A stretch of DNA of 64,000 nt from Thermoleptolyngbya sichuanensis A183 (GTDB lineage: Bacteria > Cyanobacteriota > Cyanobacteriia > Elainellales > Elainellaceae). The position numbers and the translations under genes were made by a program. The stretch lies in NCBI RefSeq assembly GCF_013177315.1, contig NZ_CP053661.1:1798001-1862000 (forward strand), written 5' to 3'. Positions 1 through 64,000 of the stretch are shown one piece after another. Position 1 is the first letter of the stretch, and each line of letters opens with the position of its first letter. Under the pieces are notes generated by a model that saw nothing but the letters and a program-made list of their open reading frames with translations, was not told the origin of the DNA and made no database searches.

Positions 1-2
1 AG

Positions 3-809
3 CAAAAGGCGCAGGACTGGGTGAATCGGGCGCGGCAGGCGGTGGAATTGGCGGAAGCGCGACAGGGCGCGGCCACGTCGATGGACACTCGGCTGGAGGC
101 CCACGGCACCTGGCGAACGGCGATCGCCCTGTTGCAGCAGGTTCCCGAAACGGCGATGGCCTACGCCGAAGCCCAGCAGTTGTTGGCGCTCTATCAGCCA
201 CGCCTGCTCGACAGCAGCGCCCGTCTCCAGCAGGAAGAAACGGCCGTGGATGCCCATCAGCGGGCGCTGCGGCTGGCAGATCTGGCGGCCGAGGCGGAGC
301 AGCGCAGGCAGTGGTCGCAGGCGGTGCAGCACTGGCAGGGGGCGCTGGCGGCGGCGCAGCAGGTGGCCGCAGGCACGACCGTCCATCCCCAAGTGCAACC
401 GCTGCTGTCATCCTATCGGGCATCCCTGGCGACGGCACAGGAAAAACTGAAAGGGGCGATCGCCGCTCAGGCAGCCGAGCAAGACCTGGAGCGCAACTGT
501 AGCGGTACGCCCCGCATTTGCACCTACGCGCAGCGGGGCAGCGTCATGCAGGTGCGAATTACGCCCAGCTATGATCGGGTGCTGCAAGAGGCGGCCGCCA
601 TTACTCAGGTCACACAAGAGACTGATCCGGACTCGGCCATCATGGCCCACTTCAATCCACTGCTGCGGGCGATCGCCACCGTCGGCGAAACCGCCCAAAT
701 TCCCATTGAGGTCTACAACGCTGACGGCTCCCTGTTTGGCATCTACGATCCCGCCCTGGATGGATATGTTTCTCGCGAAGTCCGCAACCAGCAGCACAAG
801 CGTCCCTAA
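3..809 (+). CDS. C-terminal part of an unrecognised helical (TPR-like) protein, 5' truncated by the window
   Basis: The frame is open from the window edge, so the GTG at 21 is probably internal and the true start lies upstream. The first 150 or so visible residues are Ala/Gln/Glu-rich amphipathic helices with a TPR-like rhythm (a WSQAVQHWQGAL segment). A more compact C-terminal part follows, with two cysteines (CSGTPRIC) and a beta-rich end. I do not recognise the family. The stop lies 14 bp before the inositol-monophosphatase-like gene on the same strand, so the two are probably co-transcribed. The coding frame is convincing; the function is unknown. Confidence 0.75.
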   Translation, partial: QKAQDWVNRARQAVELAEARQGAATSMDTRLEAHGTWRTAIALLQQVPETAMAYAEAQQLLALYQPRLLDSSARLQQEETAVDAHQRALRLADLAAEAEQRRQWSQAVQHWQGALAAAQQVAAGTTVHPQVQPLLSSYRASLATAQEKLKGAIAAQAAEQDLERNCSGTPRICTYAQRGSVMQVRITPSYDRVLQEAAAITQVTQETDPDSAIMAHFNPLLRAIATVGETAQIPIEVYNADGSLFGIYDPALDGYVSREVRNQQHKRP

Positions 810-823
810 CCCCCCAACCCCGA

Positions 824-1630
824 ATGCACTGGCCCGACATTCTCAACTTTGCCGAAGCCGCTACTCATTCAGTTGGCCAGCAACTGCTCCAGGACTTTGG
901 GCAGGTGCAGGCCGATGAAAAGTCCGACGGCAGCCTGGTGACGCGGGCCGACCGCTGGGCCGATGAAACCCTGCGGGGGGCGATCGCCCAGCGGTTTCCC
1001 GACTACGGCATCCTCAGCGAAGAGTTGACCCACGTTTTTCCGGCTCAGGACTGGTGCTGGATCATCGACCCCCTCGACGGCACGACCAACTTTGCGCGGG
1101 GCATTCCCATCTGGGGCATTTCCCTGGGGCTGCTCTATCAGGGCACGCCGGTCTTCGGCTATGTGCATCTGCCGCCGATTCAGCAGTCGTTTCATGGCTA
1201 CTGGCCCGGCGACAGCGGACTGGAGATGCCCACCGGAGCCTTTTGCAATGGACGGGCGATCGCCGCTAGCCCCGACGCGCCTAGCGGCAACCACTTCTTT
1301 AACCTGTGCGCCCGCAGCATTGCCATCCTCCAGCAGCAGCCCTTCCCCTGCAAAATCCGAATGCTGGGCGTTGCCACCTACAACCTGCTCACTGTGGCAG
1401 CAGGAGCGACGCTGGGCGCAGTCGAAGCCACCCCCAAAATCTGGGACATTGCCGCCGTGTGGCCCATTGTGCAAGCCGCTGGAGCCGTGTGGCAGCCCCT
1501 AGAGCCAGGGCCGATTTTTCCGCTGGTGCCGGGGCAAAACTATGGCGATCGCCCCTTCCCCACCCTCGTTGTCAGCCAGCCCGCCCTTCTGGAAGTATTT
1601 CTCCCCAGAGTCGCCGTTTTGAGCAAGTAG
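824..1630 (+). CDS. Inositol monophosphatase family protein
   Basis: This is a Mg-dependent sugar or inositol phosphate phosphatase of the IMPase/FBPase/CysQ superfamily, predicted cytosolic, 268 residues (usual for the family). The metal-binding signature is complete: SEE at about 65-67, DPLDGTTN at 82-89 and WDIAA at 207-211. The substrate cannot be read from the sequence; myo-inositol-1-phosphate, histidinol phosphate or PAP are all possible within this fold. It starts 14 bp after the preceding partial gene. It converges on murA, with a shared hairpin in the 83 bp gap. Confidence 0.9.
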   Translation: MHWPDILNFAEAATHSVGQQLLQDFGQVQADEKSDGSLVTRADRWADETLRGAIAQRFPDYGILSEELTHVFPAQDWCWIIDPLDGTTNFARGIPIWGISLGLLYQGTPVFGYVHLPPIQQSFHGYWPGDSGLEMPTGAFCNGRAIAASPDAPSGNHFFNLCARSIAILQQQPFPCKIRMLGVATYNLLTVAAGATLGAVEATPKIWDIAAVWPIVQAAGAVWQPLEPGPIFPLVPGQNYGDRPFPTLVVSQPALLEVFLPRVAVLSK

Positions 1631-1640
1631 AGCGCAGAAA

Positions 1641-1684
1641 GTAAAAAGAAGAGGCTGAGGATCAAGTCTAATCCTCAACCCCTC
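1641..1684 (-). terminator. Rho-independent terminator for murA
   Basis: Read on the minus strand just past the murA stop, this is a hairpin with a 7-bp core (TGAGGAT/ATCCTCA) extended by GAGG/CCTC across a small internal loop. An 8-nt apical loop and a T-rich tail (CTTCTTTTTAC) complete it. It lies in the 83 bp between the convergent IMPase-like gene and murA and may serve both. Confidence 0.65.
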
Positions 1685-1713
1685 GCGCTAGCCTTCTTGC
1701 GGAACTGTAGTCG

Positions 1714-3096
1714 CTAGCTACGCGGCATCACGGGCAGGGATGAAACCGACTCGGCCCCCGCATCGCCTTTCACCCGGCGGATCTGGGCCCCCAGCAGCTT
1801 CAGCTTACCTTCCAGATCATCGTAGCCTCGATCCAGATGGTGCAAGCCTTGAATAATCGTGGTGCCGCGTGCCGCCAGCCCCGCCAGCACCAGCGCCGCC
1901 GATGCCCGCAGATCCGTCGCCACCACGGGCGCACCCGTGAGGAACGGCACCCCGCGAATCACAGCGTGATTGCCCTTGGTGCGAATATCTGCGCCCATGC
2001 GGTTTAGCTCGGCCACATGGCCCATGCGGTTTTCAAACACGGTTTCGGTGATGATGCTATCGCCCTCGCTGAGGGTCAGCAGCGCCATAAACTGCGCCTG
2101 CATATCCGTCGGAAAGCCAGGATAGGGCAGCGTTTCAATATCCGTCCCCAACCGCGATGTACCGGGCACAATGCGAAGACGGCTAGGCGTTTCTTGAACC
2201 ACCTCCGAGCCGATCGCCCTCAGTTTGGCAATCACTGCTGTCAAATGATCCGGCACGACCGGAGCCAGCGACAGTTCAGATTGGGTAATCGCGCCTGCCA
2301 CCAGAAACGTGCCCACTTCCACCCGGTCGGGAATCACCGCGTAATCAACCGAGTGCAGACTGGGCACGCCCGAAATCACGATCGTATTTGTGCCCGCACC
2401 GCGAATCCGTGCGCCCATCGCCCGACAGAAATTGGCCAAATCCACCACTTCTGGCTCCTGGGCGGCGTTTTCCAGAATCGTTTCGCCATCGGCCAGGGTC
2501 GCTGCCATCATCAGCGTTTCCGTTGCGCCGACGCTGGGATAGTCGAGGTAAATCCGCGCGCCTTTGAGCCGTCGATTCACCCCCGGAATGCAGGCGTGAA
2601 CCGTACCATGCTCGATCTGCACATCGGCTCCCATCGCTTGCAGTCCGCGCACATGCAAATCGACTGGACGCGCTCCAATCGCGCAGCCGCCGGGTAGGGG
2701 AATCCGCGCAATGCCCAGCCGCGCCAGCAGGGGCCCAATGATGAAAAAGCTAGCCCGGAGTTGGCTGACCAGCTCGTAGGGGGCTTTGGACTGGCTGAGA
2801 TGGCGAGCGTCGATTTCTAGCGCGTCATCCTTGCGGGTAATTTTTACGCCGAGGGCGCTCAGCACCTCGCCCATGCGGGCCACGTCGGCCAGCGAGGGGA
2901 CATTGCGAATGCGGCAGTCTTGGCTACACAGCAGCGAACCAGCCATCAGCACCAGCGCCGAGTTTTTGGCACCGCTGATGCGAACCTCGCCGCTGAGGCG
3001 GTGTCCACCGATGATTTCTAGGACTGGGCTGCGATCTTCAGGTGAAGAATGGGTCACGGGTGAATTGAGAGAGGGGTTAATGGGTCTATCCTCCAA
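1714..3096 (-). CDS. murA: UDP-N-acetylglucosamine 1-carboxyvinyltransferase
   Basis: MurA transfers enolpyruvate from PEP to UDP-GlcNAc, the first committed step of peptidoglycan synthesis, in the cytosol. The family signature SGAKNSAL is at about 41-48 with Lys44. The catalytic loop [12 protein letters not shown] carries Cys138, equivalent to the fosfomycin-target cysteine. The rest follows the two-domain EPT fold to the end. At 460 residues it is longer than the usual ~420, because of an N-terminal tail of about 26 residues before LEIIGG and a Ser/Ala-rich C-terminus. A later start is possible, but no in-frame Met lies nearer the domain. It stands alone, with a terminator downstream. Confidence 0.95.
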
Positions 3097-3466
3097 GTGC
3101 GCCTGTCAATCTTAAAGCTTTTCTTCTGTTTGTTCCATTTCTGGCATGCCTGTTTTTGGCTGCGCCTGCTTCTAGGGGCTGCTTCTAGGGCCTGCTTCTA
3201 GGTTTGTATTCCGGCTCATGCCCTATCGTTCCCTGAGTAGATGCTCAGCCTTCGCATCTATCTCAGCAGAATTTGGTCTTGATTTTACCGGAAAGGTTTC
3301 GTGTGTCTATAGCTCTGACCATTACTTTGCCAAAGCCGGGCGATCGCCCCCCGAACAGAAACGCTACAGAACCGCCAAAAAAGTAGCAAAAAATTGTCGG
3401 CAGGAGTTGACGAAAGTTTCATCTATGCAGCATGATGGTAAGTCGCAGCGTTGAAATGCGTTGATT
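3097..3466. other. Intergenic region upstream of murA and tRNA-Leu
   Basis: This 370 bp gap should hold the divergent promoters of murA (minus strand) and tRNA-Leu (plus strand). The only structured feature is the triple tandem repeat at 3166-3204. The short open frames here have no coding character that I can support. Confidence 0.6.
3166..3204. repeat. Three tandem copies of a 13-bp unit
   Basis: CTGCTTCTAGGG plus one variable base occurs three times in a row (from 3166, 3179 and 3192), about 70-110 bp upstream of the murA start. The third copy is less complete at its end. The role is unknown; replication slippage is the likely origin. Confidence 0.85.
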
Positions 3467-3550
3467 GCGGAACTGGCGGAATTGGTAGACGCGCTAGATT
3501 CAGGTTCTAGTGTCTGCAAAGACTTCCGGGTTCAAGTCCCGGGTTCCGCA
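3467..3550 (+). tRNA. trnL: tRNA-Leu (anticodon CAG)
   Basis: This is an 84-nt class II tRNA. The acceptor stem GCGGAAC pairs with GTTCCGC and A3550 is the discriminator. The anticodon stem CTAGA/TCTAG (3494-3498/3506-3510) closes the loop TTCAGGT, giving anticodon CAG at 3501-3503, which reads CUG leucine codons. The long variable arm lies between 3511 and 3523. The T arm is CCGGG-TTCAAGT-CCCGG. CCA is not encoded: the base after A3550 is T. A hairpin follows immediately. Confidence 0.97.
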
Positions 3551-3557
3551 TGGATGA

Positions 3558-3595
3558 AGAATGGCTAGTGGCGATTGCTGCTAGCCATTCTCTTT
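3558..3595 (+). terminator. Hairpin terminator after tRNA-Leu
   Basis: An 11-bp perfect stem AGAATGGCTAG/CTAGCCATTCT (3558-3568/3581-3591) with a 12-nt loop, followed by CTTTGG, starts 8 nt after the tRNA 3' end. The T-tract is short, so termination strength is uncertain. Confidence 0.65.
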
Positions 3596-3802
3596 GGGAA
3601 TTCTTCTAGCACTCACTGGGGTTAGGGTGTTCACGCATCCGCTAAAAGTTTGGAGAATTTCCGCCATTTTCGGGAAGGGCGATCGCTCGTTTGATTTACT
3701 TATCATTTCGTTACACCTTGTCATAAAAGACTAATCGAAAAACTCCCAGATTCCAGAAGATTCCAGCATCGACTCCCTGCTTCCTCAACCCGTGCTGAAC
3801 TC

Positions 3803-4642
3803 ATGCTGACAAGCCTGCAAAATCCCCTGGTTAAGCAACTCCGCAAGCTGCATCAAGCCAAGGGGCGGCGCGAACAGCAGCAGTTTTTGCTGGAGGGCAC
3901 ACACTTGCTGCAAGAGGCCCTGGCGGTGGGCTATCCGCTGGCGGTGGTGTGCTGCACGGAAACCTGGCGATCGCGCTATCCCGACCTGTTTGCGGCGGCC
4001 GGTCAGCGGGCGGAACGGCTGGAATTAGTGAGCGAGGCGGTGCTAGCGGCGATCGCCACCACCGTTAACCCCGATGGCGTGATCGCAACGGCTTTTCGCG
4101 TCGCGCCAAGACAGCCCAACGATCCCCGCCAGGTCAGCCTGGGGGTAGCGCTAGAGACCGTGCAAGATCCGGGCAACCTGGGCACGATGATTCGCACTGC
4201 GGCGGCGGCCGGCGTGGAGGGGCTATGGCTCAGCGCCGATAGTGTCGATCTAGATCATCCTAAGGTGCTGCGGGCGACAGCTGGGCAGTGGTTTCGGCTG
4301 CCGATGGCGGTGGCAGACGACCTGATCAACGTCGTGCAACAGTTTCGAGCAGTGGGGGGGCAGGTGGTGTCTACTTTGCCCAGCGCCACGCAAACCTATT
4401 GGGAAACCGACTTCACCCGGCCCACGCTGATTTTGTTGGGAAATGAGGGCGCAGGACTGTCGCCTGGGCTGGCGGCGCTGGCAGACGGTGCGGTGAGGAT
4501 TCCCCTAGCGGCTGGTGTAGAGTCGCTGAATGTGGCGATCGCCGCGGCGCTATTGGTCTACGAAGCTCGACGGCAGCGCATCCCTGCGACGATGGTGGCT
4601 GGATCAGAGCCGAGTCAGCCTATGCCCCGCGCTCTTGAGTAA
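3803..4642 (+). CDS. TrmH/SpoU-family RNA 2'-O-methyltransferase
   Basis: This is an RNA ribose methyltransferase using SAM in the trefoil-knot (SPOUT) fold. An N-terminal substrate-binding domain (about 1-100, with FLLEGTHLLQEAL) precedes the catalytic domain. The three SpoU motifs are visible: QDPGNLGTMIR at 121-131, LLGNEGAGL at 211-219 and RIPLAAGVESLNVAIA at about 232-247. At 279 residues it matches the 23S-rRNA-methylating branch more than the tRNA Gm18 branch, but the target nucleotide cannot be stated. Its 3' end overlaps by 23 bp the 3' end of the small minus-strand gene that follows. Confidence 0.92.
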   Translation: MLTSLQNPLVKQLRKLHQAKGRREQQQFLLEGTHLLQEALAVGYPLAVVCCTETWRSRYPDLFAAAGQRAERLELVSEAVLAAIATTVNPDGVIATAFRVAPRQPNDPRQVSLGVALETVQDPGNLGTMIRTAAAAGVEGLWLSADSVDLDHPKVLRATAGQWFRLPMAVADDLINVVQQFRAVGGQVVSTLPSATQTYWETDFTRPTLILLGNEGAGLSPGLAALADGAVRIPLAAGVESLNVAIAAALLVYEARRQRIPATMVAGSEPSQPMPRALE

Positions 4643-4901
4643 ATTGCTCAATGTCTGCCACGGCATCTTCCAGGTCTTGAACCGTGAACCGGGGCGATCG
4701 CGCTTTGTCCACCTCCCGATGAGGCGCTTCTGCCGAGGCAGGCTCAGGCTGGCTGAGGCGATCGCTGAGCTGATCGAGCGACTCGATAAACGCTTGAGAC
4801 GCTGCGTACCGTAGCTCTTGTTGATGTGAGTTCATAGCAGACTCCTGATCGACGCTGGGAAAAACAGTCTCCATCGTCTCTATCCGAATCTCTCCACGCA
4901 T
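4620..4901 (-). CDS. Small conserved-looking cyanobacterial protein of unknown function
   Basis: This is an acidic, mostly helical soluble protein with a characteristic core (MNSHQQELRYAASQAF near the start, LEDAVADIEQF near the end) that I recall as typical of a cyanobacteria-only small family; no function is known to me. Two starts are credible. ATG at 4901 has a near-perfect GGAGG at 5-nt spacing and gives 93 residues. ATG at 4835 has AGGAG at about 7 nt and gives 71 residues beginning at the conserved MNSHQQEL. The gene converges on the TrmH-like gene and overlaps its end. Confidence 0.65.
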   Translation of the reverse strand: MRGEIRIETMETVFPSVDQESAMNSHQQELRYAASQAFIESLDQLSDRLSQPEPASAEAPHREVDKARSPRFTVQDLEDAVADIEQFTQERGA

Positions 4902-4913
4902 AGAAACCTCCAT

Positions 4914-5236
4914 TCATGGAAAGCCCCTCATGGAAAGCCCCGGCGAGAAGAAACTCGTTTGTTCACGCGGTCTGGTCGGAAAACCCTTCCCAGTCTAGTG
5001 AACCGTGTTGGAAATGCCCAGCTTTGCTGGAGAACTGGGAGCAGCCCGGTGGGGCTGAGGAACACAATTCTGTTTCTTCAGCTTGCCCCTGAGAGTTTAG
5101 CAATGCGTCAGGAAATCTGCTTAATTTCCGGCGCTGAAGGGCGATCGCCTGCCTGTGAAATACGCGGAATTATATGCGACGTTCCCCGCAGCCACCTCCC
5201 AAAGCCGTGCCCGAAATTCACGTAGAATTTAGAACA
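4914..5236. other. Intergenic region with several small hairpins, no gene seen
   Basis: Hairpins such as CCAGC-TTT-GCTGG and AGCCC-GGTG-GGGCT lie close together around 5015-5065, but no known RNA family could be recognised. The open frames are short and unconvincing. The 3' border is the MITE-like copy at 5237. Confidence 0.4.
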
Positions 5237-5320
5237 TAGGACTTACGCACTTGCGATAAGTTTTCTGGATTTTGGACTATTTCTCGCGGGCTGCACCCGC
5301 AAGAAACACTCCATGAGTAG
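5237..5320 (+). repeat. MITE-like element, copy A (degenerate right half)
   Basis: The left end is TAGGACTTACGCAC, followed by TTGCGATAAGTTTTCTGG. The central hairpin is ATTTCTCGCGGGC-TGC-ACCCGCAAGAAAC, in which the right arm has lost perfect pairing. The right terminus (near CCCCTAG) is eroded. It shares order and sequence with copies at 34419-34504 (opposite orientation) and 61580-61671. It sits 59 bp before the lpdA start and could affect its leader. Confidence 0.8.
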
Positions 5321-5378
5321 CCCCTAGAACAGATAACAGTTAAGAAATCCAAACGGACATCCCCTCGGAGAAGCAGAC

Positions 5379-6812
5379 GTGAGCGAAGCATTTGACTATG
5401 ACCTGGTGATTATTGGTGCGGGCGTGGGGGGGCACGGCGCGGCCCTCCATGCCGTCAGCAGCGGGCTAAAGACCGCCATCGTGGAAGCGGCTGACATGGG
5501 CGGCACCTGCGTCAACCGGGGCTGCATTCCCTCGAAGGCGCTGCTGGCCGCGTCGGGGCGGGTGCGCGAGCTGCGCGATGCTCATCACCTCAAGAATCTG
5601 GGCATTCAGTTGGGCAACGTGGGGTTTGACCGACAGGCGATCGCCGACCACGCCGCCAACCTCGTCAGCAAGATCCAGGGCGACCTCACCAACAGCCTCA
5701 AGCGGCTGGGGGTGGACATCATTCACGGTTGGGCCAGGCTGGCGGGCCCCCAAAAGGTAAGCATTGCCACCGCCGAGGGCGAAAAGACCGTAACCGCCAA
5801 GGACATTATTCTTTCGCCCGGATCAGTGCCCTTCGTGCCGCCCGGAATCGAACTAGACGGCAAGACCGTGTTCACCAGCGATGACGCAATCAAGCTAGAC
5901 TGGCTGCCCAACTGGGTCGCGGTCATCGGCAGTGGCTATATTGGGCTAGAGTTTGCTGATGTCTACACCGCGCTGGGCAGCGAAGTCACCATCGTCGAAG
6001 CGCTGGATCAGCTGATGCCCGGATTTGATCCTGACATTGCTAAACTGGCGCAGCGCATCCTGATTGCGCCCCGCGACATCGAAACCCGCGTGGGGCTGCT
6101 GGCGAAAACCGTGAAACCCGGTTCCCCCGTGGTGATTGAGCTGGCAGATGTAAAAACCAAAGAAATCGTAGAAGTGCTGGAGGTCGATGCTTGCCTGGTG
6201 GCAACGGGCCGCATCCCCGCCACGAAGGACTTGGGTCTGGAAACCGTCGGCATCGAACTCGATCGGCGCGGCTTTATTCCGGTGAACGATCAGATGCAGG
6301 TGCTAATAGACGGGCAGCCTGCGCCACATCTGTGGTCCATCGGCGACGCAACGGGCAAAATGATGCTGGCCCATGCCGCTTCGGCCCAGGGCATTGTGGC
6401 CGTCGAAAATATGTGCGATCGCCCCCGTCAGGTGGACTACCGCAGCATTCCTGCCGCCGCCTTTACCCATCCCGAAGTCAGCTTTGTCGGCATGACGGAA
6501 CCCGCCGCCGTGGAACTGGGCAAGGCCGAGGGCTTCAAAGTCGCTGTTTCTCGCTCCTACTTCAAAGGCAACTCCAAAGCCCTGGCCGAAGGCGAAACCG
6601 ACGGCGTGGCCAAGGTAATCTACCGTGAAGATACGGGCGAAGTGTTGGGGGCCCACATCATCGGGCTACACGCCTCCGACCTGATCCAGGAAGCCGCCAA
6701 TGCGATCGCCCAGCGCCGCTCTGTCAGCGACCTCGCCTTCCTGGTGCATACCCATCCCACCCTGTCGGAAGTGCTAGACGAAGCCTACAAGCGGGCAGTT
6801 ACAGCGCACTGA
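5379..6812 (+). CDS. lpdA: Dihydrolipoyl dehydrogenase (E3)
   Basis: LpdA is a homodimeric FAD flavoprotein that reoxidises dihydrolipoamide with NAD+ in pyruvate dehydrogenase and the glycine cleavage system. The FAD Rossmann fold is at the N-terminus ([15 protein letters not shown]), the redox disulfide in [10 protein letters not shown] uses Cys44/Cys49, and a second nucleotide-binding motif, [12 protein letters not shown], is near 185. The dimer-interface active-site motif HTHPTLSE gives His459 and Glu464. Length is 477, as expected. The start is GTG at 5379 with an upstream GGAG. There is no neighbouring E1 or E2 gene, which is common in cyanobacteria. Confidence 0.96.
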
Positions 6813-6814
6813 AC

Positions 6815-6936
6815 GAAAAAAGAAAAAAGAAAAAAGAAGAACGAAAAACGAAACCTTTTATCTCTTCCCTCTTCGTTCTTCCCTCTTCCCTCTTCGTTCT
6901 TCTCTCTTCCCTCTTCCCCTCTCCCCCTTTTCCCTC
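6815..6936. repeat. Polypurine tract followed by polypyrimidine tract between lpdA and trpC
   Basis: From 6815 to about 6853 the top strand is almost only A/G (AAAAAAG units with GAACGAA), then from 6854 to 6936 almost only C/T (repeats of CTTCCCTCTT and TTCGTTCTT). The two halves are partly complementary, so the RNA could fold into a long imperfect A/G:C/U hairpin. The tract ends one base before the trpC ATG. Confidence 0.85.
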
Positions 6937-6937
6937 A

Positions 6938-7822
6938 ATGCAAATCCGTCGTCGTCCGCCCAACCCCGCTGTTGCGGTAGAAAATCTGCGGTATCAGATC
7001 AGTGCGCCCGACGCGCAGCCGCAGCATATTCTCGAAGAAATCGTCTGGCATAAGGAAACCGAAGTCGATCAGATGCGGGAGCGTCTGTCGCTGCTGGATT
7101 TGCAAAAAAAGGTGAAAGATCTGCCGCCGCCGAAGGATTTTGTCGAGGCGCTGCGGCAGGGCAAGACCCGTCCAGCGCTGATTGCTGAGGTCAAGAAGGC
7201 CTCGCCCAGCAAAGGCGTGATTCGGGAAGACTTTGACCCTGTGGCGATCGCCCGCGCCTACGAGCAAGCCGGAGCCGCCTGCATTTCTGTTTTAACGGAC
7301 GAAAAGTTTTTTCAGGGCAGCTTTGCCTATCTCCAGCAGGTGCGCGATGCGGTCGATGTTCCCCTGCTGTGCAAAGACTTTGTGATTTATCCCTACCAAA
7401 TCTATATGGCCCGGCTGCACGGAGCCGATGCGGTATTACTGATTGCAGCAATTCTCTCAGACAAGGATTTACAATACTTTATCAAGATTGTTCAGGCGCT
7501 TAACATGACTGCCCTGGTTGAGGTTCACACCCTCGAAGAGTTGGATCGAGTGCTGGCACTGCAAGGTGTCCATCTGGTCGGCATCAACAACCGCAACTTG
7601 CAGGACTTTTCTGTAGATCTGCAAACCACTTGCAGCTTGTTGGCCGATCGCCAAGCTCAAATTCAAAAACAGGGCATTCTAACGGTAAGCGAGTCGGGAC
7701 TGCACACTCCAGCAGACCTCAGCCAGGTCGAGCAAGCCGGAGTCGAAGCCGTGCTGATTGGGGAGTCGCTGGTCAAACAGCCCGACCCTGGAGCAGCGAT
7801 CGCTAGTCTGTTTGTCTGCTAG
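6938..7822 (+). CDS. trpC: Indole-3-glycerol phosphate synthase
   Basis: TrpC closes the indole ring from CdRP in tryptophan synthesis, in the cytosol. The beta/alpha-barrel motifs run in order: [78 protein letters not shown] and LIGESLVK. An N-terminal extension of about 30 residues ([10 protein letters not shown]...) before [10 protein letters not shown] is typical of cyanobacterial versions; total length is 294. The ATG at 6938 follows the polypyrimidine tract, which contains no Shine-Dalgarno, so translation may be SD-independent. No other trp gene is adjacent. Confidence 0.95.
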
Positions 7823-7849
7823 CCTGCTGACGCTCGACCTGGGCAAATA

Positions 7850-7886
7850 ACTGGGCAACCGACTGGGCAACCGAACTGGGCAACTG
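7850..7886. repeat. Three tandem copies of a 12-13 bp unit downstream of trpC
   Basis: ACTGGGCAACCG occurs at 7850 and 7862, and a variant (ACTGGGCAACTG) at 7875. A degenerate fourth copy, CCTGGGCAAATA, lies just upstream. It lies 28 bp after the trpC stop and has no coding role. Confidence 0.85.
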
Positions 7887-8107
7887 ACTGTGACTCAAAC
7901 CCAAAGCTTCCATATTGGGAGTGTATAGCGGTTTGCGCCCGCGTGTGGTGACTGCACATCTCAGGTTTGAACGAGCCTGAGACAGCGGCTTACCGCCGAT
8001 TCTTTAGGTTGCCCACCCCTCATCCGACTCGCTCCGACCCGCGCTGGACGAGGCGCTTTTCCGTATCTTTTTTGCATCTTCAATTTAGAGTTAGCCTTTA
8101 GAATCCT

Positions 8108-8362
8108 ATGGAACCGATTCCCCTGCCGTCCCATATTCACTACGAGCTGCTGCTGCAACTGCTGGAACGCCAGACCACGCCCGCTGCTCAGCACCAGTCT
8201 CAGCATCAGGCCCAGGTTCATGAGCTAATCAGCACGCTGCGAAAGGCGCTGACCCAACAGAAGCGCCTAGAGGAAAGCCTAAGCCGCGCCAATGTGCCTA
8301 TTGACTATCGCTGGTCGCTCAACAGCGCGGGTTTGGAGACAGTCTCTTCTGAGGTGCGCTGA
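8108..8362 (+). CDS. Small conserved cyanobacterial protein (DUF5340-like)
   Basis: This is an 84-residue soluble helical protein. The N-terminal MEPIPLPSHIHYELLLQLLERQT, the Gln-rich helix VHELISTLRKALTQQKRLEE and the closing segment DYRWSLN match what I remember of a small cyanobacteria-restricted family (DUF5340). The function is unknown. It stands alone between trpC and the coiled-coil protein. The start is the first ATG; no strong Shine-Dalgarno is visible. Confidence 0.7.
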   Translation: MEPIPLPSHIHYELLLQLLERQTTPAAQHQSQHQAQVHELISTLRKALTQQKRLEESLSRANVPIDYRWSLNSAGLETVSSEVR

Positions 8363-9138
8363 GGTGGCAGTCCGCACCCTGTAGATTTCAGATTTCTTTA
8401 ACAAATCGGGCGATCGCAGATGGATGGGCAGTGCTAGCTGGGTTGGCGCAAGAGGAAAGCGGATTCAGCCGTGCTTCTTTCAATTTGAATCTCGGATCTG
8501 CTGAACACATCCTGTAAACTAGGATCAACAAGAAACAAGCATCGGTTATACAAGCTATGTTTTTCATAGGTTGTATTGCTGGTCACTTGGTCTTCTTCAC
8601 TACGCTTCTGTTTTTAATAGATTGATCGTGCATCTCTTAGAGCAGTTTCGTTCAGGTAAATTTGCCTGAACGACTTGATACAGGCTTGATTTAATTCCCT
8701 AGCTTGATCCTCCGGATTGAGGCTGAGTCCAGGTTGAGCTATTCATGAGGCTCAGACACACGGGGAATGATACAGATTCAAATGATTGAGTAATCGAGTT
8801 TTGGTCGTTGTTTGGAGTCTTCTAGGAATTTGTTTGGCAACTGCTTGTTGCTAACTATTTAGCTGATGTTGTAAGTGGCTTGAGTTAAAGCTTTTAGCAT
8901 TTACTCTTGGTATTTGTTTGACATCCAGCAAAGTGCTAAGCATTGAGCAAGTTTGAGCAGGTTTAATTCTTTAATTCATTTTGATGGGTCGATTCTTGTC
9001 ATCCTGGGCGCAAGGTTTAGTTTGTCGTTTTGATTAGTTTCTGCTGGCTCCGCTTCTGATTTAAGTTTCTTTATTAAACCCACTGGTTATCCCACGGCTG
9101 GCTGAGTATTGTGTGGCAAAACGATCGGGAGGCGCTGC
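8363..9138. other. Long AT-rich intergenic region
   Basis: This 776 bp stretch has lower GC than its surroundings and no credible open frame. It holds a near-perfect 24-bp palindrome at 8649-8672 and presumably the promoter of the downstream coiled-coil gene. A non-coding RNA is possible, but I see no recognisable family. Confidence 0.5.
8649..8672. promoter_or_regulatory. 24-bp near-perfect palindrome, candidate operator
   Basis: The left half CGTTCAGGTAAA and right half TTTGCCTGAACG are inverted copies with a single mismatch (T against C) and no spacer. This architecture suits a dimeric DNA-binding protein better than an RNA hairpin. It lies about 470 bp upstream of the coiled-coil gene. 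The binding protein is unknown. Confidence 0.4.
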
Positions 9139-10536
9139 GTGTCACAACCAGATTGGACAATGGTTTCCGCGACACCGGAGCAATCACGTCTTTCCATCGA
9201 AGCCGGTTCCGATGGAGGGAGCTTTAGTGGAAACGATTTGGGCGGCAGTCTTCTCAGGGGAGATGAATCTAATCCAAGCGTGGTGGCTGTCGAAGCGCCA
9301 GTTGTGGAACTATCAGCCGAATTACCTGTCGAATCACCGCATACGCGGCTGTTGAGCGAGTTGGCCCAATTGCGATCGCAGGATCGAGAACGCATTGCCC
9401 GCATTCACCACCTGGAACAGGCGCTAGATCAGGCCTTGTCTTGCATGGACGAACTGCGGCTGCAAATGCAAGACCAGGGCTTGCTGGAAACCCAACTGGC
9501 GGCGACCGAAAAGTTTGCCAGCGTGCAACAGCAGGCGATCGCCCGCCTCAAAGTCCGCCTCAAGCAGCAGCAGCAGACCATCGATGCCCATCTGGCCGAA
9601 GCCTACGAGCGCGATCGCCAAGCCCAGGAAAAGCTTGCCGCGGCCGAAGCCCGCTTTCAGGCGCAGCAGGAAGAACTGGATCGGCTGAGAATCCAGCTTA
9701 GCGGCCTGAGCCAAGGCCACGGGCGCGATGGATGGAACGGCCGAGAATCGCCAGACGCAACCCGCCAACGGATGCAGGAACTAGAGGAGGCTGCCCAGTA
9801 CGCGCAAGAACTGTCCTATCGCCTCCAGGAACAGCTTGAAGCATCGCAGCAGCAGGTTCAGCGTCTAGCCGTTGCCCTGAGCGCTGCCGAAACCCGAGTT
9901 GCCGAGATGGAATCGATGATGGCCCAGATTCAGGCGGCCCAGGGCCCAAGCCAGGAACAACCAGGCGGGTTGCGGTCGGCGCTGCCATCGTCTGCGATCC
10001 GGACTCGCCCTGTCGCTCGTCGGACAAATGCGATCGCCACGCTGGGGCAAGACCTAGCCCGCGCCCAGATCAAAGCCGATGAGCTAGAAATTGAGCTAGG
10101 ACGGCAGATGCGGCTGCAAACCCTATGGCTGCAAAATAACCGGGAGTTGGAGGCAGAGTGCGATCGCTATCGGGCCCGCATTGCCGATCTGGAAGCCCAA
10201 AATAGCGACATCCAGGAGCAAATCTTTCACCATGCCCGCCAGGTCAGCGAGTACGAAGCTACCATCCATCATTGGAAAGATCAGTACATTGCCAGCCAGC
10301 GCCAAATCGCCAGCTTCAAAGAACTGCTCGACAGCGTACAGGTGCATCTACTCGCCAGCGAACAGGTCGATCCAGAGCTAACCGCGATTTTCTCTGAGCT
10401 AATGACTATGATGGAAGTTGTCGCCACCCTCGACAGCAACAGCCTCAGCAGCCTCTCTGCACCGCCCGTCTCGCGGTTCAATCCGCTGGATTTGCCTGAT
10501 TTTCTGGTGCGCTGCCGCAGCCACCGCCATCGCTAA
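9139..10536 (+). CDS. Long coiled-coil protein of unknown function
   Basis: The 465 residues are dominated by heptad-rich helices rich in Gln, Glu, Ala and Arg (roughly 75-235 and 285-415). A Ser/Pro/Arg-rich break around 270-285 separates them, and a short C-terminal tail ends in SHRHR. There is no signal peptide or membrane segment. The start chosen is GTG at 9139 because GGGAGG lies 6 nt upstream; a TTG 30 bp earlier lacks this. I do not recognise a named family. A structural or cell-division/polarity scaffold is possible but is inference only. It stands alone. Confidence 0.85.
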   Translation: MSQPDWTMVSATPEQSRLSIEAGSDGGSFSGNDLGGSLLRGDESNPSVVAVEAPVVELSAELPVESPHTRLLSELAQLRSQDRERIARIHHLEQALDQALSCMDELRLQMQDQGLLETQLAATEKFASVQQQAIARLKVRLKQQQQTIDAHLAEAYERDRQAQEKLAAAEARFQAQQEELDRLRIQLSGLSQGHGRDGWNGRESPDATRQRMQELEEAAQYAQELSYRLQEQLEASQQQVQRLAVALSAAETRVAEMESMMAQIQAAQGPSQEQPGGLRSALPSSAIRTRPVARRTNAIATLGQDLARAQIKADELEIELGRQMRLQTLWLQNNRELEAECDRYRARIADLEAQNSDIQEQIFHHARQVSEYEATIHHWKDQYIASQRQIASFKELLDSVQVHLLASEQVDPELTAIFSELMTMMEVVATLDSNSLSSLSAPPVSRFNPLDLPDFLVRCRSHRHR

Positions 10537-10591
10537 CGACCTGATATACCCATCGCAAACGAGTTGAGGGCTTTAGAAACGCTGTAGACTG

Positions 10592-10990
10592 ATGGAGACG
10601 TTTTCAGCGGGACTTGCCGTGACCCCAGCCGAGCTTGCTTTGCTGCTTTCCTCTATTGCCCTTGGCGTTGCGGGGCAGTTTTTTTTGAAGTCGGGCGCAC
10701 TGAAGCTGGGTCGCGTTGAGGCGAGTAACGCCATCAGCCATGTGTTGAGCATTCTCACCGTGCCGGACTTGCTGATCGGGCTGGCTTGCTACGGGTTGGG
10801 CGCGGTGGTGTATATCTTGGTGCTGACTCGCGTTAAGCTCAGCGTCGTGGGGCCAACAGTCGCGCTCAGCTACGTGTTTTCGGTGCTGTTGGGCTATTTT
10901 GTCTTCAAGGAAACGATTCCTGGTCTGCGGCTGGTGGGGCTGGGACTGATCGTGGCGGGTGTGATTTTGGTGGTGTGGCAGCCGAAGTGA
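10592..10990 (+). CDS. Small EamA/SMR-like four-helix membrane transporter
   Basis: The 132 residues contain four hydrophobic helices (about 16-36, 55-78, 83-104 and 108-128), the size of half an EamA/DMT exporter. The last helices (VGPTVALSYVFSVLLGYFVFKE, then RLVGLGLIVAGVILV) match the drug/metabolite transporter repeat. Such proteins act as dimers in the cytoplasmic membrane. The substrate is unknown; small multidrug resistance or undecaprenyl-phosphate-sugar flipping are both known in related families. The gene starts 55 bp after the coiled-coil gene and may share its transcript. Confidence 0.8.
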   Translation: METFSAGLAVTPAELALLLSSIALGVAGQFFLKSGALKLGRVEASNAISHVLSILTVPDLLIGLACYGLGAVVYILVLTRVKLSVVGPTVALSYVFSVLLGYFVFKETIPGLRLVGLGLIVAGVILVVWQPK

Positions 10991-11041
10991 GGGGCGGGGT
11001 GGCTTGCTGCAAACGCCCCGGGAGTCAGTTGCGATAAGTAG

Positions 11042-11428
11042 CTAGACATGATTAAACTTAAAACGCTCAACTGAGTAGTTGCCGTCCCAGCCCCGCTGCT
11101 CGATCGCCTCGATGAGAGCTAGAGCCAGGTCATACTCATCATCAAACAAGCGACTGGCTAACTGCTCACGCTTGAGATTCAATCATTCGTCCTCAATGCG
11201 GTTCATCTGTGGGCTGTACGGTGGCAGGAAGCTGTACGGTGGCAGGAAAAAGATCGACAAGCCTTGTTCATGCCACTGTTGCCAGTATTGTTTGGCAAGC
11301 TTACTCCGGTGGGATGAAGCACCATCTTGAATGATGACGGTGAGTTGTCCAGTCGTCGCGAACCGTTCGGCAGCGCGTTGGGCCTGCCAATTCATCAAAG
11401 TCACGTAGCGCTCACTGTTGAAGCCACC
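11042..11428 (-). pseudogene. IS630-family transposase, C-terminal relic
   Basis: Reading on the minus strand gives the DDE-domain half of an IS630 transposase: FNSERYVTLMNW, the catalytic segment IIQDGASSHRSKLAK, then FFLPPYSPQMNRIEDE and the closing LNLKREQL region. It is dead for three visible reasons. The N-terminal half is missing beyond 11428. An in-frame TGA at 11183-11185 replaces the tryptophan expected after RIEDE. An exact 18-bp duplication (11213-11230/11231-11248) repeats the LPPYSF residues. The frame is otherwise open to the stop at 11042. No terminal inverted repeats are evident. Confidence 0.88.
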
Positions 11429-11652
11429 TACTTACTTTCTGTGTTGATTTTGGATTTTGGATTTGCGATTTTGGAAGGCCCGTTTTGGAAGGCCCGTCCC
11501 GTGTCTGTGGCGCTTCCAGTAATTTCATTCGGAGCGCCGCTGGTTAGAGGGGATGTCATCTCAAACCAGGTTCAAACTCAAACCAGGTTCAAATCAGTGC
11601 AGCCACATCCCGACAGCCCGATATCCCACAGCCCGACACCCCACACCCGACA

Positions 11653-12246
11653 TCAGAGATGCGTCAGGTCTTCTGGCATGTTGCAGTTCAACAAATGGGC
11701 AAAATCAACAGCCGGAATTTCGGCAACTGGATGCTGGGCTAGCCACTGCTGAAACGATCGCCCGCCCGCCTGCACAAAGTCGCGCAGCAGCGACAGGCTA
11801 CTCAGGCGATAAAATCCACACAGCGGCTGCCAGCCCTGCGAATCGCGCGGCAAATAGGCGATCGCCCCCGACTGGACTGTTTCCAACTGCGCGGCCCACT
11901 GCTGCACCTCCGCTGCTTGCAGCCGGGGCAGGTCGCACGCCAGCAGCAGCACCCACGCTGAGGCTCCACCCGCCGCGACCCGCTCCAACCCCTGCCAAAA
12001 GCCCACCAGCGGCCCGTGCGGCTCTGTTTCCCCAGGCAGCGGCGTTTCGGAGACAAACTGGCAGTCGGGCAGCAGCGTGGCGTAGCGATCGGGCCAGGGC
12101 GTGACGACGAAGACTGGGCTGGCGCAGGACTGGGCGATCGCTCCGGTTCTTTGCAGCAGGGGCACGCCTTCAATCTCAATCAGCGCCTTGTCGCGCCCCA
12201 TGCGGGTGCTGTGGCCACCTGCGAGAATAATGGCAGAGAGAGGCAT
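11653..12246 (-). CDS. mobA: Molybdenum cofactor guanylyltransferase
   Basis: MobA links GMP to molybdopterin to make the MGD cofactor used by nitrate reductase and relatives. The nucleotide-binding signature LAGGHSTRMGRDKAL is at about 8-22. It is followed by PHGPLVGFWQGLERV and the acidic CDLPRL motif that binds Mg. At 197 residues it is of normal length. The GT61 gene upstream ends 17 bp before this start on the same strand, so they may be co-transcribed, though no functional link is obvious. An IS630 relic lies downstream. Confidence 0.92.
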   Translation of the reverse strand: MPLSAIILAGGHSTRMGRDKALIEIEGVPLLQRTGAIAQSCASPVFVVTPWPDRYATLLPDCQFVSETPLPGETEPHGPLVGFWQGLERVAAGGASAWVLLLACDLPRLQAAEVQQWAAQLETVQSGAIAYLPRDSQGWQPLCGFYRLSSLSLLRDFVQAGGRSFQQWLAQHPVAEIPAVDFAHLLNCNMPEDLTHL

Positions 12247-12263
12247 CGGGGTATTGTGTGACT

Positions 12264-14849
12264 CTATCTCATCATCCCACCGACCATTTGCGCCAGCGCA
12301 TCCAGGTTTACAAAAATATCCTCAACTCGAACCAGCGGATAGAGCAGCGATTGCCAGAAGTGCCCCGCAGGAACCTCGCCCAGCAGATAAGCATAGTCCA
12401 GTCCGATCAGGTTGCTGAGATACCAGTAGCAGGGATAGACGTAGTTGGGCGAAAACAGTTCTACGACCTGAGTGCCGGGGCGACAAAAGGCAAGGTTGGT
12501 GAGTCCGCTGCCGTGGGGAGAGACGATGAGTTCAGCATTGTAGAAAAGCTGGGCTTGTTCGGCGATGGTGCAAGTCTCCAGGTAGACCGTGGCGAATCCC
12601 TGGGACTCAAGAAGTTTCACTACGGATTCTTCGTTGATGATTCGACGATCGCGCGTTTTTTGCCTGGAGAGATACAAGCGCTTTGGTAAATCAGGAGCAA
12701 GCGTCTGGGAATGCAAAAAGGACGACTTGAGCCAGTCGCAAACCCAAGCCTGGGGCCAGGCCGCCGCGCCGGGAAATGAAGGAATGATGAGTTGATCTGC
12801 CTGGATATGAAGATGCTCCTGAACAGACAGAACTTTCTCAGATGGAATCTGGAGATGATGCAAGCTGTCTTGCTGCCAGGAATGGCGATCGCCCACCAGC
12901 CAGTAATCGATTTCGTTAAGATTAAACTCACCGTCTTGCAGGACTTTGAGACGCGGCAAGACATCCAGCATCCAGTGAAAGTAGATGTTATTCGACACGC
13001 CTGCAAGAACGGCGACAGTTCCTGATAGGCGCTCTATGGGTGGCAGCTTTTGGGACGAAAAGACCCAGTGCTGGCGGGCGAGCAAGTCGGGATGTCCGGG
13101 GGTGAGCAGCGGAAACTCAGCGGAGCAATCGCGCATCACCTCGCCCGCCGCGTTAAAAACGGCCAGGCTGCTTTGATCCGAATCGAGCCAAAAGCGTCCG
13201 TTTGGCAGCGTGGCGACAAAGGTGCCAGGGATCGACAGGGCATCGCCCAGCCCAAAGCTCAAGTGGGGCCGCGGCTCCAGGCAGCGGGGCGGCTTAAGCG
13301 CAACGACCTGGGGCGGATGAACGGGCGTGAACGAGGCTCTAGGTTCCGATGCCACCCAATCGGGCAGGGTTCTGACTTCGCGGGTCGGCGCGTCCACGGG
13401 CCGCGTCTTTTCCCAAAGCGGGTCATCCAGCATAGGCGACGTGGCTCCCCAAGGCGGATGCCCACGCCCCTGGTTTTGCCAGCCCGCCAGCAGGTTGGCC
13501 ACTTGGGGGGCCAGGTTGGAATTCAGCTTTAGCGCTGTTTGCAGGCATTGCAGCGCCTCCGCTGGCTCACCCGTCTGCATCAGCGCCGCCGCTAGGTTAT
13601 ACCAGCCCTCGACGGCTTCGGGCTGCTGAGCCAGGAGCGATCGCCAATGCTCGGCCGCAAGGTCTGCGTTCCCCTGGGCCAGATACGCCAGCCCCAGCAG
13701 TCGGTGTGCGTCTTCGCGATTAGCGTGTAAGGACAAGGCGTGATGGGCAGCGGCGATCGCCCTTTCTGCGTCCCCCTGTTTCCAGAGCGCCTGCCCCAGA
13801 CTTAGCCAGAGATCGGCGGCATTTGGGGCTTCGCTGAGGGGGGTTTGATATAGGGCGATCGCCTCTGACATTTGCCCCGTTTGCACCAGCGCGTTGCCCA
13901 AATCTATAACGGCTGCGAAATTTGAGGGATTTTCCTGGAGAGCCTGCTGATAGAGGGCGATCGCTCGTTCTAGCTGCCCGCCACGAGCCAGCAGATTTCC
14001 CGCCTGGTGCAGTGCCGCATCGGAATGGTCGGCCACCGCCAGGGTTTCTAAAAACGCTGCGTTGGCGCATACCGCAGGATTTTGCGGCGGTGTTTTTGCC
14101 CAGGCGCAATAGGTTTCGGCAAAGTCTGACCGTTGCCAGAGCGCCTGACGTAACCCCGACAGCGCCTCCGCCGCCTGCCCCAGTTGCAGCAGCCCATAGC
14201 TCATATCTGCCAGAACGGGCGCAGCATCGGGAGCCAGCGCATGAGATTGTCCCCAAGCCTGTACTGCTGCCGCCCAATTGCCCAGTTTTCCCTGACACAG
14301 CCCCAAACCCGCCCAGGCATCGGCATTGTCGGGCTGGAGCCTCGTCCATGCGGCGTAGGATTCGCCTGCTTCGGCAAATTGCCCAAGCGTCTGGTAGGTC
14401 TGCGCCTGCTGCGCCCAGGCATCCACAAAATCGGGCTGAAGCGCGATCGCCTGCTGCCAGCTTGCCAGCGCTGCGTCCAGGTCACCCCGTTGCGCCTGCG
14501 CGATTCCCAGCCTGTGGTGATACGTTGCCTGCTCAGCGTCCAGTTCCAAAAGCTGCCGCGAGAGCCGCTCAGCCGCCGGGTATTGCTGATGCGCCAAACA
14601 GTGCGTTAGCGCTTGCTCCAGGAGATTTGCCAGACTGCTCAGATAGGCTTCTAGTGCGTCTGGCTCAGCGTCGGAGAGGGGGGTCATCCACACTGCCTGG
14701 GCTTCGGCTTCCTGACCTTGCAGCAGCAGCGCCAAACCCAGTAGGGCGTAGTGCTGGAGGTCTGTCTCGCCCTGGGCAATCCGGGCTTCGCAGTAGGCGA
14801 TCGCCCCGCCGGTATCGCCCTGAAACACCCAGTCCAGCACCTCGCTCAT
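12264..14849 (-). CDS. TPR protein with C-terminal glycosyltransferase-61 domain
   Basis: This has 861 residues. The first ~450 are a solenoid of TPR units (for example YHHRLGIAQAQRGDLDAALASW and LWLSLGQALWKQGDAERAI). After a Pro-rich linker, the C-terminal ~350 residues match the GT61/DUF563 fold: YFHWMLDVLPRLKVL near 620 and the diagnostic HGSGLTNLAFCRPGTQVVELF near 778. GT61 enzymes add xylose or GlcNAc-type sugars to glycoproteins or surface glycans; donor and acceptor are unknown here. It begins 2 bp after the stop of the giant upstream gene, so the two are surely one operon and probably one glycosylation pathway. Confidence 0.9.
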   Translation of the reverse strand: MSEVLDWVFQGDTGGAIAYCEARIAQGETDLQHYALLGLALLLQGQEAEAQAVWMTPLSDAEPDALEAYLSSLANLLEQALTHCLAHQQYPAAERLSRQLLELDAEQATYHHRLGIAQAQRGDLDAALASWQQAIALQPDFVDAWAQQAQTYQTLGQFAEAGESYAAWTRLQPDNADAWAGLGLCQGKLGNWAAAVQAWGQSHALAPDAAPVLADMSYGLLQLGQAAEALSGLRQALWQRSDFAETYCAWAKTPPQNPAVCANAAFLETLAVADHSDAALHQAGNLLARGGQLERAIALYQQALQENPSNFAAVIDLGNALVQTGQMSEAIALYQTPLSEAPNAADLWLSLGQALWKQGDAERAIAAAHHALSLHANREDAHRLLGLAYLAQGNADLAAEHWRSLLAQQPEAVEGWYNLAAALMQTGEPAEALQCLQTALKLNSNLAPQVANLLAGWQNQGRGHPPWGATSPMLDDPLWEKTRPVDAPTREVRTLPDWVASEPRASFTPVHPPQVVALKPPRCLEPRPHLSFGLGDALSIPGTFVATLPNGRFWLDSDQSSLAVFNAAGEVMRDCSAEFPLLTPGHPDLLARQHWVFSSQKLPPIERLSGTVAVLAGVSNNIYFHWMLDVLPRLKVLQDGEFNLNEIDYWLVGDRHSWQQDSLHHLQIPSEKVLSVQEHLHIQADQLIIPSFPGAAAWPQAWVCDWLKSSFLHSQTLAPDLPKRLYLSRQKTRDRRIINEESVVKLLESQGFATVYLETCTIAEQAQLFYNAELIVSPHGSGLTNLAFCRPGTQVVELFSPNYVYPCYWYLSNLIGLDYAYLLGEVPAGHFWQSLLYPLVRVEDIFVNLDALAQMVGGMMR

Positions 14850-14851
14850 GG

Positions 14852-17800
14852 CTAGCCTACCGATTGCGTGGGTAAGGTGTCGAGGGCAGCGCGGGCGATC
14901 GCCGCAGTGTTGTTGTGGGGCAGGTCAATGCGGGCGGTCAGGCGCGGGCGCAGCAGCGTCCACTGGTCGGCAGGCAGCGGCGGCAACAGGGTAATCTCTG
15001 GCGCGTCTTCTCCCAGTTCCAGTTCCTCTTCCTCCATCAGGTGCAGCGTCACGCTAGACAGGGCAAAGTCCGCTTCCTGCGCGTCCAAATCGCCCATGTC
15101 TACCAGCAGCGTGGTTTCTTCGCCGCCGGGAGCGGTGATCACGGTTCGCAGCAGGTCCGCTAGTTCGGCAAACAGCACGTCTTCGGGCTGCTGCCAGTCG
15201 GGTAGGGCGATCAAATTGCGATCGCGCAGGTGCAGGCTTTCAACGAGCTGCCGATGCTGATGGGTGTGATACAAGTCCCAAAACACCTGGCTAAGCTGCT
15301 GTCCGTAGCGCTTGCTGTCGAGGAAGCTGGGCGGATGCTGCATGGCGGCCCGGAGGCGATCGCCCAGGTTTTTCCGAAGCTGGGCATCAGTGCCTAGGGC
15401 GATCGCCCGCGTGACATATTCTTCAACTGTCGTGGCGATTAGCTCTGGCAGTGCCAACTCTCGCAAGAACGCTGCACCCCGACCCAGGGAAACGGGCGTA
15501 TCTTGTTCCATCACCAGCGTTGGAACGCTGACCATCAGCGGATCGAGCAGCGACGATAGGCCAGACATCGGGAACGAGTCGAGATACACATCGGCTAGCT
15601 GCACTCGCGCTTGCAGGTTGGCTCGGCTGGGGGTGGGCCCCAAGATCAAGAGGCGATCGCCTTCTACGTTTCTGGCGGTCAGTTGTTTCGACAATCGTCG
15701 CTGAAACGCCGCCAGTGGGTACTGGTTTGAGTAGTTTGGATTAAACGGGTAAATCAGCAACCGAGACCCCGGAACACTGGCCAGAATTTCCGCCCAGGCT
15801 GCTTCCAGTTCGGGCGAGATTTTGTAAAAACTCGCGCCAGATACAAACACCACCTCATTGTCCGCAATGCCCAGCATGGCGCGATCTACGGATTCGGTCG
15901 GCGGGTCAGATCCCTCCACCGCAAGGTCAAAGCACTGGCCGGCGGCTTGTAGAGGCAGCAGGTGTTCTGTAAAGTGGCGCTGCGCCTGATCCGCCGACCC
16001 CGCTAGGCGGCTGGTGAGCCAGTAGTCGATTTGGGCAATCCCGCTGGAGATGGGCGAGTTCATGCCACACACCTGCACCCGCGCCAGCCGATGGGATGCC
16101 AGGAGGGTGACAGCATCCGTCACAGCCGCAGTATTGGTCGCAATCCAGAGGATGTCTAATTCCGCTTGCCGCAGGGTGTCAACTTGTTCAGCCAGTCGCC
16201 CAGGGAGCTGCACCGCTCGGTCGGCATATTGCAGACAGTATTGGGCAGCGGGGTGTTCGTAGGAGGTGAGAGAAAAGAGAATGACTTCAAACTGGTCGCG
16301 ATTGAGGTCGCGGAAAACAGGAAGCGTTGCAGCCGTCTTGGTTTGGGGAATAAAACCAGGAGACAGAATCCCCAGCCGGAGCTTCTGCCGCGGCTCTGGG
16401 GCAACCGGGAAGTCGTAATCTAACGCGGCTCCTTCAGCAGTGAGCGCTTGGGCAATCAGCGCTGAACGCTTCTGGCAGAGAGATTTGAGCGATCGCCGCG
16501 TCAGGTAAAGCGGTGTGAGATCGAGGGTTTGCAGTGTGACCTGAGCAACCTTTTGCCAGAGGAAGTCGGTGGGGTCGTTTTGAACCTGTTCGTAGAGTCT
16601 GTCCACCCATCGCTCCAGGTATTTGGCATACTCATCAGCCTCGCCCAGTTCCATAAACATCGTGGGCGGCGCACAGAGATACCGCACTATGTCTGCTAGC
16701 AGAGACGATGGCACAAGGGTCGGGTCGAATCCATCGGGGAGATGGTGGGGATAGCAATACAGCATCGCTGCCAGCAGTGCGGATGTCTGGCGTGCCCATC
16801 CCTCCGAAAGAGTGGCAATGAGCTGGAGGGCGATCGCCTCGTCGGTTTCTGTGAGGGGTTCCAGCCGAATCCCAGAATCCAAGATGAGGCGATGCGCCTG
16901 TCCCAACTCGCCCGCAAAGGCGGTTTCCAGGTTCTCCGGTGCGATATTAAGCAACTGCTCAATCAGTTGGTGACGGTGCTGACGGAGCCGTTCCAGAGCA
17001 GAGAGACGGTCTGCCGCCGATCCCGCAGACTGATAGCGGGCGATCGCCGACTGCACCTGTTGCAGGGCAGACCCCTGAGATTGCTGAAGCTGCTGCTGGA
17101 TCAGTTCCGCAGTGAGCAGGTTGGGGACGAGCCGCAGGGCGGCCGCAGTCGCCGCAGTCGCCAGCGGGCGATCGCCTAACTGATATGCCAGCGTGCCCAA
17201 CTGACAAAGCAACTGCCCATAGTCCTGCGCGGGGGCGATCGCGTCTGATTTGCGGAACCAAACGCCCGTGGAGTCAATCCGCCGGAGCGCAAAGCTAGAG
17301 CGCTGCTGCCGCTCAAACTCATGAATTGCCTGCCGACAGCCCTCCCAGAACCCGTAGTCATCAATTTGCACCGCGCCGCCCGGAATCACCTGGTGGTATA
17401 GCAGGTTGAAAATGGCGAGGGTCGATTCATACCAGTCGCCGTCCGCGTGAAGCAGTGCAATATCGCCCATTTCAGCGCGGTATTCGGGCAGGGTGTCCTG
17501 GAATAGCCCTTTTACAGGAACTACGATGTCCTGCACGTCCAGGGCTTGACAGACGACGGCCAGGTTTTCTTCGATCGGGGCCTTGAGCGTGCCCGCACCC
17601 CAATCCGTGTCATTCGCCGGAACGCCGTTGTGCTTGTCTACTTCTACCGGATCGGGCATTCCCTCAAAGGTGTCGCAGGCATAGAGTTTGCGCGATCGCT
17701 GGCTATAGCGCTTGACGACTGCGGCAATCAGCGCAGCGGCTCCCCCCTTAAACGTGCCGCACTCCACAATGTTTCCTGGAAAATCTTCGAGGCAAATCTG

Positions 17801-20116
17801 CCGGGTCAAGGCGTAAAGCGAGAACAGGCGCTCTTCCGACAGGAGCGTGTAGGGACGAACCACCTGAACGAGTTCCTGGAACTCTGCATAGGAGGCTTTG
17901 CCAAGCGTGGTGTGGGCCGTATTGGCCCAGGCAAAGTGCTGGACGCTGGCTTGAAGCTGGGCGCGTTGGCCGTAGAGGTTGCTGAGGATGGCATGGGCGG
18001 AGGCCGCGCCCGCACCCGGCTCGATGGCGCGATGGCAACAGTCCAGCACAGTGTCCCAGTTTCCCGCAACGTAGGCGGCCTGTCCTTCGCGCAGAGCCGT
18101 GGCGATCGCCCGCGCAGTTTCCTGGGAGATTGGCTCTGCCAGAGGCGGCAGCGCTTCTACCTGCTCTGCCATTTGGATTAGCGCATGAAGTGCCGTATGA
18201 GCAGTGGGTGCAGTTTCCTGCCAGCCGCTAACGGTGTAGTGCTTCAGGTGGGCAGGCAGCGTCCAGGACACCGTCGGGTCTGGGGTATGGTGGATGGGTT
18301 TGATATTCCCGCGCCACGCCACACCCATAATTTGCATGGTTTGATAAACGAGCGTATTCCAACCCCGATCGCGCAGATAGTCTAGCCCCTGGGCCACATC
18401 GGGCGAAGACAGGTCGTGGAAAATGATGAGGGCATCCTCTGTGGCCAGCAACTCACAGGCGATCGCATCCTCCAGGGGCCCGGGCGCTTCGTGGTTGCCG
18501 TCGATAAAAATAAGAGACCATCGACGCTGCTCCTGCGCTGCTAGAGCCTGCACTGCACCGGGGCTAAAGCCAGGATAGAGCGCAACGCGATCGCGCACCC
18601 CGGCCGCCATCAGCGACTGACTCACGCTGTCAAAAAACTCAGGCCGCTCCAGCAGCGGGTCAACCACGTCTAGCTCAACGCCCGCCAGCGCCAAGTGGCA
18701 GGCCGACCAGCCCATCCAGCAGCCAATCTCCAGGGCCCGCTGTCCTCGAAACTGGAGCGCCGTGTTGTATAGGATATGCGCCTCGTCGCGACTCAGGAAG
18801 CCGACCACCGGATGCCGCCGATCCACGTACCAGTTGTGGGGAACCTCGCGACGCAAGTAGGGCCAGCCGCAGTCCTCACAGTTGCCCACAATCTTGTTGG
18901 GGAAGGCGTGGTCTGGACGAACCAGCGCCAGCCCCGGTGAAACATAGTCCCCCGCTGGAAGCATTAGGTCTGCAAGCAAACTAATCGTTTCGTCCAGCAT
19001 TCGGTGCTGCTGAAACAGATTGATAGCCCGCTGACGGCAGCCCTCGCCAGCCGCACGACGCTGCTCCGGGTGCAGGGCCCAGGTTTGGATAATGTCTACC
19101 AAGTCTGCAATCGTTTGCACGGGATTTTGATTGGGGTCGCTGAGCAGTTTGCCCGTTTCCCCCAGTTCTTCTGGAATGCCGCTCACCGCCGACGCAGCGA
19201 CGGGCAGGCCTTTGGCCATGGCTTCCATGATGGCCAGGGGCATCCCTTCGCGCCAGGAGGGCAGGAGAAACATATCTGCCGCGTCATACCAATCCTGGAT
19301 ATCCCACCGCCGACCCAGCAGGTGAACGCGATCGCTCGCGCCCATTTCGGCAATTTCTTTTTCGTACTGTGCAGTCAGTGCCGGATCGCCGCTGCCTGCC
19401 CAGGCAAACTGCAACGACGACCAGACGGGCAGATGACGCAACTGGGCGATCGCCCCTAGCTGAAGCTGGAAGCCTTTTCGAGCGACGATTTGAGCCACAG
19501 AAAAGCACAATATTTGGTCGTCTTTGATGCCCAGTTCTGCCCGTAGCCGCTGCCGGGTTTCTGCATTTCTCGGCTCAAAAAACTCAGCCGGCCGCCCATA
19601 GAGGATGACGCGCCCCTTGTTTTCTGGCAGACGGAAATGCTGTCGGAGAAGCTGGAGGTTTTCCTGAGAGACGAGAATCACTTCTCTGGCGTGGTGATAC
19701 TGCTCTGACAGGGCATCGAGGCGATCGCCAAACCGCTCTGCCAGATCAGGCGCAACGTATCCAATCACAATGGCGTAAGGGATACCCTGCTGAATCGCCA
19801 CTTGCTTGGCTGCGAAGTTCGAGAGCGGATGTGAATCGCTGAACAGAATAAAGTCCGGACGCACCCGATGGAAAATGCGATCTGGGCTTGCCGTATCGTC
19901 GAGCGTGCGCTGCACCTCCGAGATCGTGTTGTAGTCTAACCATTCATGGACGACCCCTGCCCTTGCTTGTGCTTGCGTTTGCACCGTGTCCACTTGAGTT
20001 TGCACCAGCGTTACCCGATAGTCTTGGGCACGCAGCCCCAAAACAACTTCATGGTTGTACTGGGCAACGCCGCCGCTGCCAAAGTCATCTGTGTAGAGCA
20101 AGAGATGTTGAGACAT
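14852..20116 (-). CDS. Giant chimera: GT4 glycosyltransferase, two methyltransferases and an OGT-like module
   Basis: This is a 1754-residue cytosolic protein with several enzymatic modules. About 1-370 is a GT-B retaining glycosyltransferase (GSGGVAQYNHEV near the start; SWREGMPLAIMEAMAKGLPVAA near the UDP-sugar site). About 430-600 is a class I SAM methyltransferase (ALEIGCWMGWSACHLA, then FIDGNH). About 755-975 is a TylF/macrocin-type O-methyltransferase (NIVECGTFKGGAAALI, ALLHADGDWYEST). About 1240-1600 resembles the catalytic C-terminus of O-GlcNAc transferase/SPINDLY (RLGILSPGFI, DILWIATNTA). Acidic and helical linkers join them. The start is ATG at 20116, where similarity to GT4 begins; a TTG 36 bp upstream is also open. 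It is the first gene of the operon with the GT61 gene. Confidence 0.88.
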   Translation of the reverse strand: MSQHLLLYTDDFGSGGVAQYNHEVVLGLRAQDYRVTLVQTQVDTVQTQAQARAGVVHEWLDYNTISEVQRTLDDTASPDRIFHRVRPDFILFSDSHPLSNFAAKQVAIQQGIPYAIVIGYVAPDLAERFGDRLDALSEQYHHAREVILVSQENLQLLRQHFRLPENKGRVILYGRPAEFFEPRNAETRQRLRAELGIKDDQILCFSVAQIVARKGFQLQLGAIAQLRHLPVWSSLQFAWAGSGDPALTAQYEKEIAEMGASDRVHLLGRRWDIQDWYDAADMFLLPSWREGMPLAIMEAMAKGLPVAASAVSGIPEELGETGKLLSDPNQNPVQTIADLVDIIQTWALHPEQRRAAGEGCRQRAINLFQQHRMLDETISLLADLMLPAGDYVSPGLALVRPDHAFPNKIVGNCEDCGWPYLRREVPHNWYVDRRHPVVGFLSRDEAHILYNTALQFRGQRALEIGCWMGWSACHLALAGVELDVVDPLLERPEFFDSVSQSLMAAGVRDRVALYPGFSPGAVQALAAQEQRRWSLIFIDGNHEAPGPLEDAIACELLATEDALIIFHDLSSPDVAQGLDYLRDRGWNTLVYQTMQIMGVAWRGNIKPIHHTPDPTVSWTLPAHLKHYTVSGWQETAPTAHTALHALIQMAEQVEALPPLAEPISQETARAIATALREGQAAYVAGNWDTVLDCCHRAIEPGAGAASAHAILSNLYGQRAQLQASVQHFAWANTAHTTLGKASYAEFQELVQVVRPYTLLSEERLFSLYALTRQICLEDFPGNIVECGTFKGGAAALIAAVVKRYSQRSRKLYACDTFEGMPDPVEVDKHNGVPANDTDWGAGTLKAPIEENLAVVCQALDVQDIVVPVKGLFQDTLPEYRAEMGDIALLHADGDWYESTLAIFNLLYHQVIPGGAVQIDDYGFWEGCRQAIHEFERQQRSSFALRRIDSTGVWFRKSDAIAPAQDYGQLLCQLGTLAYQLGDRPLATAATAAALRLVPNLLTAELIQQQLQQSQGSALQQVQSAIARYQSAGSAADRLSALERLRQHRHQLIEQLLNIAPENLETAFAGELGQAHRLILDSGIRLEPLTETDEAIALQLIATLSEGWARQTSALLAAMLYCYPHHLPDGFDPTLVPSSLLADIVRYLCAPPTMFMELGEADEYAKYLERWVDRLYEQVQNDPTDFLWQKVAQVTLQTLDLTPLYLTRRSLKSLCQKRSALIAQALTAEGAALDYDFPVAPEPRQKLRLGILSPGFIPQTKTAATLPVFRDLNRDQFEVILFSLTSYEHPAAQYCLQYADRAVQLPGRLAEQVDTLRQAELDILWIATNTAAVTDAVTLLASHRLARVQVCGMNSPISSGIAQIDYWLTSRLAGSADQAQRHFTEHLLPLQAAGQCFDLAVEGSDPPTESVDRAMLGIADNEVVFVSGASFYKISPELEAAWAEILASVPGSRLLIYPFNPNYSNQYPLAAFQRRLSKQLTARNVEGDRLLILGPTPSRANLQARVQLADVYLDSFPMSGLSSLLDPLMVSVPTLVMEQDTPVSLGRGAAFLRELALPELIATTVEEYVTRAIALGTDAQLRKNLGDRLRAAMQHPPSFLDSKRYGQQLSQVFWDLYHTHQHRQLVESLHLRDRNLIALPDWQQPEDVLFAELADLLRTVITAPGGEETTLLVDMGDLDAQEADFALSSVTLHLMEEEELELGEDAPEITLLPPLPADQWTLLRPRLTARIDLPHNNTAAIARAALDTLPTQSVG

Positions 20117-20232
20117 ACCTTTAGAGTTTTGGAAAGGGGCAAATTGGGGCAAGGCAAGTTGGGATAGAGGATGGGTCTGAATATCGCTGAAATATCTCTG
20201 GAATATCTCTGGATATTTCTAACTATCCGCGT

Positions 20233-20601
20233 CTATGGCTGGCGTTGCTTCTGACGGGCTTCTTCCAGAGATTGCTGATAGTCCGCTCGCTCAGGATAGA
20301 GCGACACCAGTTTTTCCAGAGGGGCGATCGCCCCAGCATAATCTTTAAGCTGCATCCGGGCATTGGCTAACCCCTCCAGAGCCGTTTGGTTCTCCGGCTC
20401 TCGCTGCAACACTAGCGCAAAGCCTTTTTCTTCTTCGCGTAAAAGATCCTGTTCAGAGGGCTGCTCGATGGAGGCGACGGGCTGCCCGGTTTGCTGATTC
20501 TGCCCGGCATAGAGCGGCACCAGCCCCATCACCATCGACCCTGCAAAACAAAGCCCCGAAACTAAGATAAAGGTGCGTTGCAACCGTGGTTTCGCCAACA
20601 T
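20233..20601 (-). CDS. Small membrane-anchored TPR protein
   Basis: The 122 residues begin with an N-terminal hydrophobic helix (about 10-30, RTFILVSGLCFAGSMVMGLV) that is probably a signal anchor. A short acidic linker follows, then one and a half TPR units (EKGFALVLQREPENQTALEGLA; YAGAIAPLEKLVSLYPE). Proteins of this plan are common in cyanobacteria and are thought to scaffold thylakoid or plasma-membrane complexes; no specific partner can be given. It is divergent from the next gene. Confidence 0.85.
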   Translation of the reverse strand: MLAKPRLQRTFILVSGLCFAGSMVMGLVPLYAGQNQQTGQPVASIEQPSEQDLLREEEKGFALVLQREPENQTALEGLANARMQLKDYAGAIAPLEKLVSLYPERADYQQSLEEARQKQRQP

Positions 20602-20749
20602 AGCGGTCTGGATTCTTCAATATTATGAAGATTGAATGTGGATAACTTTAGCGTTCCCAGGTTTACAGGCGGAAAGATCAGGGAATGGTGAGAGTGTCCG
20701 GGTGTTGAGGGGTGAGAAGGGTGGGACTGAAGTCATTGGGAGGATTGCG

Positions 20750-21598
20750 ATGGGAGAGGATGGGATGGTCTTTGCAGATCAAACATTAGAGAACGGCGAC
20801 CGGGAGACGGCGGCGCGGGAATGGGGGAAGCTGGGGCTGGCGGTGCTGGGGGTGGCGGGATGTTTGGGGGCGATCGCCCTGCTTCAGGTTCCCCAGCTTC
20901 GGCAAATCCAAACACGCAGCCAGACGGCCAGCCTGCAAGAAATTCAGCGCGATCTGGAGTCAGAGCGGGTGCGGCTCAATGTCCTGGAGCAAGCACCTTC
21001 TTTAGGGTTTGACAATCTGATTGCAAGCTGGACGTTTCTGAACTTTTTGCAGTATTTCGGCGACGAACCCGTGCGATCGCGCACCGACTACACCCTTAGC
21101 CCAGAGTATTTCGACGTGATCCTCCGCCGCGATCCGCGGTTTTTGAGCGCTTACACGTTTCTGTCTACCAGCACTGCCATGTATGCGGGCGATCCCCAGC
21201 GGGCGATCGCCCTCACCAACGAAGGACTGAAACATCTGTCGCCAACGCTGCCGCCCGATTCCCACTACATCTGGCGCACCAAGGCCATCGACGAACTGCT
21301 GTTTTTGGGCGATGCGGCGGCGGCTCGCCAGTCGTTTGAAACGGCTGCGGATTGGGCAGAAGCGTCTGGCCAGCCAGAGGGGCAGTCGGTCGCCAGCCTC
21401 TCGCGCCAGACGGCGACGTTTCTAGCCAACAACCCCGACAGCAGCTACGCCCAGTTTGCGGCCTGGATGATGGTGCTGACAAACGCCCCCGACCGCCGCA
21501 CCCGCAGCACTGCCGCCGACCGCATCAAAGCCTTGGGAGGCGATGTGGTTCCCCAGCCCGACGGCACGTTTCAAATCAAGCCGCCCCCCAGTGATTAA
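20750..21598 (+). CDS. Conserved-looking cyanobacterial membrane-anchored protein with TPR-like helices
   Basis: The 282 residues carry one hydrophobic segment (about 26-48, GLAVLGVAGCLGAIALLQV), then an extramembrane helical domain resembling degenerate TPRs (FLSAYTFLSTSTAMYAGDPQRAIALTNEGL). The C-terminus is Pro-rich (QIKPPPSD). The start is ATG at 20750, preceded by GGGAGG at 6 nt; the frame is open further upstream but without a ribosome site. The stop codon lies inside the tandem repeat that follows. I know no function; similar proteins are found widely in cyanobacteria. Confidence 0.8.
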   Translation: MGEDGMVFADQTLENGDRETAAREWGKLGLAVLGVAGCLGAIALLQVPQLRQIQTRSQTASLQEIQRDLESERVRLNVLEQAPSLGFDNLIASWTFLNFLQYFGDEPVRSRTDYTLSPEYFDVILRRDPRFLSAYTFLSTSTAMYAGDPQRAIALTNEGLKHLSPTLPPDSHYIWRTKAIDELLFLGDAAAARQSFETAADWAEASGQPEGQSVASLSRQTATFLANNPDSSYAQFAAWMMVLTNAPDRRTRSTAADRIKALGGDVVPQPDGTFQIKPPPSD

Positions 21599-21670
21599 CC
21601 CCTGATTAACCCCTGATTAACCCCTAAGCAACCCCTGATTAATCCCTAAGCAACCCCTGATTAACCCCTT
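21592..21670. repeat. Tandem array of ~11-bp units CCCCTGATTAA and a variant
   Basis: Units of TGATTAACCCC occur at least five times, mixed with the variant CTAAGCAACCCC. The first unit contains the TAA stop of the preceding gene. The array continues in decayed form to about 21700 (GAGCAACCC). It lies in the 389 bp between the TPR-like gene and ftsH, which otherwise holds a hairpin of GAGTG...GGGCGA/TCGCCC...CACTC around 21755-21790 and the ftsH promoter. Confidence 0.9.
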
Positions 21671-21987
21671 GCCAAGCCGTGAGCAACCCGCGATCAGGCA
21701 ACGGCATTGAGCAACGGTCTATAATCCGAGGAATAGGATGGGTCGAAATGAAAAGGGAGTGACGACGGGCGATCTCGCCCTTCACTCGTCCTTCAATTGA
21801 GTCAATCTGCTGAGGCAACCGGGTGAGTCGATCTGTCGAGGCTCAGGACGGGTTGAGCCAAGCGCTGAACCGGGGAAGCGGCCCGCTTCACGCTCATTTA
21901 TGAAATTGAGTTAATATTAGTTAATAAAGACGTTCCGTTGCGCGGCCCGCAAGCCCGCCACACAACACATTCGGAGGAATAGCCTCA

Positions 21988-23826
21988 GTGAACAAGCGGT
22001 GGAGAAATGCAGGACTGTATGCCCTTCTTGTCGTCGTCGTCATTTTCCTGGCTACGGCGCTGCTGGACAGACAGCCCCAAGATATTGAAACCTGGCGCTA
22101 CAGCCAGTTTATTCAGGAAGTGCAGCAGCAGAACGTGAAGCGCGTCGAAATCAGCGCCGATCGCTCTCGCGCCCGCGTCACCCAGGAAGACGGCGAAAAG
22201 GCGATCGTCAACCTGCCAAACGACCCGGCGCTGCTGGATATCCTGACCGAGAACAAGGTGGATATCCTGGTCACGCCGCCCTCGGATGATGGCGTTGTGG
22301 CTCGTGTCCTCAGCACACTGCTGATTCCCTTCTTGCTGCTGGCGGTGCTGTTTTTCGTGCTGCGCCGCGCCCAAAACGGCCCCGGCAGTCAGGCCATGAA
22401 CTTTGGCAAGTCCCGCGCCCGCGTCCAGATGGAGCCGCAGACTCAAGTGACCTTTGGCGACGTGGCGGGCATTGAGCAGGCCAAGCTGGAACTCGCAGAG
22501 GTGGTGGACTTCCTGAAAAATGCTGACCGCTTTACGGCGGTGGGGGCCAAGATCCCTAAGGGCGTGCTGCTGGTAGGCCCGCCAGGAACCGGCAAAACGC
22601 TGCTGGCTCGTGCCGTTGCGGGTGAAGCAGGGGTACCTTTCTTCTCTATCTCTGGTTCCGAGTTTGTGGAAATGTTCGTGGGTGTGGGTGCGTCTCGCGT
22701 CCGCGACCTGTTTGAGCAGGCCAAGTCCAATGCCCCCTGCATCGTGTTCATCGATGAGATTGATGCTGTTGGCCGTCAGCGCGGTGCTGGACTCGGCGGC
22801 GGCAACGACGAGCGCGAGCAGACGCTGAACCAGTTGCTCACGGAGATGGATGGCTTTGAGGGCAATACGGGCATCATCATCATCGCAGCCACGAACCGTC
22901 CCGACGTTCTGGATGCGGCGCTGCTGCGTCCCGGCCGCTTTGACCGTCAGGTGGTGGTGGATCGTCCCGACTACGCGGGTCGCTTGGAAATCCTCAATGT
23001 CCACGCTCGCGGCAAAACCCTGTCGAAGGATGTGGATCTGGAGAAAATTGCTCGTCGGACTCCTGGCTTTACGGGGGCGGATCTGGCAAACCTGCTGAAC
23101 GAAGCTGCGATTCTCGCGGCTCGTCGCAACCTGACAGAAGTGTCGATGGACGAGGTGAACGATGCCATCGACCGCGTGCTGGCTGGCCCCGAAAAGAAAG
23201 ACCGCGTGATGAGCGAAAAGCGCAAGTCGCTGGTGGCCTATCACGAAGCCGGACATGCCCTAGTGGGTGCGCTGATGCCCGACTATGACCCGGTGCAGAA
23301 AATCAGTATCATTCCTCGCGGCCGCGCAGGGGGTCTGACCTGGTTCACGCCCAGCGAAGAGCGGATGGATTCGGGCTTATATTCTCGCTCCTATCTGCAA
23401 AACCAGATGGCCGTTGCCCTGGGGGGGCGCGTCGCCGAGGAAATCATCTTTGGTGAAGAGGAAGTGACTACGGGCGCTTCCAATGACCTGCAACAGGTGG
23501 CGCGGGTGGCGCGTCAGATGGTGACTCGCTTTGGCATGAGCGATCGCCTCGGGCCAGTGGCGCTGGGTCGTTCCCAAGGCGGCATGTTCCTGGGACGCGA
23601 CATCATGGCCGAGCGCGACTTTTCGGAGGAGACAGCCGCTGCGGTAGATGACGAAGTTCGCAACCTGGTGGATCAGGCCTATCGCCGCGCCAAAACCGTG
23701 CTGATGGAAAACCGCGCAGTCCTTGATCAGCTTGCCCAAATGCTGATTGAGCGCGAAACGGTAGACTCTGAAGAGTTTCAGGAGCTACTGGCTAACAGCG
23801 ATGTGAAGATGGCGGCGATCGCCTAG
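21988..23826 (+). CDS. ftsH: ATP-dependent zinc metalloprotease FtsH
   Basis: FtsH is a membrane-anchored hexameric AAA protease; in cyanobacteria members of this family degrade damaged photosystem II D1 and regulatory proteins. Two transmembrane helices (about 9-27 and 107-126) flank a periplasmic/lumenal domain. Walker A GPPGTGKT is at 197-204, Walker [10 protein letters not shown] at 251-259, the second region of homology is around [15 protein letters not shown], and the zinc site HEAGH is at 419-423. Length is 612. The start is GTG at 21988 with GGAGG upstream. Which of the usual four cyanobacterial paralogues this is cannot be settled without alignment. Confidence 0.96.
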
Positions 23827-23856
23827 TTTCGCCTAACCCACCGTTCAAACCCAAAG

Positions 23857-23887
23857 AAGGCGCATTCCTGCTGGGGGTGCGCCTTTT
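23857..23887 (+). terminator. Rho-independent terminator of ftsH
   Basis: An 8-bp stem AAGGCGCA/TGCGCCTT (23857-23864/23878-23885) with a 13-nt loop and a run of four Ts lies about 30 bp after the ftsH stop. Confidence 0.75.
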
Positions 23888-23946
23888 GTCGTGGCTCATG
23901 AATTAGGAGTCATTTTGCCAAGCAAAATCCTGACCCTGAAACCGCC

Positions 23947-25260
23947 CTATTCCTGGATTCCTAGCTCCGCCACCACAATTTCAGCCAGCTTTTCGGCGGC
24001 TCCGGGCTTTCCCCGCACTCGGCGTAGGCGATCGCGCACAGCATCTCGCGTTTCGGGATGCTCCAGCCAGTCTAGCGCCAAGGTCGAAATATCCTCCGGC
24101 TTCAGGTTGCCTACCAGTTCCGGCACGATCGCCTCCCCTGCCCAAATGTTGGGCCAGGCCAGCAGGCGAGACTTGCGGAGAAACCACCCATTGATCAGTT
24201 TGGCGATCGCCCCGCCCACCCCCGGCAAGTTGGCCAAAAGCCCCGGAATGCCATCCCAGGCTCGCATTGCGTCAAGCTGCTGCGTTGGCAAAAACACAAT
24301 CATGGGCACCGCCAGCGCTCCCAGTTCCGCCGTATTTGCCCCCACCGTCGTCAGGCAAAGCTGGCATCGTTGCAGCAGGTCATAGGCCGGAAACGGGGTC
24401 CACAGACTGATTTGCAGACCGCTCTCGGTTTTCAGACTGGGGCAATGGGCCGGAAAGGGGCCGCTGGGGTCGGCCGCAGGCAGCAGGCGGGCCGAAACTG
24501 CGCCAAAGTAGTGGGCGATCGCATTTTGCGCTGGATCAGCAAATCGGGCCAGCGTGTCCAAGTCCAGCGTCGGCGCAACCGGAATGACAAACTGCACATC
24601 GGGGCGGGCGGCATGGATCTGCTGGGCGATCGCTAGACCCAGCGGCACCCCCTGAGCCAGCTTGGCAGGCTTGGAACCGGGCAGCAGCCCCACCAGCGGC
24701 CTATCCGCACCTGGCAACGCTGGAACGTCGGGTAAAAGCGCTGAAGCAGCGGAATCCCCGCTCAGGTTCATTCCCGAATCTACATCCGCCATCAGGTCGC
24801 CGATAACGGTGAACTTGTGGACATATTGCGCGGGGGCGCGGCTGACCAAATCTGCATTCATCACGGCAAAGCGGTCAATCCAGCCGTGCCAACGGGTTTC
24901 CCACTCGCCATACAGCACCGTGCGATAGCCCAGCCGCTTGCCGATGATCACCGGATAAAACTGGTCGCCGCCGAGAAACAGGACCACGCCGCGATCGCCC
25001 CAGTCCCAGCCTTCTGCTGTCCTGCCCCACAGCAAGAACGGGAAGAAATGGGCCGCCGCCTGAATGCGGTCGAGTTCGGGATAGCGCTGGGCGATCGCCA
25101 CCTCCCGCCCGGTTGCATTCGGACAGGGCGACAGCACGAGCGAAATCCGCACCCGTGAACGATCTTGCCCCAGCTTTGCCCGCAGCGCCCGCAGCACCGG
25201 CCGAACCCAGGTCGCCAGTTCACCAGGGCCGTTGGAGAGGATAAGGAGGTCTAGAGGCAT
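23947..25260 (-). CDS. LpxB-like (lipid-A-disaccharide synthase-related) glycosyltransferase
   Basis: The 437 residues have a GT-B-like layout. The N-terminal half starts MPLDLLILSNGPGELATWV, which resembles the GEXSGD-type entry of LpxB but is divergent. The C-terminal half contains the LpxB-like stretch CLTTVGANTAELGALAVPMIVF near 350. Cyanobacteria carry such an LpxB-related protein in addition to, or instead of, true LpxB, and its substrate is not established. The start is ATG at 25260, where similarity begins; the frame is open for 67 more codons upstream without support. It converges on ftsH. Confidence 0.78.
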   Translation of the reverse strand: MPLDLLILSNGPGELATWVRPVLRALRAKLGQDRSRVRISLVLSPCPNATGREVAIAQRYPELDRIQAAAHFFPFLLWGRTAEGWDWGDRGVVLFLGGDQFYPVIIGKRLGYRTVLYGEWETRWHGWIDRFAVMNADLVSRAPAQYVHKFTVIGDLMADVDSGMNLSGDSAASALLPDVPALPGADRPLVGLLPGSKPAKLAQGVPLGLAIAQQIHAARPDVQFVIPVAPTLDLDTLARFADPAQNAIAHYFGAVSARLLPAADPSGPFPAHCPSLKTESGLQISLWTPFPAYDLLQRCQLCLTTVGANTAELGALAVPMIVFLPTQQLDAMRAWDGIPGLLANLPGVGGAIAKLINGWFLRKSRLLAWPNIWAGEAIVPELVGNLKPEDISTLALDWLEHPETRDAVRDRLRRVRGKPGAAEKLAEIVVAELGIQE

Positions 25261-25662
25261 AGGCGGGTTAAAGATGAGACTCCTGGGGGTACATAGCACG
25301 AAGGGATGTGCAACTTTGCCGATCCTCTCATCCTTTTCTGGTAGGCCGAAGGCTTTAAGCCCTCTCCTAGAGCAGAAAAGGAACTTCAAGCCTCTCTTGC
25401 TCCCTTTCTCCCGACCTGGGAGAAGGGGGTGGGGGATGAGGGCAGATTGAACGTTGCACATCTCGTAGCCCTTGCCTGAGCTATCCGGCAGGAAGCAGGC
25501 TCAACTAGAGGCAGGCTCCTCTGGTCATCCCATCATCGCATCATCCCCCTGCGCCGAATTTCCACAAAACCTGCGCCGAAATCGTCACCTCGCCGCCCAA
25601 ATCCGGGCACTCTCAAAGCAGGGCAAGTTATAATTTTTGCGGATATACTGCAAACTTTCTTT
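25261..25662. other. Intergenic region with one repeat-like hairpin
   Basis: The 402 bp carry the divergent promoters for the LpxB-like gene and the small protein at 25663. The only structure is a hairpin at 25402-25428: CCCTTTCTCCC, loop GACCT, GGGAGAAGGGG, one bulged T. It is followed by a G-rich stretch. This pattern resembles a dispersed cyanobacterial repeat, though it occurs once in this window. Confidence 0.5.
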
Positions 25663-25980
25663 ATGAGCAGCCCTTTGGTTCACGCATTTTTCGTTGGTCG
25701 GGCACTGGCCGAAGCACTGACCGAGCAAGCCAGCAACCTGGCATCTACGCTGGTCAGCGAGGCTGGCAAATTTGATGCCGAACAGCGCGATCGCCTCCGC
25801 CAGTTTACCGAAACGGTACTGGAAAAGGCGAATCGAGAAGCCGCCCAGGCCAGTCAGGGACGCTCCTATGCGGCGGATGGAGCCGGGGAAGACCTGCAAG
25901 CGCTAATCGACGATCTGCGGGCCGAAATTGCCCAACTCCGCACCGAGCTTCAGCGCTACCGCAGCCGCTCTGGTATCTAG
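25663..25980 (+). CDS. Small helical cyanobacterial protein of unknown function
   Basis: The 105-residue protein begins MSSPLVHAFFVGRALAEAL. A helix rich in Ala and Glu follows, and a C-terminal short coiled coil (DDLRAEIAQLRTELQRYRS) closes it. I recall similar proteins across cyanobacteria and plastids (DUF6825-like), possibly thylakoid-associated, but the function is not known to me. It precedes the ABC1 kinase gene on the same strand with a 161 bp gap. Confidence 0.75.
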   Translation: MSSPLVHAFFVGRALAEALTEQASNLASTLVSEAGKFDAEQRDRLRQFTETVLEKANREAAQASQGRSYAADGAGEDLQALIDDLRAEIAQLRTELQRYRSRSGI

Positions 25981-26141
25981 CCTGGTGGTTCCTCTGGGGA
26001 TATCTGGTGCTTTTATCTCCAATGATTTTACCCCCGGTGCCTTTATAGAAGACATGCTCTGGTTTTTCTAATCCCGATTTTCGGTTTTTCAAGGTTGCGC
26101 TCCTGCCCGGTATTCTGTTGTTTTTTTGAGAAGCCTGTCGC

Positions 26142-28004
26142 GTGTCTGCCCGTTTTAACGATGCTATGTCCCCAGACTGGAGTGCTGAATCTGCCGCACC
26201 GCCCGTCTCGCATAGGGCCGCCCCAACTGGTCACACTCCACAGGCTCCCTTCTCCAAATCTTCTGCTAACGCTCCTTTCACCCCCTCGGAGGCCGCAACG
26301 GTGACTTCGCCCATCGACAGCGGTAAATCCTATTCCTCCAATGCCTACCGCTGGAACCGCAAAAGCTACTCGCGGCAGCGGCGCTATGTGGATATTTGGA
26401 CGTTTGTTTTGCAACTGCTGACGGCGCAGTGGGCCTACAGCAAACCCTGGACTTATCCCGGCGGCATGACCGAAGAAAACCAGGCTATCCGCCGCCGCAA
26501 GCTCGCCGTCTGGATTCGCGAAACCCTGCTCGACCTGGGGCCGACTTTCATCAAAGTGGGTCAGCTTTTTTCGACCCGCGCCGACCTGTTTCCGGTGGAA
26601 TACGTCGAAGAACTCTCGAAGCTGCAAGACCGGGTGCCGGCCTTCGGCTACGAACAGGTCGAAGAAATTATTTGGCAGGAATTGGGCAAGGGCATTCCCG
26701 AACTCTACCGCAGCTTTGACCCGATTCCCATTGCCGCCGCCAGTCTGGGCCAGGTGCATCGGGCGCAGCTCCATTCCGGCGAGGAAGTGGTGGTGAAGGT
26801 GCAGCGGCCGGGTCTGGCAAAGCTGTTTGACATTGACCTGAAGATTCTCAAAGGCATCGCCCACTATTTTCAGCGGCATCCCAAGTGGGGGCGTGGGCGC
26901 GACTGGCTGGGTATCTACGGCGAGTGCTGTCGCATTCTGTGGGAAGAGATTGACTATCTTAATGAAGGGCGCAACGCTGACACATTTCGGCGTAATTTTC
27001 GCCATGAAGACTGGGTGAAGGTGCCCCGCGTTTACTGGCGCTACAGTTCGCCCCGCGTGCTGACGCTGGAATATGTGCCGGGGATCAAGATCAGCCACTA
27101 CGAGGCGCTGGAAGCGGCCGGGCTAGACCGCAAGACACTGGCAAAACTGGGGGCGCAGGCTTATTTGCAGCAGCTTTTGGACAAGGGCTTCTTTCATGCC
27201 GATCCGCATCCGGGCAATATTGCGGTTAGCTCCGACGGGGCGCTGATTTTCTACGACTTTGGCATGATGGGTCAGGTGCAGCCTGTCACCCGCGAAAAGC
27301 TGATGAATACGTTCTTTGGCATTGCCCAAAAGGACGCAGATAAGGTGGTGGATGCGCTGGTGTCGCTGGGGGCGCTGTCGGTGTCGGAGGACATGGGGCC
27401 TGTGCGGCGGTCGATCCAGTATATGCTGGACAATTTTATGGACAAACCGTTTGAAACCCAGTCCATCAGCGCCATCAGCGATGACTTGTATGAAATTGCC
27501 TACGATCAGCCCTTCCGCTTTCCGGCGACGTTTACGTTTGTGATGCGGGCTTTTTCCACGCTGGAGGGGGTAGGCAAGGGCCTTGATCCCGAATTTAATT
27601 TTATGGAGGTCGCAAGACCCTTTGCGATGCAGATTATGGCTAATGGAAATGGTTCGGAAACAGGCGGGCTGCTGGAGGAATTCAGCCGTCAGGCAGCCCA
27701 GGTCAGCAGTTCGGCGCTGGGGCTGCCGCGCCGCATTGAGGATACGATCGATCGGCTGGAGCGGGGAGATATTCGGCTGAGGGTGCGATCGCAGGAGACG
27801 GATCGCGTCCTGCGTCGCCTGAGTAACGTTAATATGGGGACTAATTACGCGCTATTGGCGGGTGCGTTTACGCTGTCGGCGACGATTCTGCTGGTGAATA
27901 ACCTGATTTGGGTGGCGGTGCTGATGGCGATTCCGGCGGCGATCGCCCTGTTTTCCTGGGTGCGCCTAATGATCCGCATTGACCGCGCCGACCGCATGTT
28001 CTAG
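26142..28004 (+). CDS. ABC1/UbiB-family atypical protein kinase
   Basis: UbiB/ABC1 proteins are membrane-linked kinase-like ATPases needed for quinone synthesis; in cyanobacteria and plastids they act in plastoquinone/tocopherol metabolism and stress. The diagnostic KVGQ is at 138-141, the Ala-rich loop AAASLGQVH at 198-206, the VVVK lysine at 219, HADPHPGN at 352-359 and YDFGMMG at 371-377. Two C-terminal hydrophobic helices anchor it (about 563-605). The first 65 residues are Ser/Pro/Ala-rich and poorly constrained; the start could be the GTG at 26142 or the ATG at 26166. Length is 620. Confidence 0.92.
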   Translation: MSARFNDAMSPDWSAESAAPPVSHRAAPTGHTPQAPFSKSSANAPFTPSEAATVTSPIDSGKSYSSNAYRWNRKSYSRQRRYVDIWTFVLQLLTAQWAYSKPWTYPGGMTEENQAIRRRKLAVWIRETLLDLGPTFIKVGQLFSTRADLFPVEYVEELSKLQDRVPAFGYEQVEEIIWQELGKGIPELYRSFDPIPIAAASLGQVHRAQLHSGEEVVVKVQRPGLAKLFDIDLKILKGIAHYFQRHPKWGRGRDWLGIYGECCRILWEEIDYLNEGRNADTFRRNFRHEDWVKVPRVYWRYSSPRVLTLEYVPGIKISHYEALEAAGLDRKTLAKLGAQAYLQQLLDKGFFHADPHPGNIAVSSDGALIFYDFGMMGQVQPVTREKLMNTFFGIAQKDADKVVDALVSLGALSVSEDMGPVRRSIQYMLDNFMDKPFETQSISAISDDLYEIAYDQPFRFPATFTFVMRAFSTLEGVGKGLDPEFNFMEVARPFAMQIMANGNGSETGGLLEEFSRQAAQVSSSALGLPRRIEDTIDRLERGDIRLRVRSQETDRVLRRLSNVNMGTNYALLAGAFTLSATILLVNNLIWVAVLMAIPAAIALFSWVRLMIRIDRADRMF

Positions 28005-28143
28005 AGCTATCTCCGTAAGCTATCTCTGTAGCTGTCTGAATTAGTGGCGATCTGTTTAGTAATTTCCTAATTAGTAGTGTCCTAACCCTGAGCGTCCGCA
28101 TTTTACCCTACCGATTCTCACCCCTCCGTCCGCTGCCTCGATT

Positions 28144-28902
28144 ATGAAGTGCCTTTTTACCGGAATTACCGACCCGGGACTGCTGCGTAGCGTCAATCAA
28201 GACGCATATTACATTGACCCCAATGGCCGGTTCTTTATCGTGGCAGACGGCATGGGGGGGCACGCGGGCGGGCAGGAGGCAAGCCTGATTGCCACCAAGA
28301 TGATTCAGAATTATCTGGACTCTCACTGGACTTCCGACGAGGATTCGCGGACGCTGTTGGAGCGGGCTTTTTTAATCGCCAATCGGGCGATCGTGCAGGA
28401 TCAGTCTCGGCATCCCGAACGGTCGGACATGGGCACAACGGCTGTTGTGGTGATGTTTCGCAACGGTCAGCCTTGGTGTGCCCATATCGGGGATTCGCGG
28501 CTCTATCGCCTGCGGGGAGCCAAGCTTGAGCAAATTACTGAAGACCATACCTGGGTGGCTCGCGCCATGAAGGTGGGCGACCTTACTCCAGATCAGGCCC
28601 GCGTGCATCCGTGGCGACATATCTTGTCCAAATGCCTGGGGCGGGAAGACTTGCGACAGATCGACGTGCAGCCCATTGATGTGCAGGGGAGCGATCGCCT
28701 CTTGCTCTGTAGCGACGGACTGACAGAAGAGCTATCGGATCACCTGATTGCCTTTCACCTCAAGTCGATTCGCGCCTGCGACAAGGCGGCGGCAGCTCTG
28801 GTCAACGCCGCCAAGGACAAGGGCGGACGCGATAACATTACCGTCATAATCGTGGCGATAGACAGTCAGCCGCTGTCCGACCTTCCCACCACGTCGCCCT
28901 AA
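28144..28902 (+). CDS. PP2C-type Ser/Thr protein phosphatase
   Basis: This is a 252-residue single-domain PPM/PP2C phosphatase, soluble, requiring Mn/Mg. The family motifs are present: SVNQDA with Asp20, VADGMGGHAGGQEAS with Asp35, MGTTAVVVMF, HIGDSRLY, LCSDGLTE, and GGRDNITVI near the end. It resembles bacterial Stp/PrpC enzymes that reverse Hanks-type kinases. It lies 140 bp downstream of the ABC1 kinase on the same strand, which may or may not be meaningful. Its stop codon overlaps by 3 bp the relic on the other strand. Confidence 0.93.
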   Translation: MKCLFTGITDPGLLRSVNQDAYYIDPNGRFFIVADGMGGHAGGQEASLIATKMIQNYLDSHWTSDEDSRTLLERAFLIANRAIVQDQSRHPERSDMGTTAVVVMFRNGQPWCAHIGDSRLYRLRGAKLEQITEDHTWVARAMKVGDLTPDQARVHPWRHILSKCLGREDLRQIDVQPIDVQGSDRLLLCSDGLTEELSDHLIAFHLKSIRACDKAAAALVNAAKDKGGRDNITVIIVAIDSQPLSDLPTTSP

Positions 28903-29033
28903 TCCTTGACGCTGAATTCCCGAAACCACTGCCCGACCTCCCAAGGCGGCAGGGGGCGACCCCAATAATGACCCTGGCCCATCAGGTAGCCCGCCAACGG
29001 CCGCAGGTTGTTGGCGGTGTCGTCCACTACTGG
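28899..29033 (-). pseudogene. Collapsed response-regulator/EAL-domain gene relic
   Basis: The minus strand encodes about 43 residues that look like two gene ends joined. VVDDTANNLR is the start of a receiver domain. It runs directly into GYLMGQGHYWGRPLPPWEV...WFREF, which resembles the C-terminal end of an EAL diguanylate-phosphodiesterase domain. An in-frame stop lies five codons upstream of VVDD. A large internal deletion would explain it. The match is short and is read by eye. Confidence 0.4.
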
Positions 29034-29284
29034 GATATTGAACTACTAGGATATTCCCGGATAGGCCTTGGGATGTCTCTTAGTCATGGCTGAATCATAC
29101 GCCAAATGATTTCAAGGATGAGGTTATACCGAAAATGGTCAACCAGCTGTCGAAATTCTGACCTTTGCCCTAATCGATGAACAGTCGTTCATCTGTAAAA
29201 GAGGTTACGATGTAGCCTGCTCGATCGAGGACAGCAGGTAGCCAGCTCGATGCGGAGTTGACTGGCAACATCGTTTACCGCCCG

Positions 29285-29425
29285 CTAGCCATTGCGGATC
29301 GATAGCCACCCCGTCAGCCCCACCACCGCAAAGATTTGTGCAGCGCAAAGGGCAACACCAAGAACGATCGCAACGGCAGTCCTCTCGCTAGGCTGGGGCG
29401 GGCACGGGGGGATGGATGGGTGCAT
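29285..29425 (-). CDS. Possible tiny single-helix membrane protein
   Basis: A 46-residue frame starting MHPSIPPCPPQPSERTA has a clean hydrophobic helix (VAIVLGVALCAAQIFAVVGL) and a short basic tail. There is no Shine-Dalgarno, and the frame continues upstream without a clear start. It could be a real microprotein or chance. Confidence 0.25.
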   Translation of the reverse strand: MHPSIPPCPPQPSERTAVAIVLGVALCAAQIFAVVGLTGWLSIRNG

Positions 29426-30329
29426 AATCTGGATTGTGTTGGGGCGAATACAGCTACCGTTCGGTAGGGATGGGGCTGGAATGGGGCTGGAATGGGGACA
29501 GCACTCCGTAATACTCTTACAACAAACAAATCGCAAGGGGACACAAATCGCAAAGAATAGAGCAATGATGAAACAATGATTGATAAATGATAAAAAATTG
29601 ATTAAGTTAAGAGTTGTGTTGTATCGTCCCCCAGCCCCCCAGCCGTCAGGGTCTTAGAGGTAGGTTTGAGGCTGCTTCAGGGAGAGAGTTTCAAGAGTTC
29701 CATCCAGTGCTTGTGTCGAAACAACGTACTATTTGCAACTTTGGATGTTGGTTTGCGCGATGGGCACACTCTTGCAGCAAAAGCGGCGAAACTGCTTCAG
29801 AATGCGGGTCAAGTCTTTGATAGCCTTTGAGAATTGCAAGTGAGAATCACAAACAGATCGCTGCCCCCTTTAGAAGGCTATGTAGCAATTGAAACTTTTT
29901 AGCCTAAGTAGCCTGAAAGTCAGGCAATTGCAGAGAGGCACGATATCAGTCTTGTCAAAACTCAGCTTTATCATTCCCTCCGCAATCAAATAGTAACGCT
30001 GCGCCCGATCTCGCTTTCAGGTCTTAAAAACTCAGAAACTTCCAAAAACTCAGAAGCAAAGTTTCGCAATTCCTGCTGGACTAGGCGATATAAGCGGTTA
30101 TCCGGTTAGACCAGACCCCAATGAGCCTCAACCCTGACTACAATCAAGAATGCGCCTTATGTTGCTGCACACGCTGGAATTTGCAAAAGGCTTAGCCACC
30201 AAAGCACTGCATTTTATTGCTTTAATTATTGCTTTAACCAAAATCGCCACAGCGAGCAATATAGGCTTTGCAAGTGCGGGCTTTGCGGCGACAAACCTGG
30301 GAGACGCAGCGGGATCGAGGAGGTAGGGA
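29426..30329. other. Gene-poor region upstream of the ethylene-receptor-type kinase
   Basis: No convincing gene is seen in this stretch. A direct repeat of GGGGCTGGAAT occurs near 29470-29495. The sequence is more AT-rich than coding DNA nearby. It should contain the promoter of the downstream kinase. Together with the relics at 28.9-29.4 kb it looks like decaying DNA. Confidence 0.5.
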
Positions 30330-32504
30330 ATGGCTGCACTCTGGGTTGGACTATTGGGGTTTGAAAATATTGGGCAGTTTTATAAGGGAGCAAGCCTGGG
30401 CATGGGATCTGCTGCGTCTTCGTTTATCCCGCATGGACACTGCTATTTGTGGCAACCGGGGCTGGTGGGGCTACATGTCGGCTCAGATGCGCTGATTGCC
30501 TTGGCATATTATTCCATTCCGCTGACGCTGTACTATTTTGTTCGCAAGCGGAAGGATTTGCCCTTTAACGATATTTTTCTGCTGTTTGGCGCATTTATCG
30601 TAGCCTGCGGTACGACGCATTTGCTGGAGGTGTGGACGCTATGGCATCCAGACTACTGGCTGTCGGGTTCGATTAAGCTGCTGACCGCAGGCATATCCCT
30701 GTTTACGGCAAAAGAACTGTTTTCGATCGTACCCAACGCGCTGGCGCTGCCCAGTCCGACTCAGCTAGAACAGGCAAACCAGGAACTCCAGGCGCAGATT
30801 GCCGAGCGCATGGCGATTGAGGCAGAACTGAAGTGCCATCAGGCCCAGCTCGAAGACCGGGTGGCAGAGCGCACGGCCCAGCTTGAAGCGTCCAATCATC
30901 AGATGGAAGAGTTGCTGCGTCGAGAGCAGGAAGCCCGCAGCCAGACCGAGCAAGCCCGCACCGAAATTCAGCGCTACGCCAATCGCCTGACGCTGGCGCT
31001 GGATGCCGCAGAGATGGGCTTTTGGGAATGGGATATCGACTCTAATCGGATTACGGGTACACCGCAGTTTGCCAGGATTTTGGGGCGCGAACCGTCCAGT
31101 CTGGAGAATTTTGACGTGGAAGACTGGAAGGCGCAGATTCTGCCTGAAGATCGGGCGTTGGCTGCTTCGGTGACAGAAGCGGCGATCGCCCAGTGCCAGA
31201 CCTTTCGTTGCGAATATCGCCTGAAGCATCCTGACGGCAGCCTGCGCTGGGTCAACTCGGTGGGCCGCTGCGAGTATAATGCGGACGGGCAGCCCATGCA
31301 AATGTCGGGGGTGCTGATCGATACGACCCAGCGTAGGCTCGACGAAGCCAGCCTCCGCGAAAGCGAAGAGACGACCCGCCGACAGCTTGCAGAAATCGAG
31401 GCGATTTACACTACTGCGCCGATTGGCCTGTGCGTGTTTGACACTCAGTTTCGCTACGTGCGGCTGAATGACTTTCTGGCAGAAATCAACGGTGTCCCCA
31501 TCGAGGATCACCTAGGCAAAACGGTTTGGGATATCGTGCCAGAACTGGCCGAGCATCAGGAACGGGTTTTGAGGCAGGTTGCCAGCACGGGGCAGCCTGT
31601 TCTCAACTTGGAGGTGCAGGGAGAAACGCCGCTGAAACCAGGCGTGCTGCGCGACTGGCTGGCAAATTACTATCCTCTATGGGGGCTGGACGGCAACTTG
31701 CAGGGCATCAACGTCACGGTGCAAGAAGTGACCGAGCGCAAGCGCGACGAACGAGAACTAGAGGCGCGAGCGCAGGAGTTGGCTCAGTTGAACCTGCTGC
31801 TGGCGCAAAGCACGGCGCAGGTGCGCGAACGCAATCAGGAGTTGGATCAGTTTGCCTACGTGGTGTCGCACGATTTGAAGGCTCCTCTGAGGGCGATCGC
31901 CAACCTCGCCTATTGGATCGAAGAAGACTTAGACGATTCCCTGCCAGAAGAAACCCGGCAGCATCTCACCCTCATGCAAAGCCGCGTCCGCCGGATGGAG
32001 GGGCTGATCAACGGGCTGCTGGAATATTCCCGCATTGGTCGCTCTGATACGACGACGGAAACCGTCAACCTGACGACGCTGCTGCATGAAGTCGTTGATT
32101 TGCTCGACCCGCCGGACACCGTGCAGGTTTTTATCCCTGAAGAGTTGCCAACCCTGACGACTAAGCCGCTGCTGCTTAGCCAGGTGTTGGCAAACCTGAT
32201 TGGCAATGCCATTAAACACCGCGATCGCCCGGATGGACGGGTCGAAGTCACCGTTGCCGACCAGGGCCGCCACCTTCGATTCACCATCGCGGACGACGGC
32301 CCCGGCATCGACCCCCGCTATCACGACCGCATCTTCGCCATTTTCCAGACGCTAAAGTCCAAAGACGATCAGGAAAGCACGGGCATTGGGCTATCCATCG
32401 TCAAGAAAATCATCGACACTGAGGGCGGCGAGATTCACCTGGAATCTGAGCTGGGTCAAGGAACCACGTTTTGGTTTACCTGGCCGAAGGGCGGGATGGA
32501 GTGA
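30330..32504 (+). CDS. Histidine kinase with N-terminal ethylene-binding domain, two PAS domains
   Basis: This is a 724-residue membrane sensor kinase. The N-terminus has three transmembrane helices (about 54-72, 82-104 and 112-130) forming an ETR1-type ethylene-binding domain. Asp53, Tyr60, Ile63, Pro64, Ile90, Cys93 and His97 stand at the same spacing as ETR1 Asp25, Tyr32, Ile35, Pro36, Ile62, Cys65 and His69, so the Cu(I) ligands (Cys/His of CGTTHL) are kept. A coiled coil, two PAS domains (about 220-335 and 350-470), and a kinase core follow. The core has phosphoacceptor His514 (VSHDLKAPL), N box NAIKHR, DDGPGI and GIGLSIVKKI. The start has AGGAGGT at 5 nt. No response regulator is adjacent. 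It is comparable to Synechocystis SynEtr1 but without a phytochrome/GAF module. Confidence 0.93.
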   Translation: MAALWVGLLGFENIGQFYKGASLGMGSAASSFIPHGHCYLWQPGLVGLHVGSDALIALAYYSIPLTLYYFVRKRKDLPFNDIFLLFGAFIVACGTTHLLEVWTLWHPDYWLSGSIKLLTAGISLFTAKELFSIVPNALALPSPTQLEQANQELQAQIAERMAIEAELKCHQAQLEDRVAERTAQLEASNHQMEELLRREQEARSQTEQARTEIQRYANRLTLALDAAEMGFWEWDIDSNRITGTPQFARILGREPSSLENFDVEDWKAQILPEDRALAASVTEAAIAQCQTFRCEYRLKHPDGSLRWVNSVGRCEYNADGQPMQMSGVLIDTTQRRLDEASLRESEETTRRQLAEIEAIYTTAPIGLCVFDTQFRYVRLNDFLAEINGVPIEDHLGKTVWDIVPELAEHQERVLRQVASTGQPVLNLEVQGETPLKPGVLRDWLANYYPLWGLDGNLQGINVTVQEVTERKRDERELEARAQELAQLNLLLAQSTAQVRERNQELDQFAYVVSHDLKAPLRAIANLAYWIEEDLDDSLPEETRQHLTLMQSRVRRMEGLINGLLEYSRIGRSDTTTETVNLTTLLHEVVDLLDPPDTVQVFIPEELPTLTTKPLLLSQVLANLIGNAIKHRDRPDGRVEVTVADQGRHLRFTIADDGPGIDPRYHDRIFAIFQTLKSKDDQESTGIGLSIVKKIIDTEGGEIHLESELGQGTTFWFTWPKGGME

Positions 32505-32612
32505 TAGCGGAGTGACGGTGGAGGGATAGTGGATGGAGTGATAGGGTTAGCAAAGTAGGAGCCTCCCAACCGCCATCTCGCCTGCCCTTTTCCGTCTGTC
32601 AAATCCCTGCTC

Positions 32613-34262
32613 ATGCACGCTGCCGACACCGCGATCGCCCATCTCCAAGCCCACAAGTCTGCCTGGGCTAATTTGCCAATTCCAGCGCGGCTAGACCTGC
32701 TGCATCGCTGTATTGCGGGAACGGTGGCAGTAGCAGAGGATTGGGCGATCGCCGCCTGTCGTGCTAAGGGTATTGATCCCAATGCGCCGCTGGCGGGAGA
32801 GGAGTGGCTGCTGGGGCCGGTGGGCCTGCTGCTGAATTTGCGGCTGCTGATTCAGGCGTTGGCAGCAGGCGGACAGCCGCGCCCCGTGTCCGTGCGCTCG
32901 CGGGCAGATGGGCAGCAGGTGGCCCAGGTGTTTCCCGACAGCTTGCAAGATCGGCTGATGTGGCTGGGGTTTCGGGGCGAGGTGTGGATCGAGCCAGGCC
33001 AGCCCGCCAGCCAGGGGCAAATTTACCGGCCGGGTGGCAACTCAACTGCGGGCGTGGCGCTGGTGCTGGGGGCAGGCAATGTGTCGGCGATCGCCCCGAT
33101 GGATGCGCTGTCGAAACTCTTCGCCGAAAACCAGGTGGTGCTGCTCAAGCTCAACCCGGTGAGTAACTATGTAAAGCCGTTTCTGGAAACGGCCTTGCGG
33201 CCCCTAATCGAGGGCGGGTTTCTAGCAATAATCACCGGAGATGCAGCAGTGGGCGCATTCCTCTGCCAGCATGAAGGCATTGACACGATTCACGTCACCG
33301 GATCGCACCACACCCATGATGCGATCCTCTGGGGCAACACGCCCGCAGAACAGGCCGAGCGCAAGGCCGCAAATCAGCCCGTGCTTGCCAAGCCCATCAC
33401 CTCAGAACTGGGCTGCGTCACGCCGATTTTGGTGGTGCCGGGTCGCTGGTCGGTCGCCGACTTGCAATACCAAGCGCAGCACGTCGCCAGCATGGTCGCC
33501 CACAACGCCAGCTTCAACTGTGTCGCGGGAAAAGCGCTGGTGCTGTCCAAGCACTGGCCGCAGCGAGACGACTTTTTGGCCGCGCTAAAGTCTGCGCTGG
33601 CCGCCACACCCGCCCGCAAGGCCTACTATCCCGGCGCACAGGATCGTTACCAGGCATTTCTCGACCGCTACCCGCAGGCGATCGCCCTTGCGCCCCGCAC
33701 CCCCGACATTGTGCCCTGGACGCTAATCCCCGACGTGCCCCCTGCTCCCGGCGAATATGCCCTGACGACGGAAGCCTTTTGCGGTGTGCTGGCCGAAGTC
33801 AGCCTAGACGCGGGCAACACCGCAGCGTTTTTGCAACAGGCCGTAGACTTTGCCAATGAAACCCTCTGGGGCACGCTGTCCTGCGTTCTGCTGATCGACC
33901 CGGCAACGCAGCGACAAAATGCCGCAGCGGTCGAGCGAGCGATCGCCCAACTGCGCTATGGCAATATCGGGATCAACGCCTGGACAGGCATGAACTTCCT
34001 GCTCAGCGCCCTCACCTGGGGAGCCTTTCCCGGCAATCCCCTCAGCGCCATCGGCTCCGGTCGCGGCATCGTTCACAACGCCTACCTGTTCGACTATCCC
34101 CAAAAATCCGTGGTCTACGCCCCGTTCCACATCCGCCCCAAGCCCATCTGGTTTGCCAACCACCGCACCTTGCAGCAGGTGACGCGGCGCTATGTAGAGT
34201 TTTTGGCAAGCCCAAACTGGCGGCGATTTGCTCAGGTGGCGATCGCCGCTTTGAGGGGATAA
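32613..34262 (+). CDS. Aldehyde-dehydrogenase-superfamily protein
   Basis: The 549 residues carry the ALDH Rossmann and catalytic halves: GGNSTAGVALVLGAGNVSAI (cofactor loop), IDTIHVTGSHHTHDAI, the ELGCVTPILV segment, and the candidate nucleophile Cys in HNASFNCVAGKALV. It is longer than standard ALDHs and the family is divergent, closer in feel to acyl-CoA reductase/LuxC-like proteins. Substrate and cofactor are unknown. It starts 108 bp after the ethylene-receptor-type kinase on the same strand and could be co-transcribed. A MITE-like copy and an IS follow it. Confidence 0.82.
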   Translation: MHAADTAIAHLQAHKSAWANLPIPARLDLLHRCIAGTVAVAEDWAIAACRAKGIDPNAPLAGEEWLLGPVGLLLNLRLLIQALAAGGQPRPVSVRSRADGQQVAQVFPDSLQDRLMWLGFRGEVWIEPGQPASQGQIYRPGGNSTAGVALVLGAGNVSAIAPMDALSKLFAENQVVLLKLNPVSNYVKPFLETALRPLIEGGFLAIITGDAAVGAFLCQHEGIDTIHVTGSHHTHDAILWGNTPAEQAERKAANQPVLAKPITSELGCVTPILVVPGRWSVADLQYQAQHVASMVAHNASFNCVAGKALVLSKHWPQRDDFLAALKSALAATPARKAYYPGAQDRYQAFLDRYPQAIALAPRTPDIVPWTLIPDVPPAPGEYALTTEAFCGVLAEVSLDAGNTAAFLQQAVDFANETLWGTLSCVLLIDPATQRQNAAAVERAIAQLRYGNIGINAWTGMNFLLSALTWGAFPGNPLSAIGSGRGIVHNAYLFDYPQKSVVYAPFHIRPKPIWFANHRTLQQVTRRYVEFLASPNWRRFAQVAIAALRG

Positions 34263-34418
34263 TTTGGGTTTTGGATTTTCGATTTTAGCTTTTGGAGGGA
34301 CTGTCTAATGTCTGCGGAGCTTCCAGCCGCTTTAGCCGCAGTGCCATCTCAAGCGCCCTTTCAGAGAATCGACCAAGCCGAAGCTATTCGAGCGCCAAAA
34401 AATCGAGTGCAAAACAAG

Positions 34419-34504
34419 TAGGACTGACGTAGTTGGATGATTTCTCGCGGGCTGCGCCCGCGAGAAATCATCCGAAACCCAGAAAACTTATCGCAAGTGC
34501 GTAG
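34419..34504 (-). repeat. MITE-like element, copy B (inverted orientation)
   Basis: TAGGACTGACGTAGTTGGATG leads into the perfect 13-bp hairpin ATTTCTCGCGGGC-TGC-GCCCGCGAGAAAT, then AACCCAGAAAACTTATCGCAAG and GTGCGTAG at the other end. Relative to copies A and C it is reversed. It lies 2 bp from the end of the IS at 34507. Confidence 0.88.
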
Positions 34505-34506
34505 GT

Positions 34507-36025
34507 TCTTTAGTTTGGACTAACTGGCATCACAATAATGCTCAACAGGATGCCATAAAGAATCTGCTCAACCGTTCATAACAGTTGAACTTAAGGAATT
34601 GGATACAATCCTGCTCGCAGTTAAGCTGCTGTTGCAACCGGACTGTTCAGGGATTGTTCGGATGTCTTGCGTTTCGAGGCTCGTTTTTTGACCATCGGAT
34701 AGCAGGGACGAGGAGTTGGCTTGTGCCCCTTGCCTCGTCCTGGCGATTTACCACGAGGTTTAGGCGCAGGAGCAGGGGTGCCAATCGCTGCCAAAATGCC
34801 TGCAAACGCTTGTGCGACCCGACCCGGAGTCAACGTTTCTTGCGGTGCCTGCCAGGGCAAGGGGTGGTCAGTACAGTCCTTTCGCGCTAACCACAACTGC
34901 CAACTGAGCAACGGCATCAGGCTGCTCCACTGTTCGGTTGCCGATACAGAACTGAACTGGGGATGTGTCCAATATAGCCTCTGCTTGGCAAAGCGATACC
35001 AGTGTTCAATGGCAAAGCGACGGAGGTAGTGCAACCACAGGGTTTCTAACGGAGGCATCTGCTCACCCAGCCAAACTAACCACAAAGGAGCCAAGCGTCG
35101 CGTGCTGCTCTGTGTCTCCAGCACCTCCACGCGCAACACTTCCATTGCCCGTTTGGGGGATTTGCGGAAATGGTATGCACTCCAACGACTGACCCGCACT
35201 CGTCCCCAGTTGGGATCATCGACTTCAACGGTTTCGACCGGGACACTCCAAGTGTCAGGGTCATTGAGTTTCATCTTATGTCCATGCTTGGCAGGTGCGC
35301 CTCGCCCTCGATACGCTGGGGGCGCGCCATAGACACATCGATTGGATGTAACCCGCAGCAGCAAGTCTGCCTCAATCCCTGCCGTTTGGTTGACAAAACT
35401 GGCATTGCCGTACCCTCGGTCGTAGATCGCCAACGGACGCACCGCTAACTGCCGAGTCACTTGTTTGAGTTGGAATGCCGCTTTACTGGCGGGTGTTTCA
35501 AAGCTGGTGATGCGCTCATGCCGCAATGGTAATGCCCAACTGCCCCTGTCTTCAGCAATCCAGGCTAAGGTACTGTAGTTTTGTCCGGCTATCGGGGCAT
35601 GTCCTGTTCTGCCTGATAAGGTGCGGTCTTTCAAACGCCTGGCAGCAGGACGGTTCCACCGACTCGCATCACCTGCCAACAACGGTTGCTGCTGAGTCGG
35701 TATCTGCTGCACCAACAGCTTCAGCACCTTTGATCGGGGTAGGCGGCTATCGCGCAACGCTTCATAGGTGCTCGACCACTGGCGACGAAAGACAGGACTC
35801 TGCGATAGCCTCACAAACGACACGATGCACGCACTCACTAACACGGCATCCATCAGATCAAACAGGGCATCTCTGGCGTTTCCCAAGCTGGCATACAACG
35901 TTTGGCGAAATTGCTGAAGTTCGTTGAAAATCATGGGGTCAATGTTGGTTGTACTTCATTGACCTTACGGCAGTCGGTGCTTCTCATTGACTGCCTTCCT
36001 CTTCACCATTAGTCCAAACTAAAGA
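34507..36025. mobile_element. Complete insertion sequence with 17-bp terminal inverted repeats
   Basis: The ends TCTTTAGTTTGGACTAA (34507-34523) and its exact reverse complement (36009-36025) enclose one transposase gene on the minus strand, giving an element of about 1.52 kb. A clean target-site duplication is not obvious in the adjacent bases (GGT on the left, CTAG on the right). The intact ends and open transposase suggest recent arrival. It abuts copy B of the MITE-like family on one side and an IS630 transposase fragment on the other. Confidence 0.88.
34621..35934 (-). CDS. DDE transposase of an IS4/IS701-like group
   Basis: The 437-residue transposase has an N-terminal helical region, a conserved LLAGDASRWNRP segment (first catalytic Asp), LAIYDRGYGNASFV (second Asp, YDRGYGN motif), and a C-terminal YLRRFAIEHWYRFAKQRL (Glu helix, typical of IS4/IS701-type enzymes). 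The C-terminus is very basic (RGKSPGRGKGHKP). The frame is intact from ATG at 35934, so the protein may be active. I place it with the IS701-like putative transposases by memory only. Confidence 0.88.
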   Translation of the reverse strand: MIFNELQQFRQTLYASLGNARDALFDLMDAVLVSACIVSFVRLSQSPVFRRQWSSTYEALRDSRLPRSKVLKLLVQQIPTQQQPLLAGDASRWNRPAARRLKDRTLSGRTGHAPIAGQNYSTLAWIAEDRGSWALPLRHERITSFETPASKAAFQLKQVTRQLAVRPLAIYDRGYGNASFVNQTAGIEADLLLRVTSNRCVYGAPPAYRGRGAPAKHGHKMKLNDPDTWSVPVETVEVDDPNWGRVRVSRWSAYHFRKSPKRAMEVLRVEVLETQSSTRRLAPLWLVWLGEQMPPLETLWLHYLRRFAIEHWYRFAKQRLYWTHPQFSSVSATEQWSSLMPLLSWQLWLARKDCTDHPLPWQAPQETLTPGRVAQAFAGILAAIGTPAPAPKPRGKSPGRGKGHKPTPRPCYPMVKKRASKRKTSEQSLNSPVATAA

Positions 36026-36703
36026 CTAGACCGTACAGCCACCGATACACAAAGTCCCATTGAACTGAACCAATCGGCTGCACCCCAAAGCCCATCAACT
36101 TGCGATGTTGAACCGTCAGCAGTCCGACGCGGCTCTCATCGCTGCACCAATAGCGGATTCGCCCCCCGTAGCGTTGTCTCAAGGCTGGCGGAATCGACTG
36201 GCTTATCTGGGCTGCAAGGTTTGCTGAACGGACTCGCACGCCCCAGGAGTCTGCTTCTTTGACACCGGACGGGGCACTTTGAGCTTCGCTTTGAGCCGAT
36301 AGCGCACCGTCTTATGCACCGTCTTGTAGGGGACGGGTTGACCATGCACCGCTGCGAGCCACTGCTGCACTGCTCCATAACTGCTAAAGCCTTCTGGATC
36401 TTGCAGTTCCCGCTCCAAAGATGCCAGGACTTCACCGCTAATCGCTCGCGGTCGTCCACTGCGAGATGCCACCTTCACCAACGCTTCGAGTCCACTCTGT
36501 CGATACTGGCTCAGCCAACGAGACACGGTCGTGCGATGGCAACCGCTCAGTTGGGCTAACTGCTCAACGCTCTTCGCTTGTCCGGTTTTTAACCACCACA
36601 ACACCTGTACTTTACGGCGCTGTGATGACCGTTGCTGTTGTTCCAAGACGGCTTTTAGTTCTTCTGCTGTTTCAGCGATATCGATTTTGAGGACTCCACT
36701 CAT
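36026..36703 (-). pseudogene. IS630-family transposase, frameshifted and cut by the neighbouring IS
   Basis: Frame 1 (36703 to 36203, 166 residues) has the IS630 helix-turn-helix region: LAQLSGCHRTTVSRWLSQYRQ, then RSGRPRAI and QQWLAAVHG. Frame 2 (from about 36239 downward) continues with RYWCSDESRVGLLTVQHRKLMG, which carries the first catalytic Asp, and stops at YRWLYG, exactly where the IS terminal repeat begins. The remaining C-terminal half is absent from the far side of the IS. The shift between frames near 36210-36235 may be a mutation or a relic of programmed frameshifting known in IS630 elements. Confidence 0.82.
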
Positions 36704-36847
36704 GGCGGCTCGCTCTAACGTCTTCTTACATGTAGCAGATCTTTGGAGATTTGATATCAGATCAGCAAAGTCTGAATCTGCCGCAAGAAACTGACTAAGC
36801 GTTTAAGCGCCTAGCTTGGCTACTTAGTTGCTGTTTAGTTACTGTCT

Positions 36848-39800
36848 TTAGTTACTATCTCCGCTGGCTGTCACCAGCACTTCGCCTTTAAGCATCCGCT
36901 GCGCCGCATCAAGCAGCATTTCCTCCAAATAGGGCTTGGTAAAGTAACCCTTGGCTCCAAGCTGGATAGCCATTTGACGGTGGCGGTCGGCTCCGCGAGA
37001 TGTCAGCATGGCAATAGGAATGTGGGTCAGGTGCGTGTCTTTCTGCATTCGAGACAGCAGTTCCAGACCGTCCATGCGGGGCATCTCAATGTCGCAGAAC
37101 ACCAAGTCGCAGGGCAAGCCAGACCGGAGCTTCTCCCAGGCTTCCTGCCCGTCGCGAGCCTGCTCCACCCGATAGCCAATCTTGGCAAACGTCATCGACA
37201 GCAGTTCGCGGACGGTAATGGAGTCGTCCACGATGAGCACCGTGGGTTCCTGCTTTGCATCGGCGGCATTAGCGGGTGGCTCTTCGCTGACTTCCCACAG
37301 GGAGCTACCGGCCTCGCGACGGATGCGGCCCATCGACAGGTCGATGAGTTCCAGCACGTCGGCAATGGGCATGATGCGTCCGTCGCCCAGCACCGTCGCC
37401 CCAGCAATGCCCAACGGTTTGGGCACAGGCCCTTCGAGCTGTTTGATGACAATTTCCTGTTCGCCCAAGACCTGATCGACTTGCAGTGCCAGATAGCTGC
37501 CCGCGTTGCTCCGCAGCACCACCACCGACACAATATCGTCTTCCTGGTTGCCGCCATAGACGCTGCCGCGACCCAGGCTGCGATTGTATTTCAGCAGGTT
37601 CGACAGCGGCTGGAAGGGTAGCAGTTGTTCGCGCCACGGGATACAGGATTGACCTTCGCTATTGATCTGGATGCGATCGCGCGGGACATCCAGCATATCC
37701 TGCACCCCGTCCATTGGGAAGGCGATGCGGGCGCGGTTGCTGATGCAGCACAGTGCCTTGGAGATACTCAGTGTCAGCGGCAGACGGATGGTGAAGGTCG
37801 TGCCGCGCCCGACAGAGGAGTCGATGTTGATCACGCCCCGAATTTCGTTGAGGCTGGTGCGAACCACATCCATGCCCACGCCGCGCCCCGCCAAATCGTC
37901 GGCTTTGTCGCGGGTGCTGAAGCCGTGGTGGAACAGCAGATCATACACATCCAGCCGAGACATATTCTTAGCTTCGGCAGGCGTGATTAGCCCACGGGCG
38001 ATCGCCTTCTGTTTCACCAGTTCCGGGTCAATTCCAGCTCCATCGTCGCTGACCGAAATCACCGTCTGGTTGCCCTGGTGGAAAGTGCGAACCGTAATTC
38101 GCCCGGTCGGTGCTTTGCCCATCGCGGCCCGTTCCTGGGGCGACTCGATGCCGTGGGTAATGGCGTTGTTGACCAGGTGCGTCATCGGGTCATAAAGCTG
38201 CTCCAAGATCATCTTGTCGATCAGGGTTTCGCGTCCCTCCAACACCAGTTCTGCCTGCTTGCCACAGCGCAGAGAGATGTCGCGAACCGCACGGGGCAGG
38301 CGATCGGCGGTTTGGGCAAAGGGCACCATTCGGGTGCGGGTCAGCCCCTCCTGAAGCTGCGTGGTGATCTGGCGGAAGTTGCGGGTGATCTGATCTGTCT
38401 CGTCCACCACAAAGTCAATGTCCGAGGCCGATTCTCGCACCCGCACGATTAGCTCGATCATCTCCTGTGAGAGGGTGTGGAAGCCCGTGAACCGATCCAT
38501 CTCCAGCGCGTCGAAGCTCACGCCCGTTGCGTGGTTGCTCTGGCTGCTGCTGGGTGCGCTGCCAGGAGTTGTAAAGGCAGAGGTCTTGCGTCCAGAGAGC
38601 AGAGAGCTTTCCAAGAGCGATCGCTCATACAGGTCGCGCATCCGCTGACCCACATCGCTCAACTGCTGCACTTGATAGAGCAGGTTGTCGAGGAACTGCC
38701 GCAGCCGTTCCTCAGCTTGTTCCAGACTGTTGCGGTTGACGACCAGTTCACCCACCAGGTTGTTGAGGTTGTCCAGGTTTTTGACTGACACGCGCATGGT
38801 TTGGTCAGTCAGGGTGGGGGCGTTGCGGCGCGTTGCGGGCCGGCGAGCCGCAGCAGCATTCCGAACTGCCCGCATCGTGGGAATGTCGGACAGGGTTTGA
38901 TCGGCGTTTTCTAGCAGCCGTTCCAAGTCCTCAAACTCATCTGCCTCGTCCTCGCTGGGAATTGGAGGAGCAGTAGGCGGAACAGAAGTTACATCTCCGT
39001 CGAGCAGCGCTTCCAAATCCGCAAAGTCGTCCGCCTCTTCCACGCCAAACCCTGAAATAGGCGTTTCAGAGGCAGTTGTTGCCATTTCTTCTTCTAGTAG
39101 CGCATCCAGATCGGCAAAGGCATCTACTTCATCCCCAACGCTGTCCTCGTTAACCATGCTAGAATCTGCCAGCAGGTCTTCCAAGTCGGCAAAATCGCTG
39201 TTGGGGTCTGATGCGTTTTCAAACAGGCTGGCTTTGCTGAGGTCAAGCCCAAAATCTGGCGTGACGGTTTCGTCGGCATTGCCCAACAGCAAATCCAGGT
39301 CGCCAAAGTCGGCTACGGCTGCCGCAGTTTCGGGATTGGGGGCGATCGCCTCCAAAGGCTTGCTGGAGATCAGGGGTTCTTCTACTGAAAATTCCTCTAC
39401 TGAAAGCCCCTCTACTGAAAGTTCTTCTACTGGAAGCTCCTCAGCAGAAGCGCTGGCTCCGTCGTCGATCGACTCTTCAATCGCAAGTTCTGCTGCAAGT
39501 TCTGCGCTTGTCTGTAACTCTTGCAGATCTTCTACTTCTAACTGAGGCTCCTCTAGTTGCGACTCTTCCAGCAAGGCATCCAGACTGCCAGCGGCTTCGG
39601 CATCTACCCCTGAAAACAGTTCGTCTCCATCCAGCGCCTCCGTGCCCAGAGCTTCGTCCAGTCCCAGATCGATCAGGGCCAACTCATCTTCTGGTGAAGA
39701 AGCATCTTCAGTCGCATCGAGATCAGCGCTAGCAGTAGGCTCTTCTAGGAGTTCTACGTCTGCATCACTTAGGTCAAAGCCCCCCAGATCTTCGACCTCC

Positions 39801-42139
39801 AGCACGTCTGAGTCAGCCGTTGGGTTGATTGCTGGAGAGGGTGCTTCCTCTTCCGGTAGATTATCCAGGCTGTCCCAAATCGCTTGGGCTGATGGCTCAG
39901 CGCCCCACAAATCAGCCGTCATGTCCTGATCGGCCTCCACATCCCACATCGCTGGAGCCGGAGTCAGCGCCGCCAGCCCATCTTCAGAATCCAGCGCATC
40001 TAGCCAGGACGTTGGCTGAGAAGCAGCGTCTTCCTGGAAATTATCCTTCAGGTCGAGTCCCATTTCAGGGTCGCTCAGATCAGAACCGTCCATCGCCAAA
40101 GGATCTTCGGCAGCAGACGGATTCTCCGTCAATGCATCAGACAATACATCCGATGCATCTAATACATCCGATGCATCGGATGCATCCTCAGCCACATCCG
40201 CGGTAGGCGGCTCAAACAGGATTGCCGAATCCCTCCCAGCCTCAGCGTCTTCGCTGACTTCGGCTAGCGCTTCTGGCTCTAAATCGCTGCCCAAATCTGC
40301 AAAGAAGTCGTCTAATGCGTCTAGATGCTGGTCAGGTTCTAATACTTCAGACAAGTCCAAGAAGCTGTCTTCTGGCCCGCTAGTGAGTTCTTCCAGCAAG
40401 CCATTATCCGAATCGTCTAGTCCAAAAAAGTCTGGGACTGGAGACTCTTCAGCAAATAGGTCGCCATCCAGCAGGTCATCCAGAGATGCCTCTCCAGTCA
40501 TTGCAGAGGCATCAGGATCGGTAAATTGCGGTTCTGGCTGCGCTCCAAACAGAGATTCTGAGGAGTCATCCATCTGAGCCACGCTGTTCGCCGCAGCATT
40601 CAGAATTGCAGAAAGATCGTCGTCTGAATCGTCGGCCGCGCTTTTAAAGCTGCCGGAATCGTCCCCAGCGCCGTAGGATTCTAGCCCGCCCTCTAGCTCT
40701 AGTTCTAAGTCGCTCAGTTCGCCAGCAGTGTCTTGCCCAAACAGCAGGTCCGAGAAGTCGCTAGAGGGGTCAGGCTCTAGCGGTTCGGGTAGCTCCACCT
40801 CGACTTCTGACAAGATTTCTTCCTGCCAGATGATTCCTAGGTCAGGGGCTTCGTTTTCAAATAGGTCAGCCAGGCTGTTGAGTTCTGCGATGCCGACTTC
40901 TGGCCCGTTTTGCTCGTCCCCTGTGGGATCATCGGCTGCGGCAAAATCTAGTTCTTCTAAGCCGCTGGGCCCATCCAACGCATCCAGGCCTAAGGCACTG
41001 TCATCCGGTGAAGCGAAGAGGTCTGGTGCATCCGAAGCGGATGTATCCGGCAAGTCAAAATCGGCTGTGTCAAATGACCGTTCAAAATCGTTCGTGCGAT
41101 CGCCCGATCCTGCCTGCTCGTCCGCCGCCGCACCAAACGCCGCATCAAAGCCCAGCGGATCGAGATCTAGAGGCGCGTTGGGTACATCCAGCACTTCGGC
41201 ATCGGGCAAGCCAAATTCGGCTGCATCCACACCGCCATCGGTGGTTGGCGGCACCGATAGCCAGTCGGCAGCAGGTTCCAGCAGCAGGTCATCGTCGCTG
41301 GGCTGGAGTTGGAGTAGGGCTTCGCTGGGCGTGATGTCGGCAGCGCGACTCGCTAGCACCTGTTCCTGCGCCTGCTTGATGTCTTTGATGATGACGGGCG
41401 CAAGGGTGCGAAACTCGTTGTCGGGATGGGCGATCGCCCCTTCTGCCAGAGAGAGCAGCTCCGCCCAGGCAGGCAAGTCAAACGGATCGCCGTAGCCGCT
41501 CAGCGTGCGACAGAGGGCCTGAAGCTGTTGACGAGTAGCATCACTGTCTGCCTGCTTGAAGAGTTGCAGCATTTCTCGCAGGCGAGCGGGCACGTCGCTC
41601 TGGAACATCAGGAGCAGGGCGCTTTCCTCGGCGATCGCAGGCTGTGGCGCAGGGGCAGGCGTTGCCTTGGCAGCAGGAACCGATAGCTCCACATCCTCCG
41701 GCGGCGTGCCACCCGACTGAGCCACCAAACGAGACAAATGTTCGTTGATTTGCCCAAAGATTGGCTCCACCCCAGCCATCACCTCGGCAGATTTGTCATC
41801 GGTCAACCCAAAGGGACCCTGGAGGTGATCCAACAGTTCTCGCAGCGCGTCAAATACGCCTAGCAGCAGAGTTTCTAGAGTTTGGTCAACCTGCACTGGG
41901 CACTCTTTCAGCACCTTGAAGTAGTCTTCCAGGCGGTGGGATGTGTTTTGAATGCTGTCCAGCCCCAACATTGCCGCGCCGCCCTTGACCGAGTGCGCTG
42001 CACGAAACACCTCGCTGACCATCTCCGAGTCTTCGATGGTGGCTTGCAGATTCAGCAACCCCTGCTCGATGGTGTTCAGATGGTCTTTTGCTTCTTCAAT
42101 GAAGTAGCCCAGGATGCGCTGTTGTTGTTCCGACAGCAT
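36848..42139 (-). CDS. pilL: Giant CheA-type hybrid histidine kinase (PilL)
   Basis: This is a 1763-residue kinase of the type IV pilus chemotaxis system. An HPt domain (1-120) has phosphoacceptor His49 in AAHSVKGGAAML. From about 190 to 1100 there is an extremely acidic low-complexity linker (Asp/Glu/Ser/Ala/Leu). CheA dimerisation (VKNLDNLNNLVGELV, near 1115), the HATPase (NNAITHGIESPQERA, near 1320; DDGAGID), a CheW-like domain (near 1465-1600) and a C-terminal receiver (VLIVDDSITVRELL; phosphoacceptor Asp in FCDIEMP, about 1680) follow. The start is ATG at 42139 with AAGGAA upstream; the open frame continues 28 codons further without support. It is the last gene of the pil operon. Confidence 0.93.
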   Translation of the reverse strand: MLSEQQQRILGYFIEEAKDHLNTIEQGLLNLQATIEDSEMVSEVFRAAHSVKGGAAMLGLDSIQNTSHRLEDYFKVLKECPVQVDQTLETLLLGVFDALRELLDHLQGPFGLTDDKSAEVMAGVEPIFGQINEHLSRLVAQSGGTPPEDVELSVPAAKATPAPAPQPAIAEESALLLMFQSDVPARLREMLQLFKQADSDATRQQLQALCRTLSGYGDPFDLPAWAELLSLAEGAIAHPDNEFRTLAPVIIKDIKQAQEQVLASRAADITPSEALLQLQPSDDDLLLEPAADWLSVPPTTDGGVDAAEFGLPDAEVLDVPNAPLDLDPLGFDAAFGAAADEQAGSGDRTNDFERSFDTADFDLPDTSASDAPDLFASPDDSALGLDALDGPSGLEELDFAAADDPTGDEQNGPEVGIAELNSLADLFENEAPDLGIIWQEEILSEVEVELPEPLEPDPSSDFSDLLFGQDTAGELSDLELELEGGLESYGAGDDSGSFKSAADDSDDDLSAILNAAANSVAQMDDSSESLFGAQPEPQFTDPDASAMTGEASLDDLLDGDLFAEESPVPDFFGLDDSDNGLLEELTSGPEDSFLDLSEVLEPDQHLDALDDFFADLGSDLEPEALAEVSEDAEAGRDSAILFEPPTADVAEDASDASDVLDASDVLSDALTENPSAAEDPLAMDGSDLSDPEMGLDLKDNFQEDAASQPTSWLDALDSEDGLAALTPAPAMWDVEADQDMTADLWGAEPSAQAIWDSLDNLPEEEAPSPAINPTADSDVLEVEDLGGFDLSDADVELLEEPTASADLDATEDASSPEDELALIDLGLDEALGTEALDGDELFSGVDAEAAGSLDALLEESQLEEPQLEVEDLQELQTSAELAAELAIEESIDDGASASAEELPVEELSVEGLSVEEFSVEEPLISSKPLEAIAPNPETAAAVADFGDLDLLLGNADETVTPDFGLDLSKASLFENASDPNSDFADLEDLLADSSMVNEDSVGDEVDAFADLDALLEEEMATTASETPISGFGVEEADDFADLEALLDGDVTSVPPTAPPIPSEDEADEFEDLERLLENADQTLSDIPTMRAVRNAAAARRPATRRNAPTLTDQTMRVSVKNLDNLNNLVGELVVNRNSLEQAEERLRQFLDNLLYQVQQLSDVGQRMRDLYERSLLESSLLSGRKTSAFTTPGSAPSSSQSNHATGVSFDALEMDRFTGFHTLSQEMIELIVRVRESASDIDFVVDETDQITRNFRQITTQLQEGLTRTRMVPFAQTADRLPRAVRDISLRCGKQAELVLEGRETLIDKMILEQLYDPMTHLVNNAITHGIESPQERAAMGKAPTGRITVRTFHQGNQTVISVSDDGAGIDPELVKQKAIARGLITPAEAKNMSRLDVYDLLFHHGFSTRDKADDLAGRGVGMDVVRTSLNEIRGVINIDSSVGRGTTFTIRLPLTLSISKALCCISNRARIAFPMDGVQDMLDVPRDRIQINSEGQSCIPWREQLLPFQPLSNLLKYNRSLGRGSVYGGNQEDDIVSVVVLRSNAGSYLALQVDQVLGEQEIVIKQLEGPVPKPLGIAGATVLGDGRIMPIADVLELIDLSMGRIRREAGSSLWEVSEEPPANAADAKQEPTVLIVDDSITVRELLSMTFAKIGYRVEQARDGQEAWEKLRSGLPCDLVFCDIEMPRMDGLELLSRMQKDTHLTHIPIAMLTSRGADRHRQMAIQLGAKGYFTKPYLEEMLLDAAQRMLKGEVLVTASGDSN

Positions 42140-42301
42140 AGCGGTGTTCCTTTTAAATGGGGGAAATGCGCGAAATGAAGATGGGGTGAGCGGTTCAAAA
42201 TGCAAGAGGGCGTATCCCCTCAAAATCTAACCTAATGTACCCGAATCTATCCAAAGCTCCATCAAGTGCCGAGCAAGCCAGTCAAGAAGACGCAGAAGAC
42301 A

Positions 42302-45208
42302 CTACTTTTCAACGCGGAACCGTTCCACCGAGTTCAGCAGGTCGCGGGCAACGCCCACCAAGTTTTGCAGCGAACCCGACACGCGCTGTGCTTCTTGAGA
42401 GGTTTCTTGGGCGGTCAATTCCACTGACTGCATCACCTGAGCCACGGCGCGGGAGGTTTCGGTTTGCTCGATGGTGTCGGTGGTAATGGAGCGCACCAGC
42501 ACGTCGATGCGGTTCGACACCTGAATGATGTCTTCGAGCGATCGCTTTGCCTGTTCTGCCAGCCGGGTGCCCTCGATCACCTGCTGCGTACCTTCTTCCA
42601 TCGCGGTCATCACCGAGCCAGTCTCGCTTTGAATTTGCAGCACGATTTGCTCAATTTCCTTCGATGCTTTGGCGGCCCGGTCGGCAAGCTGGCGCACCTC
42701 GTCTGCCACGATTGCGAATCCGCGTCCTGCTTCGCCTGCCCGCGCCGCCTCGATACTGGCGTTCAGTGCCAGCAGGTTGGTGCGAGAAGCGATGGAGGAA
42801 ATCAGAGCCACAATCTTGGAGATTTCCTGGGACGATTCTGCCAGGCGTTTCACCTTGCGAGTCGTTTCTGCCACTGTTTCGCGGATTTCTAGAATGCCGG
42901 ATACGGTGCGCTCCACCGCTTCTCCGCCCTTGAGCGCAGTGGTAGAGGCAGAACGAGCCACCTCTTCGGCTTCGCGGGCGCTCTCTGCTACCCGCTGAAT
43001 CGAATCGGTCATCATTTGCACAGAGTTCAGCGTGACGGCTAGCTCTTCCGCCTGCCGCAAGGCATCAGAAGAGAGCGATCGCGCAAAAATCTCATTCTCG
43101 GTAGATCCCTTAGTCACCTGCCGCGCCGCCTGCTTCACCTGCTGCACGATTTCTCGCAGGTTTTGAATGGTCAGGTTAAACGAGTCAGCAACTGCACCCA
43201 GCACGTCTGCGGTCACCTCTGCCTGCACCGTCAGGTCGCCCCGTGCCGCGCCTTCCACATCATCCAGCAGGCGAATCACCTGACGTTGCAGGTCTTCCTT
43301 CGCTTGCTCCTGCTCCTCCGCTTTGCGCTGGGCTTCGCTAGTGGTCGTCAAAATCACCCGCGCCATCTGGTTAAACCCAGACGAGAGTTGGCCCAGTTCA
43401 TCTTCGGAGTAAACCGTTGCACGAGCGTTCAGATTGCCTTGCGACACAGCGCTGAACTGCGCCTGCAAATCGCTCACCGAGCGCTTGATTTGACGATTCG
43501 ACGCAGCGCTCAGAGCCGTTGCCGTACCGCCACCAACCAGACCCGCCGCCACCGCCATCACCAGCCCCATCTTTTGGCTTGCTGGAATAATGGTCGGGCG
43601 GTCTTCTTCGGGCACTAGAAAGTTGGATGCCAGGAAGCCGATCGTCGCCACGGCGATCGCCGATGTGATACCCGTCGCCAAGCCAATCAGCCACTTCTTG
43701 CTGTCGAGCGGCGCGTTTGCCAAGGGAGCTAGCCAGCCCTGCTGCTCAGCCACCTCAGCCTCCACACTCCGCCCATCGCCCTGAGTAAAGGTCGGCAGCG
43801 CATCCGATACACCAGAAAAGCTGAAGATTTCGTCTTCTCGAATCACCGACTGATCGGCTCCCCCGTCAGTCAAGTCAAACCCACTCTCACTGGACACCAT
43901 GCCCGCACGCCCGGAAACCAAAAAGCTTTCGCCGCCGACCGAAGGACTCGTAAAGCCAGCCGAATGGTCAGACATATCGAAATCGGGCAGGCTACCCAAA
44001 TCATCGAACTCTTCAAACTCATCTAGAAAATCCGCCCCTCCAACCGATCTGCCGCTGTGGGGGTCTTCGCTGGTTGAGAAATCGTCCAGGCTATCCAGGT
44101 CGTCCAGCGCATAGCTATTGCCACTGTCCACAAAGGTATGGTCATCCAAATCTGCCGAAAAACTACTGCTGCCGTTGCCATAGCTCGGCATCGAGTAGCC
44201 ATTTGTCTCATGAGACGGAGAAGCATAACCTGCCGTACCATAATCCGACATGCCATAGTCCAATGGGTTATGGTTCAATGCGCTATAATCTGATGCCCCG
44301 TAATCTGGCGTTCCATAATCTGGGGCAGCATACGGGTCATCCTCTTGCGGCTGACCATGCCCAAACGTTGCTTCACCATCTTCTTCAGACGACAAGGCTT
44401 CAAATTCATCCGACATCATGAATAGAGTCTCTTCCCCAGTCGATTCAGCAGGCATAGCAAAACCGCCGCTGGCAGAAGGCGATGGAAAAGATTCAAACAC
44501 CTCGTCCTCTAACCCCGAATCAAAAGATAAGTCTGCATCCGCCGCCGGATCGTCGAATCCAGCCGCTGCAAAGTTCTCCATCGACTGTTCGGGATCGTCA
44601 AAGACATAGGGCGATGGCTGCCCTAACCCTGTATCTGCTGAACTCGCCAGCCCAGCCAAGGGATCATCTGATGCCGCAAAGGGGTCATTCAACCCAAAGC
44701 CATCGCCTGCGTTGTCGCCTGCGAATGGGTTGTCAAAGGGCGACGGAATCGCTTCAGGGCCGGCAAATGGGTCTTCTGCACCATTGAAGTCCAGCCCATC
44801 GAAGCTAAAAGCATTATCCAAGTCGCCTAGATCGCCACCCTCTTCAAAGTAAGTTTGGGAGTCAGTTGTGCTAACAAAATCACCGTCAATGTCGTCAAAT
44901 CCAGCATCTGGGGCAACCGTCGCACCAGCATCGCTATACTGCTGGATTGTTTCTAACCCACTGTTGGCATAATCGACATACTCTGGGTCGTTGGTCAGCG
45001 ACAGCACAAACTCGTACTGTTCACGCGCAATGTCGTATTGCTGGAGGCCATAGCAGTAAATATGTCCGCGCAATAGCCGCACATTGGGGTCATCGGGATA
45101 GTCTTCTACAAGGCGATCGATCACCGCTGCTGCATCGTCGTATTTTCCTTGCATATAGGCTCTTTCAGCCTGCTGATATTCCTGTGCGTATCCAGTGCTT
45201 GATCCCAT
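42302..45208 (-). CDS. pilJ: Methyl-accepting chemotaxis-like protein PilJ
   Basis: The 968 residues begin with a TPR-like domain (about 5-85, [18 protein letters not shown]). A long acidic Asp/Ser/Phe/Gly-rich disordered region (about 90-490) includes tandem DYG-type units around 295-335. Two transmembrane helices (about 500-520 and 545-565) flank a very short loop. HAMP follows (to about 620), then the MCP signalling domain with the conserved hairpin [31 protein letters not shown] split over about 805-840. The short loop means little periplasmic ligand domain, so sensing may be cytoplasmic or through pilins. It lies 162 bp before pilL. Confidence 0.92.
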
Positions 45209-45296
45209 GTGCCTTCTCCTTAAGCCTGTGCGCGTCTCCGAATGTGCCTCGGTCTAATGGGTTGTCGAGTGAGTTATCGAACTGATTGAAGCTGAG

Positions 45297-45827
45297 TCAA
45301 GCAGCCCATCGGGCCGACCTCAGAATTGCGACTTGATCTAGCAGTCTTAAATGGCGATCTTGAGCGTCTCCAACGGCCCATTCGCCTCGAATAAAGGGAG
45401 CCATGCCGTCGGGCAGGTTGGTTGGCACCTGAATGTCGTCAAGGGGAAGCCAGTCCATGCCGTTAATCAGGTCAACGGCCAACCCCAACATGGTGTCTTG
45501 GTCTTCAACCGCGATGACGTAGATTTCTGAGCGATCGGTACTCAGTGGCACGGAGTCTCCCAGAAACTGACCTAGATCGGCAACCCAAACAACGCGCCCT
45601 CGCACGTTTAGAGTACCCAACAGCAGGGGAGAGACATTCGGAATGGGCGTGATGCGATCGGGCGGAGAAGCAATCACTTCTTTGATTCCTACCGCAGGCA
45701 GGGCAAACTCGTCACCCGAAGTCATAAAAAATCGCAGGTGTAGTTCTCCTTCAGGACTGTCTAGCTCCTGAAACTCTGCGACCTGATCCTGCCCTCTGCC
45801 TGTGAAAAAATCTGGATTGCCTATCAT
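45297..45827 (-). CDS. pilI: CheW-like coupling protein PilI
   Basis: The 176-residue single CheW domain (LRFFMTSGDEFALPAVGIKEVI at the start, LLLGTLNVRGRVVWVADLG in the middle, VDLINGMDWLPLDDI near the end) would bridge PilJ receptors to PilL kinase. It sits between pilH (35 bp gap) and pilJ (88 bp gap) on the same strand, the gene order of cyanobacterial pilus chemotaxis operons. Confidence 0.9.
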   Translation of the reverse strand: MIGNPDFFTGRGQDQVAEFQELDSPEGELHLRFFMTSGDEFALPAVGIKEVIASPPDRITPIPNVSPLLLGTLNVRGRVVWVADLGQFLGDSVPLSTDRSEIYVIAVEDQDTMLGLAVDLINGMDWLPLDDIQVPTNLPDGMAPFIRGEWAVGDAQDRHLRLLDQVAILRSARWAA

Positions 45828-45862
45828 GGACGATTAACCTATCTTTACCTGGTTCATCTGAG

Positions 45863-46228
45863 CTATCCCCGCAGCAATTGCTTGACCGTGCCCACTAGCT
45901 CGGTTGGTTGGAACGGCTTTGCAATGTATGCATCTGCACCCTGCTTCATGCCCCAATAGCGATCGAATTCTTCCCCCTTAGAGGAACACATCACAACGGG
46001 GATGTTTTGAGTTTTGGGATTGGCTTTAATTTGTCGGCAGACCTCGTATCCGTTCATGCGGGGCATTACGATGTCGAGAACCACTAGATCAGGGCTATGG
46101 CCTTCTATTTGTTCTAGCGCTTCTACACCATCGCTAGCTACGGTAACATCGAGTCCGCTGCCTTTTAGCAGGTCAGTAATCATTTCCCGCTGGGTCACGC
46201 TGTCTTCTACAACCAAAACTCTACTCAT
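45863..46228 (-). CDS. pilH: CheY-like response regulator PilH
   Basis: The 121-residue stand-alone receiver domain has the acidic pocket near VVEDSVTQ, phosphoacceptor Asp in LVVLDIVMPRMNG (about 53), Ser in VMCSSKGEE and the switch Lys in YIAKPFQP. There is no output domain. It should take phosphate from PilL and act on pilus motors or as a phosphate sink. AAGG lies upstream of the ATG. A 259 bp gap separates it from pilG, so it may have its own promoter. Confidence 0.92.
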   Translation of the reverse strand: MSRVLVVEDSVTQREMITDLLKGSGLDVTVASDGVEALEQIEGHSPDLVVLDIVMPRMNGYEVCRQIKANPKTQNIPVVMCSSKGEEFDRYWGMKQGADAYIAKPFQPTELVGTVKQLLRG

Positions 46229-46487
46229 AACGCCTTACTTTGCAACCATAGTGTTGATTTCGCGAAAACCGCTGGGGTAAACACTGAGTGGATTCTAGAA
46301 GCCTACTAGGAAACTTACTAATAAAAATAATGCCCTTTTATTGCGGTGCCCTTTAAAGATAGCGAAGGTTGGCATTTGCAAAACACCTGACCTCTGTGTT
46401 GGCAGAATTTTGACAAAACATCAAACTACATTGGCAAATATTGGCAACCCTCTGCTTCGCGGGTGTTTTGCAGGCTCCTGTGCCGGG

Positions 46488-47801
46488 TTAAGCGGGATGG
46501 GGTGGAAATGAAGAAGCATCGGTAGGGGGTGGTTTGATATCAAGTTCTAACGCATTTTCTAAGTCTTCTGCCAGGAGTCTTTCAACGTTGGGCGGGTTTT
46601 CTAGCCCTGGGCCAATGTAGGTTTCGACCAGTGTGAGTAGTTCTTGTTCGCCGAAGGGTTTTGTGAGATAGTCGGTTGCGCCGACGATGCGTGCTTTGAC
46701 GCGATCGATAAAGCCGTCGCGTCCGGTGAGCATGATGATTGGGGTTTGCCGGAAGGCAGTGGAGGTGCGGAGCATGGCGCAGATTTCATAGCCATCCAGT
46801 TCGGGCATGGAAATATCGCACAGGATGAGGTCGGGCTTGAGCTGAAAGACCAGGCTGAGGGCCTTGAGGGGGTTGCCGATGGAGGTGGCTTCGTAGCCGT
46901 GGCTGCGGAGGATAGACTCAATGGCTTTGCGGATGGAGGTGCCGTCATCGATGCAGACGATGCGGGGGACGGGGGTTTGAATGGTGGGCTTGGGCTTTGT
47001 GGGCAGGGTGTTGGGGGTCGGGGTGGCAAGCTGGACGATGCCTTGCTTGATGTAGGGGTAGAGGGCTTTGGCGACGGTGATGAGGTCACGGTTGAGGTAG
47101 CGAGAGATTTGCCGGATGGAGGTTTGTCCGTCCATCCAGTCGCTGAGGGCGGCGATGGTGGTTTCTTTTACGGAGTCGCGGAGGCGATCGCCATCGACCA
47201 CAACCAGCCCTTGATCGGGGGATTGGATATGAGGATGAAACTTTTTCCAGGACTGTACCTGAGTCATGATGCGGGCAAGTAGTGGGCCAATTTCCAGCGT
47301 GGTGAGTTGGGGGGCGAGGGGAGAACCGATTTCAAAGATGAAGCTGCCTTGGTGCAGGCTGAGCAGGTCAAACAGGGTTTCGCGCACCATGCTGTGGATG
47401 ATGCTGCGGGCCTGGGCGGGGGTGAGGATGCGCTGCTCCAGCAGAGCCCAGAGGTGTCCATATTCGGGGGTGTTGGTAGTGGCGATCGCCCCTCCAGTGT
47501 CTACCCCATTCAGCGATGCTTCCAACTGATAGCGACGGAGGTAATCGCGCAAGCGAGACAAATTGCTCCGGGCATCGCCTGCGTAGATGATTTGACCGTT
47601 TAGAAAAAAGACAAACCAGGACTGCGAGGGTGTGGTCTTGGCGAGACGGTTTCGCAGGACGATTGGCGCAGTATTGGTGTCGCCTCCTGGCAGCATTCCA
47701 CCCAGCCCGTAGGACTCTACAAACAGTTCGCCCGTGCGCTGACCCAGTTCCACGAGCTGGAGAATGCTGCGGATATCAATTTCATTCAAGTTCCCCTGCA
47801 T
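46488..47801 (-). CDS. pilG: PatA-type response regulator PilG
   Basis: The 437 residues start with a PATAN/DUF4388-type domain (MQGNLNEIDIRSILQLVELGQRTGELFVE), followed by a helical middle region. A C-terminal receiver domain (about 285-405) has RIVCIDDGTSIRKAI, phosphoacceptor Asp in LILCDISMPELDG and Lys in YLTKPFGEQ. PatA/PilG-type regulators in cyanobacteria link pilus chemotaxis to twitching direction. It is the first gene of the operon. The C-terminal tail is Pro-rich. It is divergent from hmpF. Confidence 0.92.
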   Translation of the reverse strand: MQGNLNEIDIRSILQLVELGQRTGELFVESYGLGGMLPGGDTNTAPIVLRNRLAKTTPSQSWFVFFLNGQIIYAGDARSNLSRLRDYLRRYQLEASLNGVDTGGAIATTNTPEYGHLWALLEQRILTPAQARSIIHSMVRETLFDLLSLHQGSFIFEIGSPLAPQLTTLEIGPLLARIMTQVQSWKKFHPHIQSPDQGLVVVDGDRLRDSVKETTIAALSDWMDGQTSIRQISRYLNRDLITVAKALYPYIKQGIVQLATPTPNTLPTKPKPTIQTPVPRIVCIDDGTSIRKAIESILRSHGYEATSIGNPLKALSLVFQLKPDLILCDISMPELDGYEICAMLRTSTAFRQTPIIMLTGRDGFIDRVKARIVGATDYLTKPFGEQELLTLVETYIGPGLENPPNVERLLAEDLENALELDIKPPPTDASSFPPHPA

Positions 47802-48940
47802 ATCGCCAAATCACCCCCTCAAGGTCAGTGCTGGGCTTGGGCTGGTCTGCTGCGGGCGGTTCGCGGCTTTGGGCAGGCGCTGAGGTGAGCCTGGGTCAAC
47901 CGTTGAAAGTCAATTCTGACATGATGCCCAATGTTTTTCTGCCTTTGTCATCCAGTATGATTCCCCAATTGCCTGTCAAAGTAGACAAACCCCAGAATAT
48001 CTGGCGAATGTCTGTATTGTTCCACTGTCTTGGCGCTGCTAGCGGGTGAGGCTGCCGAATTCTGAGCTTCGCTGATTGGCTGAGATTTTATCCGGAGGCG
48101 TTAATCCAGCCTTGACTTGGGCACTCTAGACTATCAGGAATTCAGGCTTTGCGCCGAGGGCAGGGAGCAATAGGGGGAGGCAGGGAAGCTAGATTTTAGA
48201 GCAAATCTTATAGGCACAAGCCCGGATAGGCGTTGGGGCGATCGCCAGATATCCCAGCGATCCAGCTAGCTCAGCCCAGCCGCACCGAAGGAGGCCCAGT
48301 CCATGACTCCGGTATAGTCAGTTGGGGCAGGATAAGTCCGCCAAGGTTGCCAAATTTGCCAGAGTTTGGCTTATTGGGGTGGAGTCTGAGTGCGGTAGAG
48401 GAACGGATTGGACTGATCCACTTAGTTTTGCTTGCATTTTTTGCTTGCATTTTCTGGATTGCAAACTAGAATCAAGTCTCAGAGGAGATGATGATGCTAC
48501 ATTTGATGGAAATAGGGATGGAAACAGCCGTCTTATCTTGATTAAACCCACCTGGAGCAGTGGCTTGTGGGCGCGTGGGTGCTGAGTCAGATGAGTTGAG
48601 CCAGATGGGCGGCTTGTTCGGCAAGCTCTCTGGCGTTTCAGGGTCGATATGCCGCCCCACAGGGTGAGATTTTTCCTGGTCTTTGTTTTTTGGACGGGGC
48701 GATCGCCCGCTACTGCACCCAAGCCTAGTCGCTTCAGTCCGCCTTAGGTTCATATTATTTAGGCTCATATTGTGTAACTACATATTGTTGTGTAACTACG
48801 TATACGCTGTAGCGCTCTCATTTGAGTGAATCGCCCAACATAAACCCAATCATCATCTTGACGGGTTTCGATCCTGCCACTGCTGGCAACTGCCTGATGT
48901 AAACCAAACCGTAGACGATACAAGTAAGGGGACGACTGGC
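47802..48940. other. Long divergent intergenic region between pilG and hmpF
   Basis: This 1139 bp stretch has no supportable gene. A direct repeat of TTGCTTGCATTTT is at about 48428-48452. The two pairs of repeats at 48744-48803 lie near hmpF. It probably holds long 5' leaders and regulatory sites for both motility transcripts. Confidence 0.55.
48744..48803. promoter_or_regulatory. Two pairs of direct repeats upstream of hmpF
   Basis: TTAGGTTCATATT (48744) and TTAGGCTCATATT (48759) are spaced 15 bp apart. TTGTGTAACTACATAT (48770) and TTGTGTAACTACGTAT (48788) are spaced 18 bp apart. The pairs are adjacent and end 137 bp before the hmpF start. Such paired sites suggest binding of a dimeric or cooperative regulator, or simple slippage; the binding protein is unknown. 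Confidence 0.6.
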
Positions 48941-50701
48941 GTGCTGTATTTAGCGGAAGTACAGAGAAAAAGCAGAGTTATCGGCAGCAGTAAGGCTGAG
49001 CTGCGGCTGCTTGCCTGCCAGCGCTCTGAAAATAGCTGGAGCGCGGTGCCGGGTGAAGAGGTCATCCCTGCGCCCGACGACGTGACCTATGGGGCCGGCG
49101 TGTTGGTGATGGTGGAACTAAGCGGCACTAAGCAGGTGCAGCGCCACGCCGAAGCGGGTCGCCAATTGGTTGCGATTTTGCAAAACTTTTCGCGGGCGCA
49201 GGAGCGCTACAAAACCCAGGAAGAAGAAATTCAGCAGTGGAAAGAATCGCTGACCTACCAAAGCCAAGAGCTAAACCGTCGGGAAATGGAGATGGAAGCC
49301 CGACAGGAGCAGCTTCAGGAAATGGAGGAAGACTTTGAGCGACTGGAGCAGCAACGCCAAGAGATTGAAAGCAAGCGGCAGGAAGTCGAGGCTCTGAAGG
49401 CAGAATTTGACCGTAAAAACCAGGAGCTAGAAGGAGCTTGGGCCCAGCTTCGGGGCGAGATGGGCCGGCTAGATGAGCAAAAGGCACAATTCACCCAAGC
49501 GGCCGTGCTGGATGATGCAAAAGCCCAGGAACTGCAAGAATTGCTGAACCGACTGGCAGGGGCGATCGCCCCGACCGAAGCAGTCCGAGAGCAGGTGACG
49601 ACCTCCTTTGACCTGCTAAATCAGCAGCAAACCACGCTCGATCAGCACTATCAAATGCTGGACGAACAGCGCAACGCCGCTCAACAGGCGCAGGACGCGC
49701 TCGATCAGCAGGTGCAGCAGGTGCAAGCCCTCTGGCAAGAGTGGCAACAGTCGAAAGCGGGTTTGGATCAGGCGCGGGATGAACTGGCAGCTTTGCGGCG
49801 ATCGCTCGAACTCAAACAAGAGCAGGTGCAAATCCTCACCACCCAACTGCAACAGCAGGACAGCCTGCACCAGCAGTTTTGCCAGCTCGCCGATGTGTCG
49901 GATCGCTTTACCGTGGGCGCAAAGGTCGATGTCAGCGGTCTGGAATCCATGCCTATTGAGGAACTGGAAAACATCGTCCGCGACCTGACCAATGACTTGG
50001 AAAAAATGTCTCGCTTTGTCAATAGCCAGGAAGAGGAGCTAACGGCACAGAAAGAGGAAATACAGAACTTGCAGCAGCAGATCCAGCAAGCCAGCGAGTA
50101 CGATCGCCTGCGTCTGGAAGCTGAACTCACCGACGAGCAAGATCGCTACCGGATGCTGGAGGAGACGCTGGTCGGACAGCGCCGCAACCTGCAAGAGCGC
50201 CAGGCCGTATTAAAACAGCATCAGACTGTGCTGGACAAGCGCCAGGGACGAGCGACCGCGGACGCATCAGAAGAGACTGTCGATATTGCGCCCGTGTTGA
50301 CACAGCTTGAGACCCTGCGCCAGGAGCTAGCAGCCCAGCTTCAGCAGGCAGAAGCCCAGGTGCAAGAACTGCAAGCCGCCGTCGAACAGGCTCAGCAGTC
50401 AGTCGATCAGCAATCCCAAGCGCAGGAAGATCGCTGGAATCGGGCAATGGAACTAGAGCAGCAGGTGTTGGCACAGAAAGCCGCTGTGGGCGAGCAGTGG
50501 GGCAAAGTGAATGCCTACCAGGAGGCGCTGGCCCTGGCTCAGGGTGGCACGGGCGGTGTCCGCGAGAAGTTGGAGTTAATTGGGCAGATTCTGAACCAGT
50601 TTCAGGAGACCAGCGACTATCAACTCCAGGCGATCGCCGAACTGCGGCAAACCATTAGCAGCCTGACCGAGCAGCGCACGCCGGAGTTTGTGATTACCTA
50701 A
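48941..50701 (+). CDS. hmpF: Pilus motility protein HmpF
   Basis: HmpF is a polarly localised protein needed for type IV pilus activation and phototactic movement of filamentous cyanobacteria. The N-terminal ~80 residues (MLYLAEVQRKS, LRLLACQRSENSWSAVPGEE) form a globular domain typical of the family. The remaining ~500 residues are long coiled coil (e.g. SLTYQSQELNRREMEMEARQ). Length is 586. The start is GTG at 48941 with AAGGGG about 8-10 nt upstream. Its position divergent from the pil chemotaxis operon fits a shared role in filament motility. The identification rests on the characteristic N-terminus and the coiled-coil motif. Confidence 0.92.
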   Translation: MLYLAEVQRKSRVIGSSKAELRLLACQRSENSWSAVPGEEVIPAPDDVTYGAGVLVMVELSGTKQVQRHAEAGRQLVAILQNFSRAQERYKTQEEEIQQWKESLTYQSQELNRREMEMEARQEQLQEMEEDFERLEQQRQEIESKRQEVEALKAEFDRKNQELEGAWAQLRGEMGRLDEQKAQFTQAAVLDDAKAQELQELLNRLAGAIAPTEAVREQVTTSFDLLNQQQTTLDQHYQMLDEQRNAAQQAQDALDQQVQQVQALWQEWQQSKAGLDQARDELAALRRSLELKQEQVQILTTQLQQQDSLHQQFCQLADVSDRFTVGAKVDVSGLESMPIEELENIVRDLTNDLEKMSRFVNSQEEELTAQKEEIQNLQQQIQQASEYDRLRLEAELTDEQDRYRMLEETLVGQRRNLQERQAVLKQHQTVLDKRQGRATADASEETVDIAPVLTQLETLRQELAAQLQQAEAQVQELQAAVEQAQQSVDQQSQAQEDRWNRAMELEQQVLAQKAAVGEQWGKVNAYQEALALAQGGTGGVREKLELIGQILNQFQETSDYQLQAIAELRQTISSLTEQRTPEFVIT

Positions 50702-50752
50702 TCTGCATCTGTCTCATTGAAGCTTTGAAACTTACATTAAAGCCTTGAAACG

Positions 50753-50785
50753 AGGAGCGATCGCCCAGGATTGCTCCTTGTCTGT
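50753..50785 (+). terminator. Hairpin terminator after hmpF
   Basis: A 9-bp stem AGGAGCGAT/ATTGCTCCT (one G-T pair) with an 8-nt loop is followed by TGTCTGTTTC. It lies about 50 bp after the hmpF stop. The T-tract is interrupted. Confidence 0.55.
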
Positions 50786-50850
50786 TTCTAGTTCGCTTCT
50801 AACCGCAAACCCCTCTCACGCTGGCATCGCGAAGCAGTCAGAATAAGGTT

Positions 50851-51690
50851 TTAACCATGTGATGAACCATCGGGCATAATCGCCCCGCGCAGATTGGCGT
50901 TTTGGAAATTGGTTTGCAAAACAGTTGCGCTGATCAGCATCGCCTCGCTCAGATTCGTTTCGCTCAGATTCGCCCAGTTTAGCTTTGCGCGATACAGGTT
51001 CGCTTTGCACAAATTTGCGCCCCGCAGCGAACTCCAGCTCAGGTTTGCGCCGCGCACATTCGCCTGGCTGAGGCTGGCGTTGATCAGGTTGGCACTGCTG
51101 AGGCGGGTGCGGCTTAGCTCGGCTCCGTGCAGGTCGGCTTCTTCTAGGCTGGCTCCGTGCAAAATAGCCCCCGTCAGGTTTGCCAGCTCCATGAGCGACT
51201 CGTTCAAAATAGCATTGGTTAGATTCGCATTTTCCAGCGTAGCGCGAGTCAGGTTGGCCGCAATCAGTTTCGCCCGGTTGAGGCTGGCATCGTTCAGGTT
51301 GGCCTCGGTCAGATTGGCTCGATCTAGCAGCGCCTCTGCTAGGTTTGCACCTATCAGCACGGCTTGAACCAAGGTTGCCTCTGTGAGTTTTGCGCTCCGC
51401 AGGCCGGCATCGGTCAATGTCGCTTTGCTCAAATCCGCCTGATATAACTCTGCGCCAATTAAGTTGGCAATTGTCAAATCTGCGCCTCGAAGATCGGCCC
51501 CAGCAAGATTTGCCTCTCGCAGATTTGCCATCCGCAGGTTTGCACCCCGTAGATTTGCGCCGCTGAGGTTTGCCCGCCGCAGGTTGATGCCTTGCAAATC
51601 GCGATCGCTCAGGTTGAACTGACTGAGTTTGGCTTCGCGAAAATCTCGTGCCCCCGCTTCATAGTGGCTCAGGAGTTCATCAACGTTCAT
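50851..51690 (-). CDS. Pentapeptide-repeat protein
   Basis: The 279 residues are almost entirely A(N/D)LXX pentapeptide repeats, about 45 units, predicting a right-handed quadrilateral beta helix. A short helical head precedes them (MNVDELLSHYEAGARDFREAKLSQF). There is no signal peptide or membrane segment. In other organisms such folds mimic DNA or act as scaffolds; no specific role can be given here. The start at 51690 matches the head of the paralogue at 53.9 kb; the frame is open for five more codons. The opposite strand also has an open frame, a shadow of the 15-bp periodicity. Confidence 0.9.
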   Translation of the reverse strand: MNVDELLSHYEAGARDFREAKLSQFNLSDRDLQGINLRRANLSGANLRGANLRMANLREANLAGADLRGADLTIANLIGAELYQADLSKATLTDAGLRSAKLTEATLVQAVLIGANLAEALLDRANLTEANLNDASLNRAKLIAANLTRATLENANLTNAILNESLMELANLTGAILHGASLEEADLHGAELSRTRLSSANLINASLSQANVRGANLSWSSLRGANLCKANLYRAKLNWANLSETNLSEAMLISATVLQTNFQNANLRGAIMPDGSSHG

Positions 51691-52076
51691 GAAGGTTAAC
51701 ATCATAGCAGTAGGCAGGCGGGTGGGTTGGGCGATCGCCCATCGGTGACTGGAGCCAGCGGATTAGCATGAACTGCTGAGCAGGCTATTCAGGGAACTGA
51801 TTCTCTTAGAGTGCCCGCCAGCAGCCGAGAATCTGCATTCTTCTGCATTCTGTTGTCAGGGAGATGCGGATCTTCCGCCAAAACTGTCCCTTGGTTTGGG
51901 AAAATAAAAGTTCCGGTGTCGCCTCATACCGAATGGTTTTATATCAACTCCGGTTCATTAAAAGGTTGAATATTTTTGTGGAAGCCTTGCGCTATGAGGC
52001 TTCTACAGAAATGTAAACCCCGCATCAACGGAGTTGACGTTACCGAACTGTTTTGAAGTCTTAAGGAACCAGTTGA
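51691..52076. other. Divergent promoter region between the pentapeptide gene and ilvD
   Basis: The 386 bp hold both promoters. A short direct repeat TCTGCATTCT occurs twice near 51830-51855. AAGGA lies 9 nt before the ilvD ATG. No attenuator-like leader peptide could be recognised. Confidence 0.5.
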
Positions 52077-53762
52077 ATGTCTGAAACCCTCAGAAGTCAG
52101 GTGATTACGCAAGGTGTGCAGCGCAGCCCCAATCGGGCAATGCTGCGGGCGGTCGGGTTTTCCGACGACGATTTCAACAAGCCGATTGTGGGGGTTGCCA
52201 GCGCCCACAGCACGATTACCCCCTGCAACATGGGCATTGCGCCGCTGGCAGCCAAAGCAGAGGCAGGCATTCGGGCAGCGGGGGGAATGCCGCAACTGTT
52301 CGGCACGATTACCGTCAGCGACGGCATCTCGATGGGCACTGAGGGCATGAAATACTCCCTGGTATCGCGGGATGTAATTGCCGACTCGATCGAAACCGCC
52401 TGCAACGCTCAGAGCATGGACGGCGTGCTGGCGATCGGCGGCTGCGACAAGAACATGCCCGGTGCTATGATCGCCATGGCCCGCATGAATATTCCTGCTG
52501 TGTTTGTCTACGGCGGCACGATCAAGCCGGGACATTTGGAAGGAGAAGATTTAACGGTTGTCAGCGCCTTTGAAGCTGTGGGGCAGTATAGCGCCGGACG
52601 TATCGACGAGGTGCGGCTGATGTCGGTGGAGCGCAACGCCTGTCCTGGTGCAGGTTCCTGCGGTGGCATGTATACAGCCAATACCATGTCGTCGGCCTTT
52701 GAGGCGATGGGCATGAGCCTGATGTATTCCTCCACCATGTCGGCAGTTGACCCCGAAAAGGCAGAGAACACAGAACTGGCCGGCAAAGTGTTAGTGGAGG
52801 CGATTCGCAAGAACCTGCGCCCGCGAGACATCATCACCCGCAAGTCCATCGAAAATGCGATTTCGGTGGTGATGGCCGTGGGCGGTTCCACCAATGCGGT
52901 GCTGCACTTTTTGGCGATCGCCCATTCTGCCGGGGTCGAGTGGACGCTCGACGACTTCGAGCGCATTCGCCAGCGCGTGCCCGTGCTGTGTGATCTGAAG
53001 CCCTCTGGCCGCTACGTGGCCACCGATCTGCACCAGGCCGGCGGCATTCCCCAGGTCATGAAAATGCTGCTGAATCACGGACTGCTGCACGGCGACTGCA
53101 TTACCGTTACGGGCGAAACCATTGCCGAGCGTCTGAGGGATATTCCCGACGAGCCGCGCCCCGATCAGGACGTGATTCGCCCTTGGAGCAACCCCATGTA
53201 CGCTGCCGGACACCTGGCCATCCTCAAGGGCAATTTGGCTACCGAAGGGGCAGTCGCCAAAATCACCGGGGTCAAGCAGCCCAAAATCACCGGCCCTGCC
53301 CGCGTGTATAACTCTGAAGAGGAGTGTCTGGACGCGATCTTGGCCAACAAAATTAATCCAGGCGATGTCCTAGTAATTCGCTATGAAGGGCCGAAAGGCG
53401 GCCCTGGAATGCGGGAAATGCTGGCTCCCACGTCTGCCATTATTGGCGCAGGGCTGGGCGATTCTGTAGGGCTGATCACCGACGGACGCTTCTCTGGCGG
53501 CACCTACGGCATGGTGGTCGGCCACGTCGCCCCCGAAGCCTATGTCGGCGGTACGATCGCCCTAGTGCAGGAAGGTGACAGCATTACCATCGATGCAGAC
53601 GCTCGCCTGCTGCAACTCAACGTCTCCGATGAGGAACTGGCTCAGCGCCGCGCCCAGTGGCAGCCACCCAAGCCGCGCTATACCAAAGGCGTTTTGGCCA
53701 AATATGCCACGCTGGTTTCGTCGAGCAGCAAGGGTGCAGTGACCGATTTAGATTTGTTTTAG
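52077..53762 (+). CDS. ilvD: Dihydroxy-acid dehydratase
   Basis: IlvD converts dihydroxy-isovalerate and dihydroxy-methylvalerate to the 2-keto acids for valine, leucine and isoleucine, using an Fe-S cluster and Mg. The three cluster cysteines are visible: Cys50 in STITPCNMG, Cys123 in GGCDKNMPG and Cys195 in [12 protein letters not shown]. The C-terminal swivel domain has [13 protein letters not shown]. Length 561 is normal. It stands between two pentapeptide-repeat genes, both on the other strand, with a strong hairpin downstream. Confidence 0.97.
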
Positions 53763-53805
53763 ATTTGTTCTAAATAGATAGACCAGATTAAAAAACAGAT
53801 CCTGA

Positions 53806-53840
53806 ACCCTGCGCCGCCCGCTGCGCGGGCGGCGCAGGGT
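53806..53840. terminator. 16-bp perfect GC-rich hairpin after ilvD
   Basis: The left arm ACCCTGCGCCGCCCGC, loop TGC and right arm GCGGGCGGCGCAGGGT are perfectly paired. There is no U-tract (CTTTGG follows on the plus strand). It can fold on either strand, separating the convergent ilvD and pentapeptide genes. It likely blocks read-through or protects the 3' ends. Confidence 0.7.
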
Positions 53841-53913
53841 CTTTGGATTTTATGTTTATTAATGTCTACCTACTTAGAAAGGCTGGGAGTGATGCAGGTT
53901 GGAGATCTTCCAA

Positions 53914-54450
53914 TCAACCCATCGATCCATCACTCCCCCGATGCCCATCTGGAAAAATCGTGCCTCTATCGGCGATCGCCCCATCCAGATCTGCCGACTG
54001 GGCACGAAACAAATTACATTGGCCAATATTCGCCCCCTCTAGCTTGGCTTGCTGGAGGTCTGCCCCCACTAGGTTTGCCGCCTGCAAGTTTGCCGCAGCC
54101 AGGTTAGAGTAGCGCAAGTCAGCACTTTGGAAATTGGTTTCCTGGAGCGATGCCTCCGCCAAATCTGCGTAGCAGAGAATGCTGCGCGATAGGTTTGCCC
54201 GATCGAGCGACGACTGTTTTAAGTTGGCAGATTGTAGCCGCGCATTACCCAATTCCGCAGCTTGCAGTTGAGTTCCCTGCAAGTTTGCGCGACTGAGATT
54301 GGCATAGGCCAAATAAGCTTGTCTGAGGTTGCTGCCCTGGAGATTGATATCTTGTAAATTGCATTCAAATAGGTCAGATTGGCTTAAATCGAGATAGCTA
54401 AAATCGCGTCTTCCCGCAGCATATTCCGCTAAAAGCGTTTCAACTGACAT
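53914..54450 (-). CDS. Pentapeptide-repeat protein, short paralogue
   Basis: This is about 178 residues of A(N/D)LXX-type repeats (about 25 units) after a head MSVETLLAEYAAGRRDFSYL. Head and tail (GTIFPDG) resemble the protein on the other side of ilvD. Several repeats are irregular (LFECNLQDI, ILCYADL). It is cytosolic, of unknown role. The start at 54450 is aligned with its paralogue's head; an ATG 18 bp earlier is equally open. Confidence 0.87.
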   Translation of the reverse strand: MSVETLLAEYAAGRRDFSYLDLSQSDLFECNLQDINLQGSNLRQAYLAYANLSRANLQGTQLQAAELGNARLQSANLKQSSLDRANLSRSILCYADLAEASLQETNFQSADLRYSNLAAANLQAANLVGADLQQAKLEGANIGQCNLFRAQSADLDGAIADRGTIFPDGHRGSDGSMG

Positions 54451-54801
54451 TCGTTCCATAATAGGCATTTATCCAGCAGAACCCAGCGCTGCAACGGCGA
54501 TCGCCACAGCGCTGAAACTGCCTGCAATAGTTCAGTTCACTCCTTTACAAGAGTTTACAAACACTCCTAACCGATCAATAGATTACTTAATCTTCTTTTA
54601 GTTTTCTTAGTGAGTTTATCTATTCCTATACAAGCTATAAGTTTATGCAATAAACTCTGTCAACTATCCTCAGATCAATAGCGCAAGCCACCACTTGTCT
54701 TCCGAATGCTCCTCCCAAAAATATCTGTTTTCAAGCTCATCTTTGGCTTAATTTGTTGCAAATTTGCAGCAGCGATACTGCGCCGAAGTCCTGACATCCC
54801 G

Positions 54802-54829
54802 TTGACAAAACGGAGATAGTTTTTAGGCT
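54802..54829 (+). promoter_or_regulatory. Candidate sigma-70 promoter for the BlaI/M56 operon
   Basis: TTGACA (54802-54807), a 16-bp spacer and TAGGCT (54824-54829) lie about 130 bp before the ATG. The -35 box is consensus; the -10 box is a partial match. Confidence 0.45.
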
Positions 54830-54929
54830 AAACTGAGGACGGTAAAGGTGTTCTCAAGATCATTTCGGCATTCGCTCGACTCTGATTCAACACTGTTCGA
54901 CAGCATTTAACATCATTTGACATCAGCAG

Positions 54930-54945
54930 ATTTAGACTTCTAAAT
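54930..54945. promoter_or_regulatory. Candidate BlaI-type operator palindrome
   Basis: ATTTAGA-CT-TCTAAAT is a perfect inverted repeat with a 2-bp centre that ends 10 bp before the ATG of the BlaI-like repressor. BlaI/MecI proteins are dimers that bind such dyads and repress their own operon, so autoregulation is plausible. Confidence 0.45.
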
Positions 54946-54955
54946 TTAGGTGCGT

Positions 54956-55381
54956 ATGGCATTACCCGAACCTCGCCCCCGTCAGCTTTCTCTGGGGCCG
55001 TTGGAGCGCGAGATCTTAGAAATCCTGTGGCAGCTAGAATCGGCAACGGTTAAGGAGATACACGATCGCATCTTGGCAGACCCAAATCGGGAGTTGGCGT
55101 ATGCGTCTGTGACCACGGTGCTGAATCGGCTAACGGGCAAGGGCTGGCTGGCGTGCGATCGCCACGGGCGGGCGTTTCACTGGCGGCCGCTAGTGTCGCG
55201 AGAAGAGGCGCAGATGCTCCAGGCACACGAGCATCTGCATCGCTTCTTGTCCGTCAGCAGTCCCGACGTGGTGGCGGCTTTTGCAGATGACCTAGATGTT
55301 GCCAGCCTGGAACAGTTGGATGCCATCACTCAACGGCTGAAGGCCGCACGGCAAAAGCGGGAGGGGGAGTCATGCACCTGA
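54956..55381 (+). CDS. BlaI/MecI/CopY-family transcriptional repressor
   Basis: This is a winged-helix repressor of about 141 residues. The family core is clear: LEREILEILWQLESATVKEI (helices 1-2), LAYASVTTVLNRLTGKGWL (recognition helix) and RAFHWRPLV (wing). A C-terminal dimerisation helix carries REEAQ and ends LKAARQKREGE. It overlaps by 10 bp the start of the M56 protease, the usual arrangement in which the protease inactivates the repressor upon signal. There is no beta-lactamase nearby, so the target regulon may be different. An in-frame GTG lies two codons upstream. Confidence 0.92.
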   Translation: MALPEPRPRQLSLGPLEREILEILWQLESATVKEIHDRILADPNRELAYASVTTVLNRLTGKGWLACDRHGRAFHWRPLVSREEAQMLQAHEHLHRFLSVSSPDVVAAFADDLDVASLEQLDAITQRLKAARQKREGESCT

Positions 55382-56226
55382 TGCTGATTTTGGGGGCGAT
55401 CGCCCTGGCTATCCTCTCGCGCCTGATTGCTAAGCACCGTTCTGTCGCGCCTGCCCACCGGTGGACTGCGGCGCTGGGGCCGTTTCTATTTGCGCCGCTG
55501 CTGCTGCTGTGTACGGTCGTCGCCGTTTTTTGCATGGGCCGCGAGGGGCATATGCTAGGGCTGTCCGTCGGCTCTCTGGGCTGGGTTCTAGCTGTCGGCA
55601 GTTTGACCCTTGCAGGCGGAATGCTGCTGCGGCTGGGCAGGCAGGTGGGGCGATTGCGCCGCACGTTGCAAACTCTGCCGTTTGTGGAAACCCACGGGCT
55701 TGCTGCTCGTTTGCTCGACACGCCTGCTCTGTTTGCGGCGCAGGTTGGTTTTTGGCAACCCGAACTGGTCGTTAGTCGGGGGTTGCTAGAAACGCTCTCT
55801 GCCGAGCAAGTTACTGCTGTGCTGGCCCATGAACAGGCCCACACCCACTATCGCGACACCTTCTGGTTTTTCTGGCTGGGCTGGCTGCGCGGTCTTACGG
55901 CCTGGCTTCCCCACACTGAAGCCCTCTGGCAAGAACTGCTGCGACTGCGAGAACTCCGCGCCGATCGCTGGGCGGCTCAGCATGTTGACCCGCTGCTGCT
56001 AGCAGAGTCGCTGGTGCAGGTGGTGAGGTCGCCGCTGACAGAGGTTGACTTTCCCTGCGCGGCTTTTGGCGAAGCCACATCACCCTGCCGTCTGGCGGAG
56101 CGGATTGAGGCGCTGTTGCCCGATGCCGAGGGTAACCTGGCAAGTTTCCCAGAGCGCGATCGCCTCCCCTGGCTGTGGCTCCTGGCATCGGGTCTTCCCC
56201 TCTGCACGCTATTGATACATCACTAG
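55372..56226 (+). CDS. M56-family (BlaR1-like) membrane metalloprotease
   Basis: The 284 residues have several transmembrane helices (about 2-20, 36-55, 63-87 and possibly 160-180) and the zinc motif HEQAH at 153-157 with the downstream glutamate probably in LRELRADRWA. It lacks the C-terminal penicillin-binding sensor of BlaR1, as do most M56 proteins in non-pathogens. The likely role is signal-dependent cleavage of the overlapping BlaI-type repressor. The signal is unknown. Confidence 0.9.
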   Translation: MHLMLILGAIALAILSRLIAKHRSVAPAHRWTAALGPFLFAPLLLLCTVVAVFCMGREGHMLGLSVGSLGWVLAVGSLTLAGGMLLRLGRQVGRLRRTLQTLPFVETHGLAARLLDTPALFAAQVGFWQPELVVSRGLLETLSAEQVTAVLAHEQAHTHYRDTFWFFWLGWLRGLTAWLPHTEALWQELLRLRELRADRWAAQHVDPLLLAESLVQVVRSPLTEVDFPCAAFGEATSPCRLAERIEALLPDAEGNLASFPERDRLPWLWLLASGLPLCTLLIHH

Positions 56227-56353
56227 ATCTTGCTCGGGGACTTGCTTTGCGGCAGTGATGCCCACAAGATGGCATGTCAGCTACTTTGGAGTTGGGCAAT
56301 TTCTAGTCAGTTATTTCTAGTCAGTTTCTATCTGTTCCGACACTTGCTCCTGG

Positions 56354-57478
56354 CTACAGAACACTGACTAAAATTCCGAGTATGACGATTGCAACGAGAA
56401 TCGCCAACGCAATCTGGAGCCAACTGAAGGGGCGATCGCCACAGACTTTTCCAGACTGCCCGTTCACCACGATTGTGTAGCACCGTCCTTTGAACTCGTA
56501 GGCCCCCGTCCATACTGGCAGAAGGATGTGCTTAAAGGTAATGTCGCTATAGGAGGTGAAGAGGGAATAGGAGGTGGAGAGGGAATCGATACACTGTTCA
56601 TCGCCGCCAATTTTGCACTCTACAGCCCTACGAATTTCAGTCTCCATCTTTTTCTTTGCCCGCTCAAAACCCTCTTTGAGATTAATCTGATATCGCTGTA
56701 CCTTGAACCCTGACAAGTAAGAAGCGTTATAGGGCGCTAATTCAGACAAATCCCATCCCTCAACAGCTCGCAAGTGATTTTGGTCAACTGATTCAGCCGC
56801 TGCCACAAGAACATCATCAAAGGCATAATCCACGCTTCCTGATACACGAGTCCAATGGGTTTCTACGACTTCGCGAGTGTCTGTAATGGTTCTCCCATCA
56901 TTATCAGTCATGGTATAAGTTTCAGTCCTTGTGTGGCGATCGCCCCGCTTCCCGCGATATTGACTACAGGTTTTGCAATCGTAGGTCCAGAATGGCAAAT
57001 AAATGCCCTGCAACCCCGCGTGTTGAGACAAGCGCTTCAGCCCCTTTGGCGCAAACCAGCGCTGGCGCAGCCACTCGCTCACTTTCTCTCGGGCCTGCCT
57101 TTGGCCAATCGTGAACGGTACCACCCCGCCAGGAGTGACCACCGGGCTAGCAGTACGGGGCTGCGCCACGATATTGGTGTTGCAAAACGCACATTTCCCG
57201 GCCACCGTCGGCGGTTCAAACGTAAACCGAGCGCGGCACCCTGGACACTGCACTTCGACTGCCTGCCCGGACAGAGCGGCCAGTTGAGTATGCTTTTCAT
57301 TCAGGTGAGCCTCAAAGGATTGCTCTGCCAGCAGGGAGGTCTTGTTTCGGGCGATCGCCTCTCGCCGACCACAGTAAGGACACTCCATCTGTCCTCTTTT
57401 AGGATTAAACTCTAGCGACGCACCGCAGCCCGGACAGGAAAGCTGTGACTCACTGGAGGAGTGGCGCTGCATAGTCAT
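56354..57478 (-). CDS. Zinc-ribbon protein with C-terminal membrane anchor
   Basis: The 374 residues open with a zinc ribbon CPGCGASLEF...CPYCG (about 15-39). A second pair follows: CPGCRARF and CAFCN (about 79-100). A middle domain has CKTCSQYRGKRG and a set of beta strands (DALDD-type VDYAFDDVLV). A hydrophobic C-terminal helix (LQIALAILVAIVILGILVSVL) makes it a tail-anchored membrane protein. Similar zinc-ribbon proteins are found beside SPFH proteins in many bacteria, as here (the SPFH gene lies 140 bp upstream on the same strand). The function is unknown. Confidence 0.85.
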   Translation of the reverse strand: MTMQRHSSSESQLSCPGCGASLEFNPKRGQMECPYCGRREAIARNKTSLLAEQSFEAHLNEKHTQLAALSGQAVEVQCPGCRARFTFEPPTVAGKCAFCNTNIVAQPRTASPVVTPGGVVPFTIGQRQAREKVSEWLRQRWFAPKGLKRLSQHAGLQGIYLPFWTYDCKTCSQYRGKRGDRHTRTETYTMTDNDGRTITDTREVVETHWTRVSGSVDYAFDDVLVAAAESVDQNHLRAVEGWDLSELAPYNASYLSGFKVQRYQINLKEGFERAKKKMETEIRRAVECKIGGDEQCIDSLSTSYSLFTSYSDITFKHILLPVWTGAYEFKGRCYTIVVNGQSGKVCGDRPFSWLQIALAILVAIVILGILVSVL

Positions 57479-57579
57479 AGGAGTTTTTGCTAAGAGTTTG
57501 ATTCAGAGGTAGAGCAACCCTTGCGTTGGACGTTGCTTAACAGCATTTCAACAGCAAACGATGCAGAGCGAACCATGCG

Positions 57580-57607
57580 GAACAAACCATGCAGAACAAA
57601 CCATGCA
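57580..57607. repeat. Tandem repeat of a 14-bp unit
   Basis: GAACAAACCATGCA is repeated twice in perfect tandem between the SPFH gene and the zinc-ribbon gene. A shorter copy (GAACCATGC) lies just before it. It is in the probable leader of the zinc-ribbon gene. Confidence 0.8.
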
Positions 57608-57618
57608 AAACCCGCAGG

Positions 57619-58737
57619 TTACGGGGCAGGAGGAGGCGATGGTGGCAGCAAGACAGCCAGTTCTGGAACTGCATTTGCAAACTGCCAGCCATTCATCCCT
57701 GACCGCCATACGTAAGTCTGAGCAGTTAGCCCTTGTTGAAGAAGCGGATTCACTGGAAACGGCCCAAACGTTTGTCCGTCTCGAGACAAATACCATTGCG
57801 GCTGAGGTGGCGGTGGCGGTGCTGCTGCGGGCGAGGTGGCTGGCTGAGGCGCGGCAGCTGGCGGCTGCTGTGATTGAGCGGCGTTGGGGTTCAGCGCATT
57901 GGTCACCTGCTGCGCCATTGCCAAGCCCACTCCCAACTCCAAGAAAGAGTTCCCACCGCTCGGATTTTGGGCAGACTGCTCAATAGAGTTGGCGACTTGA
58001 TATTGGGTATATTGCTGCATATTGCCCAAAACCCCGATCGAAGCCCGCTTGTCAAGCGCAGCTTCTACCTCTGGCGGCAGCGAAATGTTTTCAATAAGCA
58101 GTTGCGTCAGATCCAAACCAAACCGCTGCACGTCTGCCTGCATATTCTGGCGAATTGTGTTGCTGATCTCCTGATAACGAGATGCCAGATCGAATAGAGG
58201 GACTTGGGCTGCTCCGATAGAGGAGGTAAAAGCGGTCATAATCATGTTGCGGATGTGATCGCTGACCTCATCCACCTGGAAAAGTCCATCCGTGCTGACC
58301 AACTCTTGAAGCAGAACTTCAGGCTGAACAATCCGCACATTATAGGTGCCATAGGCCCGTAGGCGAACAGGGCCCAGTTCGGCATCCCGGAGGATGATGG
58401 GATTAGAAGTTCCCCACTTGAGGTTCGTGAAAATTCGAGTATTGAAGAAGTATACTTCTGCCTTGAATGGAGAGTTGAAGGCATAGGGCCAACCCATTAG
58501 TGTTGTAAGAATGGGCAAATTTTGGGTTGACAGCGTATACATCCCAGGCCCGAAGCAGTCAGCAATGCGACCTTCGTTGACAAATACCGTCTTTTGACCA
58601 GGGCGTACGGTTAGCTTTGCCCCCATTTTGATTTCGTTGTTGTATCGCTGAAAGCGATAGACCATCGTGTCATTGGTAGAGTCTAACCACTCGATGATGT
58701 CTACAAACTCACCTCGAATCTTCTCGAAGAGACTCAC
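57619..58737 (-). CDS. SPFH (band 7)-like protein with C-terminal GYF-2 domain
   Basis: This has 372 residues. An N-terminal SPFH fold runs over about 30-225 (KLTVRPGQKTVFVNEGRIADCFGPG, YGTYNVRIVQPEVLLQEL, YQEISNTIRQNMQADVQRFGL), resembling the YdjI-type virion-core-like group and lacking an N-terminal hairpin helix. A Pro/Ala-rich linker follows (about 275-320). A GYF-2 domain (QWYLSRDGQTFGPFPVNPL) ends in a Pro tail. GTG at 58737 gives the usual head MSLFEKIRGEFVDIIEWLD; TTG 24 bp upstream is open but unsupported. It is upstream of, and probably co-transcribed with, the zinc-ribbon gene. Confidence 0.88.
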   Translation of the reverse strand: MSLFEKIRGEFVDIIEWLDSTNDTMVYRFQRYNNEIKMGAKLTVRPGQKTVFVNEGRIADCFGPGMYTLSTQNLPILTTLMGWPYAFNSPFKAEVYFFNTRIFTNLKWGTSNPIILRDAELGPVRLRAYGTYNVRIVQPEVLLQELVSTDGLFQVDEVSDHIRNMIMTAFTSSIGAAQVPLFDLASRYQEISNTIRQNMQADVQRFGLDLTQLLIENISLPPEVEAALDKRASIGVLGNMQQYTQYQVANSIEQSAQNPSGGNSFLELGVGLAMAQQVTNALNPNAAQSQQPPAAAPQPATSPAAAPPPPPQPQWYLSRDGQTFGPFPVNPLLQQGLTAQTYVWRSGMNGWQFANAVPELAVLLPPSPPPAP

Positions 58738-59531
58738 ACTAAGAGCTAATTTATGAAGCAAATCTTAAGAAGCCTGAAACTCTTGGCATGTGTGGCTTTG
58801 AGGTCATGTTTGCCCAGGAAAAGCGGTTTCTCGGAAATCCTTGATTAACAAGGCTTTCAGGCTCCTTTACAAATTAGCTCTAACCTCCAGGTTTAATCCA
58901 GGTCAGACAAGATTGGTCAACAACAGACTGAATCCGGACAATTGCAGAGATAGAGAAAATATTGCTTTTGAGGCGTTGCTTCTACGAACTAGCGATGCCT
59001 TTTGTAAGGCGAATGCACCCCTGAATGCTTTGCTTAGTGCTCAAAGTTTCAGATGTGTTGCTTAAGTCAGCACGAGTAACTCAGTTCGGCCTGAGCTAGC
59101 AGAAACAGCCCTGACAATCTGCAAGCCCATATATTCTGCAAGCCTATATATCAAGAGTAAGCTGATCCTAGTGTGCCCACGCTTCTAATCGAATAACGGA
59201 AATGAAGAAGGATTGGGTATCTTTAGTCAGGGCATCTCTGAAGGGAATGCGAAAGTTAGTTTCAGCCAATTTTTCAGCCGGTTGCTGAGCCTATCGATTG
59301 ATACAAGCTCTAGCTCTCATTTTCCGTAGTCTATCCAATAGTCTACCCATTGGGATAACGCATAGTTTTTCCTTGCCAGATCCTATGATGAACCTATGAC
59401 TTAGGTATCTTCAGCGCCTACCCTATGACACTTGGCAGATTTGAGGAAGTTGCAGAACCTATTAGAATGGGCAGCGAGAGGGGCGATCGCCTCGATTTTC
59501 ACCTAGGTTCTAAATTCCGCTCTAAGTTCCC
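58738..59531. other. Long intergenic region without a recognisable gene
   Basis: This 794 bp AT-rich stretch holds the promoter of the SPFH gene and of the TspO-like gene. A tandem 17-bp repeat TCTGCAAGCCCATATAT/TCTGCAAGCCTATATAT is at 59118-59151. A 74-codon open frame near its start lacks coding character. No RNA family could be recognised. Confidence 0.5.
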
Positions 59532-60008
59532 ATGATTCGATCTTGGATGGTGATTGGCGGGGTGATGCTGGGTCTGGCGTTTGCGCTGGGCAGCGTGACC
59601 ACTTCGCGGGGGCGCGGCTGGTTTCGGCGGCTGCGGCGGCCCGACTGGCTCACGTTTGAGAAATTTATCCCGGTGATTTGGACGACGGTCTTTACCTGCG
59701 CCGCTTGGTCTGCCTACATCATTTGGGAACGAGAACCGGGCACGTCTAGAACCTGGGGGCTGATGGCGACTTACCTGCTGCTGGAAGTGGTTACGCTGCT
59801 CTACACGCCTCTCATGCTGGGGGCACGGCGAATTCGCGTGGGGCTATGGCTGGGTGCGGCGGGGCTGGTGGTGGCGATCGCCCTCTTTATCATGCTGCTG
59901 CCGCTGTCGCGTCCGGCGGCTTGGCTGCTGATGCCGTATCTGATCTGGAGTCCCATCGGCACTTACACCACCTGGGAAATGATGCAGCTCAACCCTGAAG
60001 AAGCCTGA
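59532..60008 (+). CDS. TspO/MBR-family membrane protein
   Basis: The 158-residue protein has five hydrophobic helices as in TspO/translocator protein. The pattern RRPDWLTFEKFIPVIWTTVFTCAAWSAYIIW fits the P-W...P-x-W...AYxxW signature in divergent form (two spans shown here), and LLMPYLIWSPIGTYTTWEM matches the PYLLW...Y segment. TspO proteins bind tetrapyrroles and respond to stress in cyanobacteria. The binding residues cannot be assigned with certainty. It converges on the ABC permease, 18 bp away. Confidence 0.75.
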   Translation: MIRSWMVIGGVMLGLAFALGSVTTSRGRGWFRRLRRPDWLTFEKFIPVIWTTVFTCAAWSAYIIWEREPGTSRTWGLMATYLLLEVVTLLYTPLMLGARRIRVGLWLGAAGLVVAIALFIMLLPLSRPAAWLLMPYLIWSPIGTYTTWEMMQLNPEEA

Positions 60009-60026
60009 TCTAGTGTCTGTAGAAAT

Positions 60027-60668
60027 TCAGCTTGTGGGGGGCTGCACCGACCTTTGCAGGGCGCTCATACTCAGCTCCGCCACCAACGCCAGCAGCGCCA
60101 CGGGAACTGCGCCCACCAGCAAGATAGCGTTGTCGTATAGCGCAAAGCCGCGCACAATAAACGTTCCCAGCCCGCCCGCGCCGATAAACGCCGCCAGCGT
60201 TGCGCTGGCAATGACCTCCACCAGGGCTGTTTTGATGCCCGCAATGATGACGGGCAGCGCCAGGGGAAACTCCACCTGCCGCAACACCTGTACCGGACTC
60301 ATGCCCATGCCGTGGGCAGCTTCGCGGATCATTGGGTCAATGGTGCGAAAGGCGACATCCGTGCTGATCAGAATTGGCGGCATCACCAGCAGCGTCAGGG
60401 CGATCGCCGCCGATTGAAAGCTCAGCCCAAAGTAGGGAATCGCCAAAAACAAAATCGCCAGACTGGGAATCACCCGCAGCGCGTTGAAGCCATTGATCAG
60501 GACAGCCGAGACAGCGGGCGATCGCGCACTCCACAACCCCAGCGGCAACCCCAGCAGCAGCCCCACCGCCAGCGGCACCGCCACCAGCCACAAATGCTGC
60601 TGCAACGCATTCAGCAGCGCGTCCCCGTTTGCCATTCCATATTCATAGGCCTGCCTAAACACGCCCAC
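60027..60668 (-). CDS. ABC-transporter permease of the osmoprotectant/quaternary amine type
   Basis: The 213 residues have about six transmembrane helices and the EAA coupling loop EAAHGMGMSPVQVLRQVEFPLALPVIIAG, which contacts the ATPase. The closest named group is OpuB/OpuC/ProW-type permeases for glycine betaine or choline. No ATPase or substrate-binding gene is in the window, so its partners must lie elsewhere. The ParA-like gene ends 3 bp upstream of its start, implying co-transcription. Confidence 0.88.
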   Translation of the reverse strand: MGVFRQAYEYGMANGDALLNALQQHLWLVAVPLAVGLLLGLPLGLWSARSPAVSAVLINGFNALRVIPSLAILFLAIPYFGLSFQSAAIALTLLVMPPILISTDVAFRTIDPMIREAAHGMGMSPVQVLRQVEFPLALPVIIAGIKTALVEVIASATLAAFIGAGGLGTFIVRGFALYDNAILLVGAVPVALLALVAELSMSALQRSVQPPTS

Positions 60669-60671
60669 GCG

Positions 60672-61427
60672 CTACGCCTCCTCCAGCATCAGCAGTTCGC
60701 GCACCACTTCACGATAGGGCTGCACCACGCGCCACTCGCGGGTAAAGACGTGAATCGGTTCCCCTGCCATGTTGGACTCTGGAAAGCGCACCGACTTGGG
60801 CACGGGGTCAAATACGCGCACACCCTCAAGCTGCGATCGCAACAGCTTTAGCACGTCCTGCGTAATCACTGTGTTTGTTTCTGCCATCGTCGGCAGTACG
60901 CCCAGCACCCGCAAATTCGGATTCAGGCGACTCTTTACTGAGTCAATCGTCTCCAGCAATCCCTCTAGCCCTTTAATCGCAAAAAACTGACACTGCACGG
61001 GAATCAGCAGCCAGTCCGCAGCAGACAGGGCATTCAGCGTCAGCAGACCCAGGCTGGGCGGACAGTCGATTAAAATTTGCTCGAACTGAGATTTGGCAGG
61101 CTCCAGCGCCGATTTTAAGGCATAAAATCGATCGGGCTGGGAAAGCAAATCTTTTTCTGCTTTGACCAGAGAAATGTCGGTGGCCAGCAGGCTGAGTCCA
61201 AACCGAGTCGGGGCGATCGCCTCTGTAATACCAACCTTCGCAGTAATCACGTCATAGGTCGTGTAGGGAAGCGACGACGCATCTACGCCCAGTCCCGTAG
61301 ACAAGTTGCCTTGTGGGTCAAGATCTACCGCAAGGCATGGCCCTTCTTCCGCCAGCAGACCCGCCAGCGCGATCGTAGACGTGGTTTTTGCAACGCCGCC
61401 TTTCTGATTGGCGATCGCAATGATCAT
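60672..61427 (-). CDS. Orphan ParA-family ATPase
   Basis: This is a 251-residue deviant Walker-A ATPase: MIIAIANQKGGVAKTTS (KGGVAKT at 9-15), CLAVDLDPQGNLSTGLG, and LIDCPPSLGLLTLNAL. It resembles chromosomal ParA/Soj but no ParB or parS is seen nearby. Orphan ParA proteins in cyanobacteria position carboxysomes (McdA) or other cargo; the neighbour here gives no McdB. ATG at 61427 starts exactly at the conserved region; the frame continues 9 codons upstream. Confidence 0.9.
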   Translation of the reverse strand: MIIAIANQKGGVAKTTSTIALAGLLAEEGPCLAVDLDPQGNLSTGLGVDASSLPYTTYDVITAKVGITEAIAPTRFGLSLLATDISLVKAEKDLLSQPDRFYALKSALEPAKSQFEQILIDCPPSLGLLTLNALSAADWLLIPVQCQFFAIKGLEGLLETIDSVKSRLNPNLRVLGVLPTMAETNTVITQDVLKLLRSQLEGVRVFDPVPKSVRFPESNMAGEPIHVFTREWRVVQPYREVVRELLMLEEA

Positions 61428-61579
61428 AAGCCGACCCGCCCTGCGTCCAAACATGCTGCTTTAGAGAAGCATGTCTGCCTTTCCTTTTGCCGTCAGCTAA
61501 CCATGTTACCCCCACGATCGCACAAGCTCCAAATCTCTACTCCAAATCTCCACACCAAATGCAATTTCTAATGCATTTC

Positions 61580-61671
61580 AGGACTTACACACTTGCAATT
61601 AAGTTTTCTGGGTTTTGGACGATTTCTCGCGGGCTGCGCCCGCGAGAAATCGTCCAACTGCGTCAGTCCTA
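61580..61671 (+). repeat. MITE-like element, copy C (most complete)
   Basis: The 92-bp element starts AGGACTTACACACTTGC and ends GCGTCAGTCCT, so the outer 6 bp (AGGACT/AGTCCT) are inverted repeats. In between are AAGTTTTCTGGG and the perfect 13-bp hairpin ATTTCTCGCGGGC-TGC-GCCCGCGAGAAAT flanked by GGACG/CGTCC. It shares orientation with copy A. It encodes nothing. Confidence 0.9.
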
Positions 61672-61736
61672 GCACTGAATATTGCGTTGAATATATATTG
61701 CATTGAATATACTCCAAATGCCCATTCCAAACACAA

Positions 61737-61780
61737 ATGCTGTGAGCGTGCGGACATGAACCCGCAACGACCCACAGCAT
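61737..61780 (-). terminator. Long imperfect hairpin, probable rpsU terminator
   Basis: The outer stem ATGCTGTG/CACAGCAT and inner stem CGTGCGG/CCGCAACG (one bulge) enclose a short loop. Read on the minus strand it lies about 84 nt after the rpsU stop and is followed by TTTGTGTTTGG. A free-standing structured element is the alternative. Confidence 0.5.
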
Positions 61781-61863
61781 CGGTTGGTTTATATTCAGCC
61801 TGATATCAATCTCAAGCAAAGGGGCTTTGAAAAAGAGCAACCCGTTCTCTCACAACAGCACTT

Positions 61864-62046
61864 CTAGAAGCGCTTCCGCCGCAGTTTCCGCTTTGCCAAC
61901 GCCTTGCGCTTCCGCTTTTCTATCGGTGTTTCAAAATGGCGGTTTTTCCGCATATCTGGGAAGATCCCTGCCTGAGAAACTTTGCGCTTGAAGCGGCGGA
62001 GGGCCGATTCAATTCCTTCGTTTTCTCCAAGTACAACTTGGGCCAT
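61864..62046 (-). CDS. rpsU: 30S ribosomal protein bS21
   Basis: The 60-residue basic ribosomal protein reads [30 protein letters not shown], then RKNRHFETP, and ends in a Lys/Arg tail ([15 protein letters not shown]). It binds the 30S platform near the anti-Shine-Dalgarno. The start at 62046 has AGGAGA at 4-nt spacing; an ATG 48 bp upstream is not the family start. It lies 462 bp downstream of the RRM-protein gene on the same strand, an arrangement described as a cold-regulated cluster in Anabaena. Confidence 0.95.
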
Positions 62047-62508
62047 TCCATCTCCTCTTAAATGTTCAGACTGAAGATTTAGAAAAAATCTCAATCAGCC
62101 TGTTTGCAAAATCCTTCTCTCCCGGTTTTGATCCTGATCTTGACTCTGGTTACTTAAGGTAGACACAACGTTCAAGAGCAATGGGGCGATCGCCCCACAT
62201 AGGTTGCTCTGAGATTGCTCTGATCAAGAATTGATTCTGAATCAAGCGCCACTCATTGCAGCAGCAAACTCGTAACCCACAAAGGCAAAAAACCACAAAG
62301 GCAAAAAACCACAAAGACAAAAACTTGCTTGGAACCGCACATTTGCTTCAACATGCAGCCCCAAGCAAACAGGCAAATACTAGCAATTAGGAAATCTGCG
62401 CTGCGCTCTATCGCAAAAACTGGCTTAGAAAAATCTGCTTTACCAAGCTAAAACCTGGCAAGATGCAAGACTACAAACCAGACCTTTGCAAGCTCTAGTA
62501 GGAAAGCT
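62047..62508. other. Long gap between the RRM-protein gene and rpsU
   Basis: The 462 bp carry a tandem 16-bp repeat at 62277-62323 and an AT-rich remainder with HIP1 near 62186. They may hold the rpsU promoter or a structured intercistronic leader. No open frame is convincing. Confidence 0.5.
62277..62323. repeat. Three tandem copies of a 16-bp unit
   Basis: CCACAAAGGCAAAAAA occurs at 62277 and 62293, and CCACAAAGACAAAAAC (one base shorter at the end) from 62309. It lies upstream of rpsU on the minus strand, where it reads as TTTTTTGCCTTTGTGG, a U-rich run that an RRM protein could bind. Confidence 0.85.
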
Positions 62509-62823
62509 CTAGTAGCGACGAGAGAAGTTGCCACCGCCGCCGCCCCGATTGCCACCCCAGCTACCGCCAGAGGAACGATCTTCGCGAGGCTTGGCCTTAT
62601 TCACCTTCAGATCGCGACCCATCCACTCTGCGCCATCCAGCGCTTCAATTGCCGCTTCTTCTTCCGCATCCGTACTCATTTCCACGAAGCCGAAGCCACG
62701 AGGGCGACCGGTTTCCCGATCGGTGGGAAGCTGAACGCGCTTTACCGTACCGTATTCAGCAAAAACTTGGGTAATTTCTTCCTGCGTTGCCTCGTAGGAC
62801 AGATTACCGATGTAAATGGACAT
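62509..62823 (-). CDS. RRM-type RNA-binding protein with Gly-rich tail
   Basis: The 104 residues form one RNA-recognition motif (RNP2 IYIGNL at 3-8, RNP1 RGFGFVEM at about 42-49) followed by a Gly/Ser/Arg tail (GGSWGGNRGGGGGNFSRRY). It is the cyanobacterial RbpA type, whose members are often cold-induced and bind single-stranded RNA. The start is ATG at 62823, where the RRM begins; the frame is open 30 codons upstream. It is upstream of rpsU on the same strand. Confidence 0.95.
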   Translation of the reverse strand: MSIYIGNLSYEATQEEITQVFAEYGTVKRVQLPTDRETGRPRGFGFVEMSTDAEEEAAIEALDGAEWMGRDLKVNKAKPREDRSSGGSWGGNRGGGGGNFSRRY

Positions 62824-63106
62824 TTGGACTCCTTCCAGAATCAAAAAAAGTTGCAGAGAGTTAGATTCGGAGAGCCATTCGTCACGCGAGTACACAGCCG
62901 AAAATAATCCCACCTAACCCTAACACACTCCCACAAAAGCGGTGGCCAATCGTTCATCGAGTGGCGGCACAGAAACAAGCCAAAAAATCAGCCAAAAACT
63001 TTATCAGACCATTGTTTGCCGGACTTTGCACTGGGGATAATGAGGTAAAGAACCTTCAAATTTCGTCGTCTTTCTATTAACTTTTGCAAACAAAGTCTGC
63101 TTTGTG
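62824..63106. other. Divergent promoter region of the RRM-protein gene and selO
   Basis: The 283 bp are AT-rich and should carry the 5' leader of the RRM-protein gene. In Anabaena such leaders mediate cold control. No specific element can be assigned by eye. Confidence 0.4.
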
Positions 63107-64000
63107 ATGACTAATCCTGTAGGCAGTGCCGAAAACACGTCCGACAATCCGCCAGAAAACCCGCTGTTAACCCTCGACTTTGAGCCTGCATTTGAATCCC
63201 TCGGCGAAGACTATGCCGATCCCGTGGATGCGGCCCAATTTCCCCAGCATCTTCTACGGTTTCGCAATGATGACTTGCTTGACACTCTAGAGCTTCATCC
63301 GAATCAGGTCGCAGATGAGCATTTTATTCAAGCGTTCGGCAAATTTGCGGGACGCTTTCCGCTGCTGGCGATGCGCTATCACGGCTACCAGTTCGGCTAT
63401 TACAATCCTGATCTGGGTGACGGGCGCGGCTTTTTATACGGACAGGTGCGCGGCATAGACGGCAACCTATACGACTTGGGAACCAAGGGATCAGGAACTA
63501 CGCCCTATTCTCGCGGCGGTGATGGGCGGCTAACGCTGAAGGGCGGCGTGCGCGAGGTGCTAGCGGCGGAGATGCTGCACGTCATGGGCGTGCGAACGTC
63601 GCGCTGCCTCAGCTTGATTGAGACCGGGGAGGCTCTGTGGCGGGGCGATGAGCCATCCCCCACCCGCTCATCGGTGATGGTGCGAATGCAGCGATCGCAC
63701 ATTCGGTTTGGCACCTTCGAGCGGCTGCATTACCTCGAACGCCCCGATCTGATTCGCAAACTGCTGGATCACGTCATCGAGACCTACTACGCACACCTGA
63801 ACCAGGAGCCAGACCGGGATGCCCGCTTCTATGCGGAATTGGTGCAGCGCGTAGCGGAACTGGCGGCCCAGTGGATGGCAGCGGGCTTTTGTCATGCGGT
63901 GCTGAATACCGACAACATGGCCATCACGGGCGAAAGCTTTGACTATGGCCCCTACGCCTTCATTGAGCGGTTCGATCCCCGCTTTACCGCCGCCTATTTT
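63107..64000 (+). CDS. selO: Protein adenylyltransferase SelO (YdiU/UPF0061), 3' end beyond window
   Basis: SelO is a pseudokinase that transfers AMP from ATP to protein hydroxyls (AMPylation) and protects against oxidative stress. The visible 298 codons are in frame to the window edge. Family landmarks are the head [41 protein letters not shown], the nucleotide loop [30 protein letters not shown], and [15 protein letters not shown] with the catalytic-type Asn/Asp pair. The full protein is usually about 480-500 residues. ATG at 63107 is chosen; a GTG one codon earlier is possible. Confidence 0.93.

Follow-up and report, generated by a model that had tools for sequence, protein, structure and literature searches.

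A probable ETR1-type ethylene receptor kinase of Thermoleptolyngbya sichuanensis A183 and its candidate Rcp1-type partner regulator

The plant ethylene receptors ETR1 and ERS1 of Arabidopsis sense their ligand through an N-terminal three-helix ethylene-binding domain (EBD), in which seven ETR1 residues (D25, Y32, I35, P36, I62, C65 and H69) are required for ethylene binding (PMC6682694, PMC6586836); of these, C65 and H69 coordinate Cu(I), and D25 is implicated too (PMC6586836, PMC12643061). Among the bacterial relatives, SynEtr1 (slr1212) of Synechocystis PCC 6803 joins an EBD to PAS, a chromophore-binding GAF domain and a kinase, and passes its signal on to a response regulator by phosphotransfer (PMC11819568), the target being slr1213. 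AzoEtr1 of Azospirillum brasilense, an EBD-PAS-histidine kinase of 525 aa with all seven residues, one PAS domain and no GAF, binds ethylene, affects biofilm formation and is paired with an adjacent single-domain regulator of 135 aa (PMC11819568). Finally, the filamentous Geitlerinema sp. PCC 7105 has two receptors with all seven residues, GeiEtr1 (EBD-GAF-kinase) and GeiEtr2 (EBD-PAS-GAF-kinase-receiver), and its phototaxis is altered by ethylene (PMC6682694).

The window, a stretch of 64,000 nucleotides from the single-contig genome (5,525,100 bp) of T. sichuanensis A183, encodes a sensor kinase of this kind with the following features:

30330-32504, plus strand: whole gene of the EBD-PAS-PAS-HisKA-HATPase_c sensor kinase, 724 aa (ORF, Pfam)
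30411-30461, plus strand: residues 28-44, ahead of helix 1 and including the PHGHCYLW motif (conservation among EBD hits)
30462-30749, plus strand: EBD (ETR1_N, PF25487), residues 45-140, three predicted transmembrane helices (Pfam, hydropathy, AlphaFold, BLASTP)
30486-30488, plus strand: D53, equivalent to ETR1 D25, in helix 1 (alignment)
30606-30620, plus strand: C93-x3-H97, equivalent to ETR1 C65-x3-H69, in helix 2, predicted Cu(I) ligands (alignment; PMC6586836, PMC12643061)
31053-31313, plus strand: PAS_3, residues 242-328 (Pfam)
31416-31745, plus strand: PAS_4, residues 363-472 (Pfam)
31842-32039, plus strand: HisKA dimerisation/phosphoacceptor domain, residues 505-570 (Pfam)
31869-31871, plus strand: H514, predicted phosphorylated histidine within HisKA (Pfam, alignment)
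32166-32489, plus strand: HATPase_c, residues 613-720 (Pfam)

The start ATG is preceded by AGGAGGT and, with an in-frame stop two codons ahead of it, is the earliest start possible. Positions 2-97 of the ETR1_N profile match residues 45-140 without insertions or deletions (E=1.2e-41, 141 bits against a cut-off of 27), and alignment shows the kinase motifs H, N, G1 and G2 to be intact (SHDLKAP, NLIGNAIKH, DDGPGID and STGIGLSI). The interval 30330-30720 to which a preliminary description had assigned the receptor does hold the N-terminal domain, but the whole gene extends to 32504. The two PAS domains and kinase core without a light module that it reported are the Pfam domain order: neither a GAF nor a PHY domain was found by Pfam, so the chromophore-binding GAF (CBCR) that marks a dual light/ethylene receptor of the SynEtr1 type is missing. 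The layout is instead that of AzoEtr1, with EBD, PAS and kinase and neither GAF nor receiver, from which the window kinase differs in its second PAS domain. It likewise lacks the GAF domains of GeiEtr1 and GeiEtr2 and the receiver of GeiEtr2, and is set apart from the plant receptors, which have a GAF domain, in some a receiver, and signal mainly via a Ser/Thr kinase.

The ETR1-type identity of the domain and the positions of all seven residues, both asserted in the preliminary description, were borne out by BLASTP alignment with the ETR1 N-terminus. Identity is 43% over 94 aa, the same figure as for GeiEtr1, and D25, Y32, I35, P36, I62, C65 and H69 correspond to window residues 53, 60, 63, 64, 90, 93 and 97 with identical, gap-free spacing, so that C93 and H97 do fall on the ligand positions. 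The sole gap in this alignment comprises three residues in the loop between helices 2 and 3; once the shorter loop is allowed for, K116 and S123 equal ETR1 K91 and S98, and the spacing of 19 from the ligand histidine to the lysine is that of AzoEtr1 (H79, K98; PMC11819568). Hydropathy maxima at residues 54, 90 and 126 and modelled AlphaFold helices at 43-73, 80-105 and 109-139 (mean pLDDT 87) agree with three transmembrane helices, and the ethylene-binding residues sit in helices 1 and 2 of the model. A PDB sequence search returned kinase and PAS relatives only, with no solved EBD among them, and Foldseek with the EBD model gave nothing at E below 0.001 (best 0.47). In NCBIfam no model reached its cut-off.

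EBD proteins are common in cyanobacteria: of 291 genomes sampled across the class, 159 carry ETR1_N, representing 88 of 131 genera, and so do 31 of 40 near genomes, each with up to seven copies. As about half of the sampled cyanobacteria have such kinases, the 724-aa protein is an ordinary member of its family. Full-length EBD-PAS-PAS-kinase orthologues are found in the same-genus MAG J069 (G001, 81% identical), G011 (61%), G016 (58%) and G039 (57%). G003 and G018 encode shorter one-PAS relatives, and G036 and G022 encode relatives at a greater distance (43%). The recurrence of the layout in several genera marks it as an established type. A contig scan returned the J069 protein as single orthologue, the remainder being unrelated kinases. 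The preliminary description had proposed this layout as a useful comparison for ethylene-linked phototaxis, a case weakened by AzoEtr1 (PMC11819568) and the Geitlerinema receptors (PMC6682694). Its reading of the gene itself was right, but it missed a response regulator that can be predicted, and three further EBD kinases that bring the genome's total to four:

L012:7290-8687 (G000:C1, about 5275300): paralogue of 465 aa, EBD-kinase
L013: paralogue of 990 aa, EBD-GAF-kinase-receiver
L014: paralogue of 1305 aa, EBD, several PAS-like segments (by eye) and kinase core; an Rcp1-like regulator gene comes next

All seven residues are kept in 54 of the 88 EBD hits of the near genomes, the window protein among them. 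The substitutions elsewhere recur in distinct groups. Short EBD kinases of 454-488 aa without PAS or GAF (L012, L073, L082 and L094, from four genomes) keep the copper ligands and have Asn in place of D25. The same substitution is seen in L014, the paralogue of 1305 aa, and in a few more. Since ETR1 requires D25, these kinases may be unable to bind ethylene or may respond to another signal. A conserved group of about 865-925 aa (L060, L083, L063, L104, L092 and others) has Ser in place of Pro36, a position that is Ser in 17 and Ala in 3 of the 88 hits. In L130 (G020:C30) an in-frame stop interrupts the EBD region of an EBD kinase gene, which is likely a pseudogene.

An HxHCxxW motif that precedes helix 1 (30432-30455, residues 35-42) hardly varies among cyanobacterial EBDs (H35 in 76, H37 in 77, C38 in 79 and W41 in 84 of the 88 near-genome hits). 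It is absent from ETR1, whose N-terminal CxC is replaced by HGHCYLW in the window protein, and might be an additional metal site, with copper loading as one conceivable role. Such a motif would also suit a domain that binds copper or ethylene but whose physiological ligand is copper itself or another small unsaturated or gaseous molecule, ethylene sensing being incidental. The several EBD paralogues, two of them in this genome, that keep C65 and H69 yet have lost D25 point the same way, because the EBD fold then serves proteins that perhaps do not bind ethylene. We nevertheless regard this reading as improbable for the window protein, which retains all seven ethylene residues, as do SynEtr1 and AzoEtr1, two receptors for which ethylene binding and ethylene responses are established (PMC6682694, PMC11819568). 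The gene is real and intact, and probably encodes a functional ethylene receptor kinase.

AzoEtr1 adjoins its regulator, whereas no response regulator gene lies beside the EBD kinase in the window. The gene that does follow it, on the same strand at 108 bp, encodes a divergent aldehyde dehydrogenase (ALDH) of the Pfam family PF00171 (32613-34262). The preliminary description suggested a link between the two genes, and in J069 an 85% identical ALDH gene likewise adjoins the kinase, at 141 bp. However, common descent alone predicts such adjacency in one same-genus genome, and the ALDH gene is next to the kinase at none of the orthologue loci surveyed from other genera, which makes a functional link very improbable. 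About 2.6 kb past the ALDH gene, beyond two IS-type genes (34621-35934 and 36203-36703), there is a Pil/Tax-type chemosensory cluster on the minus strand (36848-47801) with a CheA carrying a receiver, a HAMP-MCP, CheW, CheY and a PatA-like DUF4388 regulator; Pfam detects only HAMP and MCPsignal in its MCP, hence no hint of a light receptor. In J069 a different gene, not this cluster, follows the ALDH gene, and with the IS-type genes in between the cluster was set aside as a functional neighbour of the kinase.

The upstream flank varies within the genus as well. In J069 the EBD kinase gene is separated from a PP2C gene by a divergent operon of two genes (L005:1693-6949), one for a hybrid of dCache, HAMP, kinase and receiver and the other for a REC-PAS-GGDEF-EAL protein. 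Scraps of the dCache hybrid kinase gene, with an internal stop codon, lie on the minus strand of the window at 29093-29388, and no full-length counterpart of the REC-PAS-GGDEF-EAL protein was found elsewhere in the window's genome (best match 47%, without receiver). The c-di-GMP operon has been lost from this genome.

A comparison of the kinase core of the EBD protein (residues 500-724) with the genome gave one close match, 64% identical (next best 36-39%), to a kinase whose N-terminus reads by eye as CHASE3-like (L145:10821-12998). This kinase belongs to a conserved cassette (L145:8034-12998; G000:C1, about 4356000-4361000) that also encodes a receiver-kinase and, about 2.5 Mb from the window kinase, the following regulator:

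L145:9337-9774 (G000:C1:4357339-4357773): Rcp1-type single-domain response regulator with Asp69, downstream of the CHASE3-like kinase

A divergent NarL-like regulator lies near the cassette, and in NCBIfam the receiver-kinase is weakly similar to Leptospira LvrB. A literature search found no description of the CHASE3/Rcp1 cassette.

With its at least 50% identical core and an Rcp1-type regulator in the genome, the window kinase belongs to the same core family, and in its first DHp helix it nearly matches the cassette kinases and differs from the genome's other kinases. Among the 40 near genomes, all 16 that have the core family also have the Rcp1-type regulator, against 1 of the 24 that lack this family; among the 291 genomes the figures are 80 of 91 and 4 of 200. 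This co-occurrence is carried by the cassette kinases and drawn from related genomes that are not independent samples. The larger set contains 40 head-to-tail pairs of core-family kinase and Rcp1-type regulator, in 39 genomes, and two of the pairs involve an ethylene-type kinase. In the cassettes of G022 and G036 the gene immediately upstream of the regulator, which is 71-76% identical to that of the window's genome, encodes an EBD-PAS-PAS kinase of this core family; both EBD kinases have Ala at the essential Pro36 position and for this reason may not bind ethylene. A tree of the cores places the seven window-type EBD kinases, each from a genome with a CHASE3-like paralogue as well, in a group of their own (support 93/78). 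The two cassette EBD kinases make up a second group (98/98), and both groups are nested in a family of mostly CHASE3-like kinases.

The simplest reading of these sequence relationships is that the core was copied from a cassette kinase and fused to an EBD, with the partner retained. The regulator at G000:C1:4357339-4357773 is the best candidate partner of the EBD kinase, and is single-domain like the partner of AzoEtr1. Very probably it also serves the CHASE3-like kinase, which shares the core. The wider proposal, that CHASE3-like and EBD inputs have been exchanged within an Rcp1-wired core family and that both receptors report to one regulator here, seems to us evenly balanced. A less probable, though by no means negligible, possibility is that the EBD kinase signals to some other unlinked response regulator or to the formerly neighbouring c-di-GMP regulator. 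The operon beside the EBD gene in J069 and its decayed scraps in the window would fit the latter, but this operon is divergent, has a hybrid kinase of its own and is missing at the other orthologue loci, and the core family itself associates with the Rcp1-type regulator.

We therefore favour, with good though not full confidence, the view that the 724-aa protein belongs to the known bacterial ETR1 family, as a cyanobacterial ethylene receptor kinase, and signals to an Rcp1-type regulator. By analogy with the family, its dimeric three-helix membrane domain would hold Cu(I) at C93 and H97, together with D53, and bind ethylene there, and binding would alter autophosphorylation of H514 via a coiled-coil and the two PAS domains, which may carry a second input. 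Ethylene inhibits the kinase activity of ETR1 and, on indirect evidence, that of SynEtr1 (PMC11819568); by default one would expect it to lower kinase activity here too. Phosphate would then pass to Asp69 of the stand-alone Rcp1-type regulator, as the association of the two families suggests, and the ethylene input and a second, CHASE3-like input would converge on one regulator.

Only two points go beyond routine annotation: the partner prediction and the variants found in nature, D25N and P36S/A. Bacterial ethylene receptors are known from only a few studied species, and in a receptor without a light module the effects of ethylene could be studied apart from the photoreceptor that complicates SynEtr1. 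The window kinase now has a concrete candidate partner that is cheap to test, and the variants in conserved EBD kinases test how closely the seven ETR1 residues delimit the ethylene receptors.
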